Origin: Morchella semilibera
Lineage: Eukaryota > Ascomycota > Pezizomycetes > Pezizales > Morchellaceae
NCBI GenBank assembly: GCA_009192285.1
Contig: WBVU01000009.1
Location: 1,364,001-1,428,000, forward strand
Direction of reading: 5' to 3'
Length of the DNA: 64,000 bases
The notes below the pieces were generated by a model. That model was given only the letters and a program-made list of their open reading frames with translations, ran no database searches and was not told where the DNA came from. Positions 1 to 64,000 of the stretch are shown piece by piece. Both the position numbers and the translations under genes were made by a program. Position 1 is the first letter of the stretch, and each line of letters opens with the position of its first letter.

Positions 1-1816
1 ATGTACATGAATTGAAACAGGACATTGAGGCTGAGGGTGTGAGACTGGTAGTACCTACTATCATATCGCAAAGGTACGGGACAGCGGATTTTACGACATT
101 TGGAGCAGGTTGGGACCATCAGTGGAACAGAATGAGTGAAAAACTCGAGAAGATCGCCGAAGGAAAACTCAATACGAAAGACACGCTGGCAATCGAGGTT
201 GTTGCGACCATGAATGGTCCTATTCGAGGCGTCCAAAGCCCAAGTCACCCCATTGCTATCAATATCGGCTCCCACGATGCGTCTGGTCAGGGAGAATTTA
301 ATCCGAATATGGCTCGAGCAGTATTAGCTCTTTCTATTGCGTCAACTACAGGTCTCGGAAAGGACTTCACCCTGATCATCAACTCTACTGATATTTCCAT
401 GCCCCGAGCTTTCCTTGCACCTCATCCTACTATACCTTCAAAGTCAACCCTTTTGGTAACACTAGTTCCACGCTTCGAACTACCTCAACAGCAGCCAGAA
501 ATCGTCTTTGTGGTTGACCGCTCAGGCAGTATGACCGACAAGATCTCTACTGTCCGCTCTGCACTTCACCTATTCCTAGCCTCTCTTCCAGTAGGAGTAC
601 ACTTTAATATTATTTCCTTCGGGTCTAGACACTCGAGCCTCTGGCCTAAATCTAAACTTTATAGCGCCAACACCTTTGAGACTGCTAAAAAGTATGTTGA
701 CAGCATAGACGCGGACATGGGCGGGACAGAAATGCTTGGTCCTTGTCAACAATCTGTGAAGAACCGGTTAGAGGGCTTGAACCTAGAGGTTCTTGTTTTG
801 ACTGATGGAGATATATGGCAGACAGAGGCATTGTTCGATTTTATCAGTAAAAGCACCTCTTCTGGCGATGCAAGATTTTTCTCCCTAGGTGTTGGCGAAA
901 GTGTGAGCCATCTACTTGTGGAGGGAATTGGTAGGGCTGGAAAAGGGTACTCGCAAATTGTTGGTAAAGAGGATAATATGCAGAAGAAGATCATGCGTAT
1001 GCTCAAATCTGCACTCACCCCACATGTCAATGATTGGAGCATCGACTGGGACGGAAAATCAGCAATTTTGTCATCTTTTTCACAGAAAAACACAGCAGAG
1101 CCCACCTTGCACGCCACAATCTCCCTTTATGACACTTCTAGCAACCCCGATGAAGTTAAGCCTTCACAATCCCCACTTCCCGCACGTCCACCAATCCTCC
1201 AAACTCCAGCGACTATTCCATCCCTTTACTCCTTCACACGAACAAGTGTCTATATCCTTTTGACAGACTGCACAGCCCCAAAAAGCATTCGGCTTCTGGG
1301 TACCGCCAAAGATCCCAATACAAACTCCATTTACCCCCTTGCACTCACAATTCCTGTTACTACTATTACCTCACCCTCATCAGCCCTTGGACTCTACTCA
1401 CTCCTTGGACGTAAACTCCTCCAGGACCTAGAAGAAGGTCGCTGTGGATATCTGCCCGCCGACTCTCCGCAAAAAGACGCCGAGGGTACAGATTTAGGGG
1501 TTACGTTTGGGCTAGCATCAAAGTGGACGAGTTTTGTGGCTGTCACGACTCGTACGGGCGACGACGGTGAGGAGACACCTGATATATTAACACCCCAAGG
1601 TTCAGATGATGAATCTGTAGCACCGAAAAGCGCATATCTCCCTGCCGGCCGCAGTGCTATGATTTTTTCCACAGTGAGAGCTGGGTCGTTGCGCGGGGGG
1701 GCTACATACGGAGCACGTGGGGCTTCTGCTGTACCCTGCTCAGCACCTGTCCAACAGCAACAGCAACTGCAACTGCAACTGCAACAGCATGCGCAACTGC
1801 GACAGCAACAGCATAC

Positions 1817-1862
<46 letters not shown>

Positions 1863-2435
1863 TCCCAACAGCAACAAGTGCAGAAGCGGATGCAGGTGCA
1901 TGGGGCGAAACAATCCGGGTACCCATCAGTGTCAGAACGGCACTCCCTCCGCCGCCCCTTTGTTAAAGGCGATGAAGGCGACGACTGGCTATGTGCCAGC
2001 GCTAGAAGTGTAGCTCCTGAGGATGAGGAGGCCCCTCCGAAACCTTCCTTCGCTGCTCCCCGGCTTTTCGGGGGCTGCGCTCCTCCAGCCACATCTGCAG
2101 CTACAAATGCCACACCCAGCGATCTCATAGCGAAACTATCACGCCTGCAGTCATTTTCAGGCCATTTTGAGCTTTCGCAGGCTTTGCTTGATGTCATTGG
2201 AGTGACAGAAAATACGATTAAAGGGGTTGGTGATTGGGCTAAGAAGGGGAAAGAGACGGCCTGGGTAACAGTCGTTGTGGTTGCTTGGTTGCGAAGGGTT
2301 CTGTCGAAACATAAGGAGGAATGGGAGATGATGGCAGATAAGGCGTGGAATTGTGCTACGAGTGAAGTAGGTGCAGAGACAGTCAAGAAGATGGAAGTTG
2401 AGGCAGAGAGTATTGTGGGGAAAGCGGCTAAGTAA
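1..2435 (+). CDS. VIT and von Willebrand factor A domain protein with polyQ tract, 5' partial
   Basis: The frame is open to the left edge, so the N-terminus is missing; about 810 residues remain without a visible intron. It starts inside a VIT-like domain (VVPTIISQRYGT). A vWA domain follows, with a MIDAS metal site: DRSGS near residue 169, the MGGTE threonine and LTDGD. A low-complexity Gln-rich segment is coded at about 1747-1875. The last ~100 residues (LSRLQSFSGHFELSQ to EEWEMMADKAW) resemble the C-terminal region that follows VIT-vWA in animal VWA5A and PARP4; no PARP catalytic domain is present. VIT-vWA proteins are generally taken to be protein-interaction scaffolds, and the fungal members are mostly uncharacterised. 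The neighbour at 3380-7994 is convergent. Domain call is firm; function is not known. Confidence 0.88.
1747..1875 (+). repeat. CAG/CAA trinucleotide tract encoding polyglutamine
   Basis: Nearly pure CAA/CAG codons inside the VIT-vWA gene, interrupted by CTG, CAT and CGA codons (QLQLQ, QHAQLRQQQH), then a run of about 16 CAG/CAA codons. The track is in frame, so length change alters only Gln number. The segment lies in a predicted disordered linker between the vWA part and the C-terminal domain. Confidence 0.9.
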
Positions 2436-3379
2436 GGACCCCTATCCCTAGCTAGTACAGTTATAGTACTGTATAGTAACTTTTGACTTTAGGGAATTGA
2501 GATGATTGGGGGAGGTTATGTACTGGGCCTTTTCCTTTGTTTATCGACGATGTTTTAGTAACTTTAGTATATCCACTAGGAAGTTTGTTATGGAAGCCAA
2601 TGTTAGTCTTTAAATCCTGATTTTTTTGGGGTACATAGCCTGCGGGCTGCATACAATTATCATAGCCCCTAGCAACCGACTTTTGGGGGCGCCAAAGGGT
2701 AACAGCACAGCTAAAATCAACCGAGTGACTACTCATGATCCGAGTGATAATCTATGTTGGTTCCCCAACCCCTCCATTACTAGTGTCCATTACCACTTCT
2801 ATTACTCGATACAGTATCTCTAGATAAAATAGAACATATGACTCTCATACAGCCCTGGAGCTTTAGGATTTGGCGCACACTTACATTCAGCATTAGTTAT
2901 GGCTCGCATATGTCTTGGCGGCCGATTTCTGGCATTCCAATATTAAAAATTATTTATGTCACGTTACTAGATTCTAAAATCTTGTTTTTATGTAGAGATA
3001 GCGAATATCAACATTTTGCGAAGCTACCCTAAGGATCTCTTTCTTAGGGAAAATCACAATTGAGTTGCTTGAACTTGGGTACTCATGAATACATCTAATG
3101 TATACTAGAATAAGGTCTTGGGCATCACCTTACTAGAGCGATTTCAGAAAATGCTTGTAATTGGGAGACCAGAGGCCGGTCCTAAGAACTAATGATGTAA
3201 AGAAAGAGAGCTCGTATTCACAAGAGGGGCGTAGCACCTGATATGATAGGGTGATTAGATTGAAAGCACAGAGTAAAACCCGTAGTCGGCAGACACTATT
3301 ATACTACTAGTAGATCTATATAAAACGCAAAAGCAAATGACCGTACCCAATCTGTAGGCCTCGATAGTCGGCCTCATAA
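2436..3379. other. Convergent intergenic spacer, no gene seen
   Basis: Spacer of 944 bp between two convergent stop codons, so it must carry both 3' untranslated regions. It is A/T-rich with only short frames of no recognisable content. No RNA gene, repeat family or splice-linked exon was seen. Confidence 0.6.
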
Positions 3380-6300
3380 TTATATATCATCCGTTTCACT
3401 TGCCTCAATAATCAACCCGACGCCAAAACCAAAACCATTCGCAAGGTCTTTCTTAATCTCTTCCCACAATCTTTTCAACAGTGCTCTTAAAAACTCAAGT
3501 GTCTGCCCTATCCCATAACCAATGACAAAATCTACCTCCTGCCCCGCAATGACTCCCTGGATACGTGCCTTTAATGGCTGCCCCTTTTCAATTATGTCCC
3601 TCAATGATCCGTGAAGCTCAATTCGCCGTATGTTGATTATTTCTTCGAGTTTTCCTACGATACTTCTCGCAAGGCTCTGGTGGTCCTCCCCTTCAATCAT
3701 TGTGACCGCCTCCTTTGCAACTTCCAGCTCTTCCGATACATTCTTAACTACTCTCAACCTCTCCGCTGCTGATTGAAACTTCTTATGTTCAGTTGATTCA
3801 GGAAGCGCTGCCTGCTTGCTCTTAAGAGCCTCAATTTTGGCTTGAGTTGTTGCTTCAAATTCTTTCAGTGTCTTTTCGGCTTTATGTATGGCTCCTTTTT
3901 GCTGTTTTACTGTGGTTTGCTCAACGATAGCCTTCTCAGATGCCTCTACCTTCTGGTCGTAAATATTCTTTTTGGCCTCCGCTTTGGTCTCAATCTGCTT
4001 GAGCGTTTCTTCTTCGATCTGCTTCGCGGACTGTAGCGCCTTGACCTTTTCGGTCTTTATGGCTATTGCAGATTGGTAATCTGAACTTTGTAGAGCTTTC
4101 CGGGCTCTCTCGAGCTTCTGGGCGGCGTATAAGAGGGTCTCTTGGCTGTCTAAGAAGTGTGCTTTTCGGTGGCCGACCTCGAGGCCCTATAAGTGGTCAA
4201 CAGTGAAACCTTAATAAAGAGCGAACAATTTACATGTCTAATTCTGCTATAGAATGGGCTCTCATCGAGTTCCTTCATCGACTCTTTAAGTTCCGCCTCA
4301 GCCACATCTAGCGCCTCTAGATTTTTATAATTCAGTTAGCTCGAAACACCCGTTAGTTTAGTGTAGATTTTACCTTGCGCTTTCTTAACCTCTGCCTCTG
4401 CACTCTCCACATCATCCAATAAAACTCCAAATTTAGATTTTGTCTCCTCCTTTGTGGCCCTGACATCAAACAGCCTGCTCCTAATGCCATCTCTAAATTC
4501 CTTCCTCGCATGCATGAAATCGATTGCAGCGCCCGCAACAAAGGCGGCCCTATCAATCCTCGCCTGTTCAAGCCGCTGATGCGCATCATAAAGAGCGGCT
4601 TCAAACTCTTTGCGTGCGTTCTCAAGGTCTTTTTGCAGCTCAAGCCTCCCCTGCTCTAGTTCGGTCAGTATCTCCTCTAATGCATCTTTTATCTGCTTCT
4701 CCTTTGTCTTCCAAGCTACTCCGGCCGCCTCAAGGGTTTGCTTAGCTCTGGTAAGCTGCGTATCCAATTTCCTCTTCTCCTCCTCAAAGAATTTCCTGGC
4801 AGCTTCAACCCCCTCCTCAAATGCTTTCTTGATCGCTTTGAAATGAGCTATAGCATGTGTGTTGACATAACTCAACACATCCTGCTCCAATACCACATCC
4901 ACTACAAAATCTGCCTGCGCTAACACACTAATATCTCCTGCTCCTAACACTCGAGCACTAATCTCCACGTCTAAAGCCTCAGCAAACGCAAAGGTAATGT
5001 CAAATCTCATATCGGGCTTAGGCAAAATATCAAATACAGACCGAACACTTGTATCTAGGTCGAGTATCTTCAATCGACCATCAACCAAGATATGTTGCTT
5101 CGCAAGCCCCAGCTCAATCGTCATTTGCGGCCTCTCATCTCCTACACCCCCCAAGAGTAGCGGTCCTAACTGCACTTCATCAAACAAGGCATTGATCTTT
5201 GTTGTTGCACCGATGGTACACTCTACAGTTGTAACCTTACCAAACATTTCCACCTCGCCCGTAATAGACGCGCCAGCGGGGTAATGCGTTTTACCGATAC
5301 TCATACCTGTCGATATATAAAACGACAAATTACGGAAAGCAAGAAGGTCCGGAGATGGAATTGGGATATCTTGACGGGATAATTTGGAGGCGAAGGTGAT
5401 TAGATCGTTTAGGCTGAGTGTACTGAGGGATGCTTTCAGCAATTGCTCCGCGGGGTTTTGGTTTATAGCCATAGCGAGTTGGAGGTTTGTAGCACCAATT
5501 GCGAGACCCCCAGAGAACATTATCTTACTATCGATAACACTTAAATCAGACATGCTCTTGCAAGATGTATCGATGTTATAGGGATTACCTTGGTGCTCCG
5601 GTGGCAGCTAGAGTAGCATATATTATTCCAATTTCGAGGGCAAGATCTGGACCAATCTTTATTCTCTCATTAAAGAGCCCTAAGGGATTGATCCAATAAT
5701 TTGTCATCTGTCCGAACCCTGACGCAGAAATTACATCGGCCTTAAGCCCAAAAGTAAAGACTAAAGGCTGCTTTTGTCCTGCTACTTTGACATTTAACGG
5801 TGCTGTAAACATTAATTGTGGAAGCTTTGATGCTACGATCTCGAGCGATATAGGACCGGATGTTACGTTTGGCCCGAGTGACAACTTGTGACATCATCAG
5901 TCAGTACTAATATTTAGTAAGTATTAATATTGGAAAGATTCTTACTGTTACTGGAGCTGGCATAAGAATTCCAAAACTAAAACCGCTGCTTGAAGAATAA
6001 GATGCTCTGAGTACCAAACCTTCAACTCTTCCTCCAGAGATCTTATTAAGTTGCTCAATAGGGCGATCGATAACCGCACAGAGCTGGACACCTGGGTATA
6101 GCATAGCATCATTAGTACCCACTACAGTAACCGTTTACAAAATTTGACCTGGATACCCTGACAAACCTTTTCTAATTGGATACCCTGAAAGATTAAAATC
6201 TCCGCTCATTGCATCCTTATTCGATGCAATCAACGCCACCCTCTTCAATCCAATATCTAAATAGGACCCCTTCACGTCCGGTTCCAGCTCCCCTAAACTA

Positions 6301-7994
6301 ATATATTTTTCTTTCTCTAACTCTCCATAAACACTCCATACTACCTCCTGCCCCTCTTCAAATTCGGTGTAAAGACCCACCGATACCATGATATCCCTTA
6401 TTTTCACCTTTCCGTTAATCTCAAAGCCGCTCTCGCGACTTGTAGTATTCGGATCAGTGCGGCCAATAAATATATCGAGGTTTGCTTGCTCAATTGTGAT
6501 CTCCCCGAGATTTATATCGAGAACACTACCAGTAATTGAAATACCGTCGCGGTGAATTGTAAGAGCTGCAGATAGTGAGGTGTGCCCATCGATTATGGTT
6601 TTTCCAGTGAAAGCGATCGCAGCAGGTGAAATCCGGAAAATGAGACTCTCAAATTGGACATCATGGTTGAAGGGATCAAGAGTTCGACCGGTTAGATCGG
6701 AGTAGAACTGACGAATAGTAGTAAGGGAGATGGTAGGAACCGCGGCTTCGAGATAGAATTCACCTATATTTAAAGTTAATTGATTAACTATTAATGTTAA
6801 AGCTACTCTAGTACGTGTCCTAAGGAACCTACCAGGTGAGTATACTCCTTTCAGATTTAAGTCAGCTCCTGGAAATTGCAATACTGCTTCGGTCTCAAAG
6901 GATAGCTCTTTAAGAGTCTCATTTACAGGAAACTTTGCTATCAGTTGTACTGAGGAAAGCTGGAACGTGTTGAAGTCAGCAAGGCACTCGTGATTACCAA
7001 CACCACTGCCAAAGAAACAGCTTACATTTAGACCCTTAAATCCTCCAACATTAATCCACCCATTCCCTTCCTTCCTCGTCAATCTCAGTATGTGGATCCC
7101 TTCCACTTCCTCTCGCAATGAATACTCCATGCCTAACGGCACTACTGACCCCGGAATTTCTAAATCTACCTTTCCAAAAAAGCCGTACCTACATCTATAT
7201 TTCGAATACTCGCTAACCTTCCCGATGTCTTTTAGTGCCGTCAGCTCAACGCCAACACTCGTAAATGTTACTAAATGTCCCAGTTTCGCCTGTACCCCCG
7301 CTAAAACTCCCTTCAACTCCATTTCCTCTGGTGATAACGGCTTGGTCCATTCTCTAGTCGTGCTGATAAACCCACCAACACTCAAGGGCACTTTCTCCTT
7401 CTTTTTAACACCAAACACACTTCGCAATGTATCATGTATGCCCTCCAAAGCGCCTTCGAATAGAATCTCAGCCTTAAAATGCATACCCGCTAACTTCTCG
7501 GTAGTATGGTCTGCATCCTTGTATATAAATTCTGGATTTATCAAGGGCACATCGCCAAATAAAGTACCACTTAGGCCCTTTAACAAATCTTTCAGAAGTA
7601 CTTTTTCACCGATAGTTACTAGCTCTCGGATTCTACCAGTGTTGGAGAGTCCGCCGACAAAGGTGTAGATCTTGGCAGGAAGCTCCATTCCGAAGAGGTT
7701 AATATCACCGCCATGGATGAAGCCCGGAGGAAGCTCTTCGTTGCTTGTATCGGTGATTTCATTTATTCTTTTCTTAGAGGGTATTGCCTTGGATTGTGTC
7801 TCCCTCAACTTTCTGGCTACGGTATTTGAATATGGGTATGTTGAGATGTTGTATTGATGAAGTCTGGCTTGTAGAGAGTCGCCATCTTTCATGTGTTCGA
7901 AGATTAATTCTTCATTTGTAAGGGGTTCTGCCCGCGAGGATTTTTGGTTGAAGCGGCCATTGAAAAGTTTGCTGGGAAGCTGTTGGGGAGCCAT
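3380..7994 (-). CDS. Large uncharacterised protein: beta-rich modules plus long helical coiled-coil tail
   Basis: Proposed exons: 7994-6833, 6763-6149, 6091-5946, 5884-5589, 5527-4374, 4316-4234 and 4186-3380 (4,263 nt, 1,420 residues). All joins keep frame, with GT..AG introns of 47-69 bp. The 6832-6764 intron is 69 bp without a stop, so it could also be read through; I spliced it because it is A/T-rich with good GTAGGT and ATAG signals. Residues ~1-100 look disordered. Residues ~100-965 are beta-rich with weakly recurring modules (a 'P.PDLL.F.N.S.YISTG...G..YPAG' segment is the clearest). Residues ~966-1370 are Lys/Glu/Ala-rich and strongly helical, with heptad-like patterning. The end is a short module starting RIELHGSLRDII. 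There is no signal peptide or clear membrane span. I cannot assign a family name; it resembles uncharacterised large proteins of other filamentous fungi from memory. Gene reality is strong, function unknown. Confidence 0.8.
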
Positions 7995-9824
7995 TTGAGA
8001 TATGGGGATAGTAGGACGGGCGGGGAAAAAGAGCCTGAAAACTCAGGTATCAGCGTAAAAGAAACAACTTAGGAGCGAAAATAATGATTATAGAGCGGAC
8101 ATCATACCGTACTTAAGGTCATCCATCTACAATTAATTACATGTATCTACGTCTGACCTCAGTCGATTACATGCTAATCCAAAGATGTATGTACATGTAC
8201 ATAGCGCAAATCTCACCCAACCCTAGTCTCGTACCCATCCCTACGAGCTGCTTGCTGCTAGCCGTAGCGATTTTGGCCCACTGACTCATTAGCATCAACC
8301 AAAGCCACCATATCGCTGGGGGGATATAAGCGCTATTTACCCATCGCGTCTACACAAATTGACTTCCGTAGACAACCCCGCGAGCCTGCTACCATTAGGA
8401 TGGCCACGCTTATAATGCCGGGGAGCCCTTGTCACTGCAAAAAGCTACTTCCTACGGCGAGATTTACTATGGAATTTTAGCTTAAATATGTACTTTGGGT
8501 GTAGGGGTAGGTGAAAAGACACCACTCTGCCAAGGGTGTCTTCTCACTTACCCCTACACCCAAAGTACATGTATAGTCCTCCGGACTCTAATCACTATTG
8601 ATGATTGAACGTACACACAGCCTACTCTATGTAGTCATACATACTCATACATCCAGGGGCATAGTTTATATAACCCGGATATTATTCTACAGGAATCCTT
8701 GCATTGGCGTTTTTAGGATTATCAAGCGCCGCCCACACACATGACACCACTATCCGATGTGAGGAAGTCCTCCTGATGACAATCACTATATACGAGAATA
8801 GAAGATTTCAGCCAGAGTAATATTAAATCTACCCCGGAAGTCTCACTGCTCTTTTCAGAATGACCGTATAGCATAGCATCACATTTACATTTAGTGGTTT
8901 AGGGGGTTAAGTCTCAAGTAGCCATAGCGAGTGATATATCATGCTTGAATATCTAGGTAAGACACAGAGTAATTCTGGGTATATAGTTATTTAAACTTCA
9001 ATACACAAACAAGCCACCAGAAAACTAGTACTAGACAGTTAACAGAATTACCTCCCTCTTCCAATTTCTCTATATACCCCTACAAACAATACCAGCCTAC
9101 GAACAAGAACAAAAGAAAAACCGAAGAGAGGGAAGAAGGGGTAACAAAAAAATGGTAGTGATAGGCCCTTAAAGACATAATGTAATAACGGATATATTGC
9201 ATTAGAAGTCATGAACCAATCTCCATTTTTGTACCTAAAGAAAAAAACAAAAGGAACCCACCCCCACCCCCCCAAACTTCCCCGTCCCACAACCGACAAA
9301 CAAGAACCCAGATCCAGCCCAGCAAGAATAGAAATGCAAAGCAAGAAAAAGTCCAACCATCCATCGACCCGTAGAAAGGAAAAGTTAACAGTAAGAAACG
9401 AGTTAATGAAAAGGACCACTAAAAGTACGTAAACACAAAAACGAAGGGAAAAACCGAAAAGAATAAAGAAAAACAAAAAGCCGTGACCGTAAGTAATCGC
9501 AAAGGGAAGAAAAGATTAACAGAAAGCCCGAAAACTCAAACAGTAACAGTGCTGGCAACCCCCCACCCCATCGAATTTAGTAGCGCAAGAAACAACCTGG
9601 TGACAGACACAAACAATAAGCCGCCCGTTCTTAATATCACTTTGCCTCACGCATTTCACGAACAACCGCCAACTAATGATAATTACCCTTGAACGTACCA
9701 AAAAGCTGAAACAGTAACGGCAAGGAAAACCATCGCGTTTCGTAACATTAACCCCCCTTCGTGATTTTCACCTACGACTCCGAACTTTATCAACTACGTA
9801 CGTTACTTGAGGACGACTACCCGT
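7995..9824. other. Intergenic region with a fold-back element and A-rich 3' flank
   Basis: Lies upstream of the large unknown gene and downstream of the Crp1-like gene. It holds the inverted repeat at 8488-8570 and two TACATGTA palindromes (8192, 8566). From about 9050 to 9770 the top strand is A/C-rich, giving long frames on both strands that are composition artefacts; this fits a long 3' untranslated region of the minus-strand Crp1-like gene. No coding exon was recognised. Confidence 0.5.
8488..8570. mobile_element. Short fold-back (MITE-like) element, copy 1
   Basis: Two arms of about 33-36 nt (8488-8523 and 8535-8570) are inverted complements with two or three mismatches, separated by an 11-nt loop. 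Arms begin with TACTTTGGGTGTAGG. A second, one-armed copy lies at 19871-19920, which shows that this is a dispersed element and not a chance hairpin. It has no coding capacity and no clear target-site duplication. Confidence 0.7.
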
Positions 9825-11961
9825 TTACGGACTGGTCTCACCCTTCGCCTTGCCCTTTTCTCTGGCTGCACCGCCTAAATGGAGGAACTCCTTCAAGGTT
9901 CCGAAAAAGCTCTTTCTCTTCAACTTCTTCAACTCTCGGTCATCGCCATTCTCAAGACTCTTCTTAGGTGACCTGATGCCGTTGCCGTTGGCCTCAGTCT
10001 CCTTTTCAATCTTCACCTCGGTTGCGTTTCCGTTAGGCACGAACCCATTCTCTGTCTTAGGAGGTACGACCACTGGGAACGAGGGAATTGACTCGGCTTC
10101 TTGGGCTTCATGTTTAAGGATAATCACAGGCTCGGAAGTGAGTTCTTGCTCTGACTCCCTCCTCAGCTCAACGCTTTCTGAAACATCGGCAGCTTCATCA
10201 GGTACAGTCGGCTCAGAAACAGCGTGCTGAGTGGGCAAAGCGTTGAGGGTAACTGAGGGGGCATCGTGGAGGAGTTCTTGCTCAACCTCCTTCTTAGCCT
10301 CAACAGCAGCCTCAACAGCACTAGCTTCAGGTGAAACCTGGGCCACTCTCTGGGACTCCCGAACAACTTCGGGAACAGCTGGTGTGGTTTCTTCGTTGGG
10401 CTCACCGGAAGCGCTAGCAATGCCGGCCGCAGCCATAATTCCGGCCACAGTGGTGGTGGTGGTGGCGGGGGAAGCTTCGGCTTCTGGGGTGACCGGAACC
10501 TCGGTCTTGAGCTCCTCCTCGACTTCCTTCTTCTGCTCAACGGCCTCGGGGATAGCAGAAGCCTCTGGCTCAGCCTTAGCCTTCTCTTGGCTTTCCTTTA
10601 CGATTTCAGGAACTTCGGGAGCTGTTGCAACTGCGACGCTGGTAATCGGAAGAGAGCTCTCGGGGATGGTGTTACCAATAACAACGGGGATATCGAGGAC
10701 ACCACGGCCCTCGGCTTCCCGTTGGGCAGCAGGGGTAACAACATCGGGAAGGACGGGAGCTCCGTTCAGGTCGAAACCAAGGTTCGAGGCATCTGCCCTC
10801 TCGTATGACTCCTCATCAAGCTTAACGTGCTTGTTAATGTCTTGAGTGGTAACATCGTTCGCCGGGATGGGTTCACCGGGAGCGAGATTGAATGGGTTTG
10901 TTGCGGTATCCGAAGCCGGGAGAGGCTTAACAGAGAATTCTTGTGTGGGATCTGCAGATTCGGTAGCTGGTGTCTCGATAAAGCCACCTGGGATATCGGT
11001 GGGGCCGGGAGTAGAAACAGCGGGTGTGCTCTCTAGAGGAACCGCAGCCGCGAGAGCAGCTGTGGTGGATTCGGGGGCCACGGAGTTAATAGTAGCGGCT
11101 GACATGTTGCTCTCTTCTAGCTTTTGGGAGACGATGTCCTCAGGGATTAAAAGGTTGTTCTCGATTCCGTTCTCGAACTCTTTACGTGCTGCTTGATCAA
11201 CGACCCAGGTGCCGTCTACAACAAACTATTGCGAGTAGTAAGAATTAGCAAGGCTGCATGAGTTATATATGGCTAGAAAAATATCATGCTACACAAGAAG
11301 AGTCGAGAAGAGCTGAAGAGCCCAGCCCTGCCCCCACTTAAAGAAAGGTGGGCACAGATATGTCTCATCAAACCCCACTCAGAACGCGCAATATCACGCC
11401 AGCACCCCAGATATGGAGTTTAAATAGACAAAAATGGATAGCCCCGAAGGCAACCCATCACAACCGCAACGAGAAAGCACCAGAAATATAGAAGTCGCAA
11501 ACAAAAAAAAAAAGAGATGTCAAAGTAACGTACCTTGTATAATGTCTTTTCAACTGGCAGTTCTACCTTCGCAACAAAGGCTTCTCCTTCCTTCTCCAGC
11601 TTTGTACTCTTTCCCCAGTTGTCGAAAGTTCCAGTGACGTAGACCTCACCAGCTGGGTAGGACCTGTTTTAGGAAGAGGAACCAATCAGTTGACATTCCC
11701 TACTAATATTTTTTGCGGGGGGCCAAGCAAGGCAACCAAGCCAGGTAGCAACCAAGTATCGAGCCGTAACACCGAGATCCGGGAAGGAAAGGCAACGACT
11801 ACGACAAATGACTGGTTCCATGGTGGTTGCCTGCGGGCATGACGTGCAACAGCCGAAACACCACCACCACATTCGTCCACCAGTGATGAGGTAGTAGCCA
11901 GATAAATGTTTAAAATCAAGGAATGAGTAACAGACCATTTGAAAGTAAAGTGTCCTGTCAT
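9825..11961 (-). CDS. Glycogen-binding-domain (AMPK1_CBM/CBM48) protein, Crp1/Mdg1-like
   Basis: Exons 11961-11936, 11663-11534 and 11225-9825 join in frame to 518 residues. The N-terminal ~85 residues form an AMPK-type carbohydrate-binding module: MTGHFTFKW, then VYVTGTFDNWGKS, LEKEGEAFVAKVELP, and LYKFVVDGTWVVD, where the Trp residues are the typical sugar-stacking positions. The rest is acidic, Ala/Pro/Glu-rich and probably disordered. It holds three degenerate repeats of about 45 residues (core 'PEVVxESQ..PEASA..AV..KKEVE.EL'). It ends in a basic tail containing KKLKRKSFFGTLKEFLH. Yeast relatives with this architecture are CRP1 (cruciform-DNA binding) and MDG1 (pheromone signalling). The first coding exon has only 26 nt. 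The two introns are long for this window (272 and 308 bp). Confidence 0.88.
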
Positions 11962-12054
11962 TTTGGCTTGTAATTATAGGCCACTTAATAAAACTGTGTC
12001 CGGATCACTTATTAAAGTGTTTGTAGAATCTATAAAAAAAAAAAGGCGCACTGT

Positions 12055-12240
12055 GAGTAATTCCCTTCAAGATAGTGTGTGGTATTAAGAGAGATAGAGG
12101 TGTGATGAGGAGGAGGAGGAGGAAAGAAGGGAGGAGGAGGAGGAGGGTGAGAAATATAGAGGTGGTAGAGATAGATAGGTGGTAGGAGATAGATAGGGAA
12201 GATGTGGGAGAGGGGAGATATAGATAGAGGTTTATAGATA
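12055..12240 (-). promoter_or_regulatory. Polypyrimidine (CT-rich) leader or promoter tract upstream of the Crp1-like gene
   Basis: Read on the minus strand this stretch is almost only C and T with CCT/CTCC repeats, about 100-280 nt upstream of the start codon at 11961. CT-rich blocks near transcription starts are usual in filamentous ascomycetes. The assignment rests on composition and position only. Confidence 0.35.
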
Positions 12241-12648
12241 ATGAGGACGAGCAGAAAGCGTGGTCGTACCTGTGAATAAAATTCGATTCCAATCTTCAAT
12301 TGCCTTCGTATGCAACCCAATCTTTTCACAAAGGATAAAAATTCTTTTGGAAAATACCGCGGAAGATGTGCAGGTCAGTGCAGTGCAGAACGGTAGGTGG
12401 TATGTAGTCGCGGACTGATTGCAGTAGTAGCTTAGAGGTATGAGAGGCAAAAGCAAAAGCAGGAGTCAGGTAATCCAGTAGGCAATAATAGTGAGCAGTA
12501 GGTGATATGTATGGTGCAGGACGGTGGGATGGTGCAAGCAATAGAGCGGGCAAGTAAGTAAGTTAAAGCACTTGTAAGTGATTTGAATGGGTGGATCAAA
12601 TCAGTTCAGTTCAATTCAATGGTAGAAGACGACGACGAAGAAGTATGT

Positions 12649-12675
12649 GCAGCAGCAGCAGCAGCAGCAGCAGCA
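12649..12675. repeat. (AGC)9 microsatellite
   Basis: Nine uninterrupted trinucleotide units in non-coding DNA. A related (CAG)7 tract lies at 13132-13152. Confidence 0.9.
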
Positions 12676-13817
12676 AAAAAGAAATGTGCAGTAGGCAGTA
12701 CAGGAAGAAGAAAAGTTGGCTGTCGGCGGCGGTGGGCTACTAGGTACTTTCTCTTTGGCTGGGCATGGGAGGAAAAAAAAAAAAAAAAAAAGAAATTAGG
12801 AGAGAAAAGAGTTGGGCGAACGATAAGTGTCCTTCCCCTTGTGTGAGGCAGAAGCAAAAGCAGAAGCAGGCAACTAAGCCGGTAGACCGCCGTAGTCTGT
12901 AATCGTATGCCGTAGACCGTATCTACCCAATGTTGCCTGGCACCAGCCAGCCGTGAACGGCGTTGCTTAGGTGACAGATTATTGGAGTCGCTTGTGAGGC
13001 ACAGGGCGTACCGCAGGATAAACTACTCTAAATCAGATGCAGCAGCAAGCATCCAGCATCATCCAAACACCATACATGAGAGGTACATCTTTCACATCCA
13101 CAATGCTGCACATCCACATCCACCGTCCATCCAGCAGCAGCAGCAGCAGCAGAGGCAAGGCAGGCACAGGCCAGATGGCTAGCGAGAGATGAGATAGGTA
13201 TCAGGTACCCAGTCACCCCCGTTCATTCGCTCAATCTGTTTGCCACGGTTCGTGAGCAACTTCTCAGAACGGTCAGGGAAACAGAATGCGGCCCCATAAA
13301 CAACAGACATATGCATCTTCTGCAGCTCTCTATCTGCATTACGAAAAAAAGATGTTTCCAACGGGCTTGCCTCTCCGTTCTCCGTTCCCAGAAAATCCCA
13401 GCCACAGAAAACTTCGTGAACGTTTCCCTGTTGCGGTAATGCCAGCCTCTCAACCCTTGTCCACACCCAACCCAGCTGCCAAGTTTAATTGAAAATGCCA
13501 AATTGCCAAGTCAATGGTCTGTCCGTCAACGAAAAAAAAAAAAGAAAAGAAAAAAGAAAAGAAAAAAACTCCCCCATGGGCCATGCATGAAGCACACCAA
13601 AAAAGACCTACATGTCGCATCAAACGTCATTGCTTTCAACAATTTGTGTATCAAACCTACCCAGGCCTGCTGCTGCATACGGAATAATATTGCCATAGAT
13701 AGCCCGAAGGTATCAAGAAAGAATGGTCCACACCGACGGTGGGGATAGTATCCTAGGCCCACTTCCTCGTCTGTCCTCCTGTCCGACCCCACCCCTAATG
13801 TTATCTAGACTACATCC

Positions 13818-13890
13818 GAGCAGGTATGTACATATGTACATAGAAGTACAGGATATGTAGCTCTAGAGGAGCACAGCTACATACCTGCTC
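13818..13890. repeat. Inverted repeat able to form a 73-nt hairpin
   Basis: GAGCAGGTATGTA at 13818-13830 is the exact inverted complement of 13878-13890. The interior contains further short palindromes (GTACATATGTAC, CTCTAGAG). It lies in intergenic DNA 460 bp past the ceramidase stop. It may be a small fold-back element, but no second copy was seen. Confidence 0.55.
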
Positions 13891-14352
13891 TATGTACAGC
13901 TTACCACACATTTATCTTCTACTGCTGCTCACGGTCCATATTGCGATACTCTTGCAGAAACTCCTGTTCTTGCACACTTCCGAGTGCCATGGCTTCTTAC
14001 TTACCTATCAATATCTTGCGAAGGATCACCCATTTTTACTCAGGCCGTTATCAATCCAAAACGCGCGCTCAACAATATGCAGAGCACACACATCCACCCA
14101 ATCGCTCCTTATCTCTAGGCCCACGCACCTCTACACCACACACCCACTTAAAACCTACCACATACATGTCTGTCTACCCTTCCACATGTGAAAATCGAAT
14201 GGGTTTCCAAAAAAAATAATAGCACACATACACAACCCCAAATAGATTTGTCTAGGATAGGATCAAAACAATCGGCTTGCTTCCCCGGCCAAAATTATAC
14301 TTATGTACACATATAGACCGGTCCAAATTCGGTATTCCCATGCTCTCTACCC

Positions 14353-17275
14353 TCAAACTACATTAAACACTCCCGAAACGCCTTCAAACGCCGTGATTTC
14401 TCCTCCAAAAAGCGCCTTCGAGTCTCCATAGTACCTAATCCTATATTGCCCAGCCGGTGTACCCGATTCAACCGTCCACGTAATAGTTACTTGACTCTGC
14501 CCAGTCAATTCCTCTGTCCGCTTCCACTCGTAGACCAAGTTCCAGTCAGTATCATCCCTAACCCTAGCCCACGTCCCCGACCCGTTTTTCTCAACCGCCG
14601 CAAATGTCCCTTCCAGTCTCAAGTTATTTCTCGGGTTCGCCCCGACAAAGACGACCTTTACCATGTCGCCGATCTTGTACGGACCTATAACGTCTGTCAG
14701 GACACTCCCGAAGCTCTTTCCTAGTGGCGGGTTATCTTGCACCACGCCAGTGATAAGCGAGATCGAATTATTGGTGTTGATCGGCGGTTTAGTGCCCGTG
14801 GGCATGGGAGTTGACGGAACTTTCGCGGCGAGGTACGGTGTGTAGGTCTTGTATAGAGATATGTACGCATCCAAGCTATTCCATTTAACGCGGTTGAAGC
14901 AGAAATGCCCCCCTCCAAAGTTAGCAACCGGAAGCTCAAGCGCCAAGAAGAACAGATTGAAGAAGTCAACGAAGGATCCTCAAAAAAATCAAAGACATAC
15001 AACCCACACAGTCGGGCGAGTTTTGAATTGAGTTCGTAGGGGGGGTTTCAAAGGCAAAAAAATACAGGTACCGGAAAAAAAAAGAGGATGGTTTTTAAGA
15101 CACGTACGTAAATTGCCCATAAAGTGTGCTGGCACCTTCGTATCTCTGTATGGCATACTCTTCAGGAGTTGCGATGTAGTGCGTGTACGAATTGGCTGGC
15201 CCCCCGATAACCGTCCATCCGGACTCTTTACTAATTATTCCCAGCTTGTCGAGTTCATCAGCTATCGCGGCTTTCCAGCGACGTCCCGCCATTGTCGTGG
15301 CTTCTCCAGGTGCCACGATGATGGTGAGCTGCCCTACGCGGAGCATTTGAATATCGACGATATTTGGTGTCCTAACGGATTCATTGCCTGAGCATTAGCT
15401 TCCGATGTTCTGCATGGAAGCTCAGGTAAGGAAGAATAATAGAATTTTATCATATCTTCTTTCTCCCTTCTCACCAAGATCTTATGTCATTTGATTCTGT
15501 GGTAATCGAAGAGGAAGTACGGTAGACACGATGCGAATCTTAAACTCCCTCCAGGGGCTCTGTACCTACCCATCGAGAAAGAACGCAAAAAAGAAACGGA
15601 CAGTAAAGGGAGCTACGACATACCAAGCATAGGGCTGATCCATTTCACCCACATTCAGCAGAATTGGCTTCGGAGCATGACAATCTTTTTGCTCCTTACT
15701 TGGAGCCTTCAACAAATCCCTAACAAGTAGCCAAAATGGGTTACTAGGCGCGCCTGGATCGTTCTGCGTGAAATCTGCGAAACCCGGCCAATCCGTTGTG
15801 CCAGCTGCGAAGCTGAACCCTAACGCAGCCTTGCATGTTTTCCACATGGATCCGTTCGAGAGCTTAAACTCGTGCCCTGCTCCGAAGTCGACAAACGTGT
15901 GTAGACTGCGCACGATCCCACCATCGCCAGACACGGGTGTCTGCGCTGCGCTAGTATCGCTACTACTACCGTTACCGTTACCGCTACCATTACTACCGCT
16001 GCTGTAGATCTGCTTCGCTCCCAAATACTGTAACTGCCCGATAATGCGGCAAGATTCCGTGTCGGAGATCTGGAACGCTGGGCCACGACCTCGACATTGT
16101 TGAGAGACCCCGTTGCATGTTGAGTCCTCGTATCTACATTCTAGTCCGGTATCCTGGCAGACTGGGCCGAGAGTGTTCGGAGATGTGTCGCCGACGTTAG
16201 CTTGAGAGAATCCAGCCACGAAGCCATTTCCGAGATCCTTTTCGAGTTGAAGAGCGGCATATCCTTTGTTGTCTCCAGCGATAAGTGTATTATTACCATA
16301 GAGAGAGGTCCCATGGACTGGGAACCAATTGAGGAGACTATAATGTTTTTTGGAGTCAGTGATAAAATGTTTGTGTGATAAATCATCATATGGGGCGAAA
16401 TATTCAAGGAACACAGACCCAAGAGGCGTGCCATCTTCTTTCTTAAAAGAAAGAACCGTCATCTCCTTATCTACATCCCCACCCACATCTTCATACTTTG
16501 CTCTCTCCTCTGCTGAGTTTGCCTCATAAGCATAAGGGCTGCGATTGACGTTTGCGTCATTGACTAGTCCCTTAGCAAGAGATAGATAGCCCGGTGTGAG
16601 GGATGTATGAGCCCGCTTAATAGAGAGGACGATACCCTCAACGATAGCGGTGTACGACTGCGAATCAAACCCCTGCGTCGTTATCTGGGGTAGTAGATAA
16701 TTGAGCCATGCACCTAAGTTGATCCGAATAAGCTCTCAGGCACCGTAAAATAAACTTTGACCCCCTCCTGAAAAAATCAATCCCACTTAAGATTCCCAAC
16801 AACCCAACAACAGCCCCAAATTCCAATTCAAAATCCCAGGGTAAAAAATAAAATATCACTCCAGAGTGTCCAAGATGAGATATTGGTACTTACCAGGTCC
16901 AGCATGACTGTGCGTCCCCACCACCGCCACATTCCCCTGTCCATAAACGCCAGGAAAAGCCTTCTCCAGTCCCTTTAAAACGCCATCCCTTATCGCAGTA
17001 TCACCACTCTGCACGTCCACGCTCACATACACAAATCTATCCCCTGGATTATTCACATCTGCAACTATAAATGCTCTAGAATGTATTCGCTGTCGAAGTC
17101 CTGTTCCTTTCTGCGCGAGGTCAGCATACCCCATCATTCCGATCTCAACGACAGGGCCGGTGACGTCGGCACGACCGACGCCGAGAAGGTATTTGTCCCC
17201 CACAGATTCATCTTGGGAAAGGGCCTGAGGGAATAGGAGGCATAGTAGGGGCAAGATGTGATATATGAAGCGCAT
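14353..17275 (-). CDS. Neutral (alkaline) ceramidase, secreted
   Basis: Exons 17275-16894, 16713-15624, 15371-15108 and 14875-14353 join in frame to 752 residues, normal for the family. The enzyme hydrolyses ceramide to sphingosine and fatty acid. A signal peptide (MRFIYHILPLLCLLFPQALSQ up to about residue 21) points to secretion or the endomembrane lumen. Family signatures: GVGRADVTGP at the mature N-terminus, the zinc-site THSHAGPG, GDNKGYA, and NVGDTSPN with the nucleophile Ser at about residue 305. GASTLYGQFTLDAY and a C-terminal beta-sandwich ending GVFNVV close the protein. A Gly/Ser/Asn-rich insertion (SSGSNGSGNGNGSSS) follows the catalytic half. Introns are 180, 252 and 232 bp, longer than in most genes here. 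Splice points are inferred; the family is certain. Confidence 0.95.
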
Positions 17276-18569
17276 CTTAGAGCTGGCTACTGATAACGGC
17301 GATTTTCTTGGGGGTGTGTTTGAGGTTTTAGGTAGTCCTAGCTGGAGCTACTTAAGATAAAGTGTAATTACACGTGCGCAGTTAGAAGGAGGCGTAATAT
17401 TGTAAAGCTCGATATTTGGTGTTACTCGCCCGTAGGTGGAATAAACACAAGGCCTTCCCCAGGCAGATGCTAGTTGAGATCCGGGGGTCCTGGTATTGTC
17501 CAAGCTTCAATTAAACTATGTAAACGTAAATAAACAAAATCACCACGATCTTGGTAGAGCAAAGCCCCACATACCCTCAAAGCTCCCCCCAAACCCCTCT
17601 TTCGGATTACCCCTCCCCACAATATCAATACTAAAAAATCAAGCTAGCTATGCACTTTTCTACTCTAGAGTAGATAATATATTGTCAGTATTGATGAAAG
17701 TCGCAATATCAGATTCTTTAATCTGTAGATACACACATGCAAGAGGAGGTCGTGATGCGTAGTGGGGCTTATTGCCAAGTCTCAGGGATCTTGGTCGATC
17801 ATTGGCCTGGGCGTGACACAAACAACGGAGGGTTGGGCGGAAAAAGAAGGTGGTATTGTCGGTGAGCCGTGGTAAGCGTGTGTTCGGGAGTTGTTTGTAG
17901 AAGTTTTGGGTGTAATCTTGAGGTGTGTTAATCTAGAGCATGTGGTACAGGGCAGTTTCTTATTGTAATGCACCTTATCACTAATACATGTAGCTATAGC
18001 TGCATGTAACCATAACTGTAGCTTTACGAAGTTCATGGGATTACTCCCGTGTATTCCCTTCCCGTAAGTACAACCAATTGGCCAACCTACATGTAGCCGT
18101 AGAATAGCCCGACACCCACACAAGTGGTGCATACACCTGGGGTAGATATACTCTAGCAGCATACATAGTCGCACTCGATATGCCGGAAGTCAGTACCCCG
18201 GATCCATTGCTATCCCGCACGGGGTCCTCTGTTCTTTTCATGCAGCAATTTGCTATATACCCCGGGTGATCTGCTGTCCTGTATGAAATTATTCGAATCT
18301 TGGCAATCCGGAATATCGAGATGTATTGACCATATGCACATCATGTACCTACTAAAGTACTGGTACATGCAGCGGGTATATTAAGTCACTACATGTAGTT
18401 TTAAACCTCCTCTCGGTGTTCGTTCTGCCGTGCCAATTAACTATTCTAATAAAACATGCACATAGTCGTGATTAAAACTCGAAACTGCATTTGGTTATCT
18501 GTAGGTAAACGGTGCCGAGGAAGCAATGAGTTCTCGTCTAGTATCCCGGTGCACTAATCAAGGCAAACA

Positions 18570-18673
18570 CATAGCGTTTCCGGACTCAACTGCTATTGCA
18601 TACACAGAAAAACCCCGCCAAGGGCTACCTTCTTGCATGGCATGCAATAGTGGTCGGGTCCGGAAACGCCATG
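18570..18673. mobile_element. Fold-back (MITE-like) element
   Basis: Arms at 18570-18600 and 18643-18673 are inverted complements with about five mismatches; both outer ends carry the GCGTTTCCGGA core. The loop is about 42 nt and includes a homopurine/C-rich segment. There is no coding capacity. Target-site duplications are not evident. Confidence 0.6.
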
Positions 18674-19644
18674 AATTGACGGGTAGACAATAACACCGAG
18701 GAGATGCGCTACACTGGTTGGGTTGGCTCGTCGATCCGTATTTGTGGTTAAAATCCTCGAAATTATCATTGGCCCTGTTGAGCGCTTACGCCAATATGAA
18801 ACTTACAACTGAGTTTGTCTCGAAAAGGAGTCACTCAGCACTGCATATGTAATAATTCCTTTTCCTTATCAACGTGTGTGTGACGCAATTCAGCATTACC
18901 CTATGGTACAAAACAAGCCTTTGGGTCGCCTTCTAGATGGTCGGAAGGATCCAATAGATGGCTAAATCGCCTCATCTCAAACATACCTAAAGTAAACAAC
19001 GTAGTTACCTACTTACTTACTCCCTCAGGCCCCAGCTGATGAGCATCTCCCATACATTCAATCGGATCACATTTCACAAAAAACAAAATTAGCCAGCTTG
19101 TTTGGAATGAGACCAGGACCAATAGAATTCTACCCACCCGGCGGCCAAGTCTGAACCATATTGCATGTACCTACTGTAGTTGGCATGCTTATAGATATAA
19201 TTATCAGGGCTCTATCTATGTAGCTAGGTTTGCCTTGTGGCTTGCCAAGCACATTATTAAATCCAATTAGACCGAGTTGATATCCATAAGCTATCGATAG
19301 AAGTTAACATTTATTAGACCCTTTGCGCACAAGACCCCAGGGTCTTTTTCTACTTGTGTGATTGGTTGATGGGAGGATAGGCACCGGTACCAATCAGGTC
19401 ACCGGAAAAAGAGACTCTGAGGTCTTTTGCGCAAATAGGGATTTCTGGGCCCGAGAAATCTAAACTCAACGCTTCAGTAATTACTAAATTATCTCTTAGC
19501 TCGATAAACCAAAAGCTAACATGTTTCGCCCCAGCTATAGTTCCAAGCAAAGAATGGGAAATAAATTATATATTCCCACATAGCAGTCACCCTTGCCTTG
19601 GAAGATGATCTTGCGCATTACTCTATAAGTACATGTATGTATGT

Positions 19645-19730
19645 ACTTATCTTAGGGCCCGTTTGGCAACCAGAAAAAACGGAGTTTACAAGATTTTGGA
19701 CTGTTGCCAAACGGGCCCTTAGAGATAAGT
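19645..19730. mobile_element. Small inverted-repeat element with GGGCCCGTTTGGCAAC termini
   Basis: ACTTATCTTAGGGCCCGTTT continues to 19670 and is matched as an inverted complement by 19703-19730. The arm core GGGCCCGTTTGGCAAC is perfect over 16 nt. A terminal motif of the type GGGCCCGTTTGG is known from hAT-like MITEs in other eukaryotes, so a hAT-derived MITE is plausible. The flanks are themselves complementary, so an 8-bp direct duplication cannot be defined. Confidence 0.6.
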
Positions 19731-19805
19731 AGAACGAGAAGATGAGACGTGGTATTTGGGTAGTTGCGAGATTGTACTGGGGGGGGGGGGAAGAACCAGA
19801 AAATG

Positions 19806-19863
19806 CAATAGGGTTATTTGTATGGCAGAGCTCCGCCACTCCATACAAATAATCCCTGTATTG
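19806..19863. repeat. Hairpin-forming inverted repeat
   Basis: CAATAGGGTTATTTGTATGG (19806-19825) pairs with 19841-19863 apart from a short bulge; the 15-nt loop contains the palindrome GAGCTC. It lies directly between the GGGCCC element and the partial copy of the 8488 element. Confidence 0.55.
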
Positions 19864-19870
19864 TCACTTG

Positions 19871-19920
19871 CATGTACTTTGGGTGTAGGGTGAGTGAGAA
19901 GACACCACCCTTCCAAGGTT
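19871..19920. mobile_element. Partial second copy of the 8488 fold-back element
   Basis: The sequence follows the left arm and loop of the 8488-8570 element (TACTTTGGGTGTAGGG, then GACACCAC and CCAAGG) with scattered differences, but the right arm is absent. It is therefore a truncated or decayed member of the same family. Confidence 0.6.
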
Positions 19921-20449
19921 GCGTGAAGCCTGTCTACATGCACATGTATGGTGTATATATGGACGAGTTGTGGTGATCTGTATCACTAATTATAAAGGTC
20001 AGGTATGAACTGTGGCAACGGATTGAGAGAAGTGAGAGTGGAGCTCTCCCTTCTCTATCAACAACCTGCCTACTGTCTTACTTCACGAGTGCTAGGGTTA
20101 CGTGATGAATATCCTTAACTAATGATCCGGCATATATAATATCCAGCCAATCAACTCAAAGCATTCACAGACTGCACAAAACCTTGTTGAGTTCCGTAAA
20201 TTTTGGTTCTTCAGGCATTTACTACAGTAGATCTATTACATAGTAGAAACCACATAGCGAATTTGTGAACTGGCGAGTAATTTATAGGGAAGTTTCCGAT
20301 TTGGTAATACATACCGTGATAGTGGCACGGACAAGGTCGCGAATTTGATAAACTTACCACCGTTACATGTATGTAGCTTTTTTAGTGAGTGCAACGACAA
20401 CTTGGCACCTTTCTCATAAACTGGTAAACCATCGTCAACGTCAAGCAAA

Positions 20450-21259
20450 ATGGCGCCAAAAAAACCCAAAAACCCTCCAGCAAAAGATCCCCCGACAGCT
20501 ACGCCTACTATTTCCTGCCACGCCTTCATCCTCTCCTTCCTGCATCCTTGCTCTCCTTGCAGTCGATCCTCCCAGAGCAAATCGTTACGATCCCAAACTT
20601 CTTCACGTCAACGCTATGCAACACATATCTATCCTTCCTCCAGAAAAACATATCGCTTACGACAACCCCTGGCAAACCAAAGAGGGGTGAAGCAGTACGC
20701 GTCAATGATCGATTCCAAATAATGGACGAAGTGTTTGCAAAAACGCTATGGGAACAGAGCGGACTAAAGGAGATTCTGGAAAGAGAGGAGGACCAAGTGG
20801 GGCTGTGGGCGGAGAAGTGGTGGGGCTAAATCCGAATATCAGGATCTACAGATATACGGAGGGACAATTTTTGATAAACATTGTCTGTATCATAAATATC
20901 GCTCTACTAATCTTTGTTTGTTTCTAACTATCATAGATGACGATTCCAATTTTCTTCCCTCGTTCTCCATACCCAGCGCTTCTGGGTCCACAAAAGCGCC
21001 CTGCGAGACAACATGGACTCTACTAATATACCTCACGGGCCCTGCTGATGGCATAGTTGGTGGGGAGACAGTTTTCTACACTGAAGCTACAAAGAAGCAA
21101 AAGAGTGAGGAAATTGTTGTAGAGCCAGAAAAGGGACTGGCACTATTGCACAAGCACGGGAAGGATTGTATGTTGCATGAGGGTAGGTTGGTAAGCCAGG
21201 ACGGGGGAGTTGGAAAATGGGTTTTGAGGAGTGATTTGGTAGTCAGGAGAGCAAAATAG
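20450..21259 (+). pseudogene. 2-oxoglutarate/Fe(II) oxygenase (prolyl-hydroxylase-like), broken by apparent frameshifts
   Basis: The start ATG at 20450 sits in a good context (CAAAATGG) and gives MAPKKPKNPP. The recognisable enzyme continues in another frame (ILPEQIVTIPNFF to EEDQVGLW), then a third (GGEVVGLNPNIRIYRY), then a fourth segment. Each change needs one missing base: somewhere in about 20455-20490 (A7 or C5 run), at the G3 run 20807-20809, and at the T5 run 20868-20872. An intron at 20883-20936 then joins CAT-T to AT-GAC, rebuilding the HYDDS iron-binding HxD motif. The tail shows TTWTLLIYLTG, GGETVFY, the distal His in CMLHEG and the 2OG-binding Arg in KWVLRSDL. All active-site residues survive, so either this is a recent pseudogene or the assembly has homopolymer errors. 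Confidence 0.75.
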
Positions 21260-21729
21260 TAATAGGGCCCTATCTATTCATTAATTTGTTATCTGAGTCA
21301 AACTAAGACTCCGTTATCACATGGAGTTGGGCCAAATGACAGTGGTTGACGATGAGTTAGCCTCTTAGAATACATGTAGTGATATTATCTTGATAACAAA
21401 ATAGGTGCTTATGTGCTATCCAACGAAGCGAATGGGTGGGGGGGGAAAAAATTGGCCATTTCTACAAGATCTAGTTGTGGCGTTTAAATACAGATTGTGG
21501 CGCTGTACCTACATGTTTATTGCTGAGTCATTCTATCATCAGGCTTGTCTACACCAAGCTTCGTCAGCCCAAGTTCGTCACTTCAACCTCGTCCCCCGGC
21601 CCCAGGAGCATCTCCACCTTCACCTACTCATAGTACGATTTGGACCGCCTCCATCACTCGCTTTCTCTATTTCTGTAGCCATCTACGAACAAACCAGCTC
21701 CAGTGCTTTCAACCTGTTAGTTACTCAAA
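21260..21729. other. Short spacer / Snf7 promoter region
   Basis: This 470-bp stretch separates the oxygenase stop from the Snf7 start. It contains one TACATGTA (21371) and, just before the ATG, a C-rich segment typical of a fungal 5' leader. No exon was seen. Confidence 0.5.
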
Positions 21730-22803
21730 ATGTGGAACATGCTATTTGGTCCCTCAGCGGCAAAGAAGAAGGACATTCCGAAGAAGGCCATTCTCGATGT
21801 CCGGCAACAGCTGGAGATGCTCCAGAAGAAGGAGAAGCATCTCGAACAACAAATAGAAGAGCAGGACAATATCGCGAGGAAAAACGTGCAGACTAACAAG
21901 ACAGGTTTGCGATCCCCCCCCCCCCTCTTTCCTGTGCACCTACCATCATGAGCACATGCCTTAGTGGTCCTTGTGCTTGATGTCTCTGTAAAAATCCGGG
22001 TAATTTCACGTAGATGTCATTTACTACGGCAACTAGGACTACCAAGTTGATGTGTGTTTCGGGAGTGGTCGTTGGGTGTACATATTCTGTGACCTCTGAT
22101 ATATGCTAACGGTGAGATAGCTGCGATGACCGCGCTCAAGCGTAAAAAGATGCACATGAACCATTTGACGTCAACCCAATCACAAATCGCGACCTTGGAA
22201 CAGCAAATGCACGCGGTCGAGACAGCAAACCTGAACGTCGAAACGCTCAAGGTCATGAAGAATGCTAGTAACGCAATGAAGGTCATACACGGTGGTATGA
22301 ATGTGGATAAGGTTGACGAGACAATGTATGTGGAAAAACCCCTTTTTTTGCATTTTTGCATTTTTGGAACGCAGGTCAGGTGGAGATCACGAGTTTAATC
22401 TGTTCCGGTCATATTCTTGATATCATGTTCCTTCCTCCACCCAAGAAGTGGACTAATATAACATATCGTAAATATAGGGAGGAAATCCGAGAACAACAAC
22501 ATATTGCCGACGAGATCAGCAACGCTATCATTAATATTAGTGACCCAACCGAAGACGACGATCTCAAGAACCAACTTGAAGAACTAGAGCAAGAGGTTAT
22601 GGACCGTAAGATGCTTGGCGCTCCATCCGCGCCAATCACATCTACACCAAGTCATGTTGGCCCTGGTAAAGCCCCTACTCGATCCGAGATGATCTTTGAG
22701 AACTAACTTGCGACTAGTCAAAGGGAAGGTGCCAGCCGTGGAAGAAGAGGACGACGAGGAAGAGCTGCGAAAACTACGGGCCGAAATGGCAATCGCATCC
22801 TAA
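21730..22803 (+). CDS. SNF7: ESCRT-III core subunit Snf7/Vps32
   Basis: Exons 21730-21904, 22121-22325, 22478-22665 and 22718-22803 join in frame to 217 residues, close to the family size. Snf7 polymerises on endosomal membranes to drive intralumenal vesicle budding. The N-terminal MWNMLFG corresponds to the membrane-inserting anchor. It is followed by the basic helix 1 (VRQQLEMLQKKEKHLEQQI) and the KKMHMNHL/LEQQMHAVETANLN helical core. EIRE, ISNAI and LEELEQEVMD belong to the acidic regulatory half. The last residues, LRKLRAEMA, match the Vps4-binding MIM1 motif. The C-terminal exon was placed by a 52-bp intron with GTAAAG donor and CTAAC branch site. Read-through instead would end at a stop after ...EMIFEN and lose MIM1. 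Confidence 0.95.
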
Positions 22804-25800
22804 ATGTATGCCGAGACCCGGTCATGGTGACTAAGCAGACTATATGGTATTAGGGTTTAGAACGTGCTTTCAGTGTTTTTTCTTATGCGGTGGGCACGGG
22901 CAATTGATATAGCCTAGACTCCTCCCTAACGGGGGTGGAGATGGGGAGGAGAAGTCTGTTCTCTATATACTTGCTTACACCACCCACACGATTTGTTTAT
23001 CAGGTTGCTTTTTCTTTCCTTTTGTTGTTCTTGTTCGTTAATGAGTGGTTGGCTTTTTGTCGCTTGGTATTTATCTTTCTCTTCTACTGGAGCTAGTGGA
23101 GTGCGTATTTCTGGTTTTGATCTTATTTTTCTCTTTTCTTTTCTTTTTTTTTTTTCGCAAATACTTCTTATCTTTTTCCTTTTTTCGATTCCGACGCCTT
23201 AAAGATAAGATACAAATTTCATAGGGATAAACTGTTAAGGCATGAAGGAAGGAAATAAATGGCCTTAACCCCGTGTACCTAGTCTGATCAACCCGAGTTT
23301 GAAATGTGTGAATAGCCACTGTGTTCACGCTAAAAAGATAGGACCGGATAACATCCAGGTTATATAGTACCTAGTGGGTGTTCGTTTTCTCAAAGCTATA
23401 CCAAAACAGGGGCGGAGGTAGAAATGGACATTTAAAAGCGGGGATTCATACATATTTCTCCCCAACCCCATTGCCCCTGTTCGGCGATAGAACAAACCCC
23501 ACCCGATAAGATAATTAGCGTTTGATGAGCCTGAAGTTAACTGTGGTCTGGATTGTTAGTGCCGATTATCTGAGCATAAGCCTCACTTACAAACTCGCAA
23601 CTCTTCATGCGAGTAAGTGTCGGCATAAATTTCCTACCTACATGTACTTGTACCCAGAATAGATAAACGCTACACTAGAGTACATACATGTACGTATATA
23701 TATACATGTACCTTGTCGTTACCACAGGTAGATTTGGATGGTGGCTGAAGTGGGGAACGGGAATCATTACATGTAATTGCTTTTTAGGGCTTAGCTTGGC
23801 GATTGGATGGGGTACATGCGTTTTATTTGCGTTTTGCGTTATCAATAATGCTTATGTCGCCTTCCATGCAATTCAAGCCTGCCTCGTATATGTATTAGGG
23901 CTTGGTTTTCTCGCGGGGCGATACGGGTTATCGCTACATCTAGTCTACTCTACATGACAGCTCCCCTTCAGTAATCTTTTAGATCTACCTCACCCGGCCC
24001 GCTGTGTCGATTACCGGTACCACCCCTATGCATACGACATTTAGCTACCCGCGGGGAAAACGCACAACTAAAACATCCTAAAGCTTGGGGGTGTAACAAT
24101 GAAAAAAAAAGAAGTACACTTAAAGGTAAAAGCGGAAGAGTATACCGACTCCACAGGGGCAGCCCGGTTTGGGAACGGGTAGTGGTTGGTCTTTGCTTTT
24201 GCGGGTTTGATCTATCGATTGTGGCTGCTGACCTACATGCTTACATGTTGCGGAGGTAAGGGCAAATTAGGCCTACATGTGTTTAGACTTGTAAACCTCC
24301 GAGGGCTGGAAGAGGGGTCCCGAGTCCCGGGAAAGACGCTCCAAATACGAATACTGACCTAAAAATGCGCTTCATGAATATCTATATCTATTATGAACTG
24401 GCAGCTGCACACTGGGCCGGCTCGACAAATTCCAAGCCGAGTGATAATCAATGATTCTGCACTTGTTGTTGTCGGTTCGTTAATTGTATGCCGGCGAGTG
24501 GTTGAATATATATACTACTCCGTGGCTTCAATGAATAAGATTCAATCCTCCTGGCTATGCTTAGATGGTACACAAATCATGCCCTCCTGTTTCCTGAGGC
24601 TTACCAGCTGATCTATGGTTATATATACCAATCGTTAGTTACTAAGTAGCCTTTTCTCATGGTCTTATGGATAATTATGGGCATATATATTAACAGACAA
24701 GGAAAAAATAATAAAATTGCAACTTTGCCTGGCACTATATATCGAGTGAGAAACCGTGACCAAAATTATTTGTTCGTGATTTATGGGTTAGGGTTATACC
24801 GAACATTTCAATACAACAACCACAAACGTTTACTAGTGTTTTGTGGTGGCGGAATTACTGAGTAGGCTAGAATAGGGGCAAGAAGTTTCTGTAGCGCATC
24901 CGCGTTATATCTGCCACGGCAGGTTTTAGAGAGGAGTTTTTGGGTGGGGCATTCTTCAGTACGGGATGACGTATGCGCTAGATCTTAGAGCGCACCCTAC
25001 ATCTTGGTAACGTAGGCTCTTCTACCCTCGGTTTATTCTCAGACCCATCCCTTCATGTTTGAGGTCATCTCTGTATAACCACATATTCACTAACAACCAT
25101 CCCAATGTTGTTTCCACTTGGGTCAACTCCATTGAAAGATACGGAAATATCCACCACCAAACTTGTAATTGGGAGGTAGCGTTGCAGTTATGTCTTTACA
25201 GTCTAGATGAAGGCTTAAGCACCCCATGAGGTAAGACTTCAAAGCACATCTAACCCTCACGCCCTTGCAGGTCCTAGGAGTCAGGTAGCTAATGGTATCA
25301 TTTGATAGGTAGTCGGTCTATCGACCATTTGATGGCCTGTGGGCTCAGGTTTAGAGACACTTCCCAAGCACATGCTTAACTTCGGAGTTCTTGGTCAGGC
25401 TCAACAGCTTCAGCAGCTTCCGGCCCTCTTTCCCAGGCGATTTGGGATAAAAACCTCATGATACGTAGAACGATCACGAATACCGGTTCGAAAAAATATC
25501 ATTCCAAGTCCATATTATATTAAAACTTTGTCATGAAATATGATCACAAGACCAAGGCCACAATTATATAGGCATCAGTCACGTCAAGGCTACCGAGGCC
25601 ACACTCACATCCATCAAACTGCTGGTTATTTGGTCCTGTAAAATTATTTCGGGTTTAGTTCAGAGTTCTCGGAATGAGAATGTATAGCTAGCTGCTGACT
25701 GTGACCGTATATGTAGGTGTATTCATTTGGAGAGGCATCCGCGCCGCATTTAAGCCTTGTATTGCCTTGGTTGGGCTTTAGGTGCCAGCTGCCTACTGAT

Positions 25801-26768
25801 CATCTTTAGCCCTTAGAAATTTACTTTTGTAGAAACGACGTACGACATGATGTATGTATGTATGTACATGTATGTACGTATTTGTCCTCCATTTGGCCGA
25901 GCAAATACATACCACTTTGTTTTTCTTTTTCTTTAGATTGATCGTCACTCAAGTCGGCAGCTTACGGACCAGTTCGGGTCACGTTACACGGATCACCGAG
26001 CCGTAAGCGAACGTCTGCGCGCTATTGTTTCACTTTTGAGCCTCGAGTTGAGCCTCGAGTTGCTGTTGGAGGTCGCCAAGAACATTCGAACTGGATCACG
26101 GGATAGAGAATTCCGAAGAGGTGTGCACCCAGCCAGGTGCTTGGAGTGAAAGAAGATAGAGAGATATCAGGTCACAAATATTGTTATTGGCACAAATCGT
26201 TAATTCCCGTACATACGGCCGTGCACTTGACAGCAGCCGACATGGCCGGTCCGGGTTTTCGGAGACACTCTGACTTGGCCGCCGCATATATAGGCGCGGG
26301 GGGAGGGGGCATGGGGTAGTCGGATAAGTCACTCACATCTGCTATTCGTACCACAGGTTATCCTGCACCGAAATCTATTTATACATCCAGCTAGTTACAT
26401 TCGTGATCAGCCTCACTAATTAATAATTAATTGTATTAATCACAGCTAGGAAGCAGTCAATTTACAGTCAGCCGCCTTGTGTGTGGTTAATGGGTGAAGA
26501 GGTTGGTTGTAACCCCCTACAGTACATGTAGGTACTGTTGAGCTCATGAGTACAAAGTCATGGAGTAGGGAATATGGCCCGACATGACGGCACACCTTGT
26601 CCGCCACGTGCTTCGCTTATATTCTACTGTTCTAACCTCTCTATCCCGTAGGGATTTCATCTCAGCTTGGTAGGTAATATATATGCCCTGATCCTGGCCC
26701 GGAAATAAATATCTAGCTTCATCCAAGGATCCTTGGATGGTCTGCTGTTATGGTTTAGAGGACACTTA

Positions 26769-26909
26769 AGTACTCGCGCTGCCGGTTTGAAGCCGCTCAG
26801 ACAAAAAAGGTAATTGATCTGAATACTGCAAAAAAACATGAGCTCTTATTGGCTGCCAGATCACTCGCCGCAGTTCATTGAGTGGCTTCAAACCGGCTGC
26901 GCGAGTATT
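26769..26909. mobile_element. Fold-back (MITE-like) element with 30-nt terminal inverted repeats
   Basis: Arms 26769-26798 and 26880-26909 are inverted complements with three mismatches (core CTCGCGC.GCCGGTTTGAAGCC). The flanks outside (GTTTAGAGGACACTT and, inverted, GTTTAAACCACTTCC) are also similar, so the true ends may lie about 20 nt further out. The unit is about 140-180 bp with no coding capacity. Confidence 0.65.
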
Positions 26910-27153
26910 TGGAAGTGGTTTAAACTCGTGGTTAGTAAGAAATTACTCCACGTAGAGTGTTATGCACTTCTATGTATCTAAAACCCTGAGGGCTACTAAT
27001 ATAGGGATAAACACGGGAGAGTCATTTACTCAACAAATGCGCATGCAAAATCTTCTGGAACATCAAGTTTCATCTAGGATCCTCATCCCTCCCGGCTTGT
27101 GTTGTGCATGCGTGCATTCGGTGTGTGCCCGTGTGCCCGTGAGCCCGTTCACG

Positions 27154-27154
27154 C

Positions 27155-27201
<47 letters not shown>
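27154..27201. repeat. (CA)n(TA)n dinucleotide microsatellite
   Basis: An ATAC tetranucleotide stretch passes into about 12 CA and then 6 TA units. Non-coding. Confidence 0.9.
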
Positions 27202-30200
27202 CAAATACAAATACATACCACCCCTGGGTAGGGTTATGGGACGGGGATGAATGGTCTTGACGCCGTCAGAACCATATTTCAACTCGAGTTTTCTAATGCT
27301 TCTTCTGGACGCGCGTCATGAGTCATGCGTGAGAGTTTTGGCTATCCGGCATATCTACCTTTTTATACTTATGGAGATACCCGGAAGTGAACTTAAGGCG
27401 ATAGTCAGTTGGTGTTGATTTGATTATAGGGTCAATGATATTTTTGACAATAGGAATAAGAACTTGAGTTTTCGGACGGAATTCACAACCCATACTACAC
27501 AGGAGGGGACTAGAAGTACCCAATCGATATTCGACCGAGAAAACTCATAATTAAGTAAGTTCTGTCACGCTGCCTATCCTGTAAGCTTAGGATTTTTTTT
27601 TTTCCATCAGCCTACATAGGTAAGGAGAGAATACGCATTCATTCTCTCGACATACACGTAGGTATCCTAGCTCATAAATGGAACTTGTGTAACAACGACA
27701 TCAGATTTCCAATCCAATAGGATCGTTACCTGTTCCGAAAATTGTTTTTTGGTGATATGATATGATAATAGGGATCTACTTCATGAATGACTAGCCGATA
27801 TATGGTCACACACTCAAATATATCTATCCATCTGAATCTAAGGTGTTTACCCCGCTTTATGTAGAGCTTTCTGGTAACGTTTCAAGCCTTTTGGCGAATC
27901 AATCACCACCTCACCTACATTGCCCGCAAGATCCCCATGAGCAATTCATCCGGATATATTAATTAAAACACGCAAACTTCGGGGATCGAAGTGTATACCA
28001 GCCACATACATGTACCTTAAATACATAAGTACTTACATGTATGTAAATACGCAGCAACATGATTACAAAACCAAATTTAACATGTGAGCTGAGTACTACT
28101 GTGTCCGATCTCATGGTTTTTGATTGTCGGCCTATTAAGGCTGCCAGAAATGCTTATTTTTGCATGGGATTTCAGCTTAGAAACGCCCAGAAATACTTGA
28201 TGGTGTTGGCCTAAATTGCCTACCTGCACATGCATCATGGGGAGAGAGAGACATGGTTACATGTATTTAACGTTACCCTACCCATTAGATCACATGACCT
28301 CGTGATTTAATGCTGCCCTTGAGAATAGTTGACGGGTATGAGTATCGAAACCAGGTCTCACCGTAGGAAGCAAGCCACGAAGAGTTAACATTAGAGACAG
28401 AATCAGGATCGATCTCGGCAAGCACATGGAATTACCCTACAAATCTAAAACAGGGCCATATGCTGTTGCTCTCTGTTTCAGCCACTCCGGGTGTCCTGCC
28501 GAAGCATCAACCCGATGTTGAGGTTATTATGCTCTAGCAGCTAGGTTGGTTTATATTAATGACTGGCTGGGAACCTCTTTAGCAGATCCTGCCGACGGTA
28601 TTGTACCGGCTTGCCTTCCTGCATCACCCCACAACCTTAGATCTAGGCTTGTTTCCACTAACGTTATTTTATGCGTCCACCATGCGGGAAACTGGTCAGT
28701 TGTATTAATGTTCAATTTTGCCCCTGCATACTGGATACTCTATTGATCCTGGGAGCACATTGCGTCTTCATAAACGGCTCGGGTAGGGGTTGACGGTTGC
28801 TTAATTACCCCGGCACCTTCTGCAATTCAAGCAAAGGAATCAAATAGATGGATCTTAAAGGACTAGCAGTAGATGTAGGGGACAAATAACGTTAGTTGGT
28901 TGATCTCGGCTGAGCTCACCGAATGCTTGGGGTATCAAAAATATATGCAGCATGTGTCATTGTTGAAGATTTGATATCAGGGGTTTTTTGACCCGGGAAG
29001 ATATCCATTCAAGGTGTTTGAATCGCTTCACCCGACGTTAATCTGTTGTTACTTGTTGGAGCTATCGAGCGGTGCCCCCCCCCCCCCCCCGGATGAAATC
29101 TTTATTAAAAGAATCAGGAGAAAACTGCCTTACAGACGTAACTAAAGTTCGTTCGCAGAGAGGTAGCAAGATACGGTGCACGGTGAGAACCGGCTGTTCC
29201 TTAGCGTTTGAGTTCCTTGAGACCGAATAAGCCTCTATAATATAGTGAAAACCCGTACTGGTAAACGGAATTGACACATTGACTGATGATCATGGCCAGT
29301 ATTCTTGGAGATAAATTTATAGCTAAGGCTGCTTTAGGTAAGGACTGGGGTGTCTATCAGTAGGTACGTACCTGTATGTGAATCAGGAGATTGAGGGCAT
29401 TATTGAGATTCCTTAATTATGAGAAAATTATCTTGAGAAGGGATATATGCCAGCACGGAAGTTAATAGCTTCAAATTTATTTTTATAATCATCAGGCAAA
29501 ATCCTTCAGTATTGCAGGTCGTTAGTGAGGCAGTGTAGAGGTATGGTAGCTTTGCCCATGCACAGACTTAACTAGCGGATAAGCATTGGTAGCGAAAACC
29601 ACGTTGATTTGACGCGACTTCTCTAATTTGTTGCATCCTAGTTCCTCTGATATCAAAGCTTGAGTGGTCTAAGTACTGCATGTACTTGACAAATAAAAAT
29701 TCAGACCATCCTCTTTTTGGTGTGGGCATTGAGCCACCGCGTAATATTCAAATTACCCGAAAGATCTTGGTTTGAGACGATTTTCTAGGATCCAATTATT
29801 TCTCTTTTCTTTTTTGAGATTCCCATTCCAATTCTGAAATACGAAAAGGTAGCCCATCGGAAGTTGTGCTCAAGCACAGATCGCAGTTCCGCCGAAAGGG
29901 GGAATTCCTAGTGGTCTGTATAGATTAGTTCTAGCCAAAAAAATAACTGCCGAGTAATCGATTGGTCGCAGCCGTCTTACCCTAGAGTAGATAGCGGATT
30001 CCTAGCGGCGCCAGGAATTCAATCACATTTGCAGCATCCTACTACTCTAGCTTCATATCAGCACTTCGATGTAATAGTCGATGGGTAGCATACGAGGGCT
30101 CGCCTGAACCTTAGCCTTCTTCTTTGATATCCCCCGCAGTATTCTTCTTTTTTCCCCCCTTTGCGGCGCAATAACACGTTGTCGCTCTTGCAGGAGGCTT

Positions 30201-32433
30201 GAAGATCCTATCCCACAAACCTAACACTTACCGAGACTCCGGTTCGTTGGCTAACCCTATTCCCTGCGAGTCTAACAGGGTTTCCAGGTTCCGCGAATCA
30301 TCAACATCGTACGATGAACCATGGTATTTTTTGCTAATTAGTATTTCTGAGTACTAGTTGGTGGTGGGATCATTTTTGTGGTTTGTCGTGTATCAAGATT
30401 GCATGCTGTCTCTCACTTTCTCCAAACTTTCTGGGGCCTGATTATCTGAAGATACTCGAGACGGGTAGTAATCCATATGGACTTTGTGGCGGACGTAATG
30501 CTATTATTGTGGGTATCGTAGTAATACATGTCCCGAGAGATATGCATAATAGAGCAAGGAGAATCGTACACTTTCCCAAAGACCGCTCCGTGGGTAAATG
30601 TGTAAGCGCTTTGAAGATATGTGCATTTCTTTTTTTCTTTTTCTAGTCCCGCCTTCCTTTTCTCGGTCGGAGCTAGGATGTGTGTATGTAGCGTTTTTTT
30701 CCAATTAAAAAAGCAAGTGAGTTGATATTGCGCTCACGACATCCTTAGAAAAGCACCAGGTTAAAAAATAAAGGCTGCTGAAGGTTTCCCCTGGAATTAA
30801 CAGCAGAAGCAGTAAATTTAGATGTAGATCTAGTGTAGGGAGAGGGAAAAGCGTCCTGCCCAGGTAGCTTTATCTAGTCGCATGGGATCGATTCTTCTTT
30901 GTTGGAACCCTTGCGTGACTGATGTTTGGTTGGCAGGTTCAAGGTGATTCAAGCACCACAGGCAGGGATATTGATATCAAGGCGTGTTCGACACTTATAG
31001 CAAGCTGCATCCAGTACAACCAAAACCGCGGACAACTATTCTGCGTACTTTACTTCGTTGGAAAGCCATCTCCCCGAAAGAATGCTGCAGAAGCAAAATG
31101 GAAGCATTGTTACCACGGAAATTTCTGGTCCTTACTTGTTCAGGCAATACCGCCGCAAAATAATAGTAGACGTCTAGGGTAATAAGTCTTAGGTGTACCA
31201 AGTGGGAACCTAGTATCAACAATTGTTGACACTATAGTACCCAATTCAACTATATGGGTTACTAGATGTCTTCCCAAGAGATATTTCCCGCCGTTGGTCT
31301 TAACCGTTTTACCGATGCACAGGCTCGCCTCCGGTTAACAAGCCAATCGTCTGTTGATAAGCAGCTGTGTAGGTCCTTGGCATCTATGCCATTTTCTGTA
31401 TCCAGCTGACCGACGGTACGTTTGTGCCTCCCGCGACCGAGTGCACACACAGGGTTGGGGAAAGGACTTGGCCACACACCGTACCAACGAGGTTCAGCAA
31501 ACTGCCTGCAAATATTTTGACCCCTGTCTACTCTCAACCACGTTCCAAAATGGGAGCTTTTCTGGGGGGAGGAGGAAAGGGAGGCACCCCGGAGAGAGTT
31601 GGGGAAGTAGGGAGCATGTATGTAGGTAGGGATAAGCAGGTTGAGGCTGTTCAGTTCTTTCCACCAGTGGTTTGAGAGAAGATCGATAACTCAGCCGCAT
31701 TTACAGATGTGTGGGACGTCCATCAAGACGGGGAATTTTTGGAACCAGAAACACACAGCGCTGATGCTGCACCTCTTTTTCTGGATGTTCGAAATACCCA
31801 TGCCGAGTCTGACGGTGCACTCACCTACATTCCGTGACCATCTTTATGCTGCTGCTGCTCTCTGAGATTCGCTATTCCACTCATCGACCAAGAAAGAGAG
31901 TGTGTGAGTGGAAGTGAGTGAGAGCAACGGAGAATAACGGAATCTGAGAGAGGTCAGAAATCGAAATCGGAGCTCGACAGAAAAAAAAAAAAAAAAAGGA
32001 ACAAGAGGAATAAAAAAAAGTACCTTACCGGGAATCAATCAACTAGTAGTGGCTATTGAAGCGTTTCAGTTTCTATCGCCCCAGTACATACAGTACCTAC
32101 TGCTACTGTAGGTACATACTACCTGGATTTAGATTTCCATCAACTGTACTTTACTGGAAGCTCGAGATCATCCTTCTGTAATATCAACAGTATCAGCTTC
32201 TTTTGGTAGGGTCTAATATCCTCTCCACCAACTTTACATCCGGCTTGCTACCTCTTCTTCCCCTCCTCTACCCACCACCAAGTTTTCGATATTACACCCC
32301 GTTAGACAACCACCGACGGGAAGAACAGAATCACAGGGCTAAGCTAAACAGGAGCCAACGGGGTAGTGGATGAGGAGGAAAAAGAAGCAGGGACACTGCA
32401 AGCTATAACACTATCACATCTCTCAGTTAAGTC

Positions 32434-35400
32434 ATGGCGGATATCAAAAGCGCTCCGTCCCGTCAAATTACCGGTTCGAGTGACGGTAGAACTCACGACG
32501 CTATTCATGTAAAGCAATCTCCCCCGCCTCATTTATATCAACCCAGGACATCTGTATCGTCATCGCCTGCATCGGAGGTATTGTCATCATCAAGAAGTCC
32601 GTCCTTTACTTCTACTGGCACCGTCCCTGCTGCTGCGACGTCTGTTTCTTCCCCGGTAACATTGGGGGCCACCACTAAAACAGCGCGATCCACAACTAAG
32701 AGGCATCCCACCACCTCCACAAAAGATACCTCGACCGCCATGACTACCGTATCATCACCTTCTATCAAAGAAGGGACAACGCCAACTCAGAGAATAAGTC
32801 GTGCAAAGAAAGGCAAACGGGTACACGCATGCAACCATCCTAGTTGCGACAAGGTCTGCCATTGTTAATACTTATGTTTAAACGTCATTTATAGGACTGA
32901 TATGTAGTTTATAGGTATTCACAAGAGCGGAACACTTACGGTAATTGTTTTCGGGAAAGCCAGGCCTTGTATGCTTTGAGATGCTAATTAACTTGAACTT
33001 AGTCGCCACCAGCTGAACCACAATACAGATGTTCTTTACAAATGTGAAATGTGTGAACGGACGTTCGTCCGGCAGGATCTCTTGTCCCGCCATACAGAAC
33101 GACAGTGAGTATTGCAAACTTGATCAAGGGCTCGGGGTGGAGGGTACATAACTAACCTATTTCTTCCAGCGCAACACAAGCCATGAAAGCAGTTCAAACA
33201 CTCGCGCTGGCTAGAAACACTGGGTTTGCTGCTCGATACGGTATAAACGGAATTTCGGGAATGTCTACTCGTCCAGCACCAACAAGTGATTATGGGGGGA
33301 ATGCACATGTATTTGACTCTAATCCTCATTCAACGCCTCGAGTTCATACGGATATGAACGCTCTTCCCCAGATTCTTACCGCTCATTCACCGCATCAGTC
33401 TACTCCTTCTACATCCTCTTTGGTGACGCCTCATTCCTCAAATTCCATGACAAGCTATGCATCTAGTTTCTCGCCTAGTATGTCAATATCCAATTCTGCG
33501 GACTCCCAGTTAGATTATTCCACTACAGATACAAGCTCCCCATCCGGACTTCGAAGAGCTCACCTCCCATTTCACCTACAGCACAGTGAGCCACAGAGAC
33601 AATCAGAGCATTTCATTGCGGCTTCGCACCCGGAGATAATGCAGCGACCTCCGGCACTCTCTATGGATCATCATCTGTATGCAAAACCGATGCCAACATG
33701 GGAGAACTATGCCTGGTTATTTGACGATAGTACATCTCAAGATCAGTCAATTATTAATATTAATTCCACTCAAAGCACAGGTTTACCATTTTTAAATCCA
33801 TTAGAAACGACTCACTATCAAAATGTGGCCATGAACTGCGACCCTAGCTTCCATCAAATAGATGACACAGTGCGGTCTCAGGTGTTGATGTTGTTAGGTA
33901 ACATACCGAACCTGCATACTAGCAATTGTACCAGTGCATCTTCGATGCAACAGTACCTCCGAAACTATTGGACGAAATTCCATCCTTTGTTTCCCGTACT
34001 GCACAGGCCCACATTTGTGCCAAGTTTGCAGTTGGTTATGTTGGTTGCGATTGTGATTGCACTAGGAGCTTCATTTGCATCCGATGAAGACCACCAGTTT
34101 GGGATGATGTTGTATGATAAAGTAAAAGGGCTGATCCTTAATGTATGATTCTCATATTCAACAAACAATGTTTACAAGCTGACAAGATATCAGTCTGATG
34201 AGTTTTCAACGCACAATTCAAACAGCACATACTTGCAGCAAACCATTCTATTGACCGATATCTTCGGGAAAATGAAGTGCACAAGATCGCAGTTTGATGG
34301 TGCACCGCTCGACGTGATCTTGATGAAAGTAGATCCCCTGCACTTCTTACTGTTTGCGATCTCTCCTGATTATATCATAGCTTCTACGACGTAGCGAGAT
34401 TCCAACATCAGACCTTCTAGAGCAGATAAAGCGTTATCACAGAGCAGGACTGGAGTTAAATTATGACAATGAATGGCAAAACTGGATAGATCTCGAGTCG
34501 CGGAAAAGGTAGGCTGTGTGATTACTGTCGCTGTGATGATGTCTGTTTTAACTGTCCTAGGGTTGCTCTGCTGTTCTTTTACTGGGATGTACAACAAGCT
34601 ACAATTTTTGGCCGTGAGATGTGTCAGACCGCATTTGATCACCGTGTGTATCTTCCATGCGAAGAATTTGTCTGGAATGCCAACACGTCTTCAGAATGGA
34701 TGGGATATTTGGATGGTCAAATGGAAATTTTGAGTTTTCTGGAAACCCTTCGTATCTTTCTGGACCCTAAGCGCCAGCTCCCCGTGCTATCACCATTGAG
34801 CTCCATGTTTATATTGCACGGGTTGATATCTGTCGGATTTGACCTCCATAGGCGATCCTCCCCTATAGGGCCGAGTCCGGAGGAAACTGCAGCTAAGCAA
34901 GCGCAGCTTTTACGGGCGTACGAGAAATGGGCGACTTACTACAACATTAACGTGAGTCCACATCTTTCCCAGATTACCAACGATCAAAATATGGTCATGT
35001 ATCACTCAGCCTACATTTCCCTCCACACAAACATACACAACCTCATCACCACCGCTGGTGATAGCAGAATCTTTAAACGGAATTCCGAGAGAGATGAGCA
35101 CCAGGGAGCCAAGTTTGAGATTCAGCAGTGGGCGAATACTGCTGCTGCCAAGCTTGCAACATGGCATGCGGTTCAGATACTAGTAAGGACTCTTGGCCGG
35201 CCCCAACTATATCCCGAACATTTCCATGTGCCCTGGTCGATGTATGTGGCAGCACTGGTTTGTTGGGCGTATGGCCAGTTTATGTCCTCGGCCGGAGTTC
35301 AGACATCAGAAGATGAAGTTATTTGGGATGCACATCAGGACATGGGGAATTACCTACGACAGATGAACACGGAAAGTTGGGAAGATTTGGTACGCGTGAG

Positions 35401-35533
35401 AGGGCAGACGCGCACGGGAGGCCTGTTGACGGTTGTCCGGGGAAGCATGGAGGGCATCAGGTGGGGTCTGATACAGGAGAGCGTTGGAGTGTTAAAGAGG
35501 CTAAATGCCCCAAGGACTACGAAGAGTGTGTGA
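32434..35533 (+). CDS. C2H2 zinc-finger transcription factor with fungal-specific regulatory domain
   Basis: Seven exons join in frame to 918 residues: 32434-32853, 32915-32940, 33003-33104, 33170-34142, 34194-34328, 34381-34508 and 34561-35533. Introns are 51-65 bp. Residues 1-130 are Ser/Thr-rich and disordered, ending in a basic RAKKGKR patch. Two adjacent C2H2 fingers follow. Finger 1 is CNHPSC-x12-HQLNH, built from the end of exon 1, a 26-nt exon 2 (VFTRAEHL) and exon 3; finger 2 is CEMC-x12-HTERH. After a ~200-residue linker comes the fungal_trans region (YLRNYWTKFHPLFPVLHRPTF, then LLTDIFGKMKCTRSQ, WQNWIDLESRKRVALLFFYWD), which ends near residue 800. Yeast proteins with this plan include Rsf2, Tda9 and Adr1-type regulators of carbon metabolism; the target genes here are unknown. 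Nuclear location is inferred. Confidence 0.93.
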
Positions 35534-38500
35534 TGTGAATTTGGGGATATTCAGCCCAAATCTCCGTTATATCATGTTTCCTATGTAAAAATAACGGTGG
35601 CTCCTGTTTTTACGGCATTTGAGGAGAATTTGTAGTCTGTCTACTAGCCTCTCCTTTTTTTGCCCCGGTGGTGTTCATGTATTTCTGCGAAGTTTCGTTG
35701 TTTATTTTCGTTTGTCTTTGTATATTTTGCTTTCTTTGAAGTCTAGTGATTCTAGCATTGATAAATTTTTGGTTCATTTTTCTCTATCGACATGATTAAA
35801 TCGACCAAATTGGTGATGTTAATTTTATTTTGGATTTGTTTCATGGCTTCCGAGGTCTCTAGGCGTATATCTAGGCGTGTAATGTGCATTCAAGGCCACT
35901 TTAGAGAATGCACCTTAAAGCGGCACTCGTTTCAAATCCAATCTATCCATAGTCTTGGCTGGATAAATTGGATTTATTGAGAAGCATACATGTGGGAGCC
36001 CGTTGCAAGCTTCTGCGACCCATGCTGCTCCCTGCGCCCCAATGTTATGGGAGTTAATTTGGTAAAGTTGACGCATGGTAGATATTATGCGTTATGCAGA
36101 ACAAAACTCGAAATTCGGTCTTGAGTGAAAGACGTAAGCCATAGTGGTTGGTATATTTTTAAGGGAATGTCGGCTCGGAATGTGATTCATCTTTTCCATG
36201 CAGTGTGAAGCCCATAGCCTCAGAAGCTTATTCAAAACTAGTGGACATGCAGCAGCATCCACTCGATTCCTAGTTACAGCCGCCCAGCTCAGAGGTGTGT
36301 GCAGAAGAAGTGGGGTGATGGCACATCTTTGTGAGATATAAGATTTTGCAGCATATTTATTAGTATGGCACCCGTTTTTCCATGCCAGCGGTTGATTTGG
36401 CAGCTTGAGTTTCATGTCTCGTGCCTACTCAACATATTGGGTAGTTTCCTCCAGTATGCATATTTCTACCCTTCTATTCTTTAGGACAGGACTCTAGCTG
36501 CGGTGGGAGGGCCACTGGCGAACGGAAATTATTTGATATCCAGTAGCAGGAAAATAATTGTAAGCCACAGAAAATCCTATGATCATACTTGGATGTCAAC
36601 TAAGATCTTGTGGGTCTTGGTGGTAGTCCCTGATTGGAGCAGATGTGATGCACACTGCAAACCGCACTAGGCGATGTCTATGATGGTAAATGTAACCTTC
36701 GTTCAAAGAAGGCATCCTACGCCTGAAACAAGTCCCTGATAAGCGAGAGGCCCAGGTGTTAGAGTGTAATAATGACCCGCCCGAGACTCGCCCCAATAAA
36801 CGGTCTTTTTGGCGCGTCACACTGGCTGAGGATTCAACGTCAAAGCCAGGTTAAATCCACGCGCCCCGAGCTACGGTACAATTTGGATCCGAAGCCAGCT
36901 TGACACAGCTACATGATCAACAGAAGCGTCAGTGCTAAGTTTGTTGGGCCTTTGAACAGTGTGCAATAGATCTGAGTGCTTGCTTGGTAGATCGTTCGGT
37001 GTAATATGATGGGTAAAATGTGGATATGCACTTGCCTCTATTTCATCGAAGGCCAACAAACAATCATGCATCTTGAGCATAACTTCCAGGTTATTTGCCG
37101 CGTGGTTATCTGGTCCACACAAGATCCTTAGGAGGAACCAATAGTAAGCCTGATAAACGGGTATGTTGTTAAAGTTCAAGTTTAAAAATACTCGTATATT
37201 TGCAACTGACCCCGCTTCTTTCCTCATCGCCCCGTCTCTGTAACTTCTGTCGGCATTAAAGAATTTAGGCATAAAAGGAGTTGCCATTGGTAGCCACGAG
37301 ATGCATTCGGAGACTCCAGTAAGGATAGACCTTTCGTGTTTTTATGATTAACATATGTATATGTACTGATGTGGTCGAGGATTAGATAATTCCGTGGTCG
37401 ATACGGTATTCAGACATCATGGTGTATTCATAGGGTTAGGGTGTAAGTGAATAACCACATCTCTCGAGATTGACGCTAAGCCAATCGCCTCTACCTTTCA
37501 TTCTTGCGAAAAGAATGTGGACGGATTTTATGGAGTGGATCAGACCTCGAGCGGCATCGAGCATTGCATCGTAATGCTAAAAAGGTCTCCATTTCGGGGC
37601 TGTTACTTAGGTTCCTTCCTTTATCCCGATATAAAAGGCAGAGCGATGGACACTGCTGACGATTTATGATAATAGGAACTCGAACGGTCCTCTGGTTAGA
37701 TCTACCCCAAGAGAGGTCTCGAAAGCCAGATACTGGTTGGTATACAGCCATAGTATCGTTGTCTCCTTTGTGCTCTCGATAATGAGGTCTGTTCTTGGAG
37801 GTTCTGCTGTGCTCGAGGTCTGTTATTTCACATATCCTCGACGCTGAAACCTAGCAGTATAGAACGATGTCCATGATATCAGTTAGATGTGGCTAGGAGG
37901 TTGGCGGACGTTGCTGGCTGCTGTGTGTGTGAAATGATCAGACGTCAGAGGTGGATCAGGCCAAAATTCAGAAGAAGGGGGGCAACCTCCTCCTTTTATC
38001 GACCCCTTCCTTCGGGTATGGTGGCAACCATAGATACTCAAGTAGTGTCTCCACTCATCATAAGTCAATTTGGGAAAACTACATGTGCACGTACCCGCGG
38101 CTAGGGCTACTATTCCTTTCACCCCACCTTGATGAACAGCTGCGCAATCTGCAGGATTCTTCTGCATGCAATACGGTGATGCAACACCTTAATTAAGCGA
38201 GAGAAAACAAAGGCCAATCCGTCCTGAAGTAGTTTGGAGGTTGTGCCCCCACTCAGGAATGTCGAGGATCCGGAATGTCACCAGCGGCATGATCCAGGGG
38301 GTGCATATAAAAGCACTACTGGAGTTTCGATTTGAGGAAGCAAGTTGCCGAAGAGGAGGAGTGGAGCGGGCTAACGCGTGTACTCACATTCACACATACA
38401 TGTATGTGTGGGAAACAAGCCCCACTTGTTTTACGGTGAGTTCCGTTGGGGACCTCAGTGGTTACCACTACCAGATTCAGGTTCGCTAATTTAAAGTATT

Positions 38501-40842
38501 GAGCACCCGCCCCGAGAATCAAGATTTGCAGATCAGTTTAGTGCAGCATTACAAGGCTGGCATGCAAGACATTGCGTGTGTTCTGGCGCAAATATCAGAC
38601 CCCCAATATCACCGTAACTTATTGTGTTGTTTTTATCTTGAGGGGCAGAGGCCCCAGCCCGTGACGGTTACGAGTAAAAAACAACTGAATCCTCATCTTC
38701 TTGCCTGCTCTTACCTCCTGACTGGGATTGACTATTTCTGCAGCTGGTCTGATATATCCAGGTACCTATCTATCGCCTGGACCTTGTGTGCGTGTTGCTA
38801 TGCTCTGAGAAGGGATAGATCCCGGATCCGAGCTGCAGATTTTGCGGGACCTGAAAATTGCGGCACAAATAAATATTATTTCACATATCTTATCCTGGGA
38901 TATATTTACCAATCACATACATCGCTTCGAGGCCGGATTCCTTATTGCAGGTTCAGCTAACTCCGGCCCGTCTTTTCGCCGAATTTACTTGGATCTTGTT
39001 ATTTGGACTTGGCCTGGTCTCAGTTAAGGTGTGAACCAAGCAATAACCAAGTCGGAGGGTGCAGAGGTTTTAAGGACCCCACGTTTCTCAATGTTTAGAA
39101 CATTGGTCAGGTGAACGTATATTTCCGCGTAAAACAACTTTTACTAAATCAGACCTCCGATGTGTTTTTCGGTAGGTAGCTTTGTTTGAGTAATGGATCC
39201 GACAACATTCTAAGATTGTGGATAATGCGGACATCGACCCGCTCGGGAAAATACAGACGCTATTTGCATAAATTAACAGCCCGACAGACACCCAGCCCAG
39301 GGAATCTTGTCTGAAAATTGTATCCATATGATTGATCGGAGATATTTCTTGATCCGCGCAAAAAAAAAAGATCCCTACTGTTGATCCTCGGGCTTGACTT
39401 TAACACGCAGCTTGTACGTAACTGGAATAAATGCTGCCCACTTATAATTCTCGAGATCGTTAGGCAAACGCTATCGGCAAAAGTGGACTCCCCGGTTTTC
39501 TAATTTATTTCCTCGCGCGCACATTATCACCCATGAAGTGGGTACTTGACATTAGTTATATTCTCGATGGTAACCTTCAGCAGACTTTAATGTGCACAGA
39601 CTTCAATAGATTTGACGTTATAACTCGCAAATATTTGAATCCATGTAAGATGGTTTGCAGCGGGTTGAGCAGAACGTTTTGTAGCGGAGTTCGGAAAGCT
39701 TCCATGGTTAATGCAGAAAGCCTAAAAGGATTTTGTAAATGATGTCTTAACAGAAGTCGAAGACTCTTTATAGGTGCAGAGTACGCCATCTACTAAGTTC
39801 TCCGAAAGAAGTGTAGTGCATCATTCCCAAAACAGTTGAGCTGCATATGCCACCCTTACATCCAATGATTTCGAAGATCCTGATACGAAGAAGAGGGGAA
39901 TCCCATGGGATCAAGTCATTTCGTGCCTGATTTTGTATGTTGTCTCACTTCCGAATGCTGCTGGGCCCGGGATGTTCATATCAGGCTAGCGAGTACTACT
40001 CAGGGTTAGGGTGCTACTAATCTTCAGGTGACATAAAGTACGATATCGATGTTCTCTAATAGAGAGGTTCCGCAAGAAAATATTAAATTCGGCTCGCGAC
40101 CGGAAGCGTGATTGGTTGACACGGCGGATTGCCAAAGATTGTTCCCAAAGTAGGAGCAGCTTGTCCATGCAACGAGCTCTAAGTTTCGATAACAGACTTT
40201 AGGGTGTTCATTCTCCAATCACATCCCATTCCATATTCACATAACCTCTAATAGTGACTGTATATGGCTGGGCGCCTTGAGCAATTCTGACCTCAAGATT
40301 TTAAAAGCTAGTAACTTTCCACAACCATCTTGAATTTTAATGATCTCTCCATTATTATATCATATTTAACTTGCTCCATCACTACATGTATACGCATGTA
40401 GTAGATCTTAGCGTGAGCCGGGACTGACATCAATAGAGTCAAAATTAATTTAGCTCTTCTGGCGTTATTGAGGTGAAGGTTTTGGATGAATGTTACAGAC
40501 CCATGTTAACCAGTGCTAAGAGAGTTAAAACTTGCAGTTCTTATGGTGCCAAGACCTCTTATATTACCATTATTTTTGAGATTGGGCGGCTAAAGGCATC
40601 CCACGGAGAACGAAGACATACATGTATGTAAGCAAGGTGGCAGACAGGCTAGTATATATCAGGCTAGTTTCCAAGGCTTGTAGACAATCGAGATTTACAA
40701 GTACGTGTAGCTACTACTTACATGTAGTTATAAGTCAAGGACCTCCGCTTCCTCTAGGCTTACCATCTCGATACATCTTATAAACACACTCCGATTGGTC
40801 ATTACACTATCTTAAAACATAAGATACCAATTCGACACTGAA
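35534..40842. other. 5.3-kb gene-poor region
   Basis: No coding gene can be supported. The longest plausible frame is 37287-36871 (-), 138 codons from a real ATG (MATPFMPKFFNADRSYRDGA...), which has no recognisable domain. A frame at 36415-36092 (-) contains TPLSWAAVTRN, faintly like an ankyrin repeat, and could be a relic. Four TACATGTA palindromes are present (38397, 40383, 40619, 40719). Confidence 0.45.
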
Positions 40843-41807
40843 ATGGCGTCCAATCAAGAGGATTTGGTCCAGGGCAGGCCCACAGGCGAGCATCAAAGCC
40901 TGAAAGAGCACTTCTCAATGTATATAGGCCTTACCGAGACCCCATCTTACCCCGCAATAATGCTGATTTCTCCCGGCTCTTAGTCCGCCGGAAAAGCACG
41001 GATATAAATGGTCTGAACTTTGGGATAATGGTGAATTGCCCTGGGATAGGGGGGCATCGAATCCGGCACTGGTCGATTTACTCGCACAGTGGGAGGAACA
41101 CGATTTCTTTAGATCACAAGATGCATTGAAGACGAGAAGGAGGGCATTGATTCCCGTAGGTTTGGCCGTCGTCATCATCTGCTATTGTTTCTGACTTTTG
41201 ATTGAATTTTGTTATCAATTAGGGATGTGGGCGTGGTTATGATACAAGCTTGCTCTCAACGTATGGATACGATGCTTTCGGTCTCGACGTATCCGAGACC
41301 GCCGTAAAGGCAGCCAGTGAGTGGCTATCTTCGCAGAGTGAGGAGGAGAAAAAGTCACAGTCAAATCATTCACTCGAAATATGGGGGCAACATCACATGG
41401 TGTTGGGTGACTTTTTTAAAAACGATTGGGCCGAGAAGCTGCACTTTGACCCAAAGGGAGGGTTTGATCTTATCTATGATTATACCGTAAGTGTGGTTTA
41501 GAGATAGATAGAGATTAGTTACTAATTACTATAAATGCAGTTTCTTTGTGCACTCCATCCAACGCTTCGCACGAAATGGGCTGCACGGATGGCAGAACTT
41601 GTCGCACCGCAACATGGGCTACTTATATGCCTTGAGTTTCCACTCTACAAATCTTTAGGGGCTGGGGGCCCGCCTTGGGGCTTGACGAGCAGAACTTATG
41701 ATGAGCTTTTAGGGGATAGTTTTAGAAAGGTTCTTTTTTACAAACCTAAGAGGACTCACATGGTCGGACAAGGTTCGGATTATGTGAGCGTCTGGAGGAG
41801 GAAATAG
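40843..41807 (+). CDS. TPMT-family thiol (S-adenosylmethionine-dependent) methyltransferase
   Basis: Exons 40843-40919, 40984-41155, 41223-41486 and 41541-41807 join in frame to 259 residues. Introns are 64, 67 and 54 bp. The class I methyltransferase fold is shown by WSELWDNGELPWDRG, the family-typical entry segment, and by the SAM motif I RALIPGCGRGYDTSLLS, completed across the second intron. FGLDVSETAVKAA supplies the acidic ribose-binding Asp, and FDLIYDYTFLCALHP lies across the third intron. Relatives (plant HOL/TMT, fungal thiol methyltransferases) methylate thiols, thiocyanate or halides. The exact substrate cannot be read from sequence. The protein has no targeting signal, so it is probably cytosolic. 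Confidence 0.92.
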
Positions 41808-43707
41808 TATCGGGAAATTATTTCACTGGGTTATCCCAGATGCCGCAGTACAACACATGGCGATTAGATAAAGAATCGTTAAGAAATAATTAAAATTCCA
41901 GTATGTTGCTAAGTAAATAAATTTATGCTTAATTCGGCGATCTAAAATTGGGCCTTTGGGGCCGAGCATGCTAGGCATACCCTAGCATGGAACTTGTACA
42001 GAAGTACATATAGGTATTTCGTATGAAGGTCACAGCCAATCCCCCCCCCCCCTCTCCATATTTCCAATAGGTCATTTATAGCCACGATGTACCCTAACAA
42101 AGCATCAGAGCACCGCCATCCGGTATGTGAGTGCAACATTACAAGCCAAGGTAGCTAATGTTATTCATAAAAACAAATCCCAAAACACAGTATCAGTACA
42201 TGTACTTGTAGCTATACTATCGATATCCATTTTCATCCCTACATGTAACTTTATGAAAATGCAGAGAAGAATATTAATCCCCACCGAAGAGAATACTCAC
42301 CATATCAAGAGAACCAGGAGTAATGATTAATGTATGATGACCTTGATCAATGGGAATTGCGGGCACAGTGTTGTTTGAAACATTGAGATTGAGGATAGCA
42401 TTATGGATAATGTTACTATGTACTTATCTGTTATATCAATTACATGTAGTTTAAGAAATTTGGTGACCATTATTCCCTAAAAATAGGGCCAAATAAGTAC
42501 ATGTATTTCCCCATCTCACAAGTCATGACAGCGGTCACAAGTGAGGCCACAACCACCGGTGGTATGACACACTCAATTACATACAGTCTCGAAAATAGGG
42601 TAAAAATGTAACCGTAGGGCTACGGTATCGAGTCAAGGATACCGGTTTAAACTAGCGTCGTAAGTAGAGTATATACCATATCAATACCGCATCAATACCG
42701 CCCCCTTACAGTATCACTAACGTAACGACTGGAATACGGTAGTCAATTTCTGCGCTTTTCGGTACTGTATGTATACGGCAGATAGAACGTGGGACCCAAA
42801 TTAAAGCAGCCTTCGCAACAGTTCTCCATACCGCGGTAGCCAATGTGTAACCCTAGATCAGCGAGCCCAAGAAACCAATTTGCAGCGATAGATCCGGATA
42901 TATTAATCGTGGCAGGTATGATTATAATTATAATGTAATTTATGTATGGGGTCTGGTAGAATTATTGCAAAAGTGAACCTTGCGAGTCCTATTATATTGG
43001 CCCTTAAATTATAAAGGAAATAAAAAAAGTTAGTCCTCCGGGGGTGGGGAACCTCTTCTCCACGACCACCCCAATCCATCCCTCACAACCTAGCCCACAG
43101 CTGCACAGCCTCTCAACACATGGTGGCGGTGGCCTTTTTTTCTTTTTTAAACCTGATTTGGATATTTGGAGGAGGGGGGGGGGGGGTAAATGAATTCAAT
43201 CTAGCCCCCAAGAATCCCCAGGCAATACATGTACATATGTAACCTTTATAATAAAGTACAGGTACCATTATACAGTTTCTTGGCCCGTGTCTACAGGAAA
43301 TTTCTTAAGGGTTATTTGGTCACGCAAGACCCGCATTTGCAATAATTCTATCAAACTCTGCAAAGCCTTCAGGTCCCTATGTTGTTGGTGAGTTTACACG
43401 AGTGATAATCTATGAAGAGAATTTAAGAAGGCAAAGTGTTATAGATATTACCTAATAGACTTACGCAGCTTGGTTAGAACATGCTCGCGCAAATTTATTG
43501 TTTTTGATATAACAGGAGAACAGATGTGGGACCCTAACCCTACCAATGCCCAGCCTACTAGTGGGTCAAGCGTAGGTCACGTCACAGTGATCTGCCACGT
43601 CTGCTGCCGCCCCACGCCAACCCGCTAGATTATCCCAACAGCCTTATATCCCAAAATTCTCCACCAAGTACGACTCCTATACAATCGCATATACGGTATA
43701 GATAATC
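41808..43707. other. Intergenic region upstream of GET3, no gene seen
   Basis: About 1.9 kb of A/T-rich DNA with five TACATGTA palindromes clustered between 42197 and 43233, a C12 run at 42041-42052 and a G13 run at 43174-43186. A GTCACGTCACAGTGATCTGCCACGTC stretch (long form described by its CACGT/GTCAC cores at about 43575-43600) lies 110-130 bp before the GET3 start and could hold bZIP/bHLH-type sites. No exon was found. Confidence 0.45.
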
Positions 43708-44932
43708 ATGGCAGCTATAAGCATCGACACGGATCTCGACCCTCTCGAGCCAACTCTCCAGTCTATACTTGACCAGAAATCACTAAGGTGGATCTTTGTT
43801 GGAGGCAAGGGAGGTGTTGGGAAGACAACAACATCATGCTCACTCGCCATCCAGCTTGCACGCGTGAGAGAAAGCGTCCTACTAATCTCGACGGATCCTG
43901 CGCATAACTTGAGCGATGCGTTCAACCAGAAGTTCGGGAAGGAGGCGAGAAAGGTGGATGGGTTTGACAATCTAAGTGCAATGGAGATCGATCCTAATGG
44001 AAGTATCCAAGAGCTTATAGAGAATGGTATGAATGATACTGCACGCTCCCCGGGAATGATAAATTAAAATAGGACTAGCTGGGAAATTTTACTAACGTAG
44101 CTGGGGAGTAGCTGAGGGGAATGCAGCAAATCCTTTGGGAAGCATGATGCAGGATTTAGCTTTTAGTGTATGCATTTCATCCAGCTCTGTCTGTATGGGG
44201 GGAACACAGCTGAATATGATGATTTCTAGATCCCTGGCGTAGATGAGGCAATGTCATTCGCCGAAGTCTTGAAACAAGTCAAATCTCTTTCATACTCTAC
44301 AATCATCTTCGACACTGCACCAACGGGACATACGCTGCGTTTCCTTCAATTCCCAACTGTCCTCGAGAAGGCTCTCTCGAAGATCTCCCAACTAAGCGGG
44401 CGATTCGGTCCAATGCTCAGCGGAATTCTAGGATCTCAGGCGGGTGGAGCTGGTGGAGTCGAAGAAATGATGGGAAAGATGGAGAGTATGAGAGAAGTTA
44501 TTGGCGAGGTCTCAAAGCAGTTCAAAGATCCTGATCTCACAACGTGAGTCCTATATTACCAATTATAATTATTTGCGACTAACTTGTTGAACTAAAAACA
44601 GCTTCATTTGCGTGTGCATCCCCGAATTCCTTTCACTTTACGAGACCGAGCGTATGATTCAGGAACTCAACAACTACCAAATCGACACGCACTGCATTGT
44701 TGTCAATCAGCTTCTTTTTCCGCAAAAGGGCTCGACTTGCCCTCAGTGCAATGCTCGAAGGAAGATGCAGAGGAAGTACCTAGAGCAGATTGAGGAGTTA
44801 TACGAGGATTTCAATGTTGTTAAATGCCCTCTGCTGGTTGAGGAGGTCCGTGGCAGCGATAAACTGAAGAGCTTCTCAAAGATGCTTGTTGATCCATTCA
44901 TTCCCCCAGAAGAGGATGTGGATGAGGAATAA
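43708..44932 (+). CDS. GET3: Get3/ASNA1 ATPase of the guided entry of tail-anchored proteins pathway
   Basis: Exons 43708-44026, 44112-44167, 44230-44543 and 44602-44932 join in frame to 339 residues, the usual fungal length. Get3 is a homodimeric cytosolic ATPase that carries tail-anchored proteins to the Get1/Get2 receptor on the ER. The deviant P-loop [10 protein letters not shown] is at about residues 32-41, switch I is [12 protein letters not shown], and switch II is [15 protein letters not shown]. The Met/Gly-rich client-binding helices follow ([23 protein letters not shown]). The zinc-binding CPQC (Cys276, Cys279) joins the dimer. Exon 2 is only 56 nt; its acceptor was chosen at 44111 because the earlier AG would put a stop in frame. 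The gene is intact. Confidence 0.96.
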
Positions 44933-47093
44933 AGGGCAGTAATAAGTTTGGGCGGTCATTTCTCTGGTTTCGTGTTATTGTGCTACATACCTAGTCAAGG
45001 CGTCGGGGTACGAGATAGAAGGAGTCATACATGTGTTTGCATTGTAATCCCAATATAGCACATCTGTAGTTTGGTTCTTCCACCCATCACTCGTCCTTAA
45101 CCTATGTAGATTTCGTGAAACCATAGTGATGCAAGTTCGGAGTCAGAGTCACACAGGAAGTACTTAGTTCTATCCATATCAACTAACTAATCTTCAAGGA
45201 AGTTTTTCCTCCACTCCTTTTTTTTTTTTTTTTTTTTTTTTTTCTTTATCGGAGGGGTAATGAAAATTTCACGTTTTTGAAATTTACTGTGCCGAATTTC
45301 CGAGCGTGATGCGTGACAACCAACGATGAGCTTTAGAGGGCAATTACATGTAGGCCCCCTCTGAACAACCTGAGCGAGAGATTGACGCATGGATCCGGCT
45401 GCCAGTGCAGAACGTATATCGTCAGCTTTAGAAGAGTAGAGTAGGGTACATGTACTAAAAGAAGGGAGGGAAAAAAAAAAAAAGAGTACGTACTTACATA
45501 AATTTATGTAGTTAAAATCAAAGAATGTCTGTACTGGTACTGATCTAGAACTTGACAGCTTGGGAGTCTAGCTATTCGCATATGCGGTACGTATACTACA
45601 CCATATATATAGTTTTCACTACATGTATCAATGATCAAGTATAGGATGTACTTGGATGTATTAATATTAAAAGACGTGAACATTTGATACGCGTATGTAC
45701 CTACATGTATGCACCACATTACAGATCATGGGACGACCTCCCTTTCAGAGACACATCAATGCTGTGGGCCAACCACCAACCGGGACGCGATCAACATTGC
45801 TCAAACACAACAAATGAAGGATAGGATTCTACCAAGCCCTCTACTTTACATGGGAGTGTTGAAATCGAATTCCGAAGTTTCAGGCCACTACCAACACTAG
45901 TTTTGATCACCGAGGATCGATTCCTTGCCCCTTCTAAATCCGGAACTTGGGCCAATGCCCGTTGACATTGTCAAGACGCCTTAGGAATAAGTAGAACTCG
46001 GCTTGGTTCGGTTAAGCCGGGTAGATCGATGTTTGGAGTTGCTTCTTTTTAGACAGGAAGTGAGTGAGTGACACCTTATGGAGGACCGGCACAGTCGCAC
46101 CCACCACAATTACTAGGCCAGTGCCTCATACATCTGTCTCTTCATGCCGCGCTGTTCCTTGCAGTAACAAACAATGCACAGTACAATCAACAGCACACAA
46201 GTGACACAACCCGGAAACGGTCGATCAACGAAGGGTGGTCGTTAATGAGTACTAATACTCATTGAGATGAGGGAGGAATCGGCTTGCCGCCTTTCTCGCG
46301 GCAGCTCTCAGCCGAATAGCCTTTTTCTATTGTATATACAGGTCTTTTTTTTAAAAAAGAGAAAAAAAAGAGCCGAACAGCCGGTCAGGTTCTGGAAGGC
46401 GTTACCTTAGCTAAACGGATGGAAGGTCCTGCATCTAGAGAGCTGTTATCACAAAATGATAACAAAAACCAATATCAGGAGTTATGCTACCAAGCACATG
46501 TACCTACATACCTGCATACTACAGCGTGTTCAGCACTGTGGTGTATTGGGTGTGACTTATACCAGGCAAAATTTGGGCACGCGATCACGGGCCATGAGAT
46601 TGAGTTATCTACACTGACTACATCCCCCACTCCACCCAAGGTCGACAATTGCAATGCAAAACTCCATGACCTTGTGGCGCAAATTACCGGAAGTGTGCAG
46701 TTTACGCAGGTTATCTACCAGGGGGAGGTCTTCGGCAAAGACGGCATCTTGAAAAGCCAAGATTTTTTTTGCGAATTATCAACTAGGTCCGTTCTCAGGA
46801 TTTCCAATTCATTACGGAGTATGTGACTGTACTTGCTCTTATGAAAGGAGAGGGGCCTATGGGGAAAGTACTTATATGGAGCTGTCTTTCTCCTCTCGAA
46901 CTCCTTTTCGAGACGAACCATCATTAGGAAATTGGTTTTTTTTTGTGATTAATCACCAACTATCAATTAGCCCATACCCTCAATTGTGGCTATTGTTATG
47001 GGAAAGAGACAATAATAATACTTAATTGATATTATTATACTCCACGGCCCCACCAAGAGCGACTGAACATTGATAAACGGCGAAACCACAAGG
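44933..47093. other. Intergenic region, no supported gene
   Basis: About 2.2 kb holding a T26-class run near 45220-45243, four TACATGTA palindromes (45345-45709) and an A/T hairpin near 46340-46375. A 135-codon ATG frame at 46419-46826 (MEGPASRELLSQNDNKNQYQ...) has no recognisable domain and no homologous partner in the window; I do not call it as a gene. Confidence 0.45.
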
Positions 47094-49185
47094 ATGGCGC
47101 CTAGCCACGAAGAACACGATATAGGCGAAAAGCTGCCTCCAACCTCTAGACCTACCTCTGAATACTCTGAGTCAGTAACATCATCCTCAAACTCGGGGCC
47201 AACGCCACATGAGGGGGAGCAGACAGAAGCTCCTGTAGTTCGAACAGCCACGGGAAAATCCTCAGTTGTGGTCCCCAGGAACAAACGGAGAGGAATGCTT
47301 GGCCGTTTAGGACTGGTGGCGGAAATTGAGAACCCCAAGGACTATGGCACAGGAACAAAAAACTTTATCACGATCCTTGTCGCCGCCGGAGGCGCGGCCG
47401 CGCCAATGGCTAGTACTATCCTGTTTCGTAAGTTTACATAACCCTTTGCTGACATTGTCAATTTGTTACAAAGTAGACATCTTGATTACTCTAGCTGGTT
47501 TTGAGCCGTATGAACTCGATCGATTAGTTGATCTGCTTGTTTGATTAAGCATGAATTGTAGCACTGGGTAATGGCTAACAATAATTGCAGCTGCCCTGAC
47601 GGAAATTTCCCAGAAGCTTCATTCAACTCAGTCCCTCACCAATCTTTCAGTAGCTCTCTATATGCTCGCCATGGCCATTTGCCCGCTCTGGTGGTCCGCA
47701 TTATCGGAGCGGAGCGGACGTAGAACTGTCTATATAATATCCTTCGCTCTTTTTACGATCTTTGGTGTCTGTTCTGCGGTTTCGGTAAATATTGGGATGC
47801 TAATTGCGTTCCGAGTGCTATCTGGTGCATCAGCCAGTAGTATGCAGGCTGTTGGTGCCGGTACGATTGCTGATATCTGGGATATCAAGGAGCGAGGCAG
47901 GGCAATGGGGTGGTTCTATCTAGGGCCTCTGTGTGTGATACCATCTGGGAGAGCTATTAGAATAACTACTAACAGTCTTATTATTAGATGTGGTCCACTC
48001 TTCTCACCTGTGATTGGTGGTGCCTTGACCGGTAGATTCGGATGGACATCAACTCAATGGTTCCTAGCAATATACGGCGTAGTCCTATGGTTTATGATGG
48101 TGTTTGGTCTCCCAGAGACACTTCGAAAGAAAGAAGTACCAAAGGTTACCAAGGAGAAAGAAGATGGGAATGTATTGGAACGAAGCATTTCCCGAGTCTC
48201 GATTAAGAAAGCAAAGGAATGGACCGTAACAGCAAGGCGTATATTCATTGATCCTCTCAAGGCTCTGCGATATTTGAAATTCCCGCCGGTCCTTTTAACT
48301 GTCTTTTATGCCAGTATGACTTTTGCTTGCTTGGTATGTTTCTCCATTCTATAACTTACCCTTAACTTATTTCATTACGTGACCCCAATGTCCAAGCTAG
48401 AAACCTTTATTAATTCATCCGAACAGTACGTTCTCAACATATCGATCCAAACCACCTTCTCCGAGTCTCCCTACAATTTCCATGTCATCATTGTCGGTCT
48501 TCTTTACATCCCACCCTCAATTGGCTACGTCGTCGGCTCTCAAGTCGGGGGTCGCTGGTCCGACACTATCATGAAGCGTGCCGCTCTCAAGCGGCGTGAG
48601 GCTGCAAGCCTAGAATCCGGAACTCCCCCAGACGCACCTCTGGAATACCGACCCGAGGACCGCATGGGAATTAACGTACTTCTTGCGGGTATACTGTATC
48701 CGTGTGCAATCCTGTACTATGGGTGGATGGTAAATGCCGGATACTACTGGTTAGCACCAATGGTAGGCACGACATTCTTCGGGTTTGGGAGTATGCTGGT
48801 ATTTGGGTCGTCAACCACTATGTTGACGGAATTCGTGCCGGGACGGTCGAGCTCGGCGGTGGCGGTGAACAACTGTAAGGACACCTTCCGGTGATATAGC
48901 CATAGTATGGGGGGTACTAATGCCGTGGGTGTAGTTGTCAGGAACATATGTGCCTGTATTGGTGGTGTGGTTGCCGAGCCACTGATTGCGGCTATTGGAA
49001 ATGGATGGCTGTTTACTATCCTCTCACTAGTGTGCCTTTGTTCGCTGAGTATTATGTATATTATGCGAAAGGTAGGTCTCCAGTATCGATTAACGGGTCA
49101 TCTAGTAGTTGTAGAAGGCTAATTCTGTTTCCCATAGTTCGGCCCTCAGTGGAGAGCCGAGGTGCACAAATACAATCTCAACTAA
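47094..49185 (+). CDS. Major facilitator superfamily transporter, DHA1 drug:H+ antiporter type
   Basis: Six exons join in frame to 550 residues: 47094-47427, 47591-47930, 47988-48333, 48427-48874, 48935-49071 and 49138-49185. A ~90-residue hydrophilic N-terminus precedes the membrane domain. The signature between TM2 and TM3, LSERSGRRTVYIIS, and the motif C-like RVLSGASASSMQAVGAG and PLCGPLFSPVIGG indicate the DHA1 (12-TM) family, near yeast Qdr/Aqr1. The central loop (VPKVTKEKEDGNVLERSISRVS) is charged. The 47931-47987 intron is 57 bp without a stop; removing it gives the canonical GPLCGPLFSPVIGG, so it is spliced. Export of drugs or small organic molecules is the family role; the substrate is unknown. 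Confidence 0.92.
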
Positions 49186-49662
49186 GCGGGAAAGGGTTGG
49201 GACATGCAGGAACTTTTCTTTTTCTTTCTCTTAGACGGCGTTAATGAAGACAGATAGAAGGGAGGGATGCGCTGGTTATGATTTTTTAGTACATGTATTT
49301 ATGGCTCTGCTCCTACCAAATAGCTTCTTGTATGATATTTTACAATTACGGTGTGGTCTCTGCCCTCTTGTAATACAGGTGAGGTGCAGTTTTTTCATGC
49401 AGGAATCAAAGGCCAGGGTTAGGTGAATAAGTTATAACCAGCCACACCCCTACACAAGCCTCGGTACTCGGCTGCTGCACATGGACGTCAATCGGTTTGA
49501 GCTTCAAGAGCTCTGGGCCGTAGAAAGAAAACCAACATCCTCCCTCTCTGCACATCCAATTGCAATTCCTATAGTAAAGAAGACATACCTCTACTCAGCT
49601 CCAGCTTCAATTTCCAGTCCAATCCCAGCTCCACCCTCACTCACCCACCCCCCAACCCAACA
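49186..49662. other. Spacer and promoter of the short-chain dehydrogenase gene
   Basis: The 477 bp contain one TACATGTA (49290) and, from about 49560, a C/T/A-rich leader (CCAGCTCCA.., CACCC repeats) ending at the ATG, as usual for fungal 5' regions. No exon recognised. Confidence 0.5.
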
Positions 49663-50615
49663 ATGGACATCCCCAGCCTCTTCTCCGTCCGCAACAAGGT
49701 CGTCCTCATCACCGGCGGCGGCAAAGGCCTCGGCCTAATGATCACCCGCGGCTTCATCGCCAACGGCGCAACCTGCTACATCTCCTCGCGGGACGCCGCA
49801 AGCCTGACGGCAGTGTGCGCAGAGCTCAACGCGCAGGGCCCGGGAACGGCCCACGCAATCCCGGCAGACCTGTACAAGCACGCCGACTGCGAGGCGCTGG
49901 TGGCCGAGCTGGCAAGGCGCGAGGAGAAGCTGCACGTGCTCGTCAACAACTCGGGCAGCAACTGGGGCGAGGCGTATGAGAGCTACCCGGAGGCCGCGTG
50001 GGACAGGGTGCTGACGCTGAACCTCAAGAGGGTGTTTACGCTGACGCAGCTGTGCACGCCGCTGCTGGAGAGGGCGGCCGTGCCCGCTGGGGACGGGACG
50101 GTGGGCGATCCGGCGAGGGTCATCAATATCGGGAGTATCGATGGGATTGCGGTGCCGGCGCTGGAGACGTAGTATGTATCCAACTCTTGTGTGCACGGGA
50201 CGTAGGAGGAGGGTGTGCCGAGCGGTGGGTGGGTGCTAATATATATACAGTGCATACTCCGCGAGTAAGGCCGGCCTCCACCACCTCTCCGAGGTCCTCG
50301 CCAACCACCTGGGTAGACGCAACATCACGTCTGTCCCCCCCCCCCCCTCTTATTAACCCTCATAGCTAACAAATGGGCCTCCTTCCCCTCTACAGAGTCA
50401 ACACCCTCGCATGCGGACCCTTCGAAAGCAAAATGATGGCGGCAACCCTCAAGCGCATGCGCACGCACATCGAGGCCTCGATCCCCCTGCACCGCATCGG
50501 CACCCCCGAGGACGTCGCCGGCGCATGCATCTTCCTGGCAAGCCGCGCGGGAGCGTATATCAATGGTGCGACTATCACCGTGGATGGCGGGAGTGTTATT
50601 AGTCCGAAGATGTAG
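49663..50615 (+). CDS. Short-chain dehydrogenase/reductase (3-oxoacyl-ACP reductase-like)
   Basis: Exons 49663-50171, 50251-50328 and 50396-50615 join in frame to 268 residues. Classical SDR motifs are all present: the cofactor loop TGGGKGLG, the adenine-site NNSG, the catalytic Ser in NIGSIDGI, and the catalytic YxxxK in YAYSASKAG, which is completed across the first intron. The C-terminal motif is INGATITVDGGSVISPKM. The ISSRD segment after beta-2 contains an Arg at the position that favours NADP(H). It resembles the RhlG-type branch of 3-oxoacyl reductases. Exon 1 is markedly G/C-rich compared with flanking DNA. Intron 2 begins GTCTGT and carries a run of 13 C (50335-50347). Substrate unknown. 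Confidence 0.93.
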
Positions 50616-50864
50616 TAGGGCTGGGGGGGGGGGGGGTGTACGATCTTGGGTTCCTTTTTTTATTTTTTTATTTTTGGAAATGAGTATTAAATACATGTAG
50701 TAGCTAGCAATTAGTAGCATTGCCAGATGCGGGTGGACAGACTGCCTGTCGTGGCCCGAAGTGATACCGCAAAGTCCCGATGGGGACTAGCGCAAACTTT
50801 AATTCGCCTTCAAAAAAATCATTTCCCCCCTCGCCAGGTTATCGAGACCAGGATTTTGAAAAGG

Positions 50865-50874
50865 AAAAAAAAAA
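50865..50874 (-). terminator. Pol III T10 terminator of tRNA-Ser copy 1
   Basis: Ten T residues on the transcribed (minus) strand, about 31 nt past the tRNA 3' end. Confidence 0.7.
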
Positions 50875-50905
50875 GTAACAAGTTAGGGACCATGTATATG
50901 TGTGT

Positions 50906-50986
50906 CGACATCGGCAGGATTTGAACCTACGCTCGCGAACGAAACAGATTTCTAATCTGTCGCCTTAACCACTCGGCCACGATGTC
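50906..50986 (-). tRNA. tRNA-Ser(AGA), copy 1
   Basis: Intronless 81-nt gene. The acceptor stem GACATCG pairs with CGATGTC, with discriminator G. The A box is TGGCCGAGTGGTTAAGG and the B box GGTTCAAATCC. The anticodon arm ACAGA-TTAGAAA-TCTGT gives anticodon AGA (decodes UCU/UCC). The long variable arm (TTCGTTCGCGAGC) is the serine-type class II feature. Identical to copies at 51985 and 55899. Confidence 0.97.
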
Positions 50987-51984
50987 TTGAGTGCTGCGGG
51001 GTAAAGCATGATTTTTCAATTGGAGCTTGTGTGGATGGGGTGGGGGTGGGGTGGAAATGATCGCGGGGCGGGTAAACCGGTTTATGTGGGGGCGGCGTGG
51101 GGGTGGTGGTGGTTGCATAGATGGTACCTGGCTATATGAAATCGTTCTGATAGAGCTCAAGTACTAACCTAGCTACATGTGGACAGGACATTAGAGGAGT
51201 TAGGTTCGGGATTGGACAATCAACAATGAAGGTTCAACTGTATTTAATAATCGAAGCTCGCAGGTACATAAGTAGCTGGTTGTGTGAACCATTCCCCCTT
51301 CGCCCGTCGTAGGCCCCGACGGCCAGAGTCACAGGAGGTGATTTCACGGCAGAAAGGTTCACGGAGTGAGGGTTAGGTTTTCTACCGAGTGGCCGGCCGC
51401 CAAGAGGTAGTGGTAAAAGTCGATTAACGGCCTTGCATGTGGAGTCAAATATACATACCCCTTCCTTGGGGGTACGTAACGTCCGGACATGCCAGTCCGT
51501 TGACCGCAAGCCGCAAACCGCCCCCCCCCTCCACGTAACAAGCGCGCATCATGGAATATGATCCGCATTACGAGTGAGCGCTTGTGAACCTAACCACATT
51601 TGTTGCTTCCGTTTTCCCGTCCTCAATAATTGAGGGTTTTGTCTTGGACTATTTAAGTTAGAATGCGCACTATCGAGCTAGAGTCTTTCTTATCCCGGCA
51701 ATACCCATGGGAGCTAACCCTGACCCCGGCACTAGCTCAGAATGTGCAAGCACCCACCCCATACTAGACTACCCCCCCCCCCCTCCAATCAATCACAATA
51801 TCACAGGCCCACAGCGCGGCACACATACAAGCAATTTCAAAGAACTTATGTAGTTTAAGTAATTAGGTTCGATACCAGTTTCTCGAAAAAAACAATCCCC
51901 ACAATCCCCGCAACACCGACGGGGTGAGAAACCCCAAAAAGCGACTTCTACCTCCCCACAAATAAGAGAGACAGGAGTTGTCTA
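50987..51984. other. Spacer between tRNA-Ser copies 1 and 2
   Basis: About 1 kb with G-rich (51037-51110) and C-run (51521-51529, 51772-51783) tracts; no open frame with recognisable content and no direct duplication of the tRNA flanks, so the two tRNA copies do not lie in an obvious recent tandem duplication. Confidence 0.5.
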
Positions 51985-52065
51985 CGACATCGGCAGGATT
52001 TGAACCTACGCTCGCGAACGAAACAGATTTCTAATCTGTCGCCTTAACCACTCGGCCACGATGTC
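51985..52065 (-). tRNA. tRNA-Ser(AGA), copy 2
   Basis: Identical over all 81 nt to copy 1: class II serine tRNA, anticodon AGA, no intron. The nearest oligo-T on the transcribed strand is T5 at 51940-51936, about 45 nt downstream. Confidence 0.97.
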
Positions 52066-52490
52066 CTCTGTTTTGAGAGGAACGTGCGTTTTAACAACCT
52101 TTTTTTTTGCTGTCAGTGCGGGTGCGGGTGCGAGTGCGAACATGGGGTATGCGTAGAGAGAGAGAGTGACGTGAATGGCCCGGCTGGCTGACTGACTGGC
52201 CGTGAGATTAGGGGCGTGGATAGATATAGATGGATAGATAGATACAGTGGATTATATAAATTGAAGAGTTGTTGCTGGTGGTGATACTGGAGTAAGAAAG
52301 GAGAAGAGGAGGAGAAGAGGAGGAGAAAAAGAGAAGGATAGTAAAGAAGATAGTGAGGTGGGGTCGATCGACTCGCGGTATAAGGATCCTGATAGTCTGT
52401 AACAGTGAATACGACCCTATATGAGAACATTAAGAAGAGAGGATCACTAACAGCCACCCTTATAACGACGGTCGACTACTACTACTACTA

Positions 52491-53491
52491 CTACCTACTA
52501 CTACTACTACTACCACTACTACACCTTTCACCTTCACCAACCGCCCCCTCCCCCGCAGCAGCAGAACCACACATCTCCTCCAGCAGCCTTGCGTCCTCCA
52601 TCCCCCACACCATGCCCTTACACCACGCACACACCTCTCTCCTCCTCAGATCCTACACCCCAAGCAATTAACCCCAAACCAAAGAGACAATGGGAGAGAG
52701 AGAGAAAACTCACACGAGTACCCCAGAAATGCAGCGTCGTGGGTGTCTTCCTGCAGAGCAGACACAGCGTGCCCCCCCTGCGGCTGCCGCCGCACCGGAC
52801 GTCGACGCAGCCCGCGCAGATCCATGTTGCCGTTGTGCAGGTGCACACGGGGAGGGCGGGGTCCGGCGGGAGGGACTCGCAGTACATGCATGGCGGGACC
52901 ACGCGGCAGACGAGGGCGGCTTTGTCGATTTTGCGGATGCAGTTCTGGGGGTGTGTTAGCTAGTTATATGAGTATATTGGGGTGGGGGTATATAATACTG
53001 GGTGTGAGTGTATATAAATTATAATATATATACTAACTCACCACCCATAATCAGTACATACATACCCGACAATACGGCACTCCACACTTGACACACCCCC
53101 TCACCATATCCCTCACGCACCTACTCCCGGCCCTGACACCCCTCCAATGCGCCAGCCCCAGCCCCAGCCTCTGCCCATCACTCACCGGCTTCACCCCGGC
53201 GGCGGCGGCGCTGTCCGAGCAGCACCTCAAGCTGCCCCGCAGCAGCCCCGCACGGTACCCTCTCATGTTCTCGCGGAACTGCCAGCACGCGCCGCTCAGG
53301 CTCTCGAGGTCCGTGTGGTCCAGCCAGCGGCCCATCTCCGCCAGGAACGGGTACGCCGCCAGCAGCCGCGACAGAGGGTGCTCCCTGTTCAGCCTTTCTG
53401 GCGGCGGCGGCGGCGGCGGCTGGCTGTACATGTGCCGGTGAGGGGCATTTCTGGTAGTAGTGTCGGCGGAGAGGTCGTAGAATAGCACCAT
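52491..53491 (-). CDS. Cys-rich F-box-like fungal protein with multiple CxxC zinc-binding pairs
   Basis: Exons 53491-53066, 52944-52714 and 52652-52491 join in frame to 272 residues (introns 121 and 61 bp). The N-terminal half contains a Pro run, then PLSRLLAAYPFLAEMGRWLDHTDLESLSGAC, reminiscent of an F-box helix set. The C-terminal half is packed with cysteines: CVKCGVPYCRNC, CMYC, CTC, CAGC, CLLC and CAWC, arranged as several treble-clef or zinc-ribbon-like knuckles. The C-terminal exon ends in a Ser run coded by ACT repeats. Similar F-box-like Cys-rich proteins occur in other ascomycetes from memory, and their role is unknown; an SCF ubiquitin-ligase adaptor is the obvious guess. The start codon and last exon are the least certain. 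The gene is divergent from the OTU protease gene, 364 bp away. Confidence 0.65.
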
Positions 53492-53855
53492 TTGTGTGAT
53501 AAATAATAATAATAATATATATATATATAAAGTATTGCAATTTAATAGATCTACGTACAGCAGCACCAGTAGGAATGCGGCGAGGGACTTGTCGTCATAA
53601 ATAAGCTTGTTTGCAAGGAAAAAGCATGTGAGGCAGGGTTAGGGTTCTGAGGAGGGTGGGGGTGAATGTTTCAGCTTCAATTGGGCTGTGAATGTTTTCT
53701 GTGCAGCTCTCCTCCCCTCAGGCCCGTATACAATTTACAATACAGACATACCAGCACCAGTACAAATACAAATACAAATACAAACACAAACACAAATACA
53801 AATACAAATACAAATACCCACCGATACCCACGGCCGACGGATCGAGAATCGAAGC
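53492..53855. promoter_or_regulatory. Divergent promoter region with ACAAAT microsatellite
   Basis: The 364-bp stretch separates two divergent start codons, so it must contain both promoters. It holds an AT microsatellite (53511-53528) next to the minus-strand start. Next to the plus-strand start is a run of about ten ACAAAT/ACAAAC units (53753-53817) that probably lies in the 5' leader. Confidence 0.55.
53753..53817. repeat. (ACAAAT)n hexanucleotide repeat
   Basis: About ten six-base units, some with C instead of T at the last position. The frame stays open upstream through it, but the repeat translation (IQIQTQTQ) and the ATG downstream at 53856 suggest that it is leader, not coding. Confidence 0.85.
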
Positions 53856-54731
53856 ATGGAGGACCTGCTCGCCCGCCACCGCAAAGAGCTCCGCGACCTG
53901 ACATCGCGCATCACGCAGAAGAAGAAGGCGGCCACAAAGAAGACGCGCAAGGGCATCAACTCCGAGTGCGAAGCTCTCGAGCGCGATCTCAAGGAGCGCC
54001 ACAGGCAAGAGATTGCGGAGCTCGAGAACCCCGGGGGTGCCGGTAACGACGACGACGACGAGGCAGAAGCAGAAGCCGAAGCAGAGGAAGCACCAGCACC
54101 CACCGAGCCAGAGACTCCAGAGCTACCATCCAAGGAAGCAGCAGCCCCCACCCCCGACGACGCACCACCCACCCCCACACACACCAAGAAGCCCAACCGC
54201 CGCAAAGCCCAACTCGCCCGCCGCGCCGCAGCCCTCGAAGCCGCCGCAGACGAAGCGGCAGCCACGGCCGCCACGCAGCCGGACCTGCGCAGCCTCGAGC
54301 GCTCCCAGATGGCCGCGCACCTGCAGGCGCTCTCGCTGACGGAGCGCGAGATCGCGCCCGACGGGCACTGCCTCTACAGCGCGTTTGCCGACCAGGTGGC
54401 TGCCGCGGGCGACTACCGGCGTGCCCGGCGGCGCTGCGCAGAGTTCATGCTTGCCCATCGCGACCAGTTTGCTCCTTTCCTTGAGGGAGACTTTGACGAC
54501 CATGTGCGCAGGGTTGCGGAGACGGCCGAGTGGGGGGGTCAGGCGGAGGTGCTGGCGCTGGCGAGGGCGTTCGGCGTGGTCGTCAATGTGGTGCAGGCGC
54601 AGGGGCGCGGGGTCGAGAGGATGAATGAGGGGGCCGAGGGCGGGGAGGTCTGGTTGGGCTATTATAGGCATAGCTTTGGCCTCGGGGAGCATTATAATTC
54701 GCTCAGGAAGGAGAAGGAGGGTGGGAGTTAG
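53856..54731 (+). CDS. OTU-family deubiquitinase, OTUD6/Otu2-like
   Basis: Single exon, 291 residues from ATG 53856. An in-frame start further upstream (53688) would add 56 residues mostly coded by the ACAAAT repeat, so it is less likely. The N-terminal half is a charged coiled coil (MEDLLARHRKELRDLTSRI, EALERDLKERHRQEIAELE), an acidic block and a Lys-rich helix, as in OTUD6B and yeast Otu2. The OTU protease domain begins near residue 155, with the catalytic Asp and Cys in APDGHCLYSAFADQ and the catalytic His in LGEHYNSL. The internal EWGGQAEVLALARAF motif is conserved in the family. Relatives act on ribosome-associated ubiquitin. The coding region is very G/C-rich. Intact. Confidence 0.95.
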   Translation: MEDLLARHRKELRDLTSRITQKKKAATKKTRKGINSECEALERDLKERHRQEIAELENPGGAGNDDDDEAEAEAEAEEAPAPTEPETPELPSKEAAAPTPDDAPPTPTHTKKPNRRKAQLARRAAALEAAADEAAATAATQPDLRSLERSQMAAHLQALSLTEREIAPDGHCLYSAFADQVAAAGDYRRARRRCAEFMLAHRDQFAPFLEGDFDDHVRRVAETAEWGGQAEVLALARAFGVVVNVVQAQGRGVERMNEGAEGGEVWLGYYRHSFGLGEHYNSLRKEKEGGS

Positions 54732-55098
54732 GGTGCGGGGGGGACTTTTGTAGACAGTAGATAGATGTATATAGATATTAATGGATTCGAACGATGACTA
54801 GGGCGCTTTGTATTTAATAGAGGGATGGAGTTGATCATTGACATTGGATGGAATATTAACAAGTAAAGGCAATTGGTTGAGCACAAACGTGATTTATAGC
54901 GCAAGTAAAAAGATAAAAGCACAAAAGTGATCATTGACCGCACACATATCTAACAAGCAAAAAGAATAAAAGACGACCCGATCATTGACACCTCCACTCC
55001 ATATAAATACTTGTTTGTAGCTACAAAACCCGTCCAGAAACCCTCACCACCAGCCACCCCCTCCCTCTCCCCATGATCCCCCCCACACACACCACCCC
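54732..55098. other. Convergent spacer
   Basis: A 367-bp stretch between the stops of the OTU gene (+) and the hydroxyisourate hydrolase gene (-); A/T-rich, no gene seen. It should contain both poly(A) regions. Confidence 0.55.
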
Positions 55099-55587
55099 CT
55101 ATGACCCCCGATAAGTCGTATAACTATACGGCGCCAGCAGCAATGGTATATGATAATGCTGCCCCGCATCCTTAACCGTAAACACCACCTCGACATACGG
55201 AAAGAACGTCTCCCCGCCAAAATACGCCCACGTCTCGAAGCGAATCTTATACGTGAAGCCCTCCTCGACATCGAGCCTCGCAGCGGCGCCCTTCTGCCTC
55301 GTCTCCCACTGCGCCACGCGCCCGTCCTCGTTTGTGACGGCGCGCGCAACCTCAAACGACGACGACGAGGGCGTGCCGTCGTCCAGCTTCATGAAGCGGC
55401 TGAGCGTGCAGGGGATGCCGGCCGCGGGCTTGCCCGTGGCCGTGTTCAGGACGTGACAGGTGACGGCGGGTTTGGCGGGGGTGCTCATGATGTGGCCGCT
55501 GAGGGTTGCGAGACGGGTGGTGGCCGTGGAACTTGTGCTGGTGCTGGTTGTTTGTGTGGATTGTGGGTTTTGGGGAGGAGGGGGCAT
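55099..55587 (-). CDS. 5-hydroxyisourate hydrolase (transthyretin-like) with probable PTS2
   Basis: Single exon, 162 residues from the first ATG. The enzyme hydrolyses 5-hydroxyisourate, the product of urate oxidase, in purine degradation. The domain starts at VTCHVLNTATGKPAAGIPC with the catalytic His. DGRV and the C-terminal QHYHIPLLLAPYSYTTYRGS, the hallmark of the family, complete the active site. Upstream of the internal Met (MSTPAKPAV) the N-terminal extension contains RLATLSGHI, which fits the peroxisomal PTS2 pattern R-L-x5-H-hydrophobic. This favours the longer start and a peroxisomal location, as for zebrafish and other HIU hydrolases. The Ser/Thr-rich stretch before it is unusual. 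A downstream initiation would give a cytosolic form. Intact. Confidence 0.94.
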   Translation of the reverse strand: MPPPPQNPQSTQTTSTSTSSTATTRLATLSGHIMSTPAKPAVTCHVLNTATGKPAAGIPCTLSRFMKLDDGTPSSSSFEVARAVTNEDGRVAQWETRQKGAAARLDVEEGFTYKIRFETWAYFGGETFFPYVEVVFTVKDAGQHYHIPLLLAPYSYTTYRGS

Positions 55588-55898
55588 GGTGAGGAGGAGG
55601 GCGGAGTGGTAGGGGGGGAGGGGGGATGTGGGGGGTTTATATACAGAAGTGTATCTACATAAGAATACTTGATATGATACTCCTCACGGCCGGCGGCTGC
55701 CGAAGTCGACGTTCTCCCCCGGACCGGACCCTTCCTTACGTATCGGCACCGGCCACAACACGGGCACGGGACCCCGGAACCCCCAACAAGTCTACAATCC
55801 TTCTCGAGTACGTCATCGAGTGAGCCCCGATGCAGCACACTTACGGTAACCAATTAGATACTCGGATTATAAAGCTAAACCAGCCGCCTGTTCTCCAT
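55588..55898. other. Spacer between HIU hydrolase start and tRNA-Ser copy 3
   Basis: The 311-bp stretch carries G-rich promoter-side sequence (55600-55640) for the minus-strand gene. No open frame of note. Confidence 0.5.
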
Positions 55899-55979
55899 GA
55901 CATCGTGGCCGAGTGGTTAAGGCGACAGATTAGAAATCTGTTTCGTTCGCGAGCGTAGGTTCAAATCCTGCCGATGTCG
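55899..55979 (+). tRNA. tRNA-Ser(AGA), copy 3
   Basis: Identical over 81 nt to the two minus-strand copies but in the opposite orientation. Class II serine tRNA, anticodon AGA, no intron. A T10 run (55993-56002) 13 nt downstream is a strong Pol III terminator. Confidence 0.97.
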
Positions 55980-57743
55980 AAACTCCCTAATGTTTTTTTT
56001 TTGCGGGAGGTGCAGACTCCGTGTAGTTTAGGTGTGGGTCGATGGTTAGATCTTCCCCTCCTCTCTAGCTCGATCCACAGCGGGGTGTTTCGTTGTGGCT
56101 GTCCATGGTCATGGTTCATCACTCGTGGTCCAAGACAACCTTGTGACAACCCCCCGATCCCCCGCCCCCATCACAATCACAAACAGAACCAAACCCAGGC
56201 TAGACGAATATCCTGTTGCGGTTCGAGTTTTTCTTTTTTAACGGGAACGGAGCATGAGGTCCTATATACACATACGGGAACGGACATACTTTTTATTCTA
56301 GCTATATCATATAGTCCCCGAAATTGGGAATTCAAACTTTTTTTTTTTCAAGAGGCGGGGCGGGGGCGTGTGTACCATATTTTAGTTTTGTGCGAGGAAC
56401 TACATGTAGGGTTTATTGTAGCACCCATCCCACTCCCGTAGCCAACCGCGGGGGGGGAGGGGTTAAGGTTCGTTTTTCGTCCACCATGAGAATACATGTA
56501 TGTCTCCAGACCCTACGGGGCTAAACCAACCAGGCCACCCGTACCCACAAGAGACAAGAGCACCCCACCCCACCCCATCCCATCCCACACCCCCACACTT
56601 ACGCCCTCCGCAGAACAGATCGGATCGTCCATTCGATCAACGGACGGCCCTTTCCCCAGGAAACTAAACACGGATGCACCAGTAGCGGCCACCGCTGCCC
56701 TACAGCGGGGGATGGAATTATTGCAGAAGCAGGGGTCCCAAGACAGGGTTTGAGTGGCCAATAGGACTCTTCCCATACTTACTCCTAAGGCGGGTACATA
56801 TGTGAGTGTAGGCTTCTAGGGAACATTCACTAACTGATGTGACAGCAACCCCCCCCCCCCACCCCTTCTCTCTCTCCCCAGATGTGATTACCAAGATACA
56901 GTTTTCTTTTTTCTTTCAATGGACGGTTTGGCACAGGGCAGATTATACGCCGCAGCTTTGAAGTGTTTCCCTAGCTAAGTACTGACCGCTATTTTATAAT
57001 TTAGGTTCCTTTCCCTCTCCTTCCCCTTCCCTTCCCTTGCTTGTATGATAACCTCAAGCTAAAGGACAGTAGGGCCCGGTGGTGGTGGTGGAGAGGGGGA
57101 GTTACATAATAATATACAACTATGAATAGGGGGGGGGGGGGGCGGAAATCAATTCGCACAGATAGAAAAAAAAAACATGCGCTCAAAAAATATCGAATCG
57201 ACTCAGCCGACAAAAAACAAAAAACAGGAAAACAAAGCAAAAGCTTAACGGATAGGTGGTATCTTGCCATATATATGCCTGCCACAGTGATATAGAGAGA
57301 AAGGGAGAGAAAGGGACAGAACGATAACATGGCAATGATGGATGAATGATATGAGATATTGGTACAATTCAAAAGTACCCAATGAATATGAGAACATCTC
57401 TGAATAGAAAAAAAAAAAGACAACTCCTCCATGCTTGTATCATGCATGTTTGACCCATGCACCGACACACCCGCTACTCTTGCTAAAAAAAAAAATCAAA
57501 ACTGATAGAAGGGAACAGTAAGAAAGATACAAGAAAGATAACAAGAACGTAAGAAAACATAGGAGTCACCAGTAAATCACTCGACACCCGAAAAAAGGTA
57601 AAAGAAAAAAAAAGAGAGAGAAAAGTGATATGAAGAACCCCTTCAATTACCGCATCCCAACCTTAACCCAACCCTACTTTTCCATACCATCATTATTTCC
57701 GACAAAAAAAAAGAGCGCATGATAAAACATCGCAACATTAATT
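55980..57743. other. Intergenic region downstream of tRNA-Ser copy 3 and of FIC1
   Basis: About 1.8 kb with C12 (56849-56860) and G14 (57129-57142) runs and two TACATGTA palindromes (56401, 56493). From about 57150 to 57720 the top strand is A-rich, which fits the 3' untranslated region of the minus-strand gene. A short frame at 56496-56753 is Pro/Thr-rich and probably not coding. Confidence 0.5.
55993..56002 (+). terminator. Pol III T10 terminator of tRNA-Ser copy 3
   Basis: Ten consecutive T residues 13 nt downstream of the tRNA 3' end on the transcribed strand. Confidence 0.8.
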
Positions 57744-60733
57744 TCAATACCTCCTACGAGTCCTCCCCAAATTCGAGGACCCAATATCGATCATACTCAT
57801 CTCCTGGCTTAGCAAGTAGTCCTCCCTACTCAGATGGCCATTCCCAGCCTGTATTGGGATCTTCGCTGGGATTGGGGGTCCAGAGGTGGGAGCACGTGAG
57901 GCCCTTGAAGTGGGTGCGTATGAAGCCATCTCCATTCCCGTGTATCTTGGTTCATCGTACCCGTAATTCTCGTAACCCTTTGAGGGGACAAGAGCGCCCC
58001 TGTCCATATCTTGACGACGTTGCTCCCGCTCGCTCTGGGCGTTGTACATGACCATTGTCCCAGGAGCAATTGAGTGGCGATGCCTGCTGGTGCCCTCCTG
58101 TCTTGAGCCGGAACTGTTACTAGACACGAGAGCCATGCTCAGGGAGTTCCTATGCTTCTTCTTCCTCTCTCGCTCCCTATCTCTGGGAGCCTCGACCAAA
58201 GCCTCGTTGGGATTTACAAGCTCCCTTTTAGGAACAGAAGGAGGCGGGGGAGGCAGTGCCAACCTCTCAGCCTTCTTTGGCGGGAGGGGGCTCAAGCTAC
58301 GGAGAACCCTCTCCTTCCTGTGGTTAGCAGGAACTTGTGGAGGGGGACGCGGGCTACGCTTCTTAAGCTCCGGCTCTGGGGCAAAACTCTCAGGGGGAAG
58401 AATGTCGGTTCCATCAAGGACTCGGTTAGTCCCAGGGCTAATCAGCTTCTTGGGTTTCTTGGACTCTGCTTCAACAGCCGGGCCAGGGTTGATGATGTTG
58501 AAGGAGTCGGGTGAAAACGGAAGTCCCTCCAAGGGCTTTGGTGTTGGCGGTGGTACTGGCTTCCTTTCGGGGGCAATCATCATCGAGTTCCTCTTACTGA
58601 TACTGGTAGTCGGCTCGGCAACAGCCCCCATATTCCTCTCACCATGAATTGGCATCGGCTTCACCATTGGTGCTGGCCGTTGCTTCTTTGTCCGCTCAAT
58701 AACCTGATCCTCTGGTAAGAGCTGCGGTTGGTAAAGTGCGACATCTTGAACTTCCTCAACCTGGGGCCGATGATAGTTCTTGCTGACTACCTGCTGCATT
58801 TGCCCCCCCATTTGCGGTGTCGCTATATCAAGATGAAGCAAAGCCGCAATCTCTGCAGAAGCGGCATCATTGAAGCTCAATCTTCTCTCCTTCGCAATCC
58901 TTTCAGATTCCTCCTCCGCAACACCGGGATCAAACCCAGGGACAAGACTGGGCGGGATTGGCACGCCGTTCCTACTAGGTGACATATCCATACCCCGAGA
59001 GGGTGCTCTTTCCTCAACGCCAAAAGCAGCTAGATGCGCGTGTACTTCGTCGTAAGCGGGGAGGCTCTGCTCCGCGAAAGAGCGCAGCGGCTTGACCTGC
59101 CAATCATTATCATCCATGCGTGATGGAGCATGCTTACGAGCATGAGGTGGCGGTGGGGGTGGCGGGGGTTCTTCATTGTTTCTAAGACTGGCTTGTGAAC
59201 TGGTAGGTGTAGATCCAAACGAGAGGCCCGGAATTTCGTCCTCAGGACGGATTCCATTATAGTCTTGGTGTCTCGAGCGCCTATTATGGCGCGTGTTTGG
59301 GGAAGGAGCAGGACGATCATCATACTCCTCAAAACCTTGCTGGGGAGGGAAGTCATTCTGAGGTCCGGGGTAAGAACCGCTATACTGTTCGAACCCTTGC
59401 TGCATTTCCGGTGTATCAACTGGGTTATTCTGCTGGTAGAACTGCCAATCCGGCACACTTTGATAATGCCTCAGCAGAGACTTCTGTCTTCTATGACCCG
59501 ACATATTCCCCTGCTGGTTTGGCTGCTGTGATGGCAGGACAAGCTGAGTAGCGATATTGGTCGCAGAATGATGACGCCCATCTCCCTGGTAGCTTCTTGA
59601 GTGTAGCGGTGGGGGTGGTGGGGGCGTCTGTTGGCCATCTCGGAAATCCGGTTCATCGAATTGACCCAACATGTCCATAGCCGGGATATAGTTATCATGC
59701 TGACCATACGGGTCATAAATCCCATTCCCAGGATTTACCGCGGCAGGCGTCATGGCAATTCCACCCCTATTATTCGGCACACTGATTGGCCTTGAACCCC
59801 TCGTCTCCCTATGATGAGCCCGGGAATCCGAATGATGACTCTGATGGATCGGGGGCTGGTGCGAATGCCTCGACCTCCGCGTCGCCCGCGCCGGTTCCGG
59901 ATGCTGCTGGGCCTGCAAACTCAAGTCCTCTCTCGAGATACTCGGGTCTGACGGCAGCGGCCTCCTCCTCGGCATCCTCTCCCTCGTTCCCATCTCTCGC
60001 GCACCCCCAAGCTTCCTCGGGGGATCCCTTCTTTTCTCCTCAACCTCCCTCTGCTTGACGACCGTCGTGACCTCGTTCTTGCGCTGCATCTCCGGCGTCG
60101 GCCTATTGTCCCAGAACGTCAATTCGACCAAGATTTCTCCCGCGTACTTGTCCTTGCACTTGAGCCCCCGCCAGCCATCGTCGGTTCCACCACCTGTCAC
60201 CAGGATCTTGTCGAGGCGTATACTGCACTCGCCAATTAGGTCCGTTTTCTTGTCATCGTTGAAAACTGTGATCTTGAGCTTTCTGTAATCTGGTGAGTTG
60301 CGCACAGGGAACCGGAGTTCCTTATCCCTATTAAGCGAAACAAAACCCGTTAGAAACAAAGCAACACGAGCCTCCAAACCGAGAATAAGAAAATAAAAAA
60401 AGGGACTCACCACCGCGGTGTTTGGCCGCCACGAACATCCGTATCCGTGCGCTTCCCCTCCTTCCCCAGACGTGCGACAGCATACGGATCCTGTTTCCCA
60501 ATCTTTTTCCGGTTTGGCAAGTTTTTCTAGAAAAGAAAAGAACTCGCTGTCAGCAAAACATAGAACCAGCCAATGAGATCAAACGAGGCGCGGCAGCTGG
60601 TTGGGATGGTGAATCTCCGGGTACTTACGGCTTTATCCAAAACCACAATGAGCGTACCAATTACCGGCCCATCTATTGAGAGATCTGACCAGATTCCTGC
60701 GGGATGCGCTTCTTTTATCCCGGCCCGAACCAT
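57744..60733 (-). CDS. C2-domain ingression protein, Fic1/Inn1-like
   Basis: Exons 60733-60629, 60526-60411 and 60327-57744 join in frame to 934 residues. The first ~125 residues are a C2 domain: GTLIVVLDKAVKNLPNR, KQDPYAVARLG, TPRWDKELRFPV, LKITVFNDD, LIGECSIRLDKIL and AGEILVELTFW. Read-through of the intron before exon 3 would break this domain, so the splice is well supported. The long remainder is disordered, with many Pro-rich clusters (PPPPPPLHSR, PPPPPPPHARK, PPPTPKPLEGLPF) that are probable SH3 ligands. S. pombe Fic1 and yeast Inn1 have this plan: a C2 domain plus PxxP motifs that bind Cdc15/Hof1 and Cyk3 at the contractile ring during septation. A septum role here is inferred. Confidence 0.92.
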
Positions 60734-63700
60734 CTTGTGGTTTCCTCCCTTTTTATTCTTGTATTTTCTTGTTCTCTTTCTTGCTTTGTAATGGTTGCTA
60801 CTCGGGCAATGGGCAGTAGGCCACTTTATTTCTCAAAGGATGGAAGGTAGGGGAAAAGAGGGTTGCGAGGGTGGAAAGACGTATTTAAGGGAATTTTTCT
60901 TTTTTTTTTGCAAAAGAAAAAAAAGAGAAAGAGAGACTCACAATGTAATAAAGGTAATAAAAAAAAAAGAGGTCGGAGGAGTGGTGCAGTAAAGAGTTAA
61001 GGCGAGAAAGGTATACTAGGAGCGTAGAGCAAGTACAAACGGCGTGCAGCTGCTCGCAAAGTGTTGCAATAACCTGGCAAGTACAAGTAGCAGATATGTA
61101 TGTATGTATGTAGTCTGCTGCAAGATCTGTCTGGACCGACTGATGACTCTGCAGGAAAGAAAAGAGATGGTGGGTGTGTAAAGGGAAAAAAAAGGAAGGG
61201 AAAGGGCAATCAATGCGGTAAGAGAGTACTACACTAGAATCAAGCAAGACTCGAGAAGAAGAAGTAGAAGGATATGCGTGTGTGTGGTGGTGTGTATATG
61301 TGGTAGAGGGTGGGGGGGGGGAGGGGGGGAGGGTATGTGCGATAGTTAGAGGTAAAGTGAGTGAATGGGAATGGTGGGTTTGTTGTCTAGAGTTGACGTC
61401 GACAATTGGCTGCTAGAGGGAGCAGCAGCACTGGCACTGGCAACGGAAGCATCAGAGACAGGAAAAAAAGAAGAGAAAGCAAGCAAGCAAGCAAGCAAGA
61501 AGAACAGAGCAGTTGTTATGGGGGGGGGGGGAAATGGTGTGGCGCGCTACCTTCCATAACGCGAATTCAAGGGAGGCTGGGGGGGGGGCAGTTTATGGGG
61601 TTAGTTGTCTCGGGCAACGATCATTGCCAGGGAACCAACTCTATTTTGGAATAGTATGTAACCTGTCCCATCCCCGCGTAGCCAACCACACATAACACAG
61701 CAGCAGCAACAGCAGGGAACAACCCCTCCACTGCATCCCCGCAAAGGTGCCTGACACTAGAAGTAGGTCACTCACTCCGCGAGGCTGCAAACGTAGGTAC
61801 CCCTGGAATGGAACCCGAAACGGTGAAATGTAAACAACTACATAAAACGATTCACGAATAATGACTCTCTTGGATATCACAAATCCTCTTCTGTCTGTCA
61901 TCCCCCCCCCCCCCCCTCCACACAAATAAGACTCGTGATTTGAGAGTGGGAAGTGAGCGAGTGAAGGATGGTAGATTCTCTCATCAAATTAAATTTCAAA
62001 TTGATAAGAAACGTAAGGTACATATAACCACATAGCCCACTTCTCACGACTACGAGTACCTCCCCTCCCTCAGAGCTGACAAACAACACTCACCTCTCTG
62101 CCTCTCTCGACAAACGACGGCGACGACGACTACATACTTACTTACTACTACATAGTACTACTACTACTACGACGACGGCAATAATCATAGTCATTGGTGG
62201 ATCCGATATACATATGTCATCCCATCTGTTCGCAAACTCCCCAAACAAAATACTCATTTCTGTGGCAAGCAAGCAAGCAAGCGTGTAACGCCACACTGGG
62301 AAAAACACGCAATCCGATACAAGGTGCCCCCGTCAATCAATCAAATGCTGATCTCGGAAATTACTTTAGCGGTGGTAAGAGCAATGCACCGCGCGGTGTG
62401 TTACTATTTTTGATCGCCAGCTTCAATGAAACCCGGTAACATTTCTCTCGAGCAGAGCATATTTTTGTTGTGTGTGTTATGTGTTGTGTGTGCGTGTATG
62501 GATGGATTGATGAGACGAACTTTTTTTTTTTTTCCTGGATAAAATAGGAAGAGAGAAAAAAAACGATTTATTTTGCACGCGCCAAACCGCGACCCTTCCT
62601 CGTGGAACAATACCCACCTACCGCGCATCCTGACAGGTCTGAGCCTGCCTGCCTCCGTGAGTCTGCTCGTGCTACCTAACGTCAACATGGGTACTCATAA
62701 TTACAATCCCCACCCCCCCCCCCATGGACGGCCATTCACCAATTGCAACGCGCGCAAAAAGGGAAAATAAAATAAAAATAAGGATAAAAATAAAAACCCC
62801 CCTCAGGATAAAAAAAAAAACTCCAAAAAATAAAAACACGAGAAAAAATGGGAAGGCTGGGGAGAAAAGGAAAAAAAAAGGGGAGTTTTTTTTATATATA
62901 TATATATATAATTTATTTTTTTCTTCCTCATGCGTCTGTCACCTCATGACATTAAGGGAAACCCTATCGCAATAAGCAAATTTAAGCAAGCAGGCACGCA
63001 TTGCCGGATCAATGCCGGATCTTCAACCCGACCTTACATGGGGGGGGGGGGATAGCAGCAGCAGAAGGTATCGACCGTAATTCCGCCTTGACAAACACAT
63101 CCCAAAACAAAAAGAAAAAAAGCACAAAAATACGCGCGGTTCAACGCGTCGTAATAATCCGGCGGGGAGGGGGCTGGGGGGCACTGATCATCTCGCGGCA
63201 CCGCCTCCTCCGGCTACCACAATTCCGCTAGTTAGGGAAGGGATTTGATATCAATCAGGTAGAGTAGACAAACTCGTAGAGAAGGCCTACCCTCATGATG
63301 ATGATACCTCTTGGAGCTTCACTCCCTCGCAACACGGCCCCAGTGCACAGAAGTACCAAGATCCCAGGTTCTTGCAAGGATTCTTGCTTCTACGTCTTCT
63401 GTTATCTTCCTCCCATGATGTCATACATATCTACCGCACGCCGTCCAATCCCACCCCTCCCAAATTGAGGGAGGCGGGGTATGATGGGTCCCCAGAAACC
63501 CTTTCCTCTTCTCGCTCTTCTCGGGGAACATTATATGCACGGAAGCATGCGGGCGCGGCTATGGTTGAGTCTAGTCACGCTCCCCCCCTCCCCCCCGAAC
63601 TAGAAACACACCAATTGCTTTTGTATCCAGCCCTGTTTACCTGATAGAGCTGTTGTGGTGTTGTTTATAATTAATGTCTCTGTTGTGTGGGTTTTCCGGG

Positions 63701-64000
63701 GGGAAGATTGTTTTTCTATGTAAATATTGTTCTGGGCGGGCGGGTTGGGCGTTTCCAACCCTGGTCCACTTTTTCGGCCCCTATGATCATTTCCAGCACT
63801 TAAGATTTACCGAGTGATGGGCTATGAACCAAAAACTCGAGTATGTGATCTAGCCCATGTCGCTACTTAGGCACGCTACTATAAAGGATGCTATGTAATT
63901 CAAATATATTTGCTACGAGATAAGGTTGAACCTAGTCTTGAGATCAATTCATACAATCTGTAAACCTTTGTATTCAGCGGAGCTTCCATGTCCAATGCTG
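60734..64000. other. Low-complexity intergenic region
   Basis: About 3.3 kb starting with the FIC1 promoter and leader. It is crowded with homopolymers and simple repeats: AAGC units at 61477-61500 and near 62264-62283, ACT/GAC trinucleotides around 62120-62175, poly-G or poly-C runs at 61312, 61520, 61579, 61902, 62713 and 63041, and AT repeats near 62894. No frame shows a recognisable protein, and no RNA gene was seen. Confidence 0.5.

Follow-up and report, generated by a model that had tools for sequence, protein, structure and literature searches.

The question raised by this locus is what kind of protein is encoded by a long spliced gene on the minus strand at positions 3380–7994 of the window, by which we mean the whole 64,000-nucleotide stretch of Morchella semilibera DNA analysed here, and whether that protein belongs to a known family. 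The gene lies in the middle of its contig, at about 1.37 of the 2.45 Mb of C23, and consists of seven exons that run from an ATG at 7994 to a stop codon ending at 3380. Exon 1 (6833–7994) encodes a leader of residues 1–87 and the beginning of a beta body, and exon 2 (6149–6763; residues about 388–592) carries the bulk of the first copy of a duplicated module (residues 369–521, starting in exon 1). The beta body continues through exon 3 (5946–6091; residues about 593–641) and exon 4 (5589–5884; residues about 642–739) into exon 5 (4374–5539), which contains the second module copy (residues 749–910), the end of the body and the first half of a helical tail. Exon 6 (4234–4316), of only 83 nt, belongs to the tail, and exon 7 (3380–4186) encodes the second half of the tail, a terminal module (residues about 1336–1424) and the stop. 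The joined exons comprise 4,275 nt with no internal stop and encode 1,424 residues, so that the length of 1,420 residues given in the preliminary description was close but slightly short.

All six introns are of the GT-AG type, with lengths of 69, 57, 61, 49, 57, and 47 nt. Intron 1 (6764–6832) is stop-free and its 69 nt are divisible by three, and an ORF finder therefore passes through it. The donor of intron 2, GTCAAA, is weak, and the intron contains a branch-site-like stretch, TACTAAT. The longest open frame between 3380 and 8000 spans 621 codons, compared with a maximum of 349 (mean, 126) in 200 base-shuffled copies. This length, together with the introns shared with a relative described below, ruled out a chance ORF, and the intact frame across the seven exons ruled out a pseudogene. 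A viral or phage origin is unlikely, given six introns, no confident PHROGs family and, for the part compared with phages, no match.

The genome (56.76 Mb, 23 contigs) was searched with the full protein at E values up to 0.1. Besides the gene itself, ordered pieces of a full-length relative were found at the ends of contigs C12 (1567301–1571749) and C13 (1566143–1570591), and no third kind of locus was detected. A homology-guided model of the relative (L018), with a start chosen by us, has nine exons and encodes 1,513 residues; it differs from the window protein in a longer and different N-terminal part, which depends on the chosen start, and in having eight introns instead of six. The two proteins share 24.9% identity across residues 92–1404 (pairwise E 7e-112). 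Body, tail, and terminal module occur in the same order in both and align separately, with E values of 1e-83, 1e-10, and 9e-11, respectively, while the N-terminal 87 residues gave no alignment and have no counterpart in the relative. In shuffle controls, which covered the body and tail alignments and not that of the terminal module, the body scored 274 bits, compared with 25.8 for the best of 30 shuffles, and the tail 48.5 bits, compared with 23.1.

Four of the six introns, after residues 387, 641, 1128, and 1156, have a counterpart in the relative with the same phase and at most one alignment column away, the one after residue 387 lying one column away. Exon 6 is thus flanked by shared introns on both sides, whereas exon 3 shares its 3' but not its 5' intron. 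The introns after residues 592 and 739 are unmatched, the nearest one in the relative lying eight columns from the latter, at the 3' end of exon 4. Four coincidences were reached by none of 100,000 random placements, although the agreement is partly guided, since the splice sites of the relative were chosen in knowledge of the query; even so, every place had to offer a usable GT and AG. The matching positions and phases support the splice model, and a full-length relative sharing four introns indicates that the gene is more than chance. These data bore out the earlier claim of a real gene with seven cleanly joining exons, while its description as conserved-looking holds in that a relative exists, but one known inside the same genome only. 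Judged from sequence, this is a genuine protein family, and one that none of the libraries searched here names.

The position of the relative bears on what sort of family this may be. Its gene stops 4,879 bp short of a telomere-like end of the contig, at the same distance on C12 and C13, and an ORF for a DDE transposase lies 8–9 kb from it on the side away from that end. This setting, together with an identity of just 25% between the two proteins, would suit a fast-evolving accessory family, for example one involved in allorecognition or defence, with one member near a telomere. We consider this explanation unlikely, because the window gene lies in the middle of its contig, no effector or signalling domain was matched, and, with only two kinds of locus found (E up to 0.1), no expansion is seen. 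The locus of the relative is identical on C12 and C13 across the 9,842 bases compared, and the two contigs are of near-equal length (1,576,628 and 1,575,470). Given also the equal distance to the end, the two contigs may represent a single chromosome that was assembled twice, a pair of homologues, or contigs with a common subtelomere. Open frames upstream of the relative (L018 568–2340; 373 and 115 residues, and shorter ones) may extend its N-terminus; the longest of them had no convincing Pfam match.

The beta-rich character assigned earlier to the N-terminal part of the protein was examined by hydrophobic-moment analysis, with region borders chosen by us. In the body (residues 88–965), the moment at the strand angle stood well above shuffles in the window protein (z 6.3) and in the relative (z 7.3), whereas the moment at the helix angle did not (z -0.8 and -1.5, respectively). 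About 880 residues thus carry a beta-strand hydrophobic pattern, in agreement with the earlier assignment. A motif of the form hydrophobic-x-hydrophobic-(x)-G-x-hydrophobic occurred 23 times, compared with 10.5 on average in shuffles (sd 3.1), and 17 times in the relative, against 8.7 (sd 2.9); this motif was picked after reading the sequence, and the maxima of 1000 shuffles (24 and 19, respectively) exceeded the observed counts.

Recurring modules, as had been proposed for this part, were sought by hhalign among 66 pairs of body segments. The best pair, residues about 418–521 with about 799–907, scored 33.1 (P 7e-5 for one comparison), while 60 shuffled comparisons peaked at 20.5. With larger segments, residues 369–521 and 749–910 scored 38.4, compared with a maximum of 23.4 over 40 shuffles, although the hhalign probability, obtained from two-sequence alignments, was just 59%. 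The duplicated module measures about 150–160 residues. Residues 88–340 were not matched to either of the two later module regions (hhalign P 0.19 and 0.13), and neither they nor the terminal module matched any other region tried by hhalign. The proposal of recurring modules therefore stands for this one pair, but no other repeat is statistically supported. A BLASTP self-comparison of residues 1–960 detected no repeat, suggesting that the internal duplication is old.

A duplicated module of this size within a long beta body is also what might be expected if the body formed a lipid-transfer groove of the bridge-like kind, be it of the repeating-beta-groove (RBG; VPS13/ATG2) or AsmA/TamB type, which the tail would place on membranes. 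According to PMC7613979, an RBG domain comprises five strands and a loop, and such grooves can lose detectable homology while keeping secondary structure and lipid transfer. Neither a chorein domain nor a related Pfam family was matched in the scan of the full protein, and we regard a lipid-transfer groove as a rather remote prospect. The body may hold lipid, a reading that the absent chorein match makes less likely.

Residues 966–1335 show the opposite pattern to the body, with a helix-angle z of 4.4 (relative, 4.9) and a strand-angle z of 0.7 (relative, 0.8). The residues K, E, A, R, and Q make up 54% of this tail (47% in the relative), and P and G together 4%. A helical tail rich in K, E, and A had been described before and was found in both proteins, but its length, put at about 450 residues, was measured as about 370. 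Among nine periods tried, the strongest hydrophobic period was 3.6 in both proteins, while the period of 3.5 expected of a canonical coiled coil was weak. This speaks for amphipathic helices or a bundle rather than a long canonical coiled coil, and a folded bundle or helices lying on a surface seem just as likely as a coil shaped like a rod. The hydrophobic autocorrelation had weak peaks at 7, 14, and 18. The short terminal module reported at the end of the protein was likewise recovered, at residues about 1336–1424, with a helix z of 2.6 (relative, 1.4); it is kept in the relative, as its separate alignment showed.

Structure prediction by AlphaFold from single sequences gave models with a mean pLDDT of 42.6 for exon 5 alone and of 29.3 for the stretch of exons 1–2, the latter with an input of 528 residues, 23 of which are read-through of intron 1. 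In the exon 5 model, three separate long helices were placed at about residues 960–1127 (block pLDDT 46–74), and helices also appeared in part of the presumed beta region, with pLDDT under 50. Apart from the three helices, the two models were too poor to be informative, and they do not bear on the earlier guess of a filamentous or lipid-surface scaffold, which may or may not hold. No transmembrane-like segment was detected, the highest 19-residue Kyte-Doolittle mean being 1.45, and no signal sequence was seen by eye. Cysteines number only 5 in 1,424 residues. Searches of Pfam and NCBIfam matched no enzyme family, in line with the lack of a membrane span, targeting signal, or enzyme motif noted at the outset. 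It is only because neither a signal nor a membrane span is evident that we infer an intracellular location.

No convincing match for the protein was obtained in Pfam, NCBIfam, PHROGs, or PDB sequences. The weak Pfam matches were SfsA_N (E 0.11–0.22) and, on the exon 5 frame in the helical part, DUF4455 (E 0.0032); the best PHROGs and NCBIfam matches had values of 0.026 and 0.15, respectively, and these weak family matches fell below the curated cut-off wherever one was shown. Against PDB chains, the best phmmer E value was 0.19 (residues 1–1001 only), a profile of the two proteins reached 0.21 at best, and the module profile 0.33; profile hits of the tail had E values of 0.2 or worse, and the query A3 gave no hit. 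The designation of the protein as one of unrecognised family was accordingly retained, for its modules as well.

Fungi hold large families of proteins built in this style of beta repeats, and DUF6603 or the like comprises big bacterial and fungal proteins with beta repeats. A missed assignment is therefore a serious possibility, in which the protein would be a divergent member of such a catalogued family. Strands with glycine turns, a long repetitive beta body, and the lack of an enzyme domain all fit that style, but no Pfam match was found at E values up to 10 with the full protein, the pieces of the relative, or the modules. In particular, hmmscan gave no match to DUF6603 (PF20248) at that threshold for the full protein or, in both proteins, for their regions and modules. 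PF20248 also had no hits when run against this genome, which says little, since none of 14 control genomes gave a match either. On balance, we hold membership in a catalogued family to be possible, though doubtful.

Collections of bacteria, archaea, viruses, and plasmids were also scanned, the contig collections with two short peptide patterns each. No relatives were found among 202 and 47 pattern stretches in GTDB contigs or among 259, 56, and 42 in IMG/VR, nor among plasmids (queried with residues 1–983 and with 850 residues of the relative) or phages (queried with 229 residues, about 740–968). With such collections and short patterns, these results say nothing about distribution in fungi. 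A topic-based literature search did not name the protein, which does not mean that it has never been published; no papers on DUF6603 were found.

The gene lies tail to tail with the 3' part of a VIT-vWA gene on the plus strand (3–2435), 944 bp away. A VWA domain (VWA_3, E 1.6e-23) was matched within the window and a VIT domain (E 4.7e-33) immediately before it, confirming the convergent VIT-vWA gene that had been proposed; it also contains a glutamine-rich stretch of CAG/CAA repeats at 1741–1880. VIT-vWA proteins are known in fungi (PMC10539598). The adjoining position might suggest that the two gene products are functional partners, but the genome search for VIT gave a single hit, which lies here, and none beside the relative. 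The pairing is thus not recurrent, and the adjacency looks incidental. Moreover, gene adjacency in fungi is weak evidence, and convergent genes have no common promoter. We therefore think a functional partnership very improbable, and the idea of an undescribed system found no support here, as no recurring partner was found.

Several other features were observed in the window and the genome. Upstream of the seven-exon gene, at 8483–8575, there is an inverted repeat with 41-nt arms that are 90% complementary and 11 nt apart, which resembles a small palindromic mobile element. The minus strand of 15566–17347 carries a neutral ceramidase gene, matched at 15569–16735 by Ceramidase_alk (E 2.6e-111), and an ORF at 16856–17347 looks by eye like its 5' part. 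At 53643–55683, an ORF for an OTU-type cysteine protease (E 8e-20) adjoins one of the transthyretin/HIUase family (E 7e-33). At least two HET-domain matches were found in the 56.8 Mb genome, on C3 and C19; two are few for a filamentous ascomycete.

The long beta body, the amphipathic tail, the small number of cysteines, and the lack of a recognised catalytic domain led us to consider a structural, tethering, or ligand-holding role. We tentatively favour a soluble, intracellular, modular scaffold-like protein, a self-associating beta-rod with a helical tail, to which we would give somewhat less than an even chance. In such a protein, the beta modules would stack one after another to form an elongated rod or sheet, and a protein or lipid ligand could be held on its surface or in its groove; the tail would drive self-association as a coiled coil or folded bundle, and the terminal module would cap it. 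Overall, the product would be a multivalent structural or tethering protein and not an enzyme. It is improbable, though worth stating, that the family combines an undescribed beta-repeat fold with a self-associating helical tail, possibly as a new intracellular lipid- or protein-binding rod that underwent an old duplication in this genome. The interest of the locus is that its family is spliced and full-length, keeps to one three-part architecture and is named in none of the profile libraries searched. Should the fold prove new, or turn out to be a lipid-transfer groove that had gone unrecognised, fungi would gain a class of structural protein; in any case, the gene model together with the relative gives a firm footing for a fungal alignment and a usable structure prediction.

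Among known systems, the repeating-beta-groove proteins VPS13 and ATG2 resemble the window protein in their long beta body, repeated modules, and helical accessory parts, but the window protein has no chorein or other Pfam match and no sequence link to them. The likeness to large beta proteins of the DUF6603 type lies in the general style of the beta repeats, and a Pfam match is absent. Unlike group 3 LEA and long coiled-coil proteins, the window protein is mostly non-helical, and the PDB profile hits of its tail are weak; what it has in common with them is the tail itself, with its 54% of K, E, A, R, and Q and 4% of P and G.
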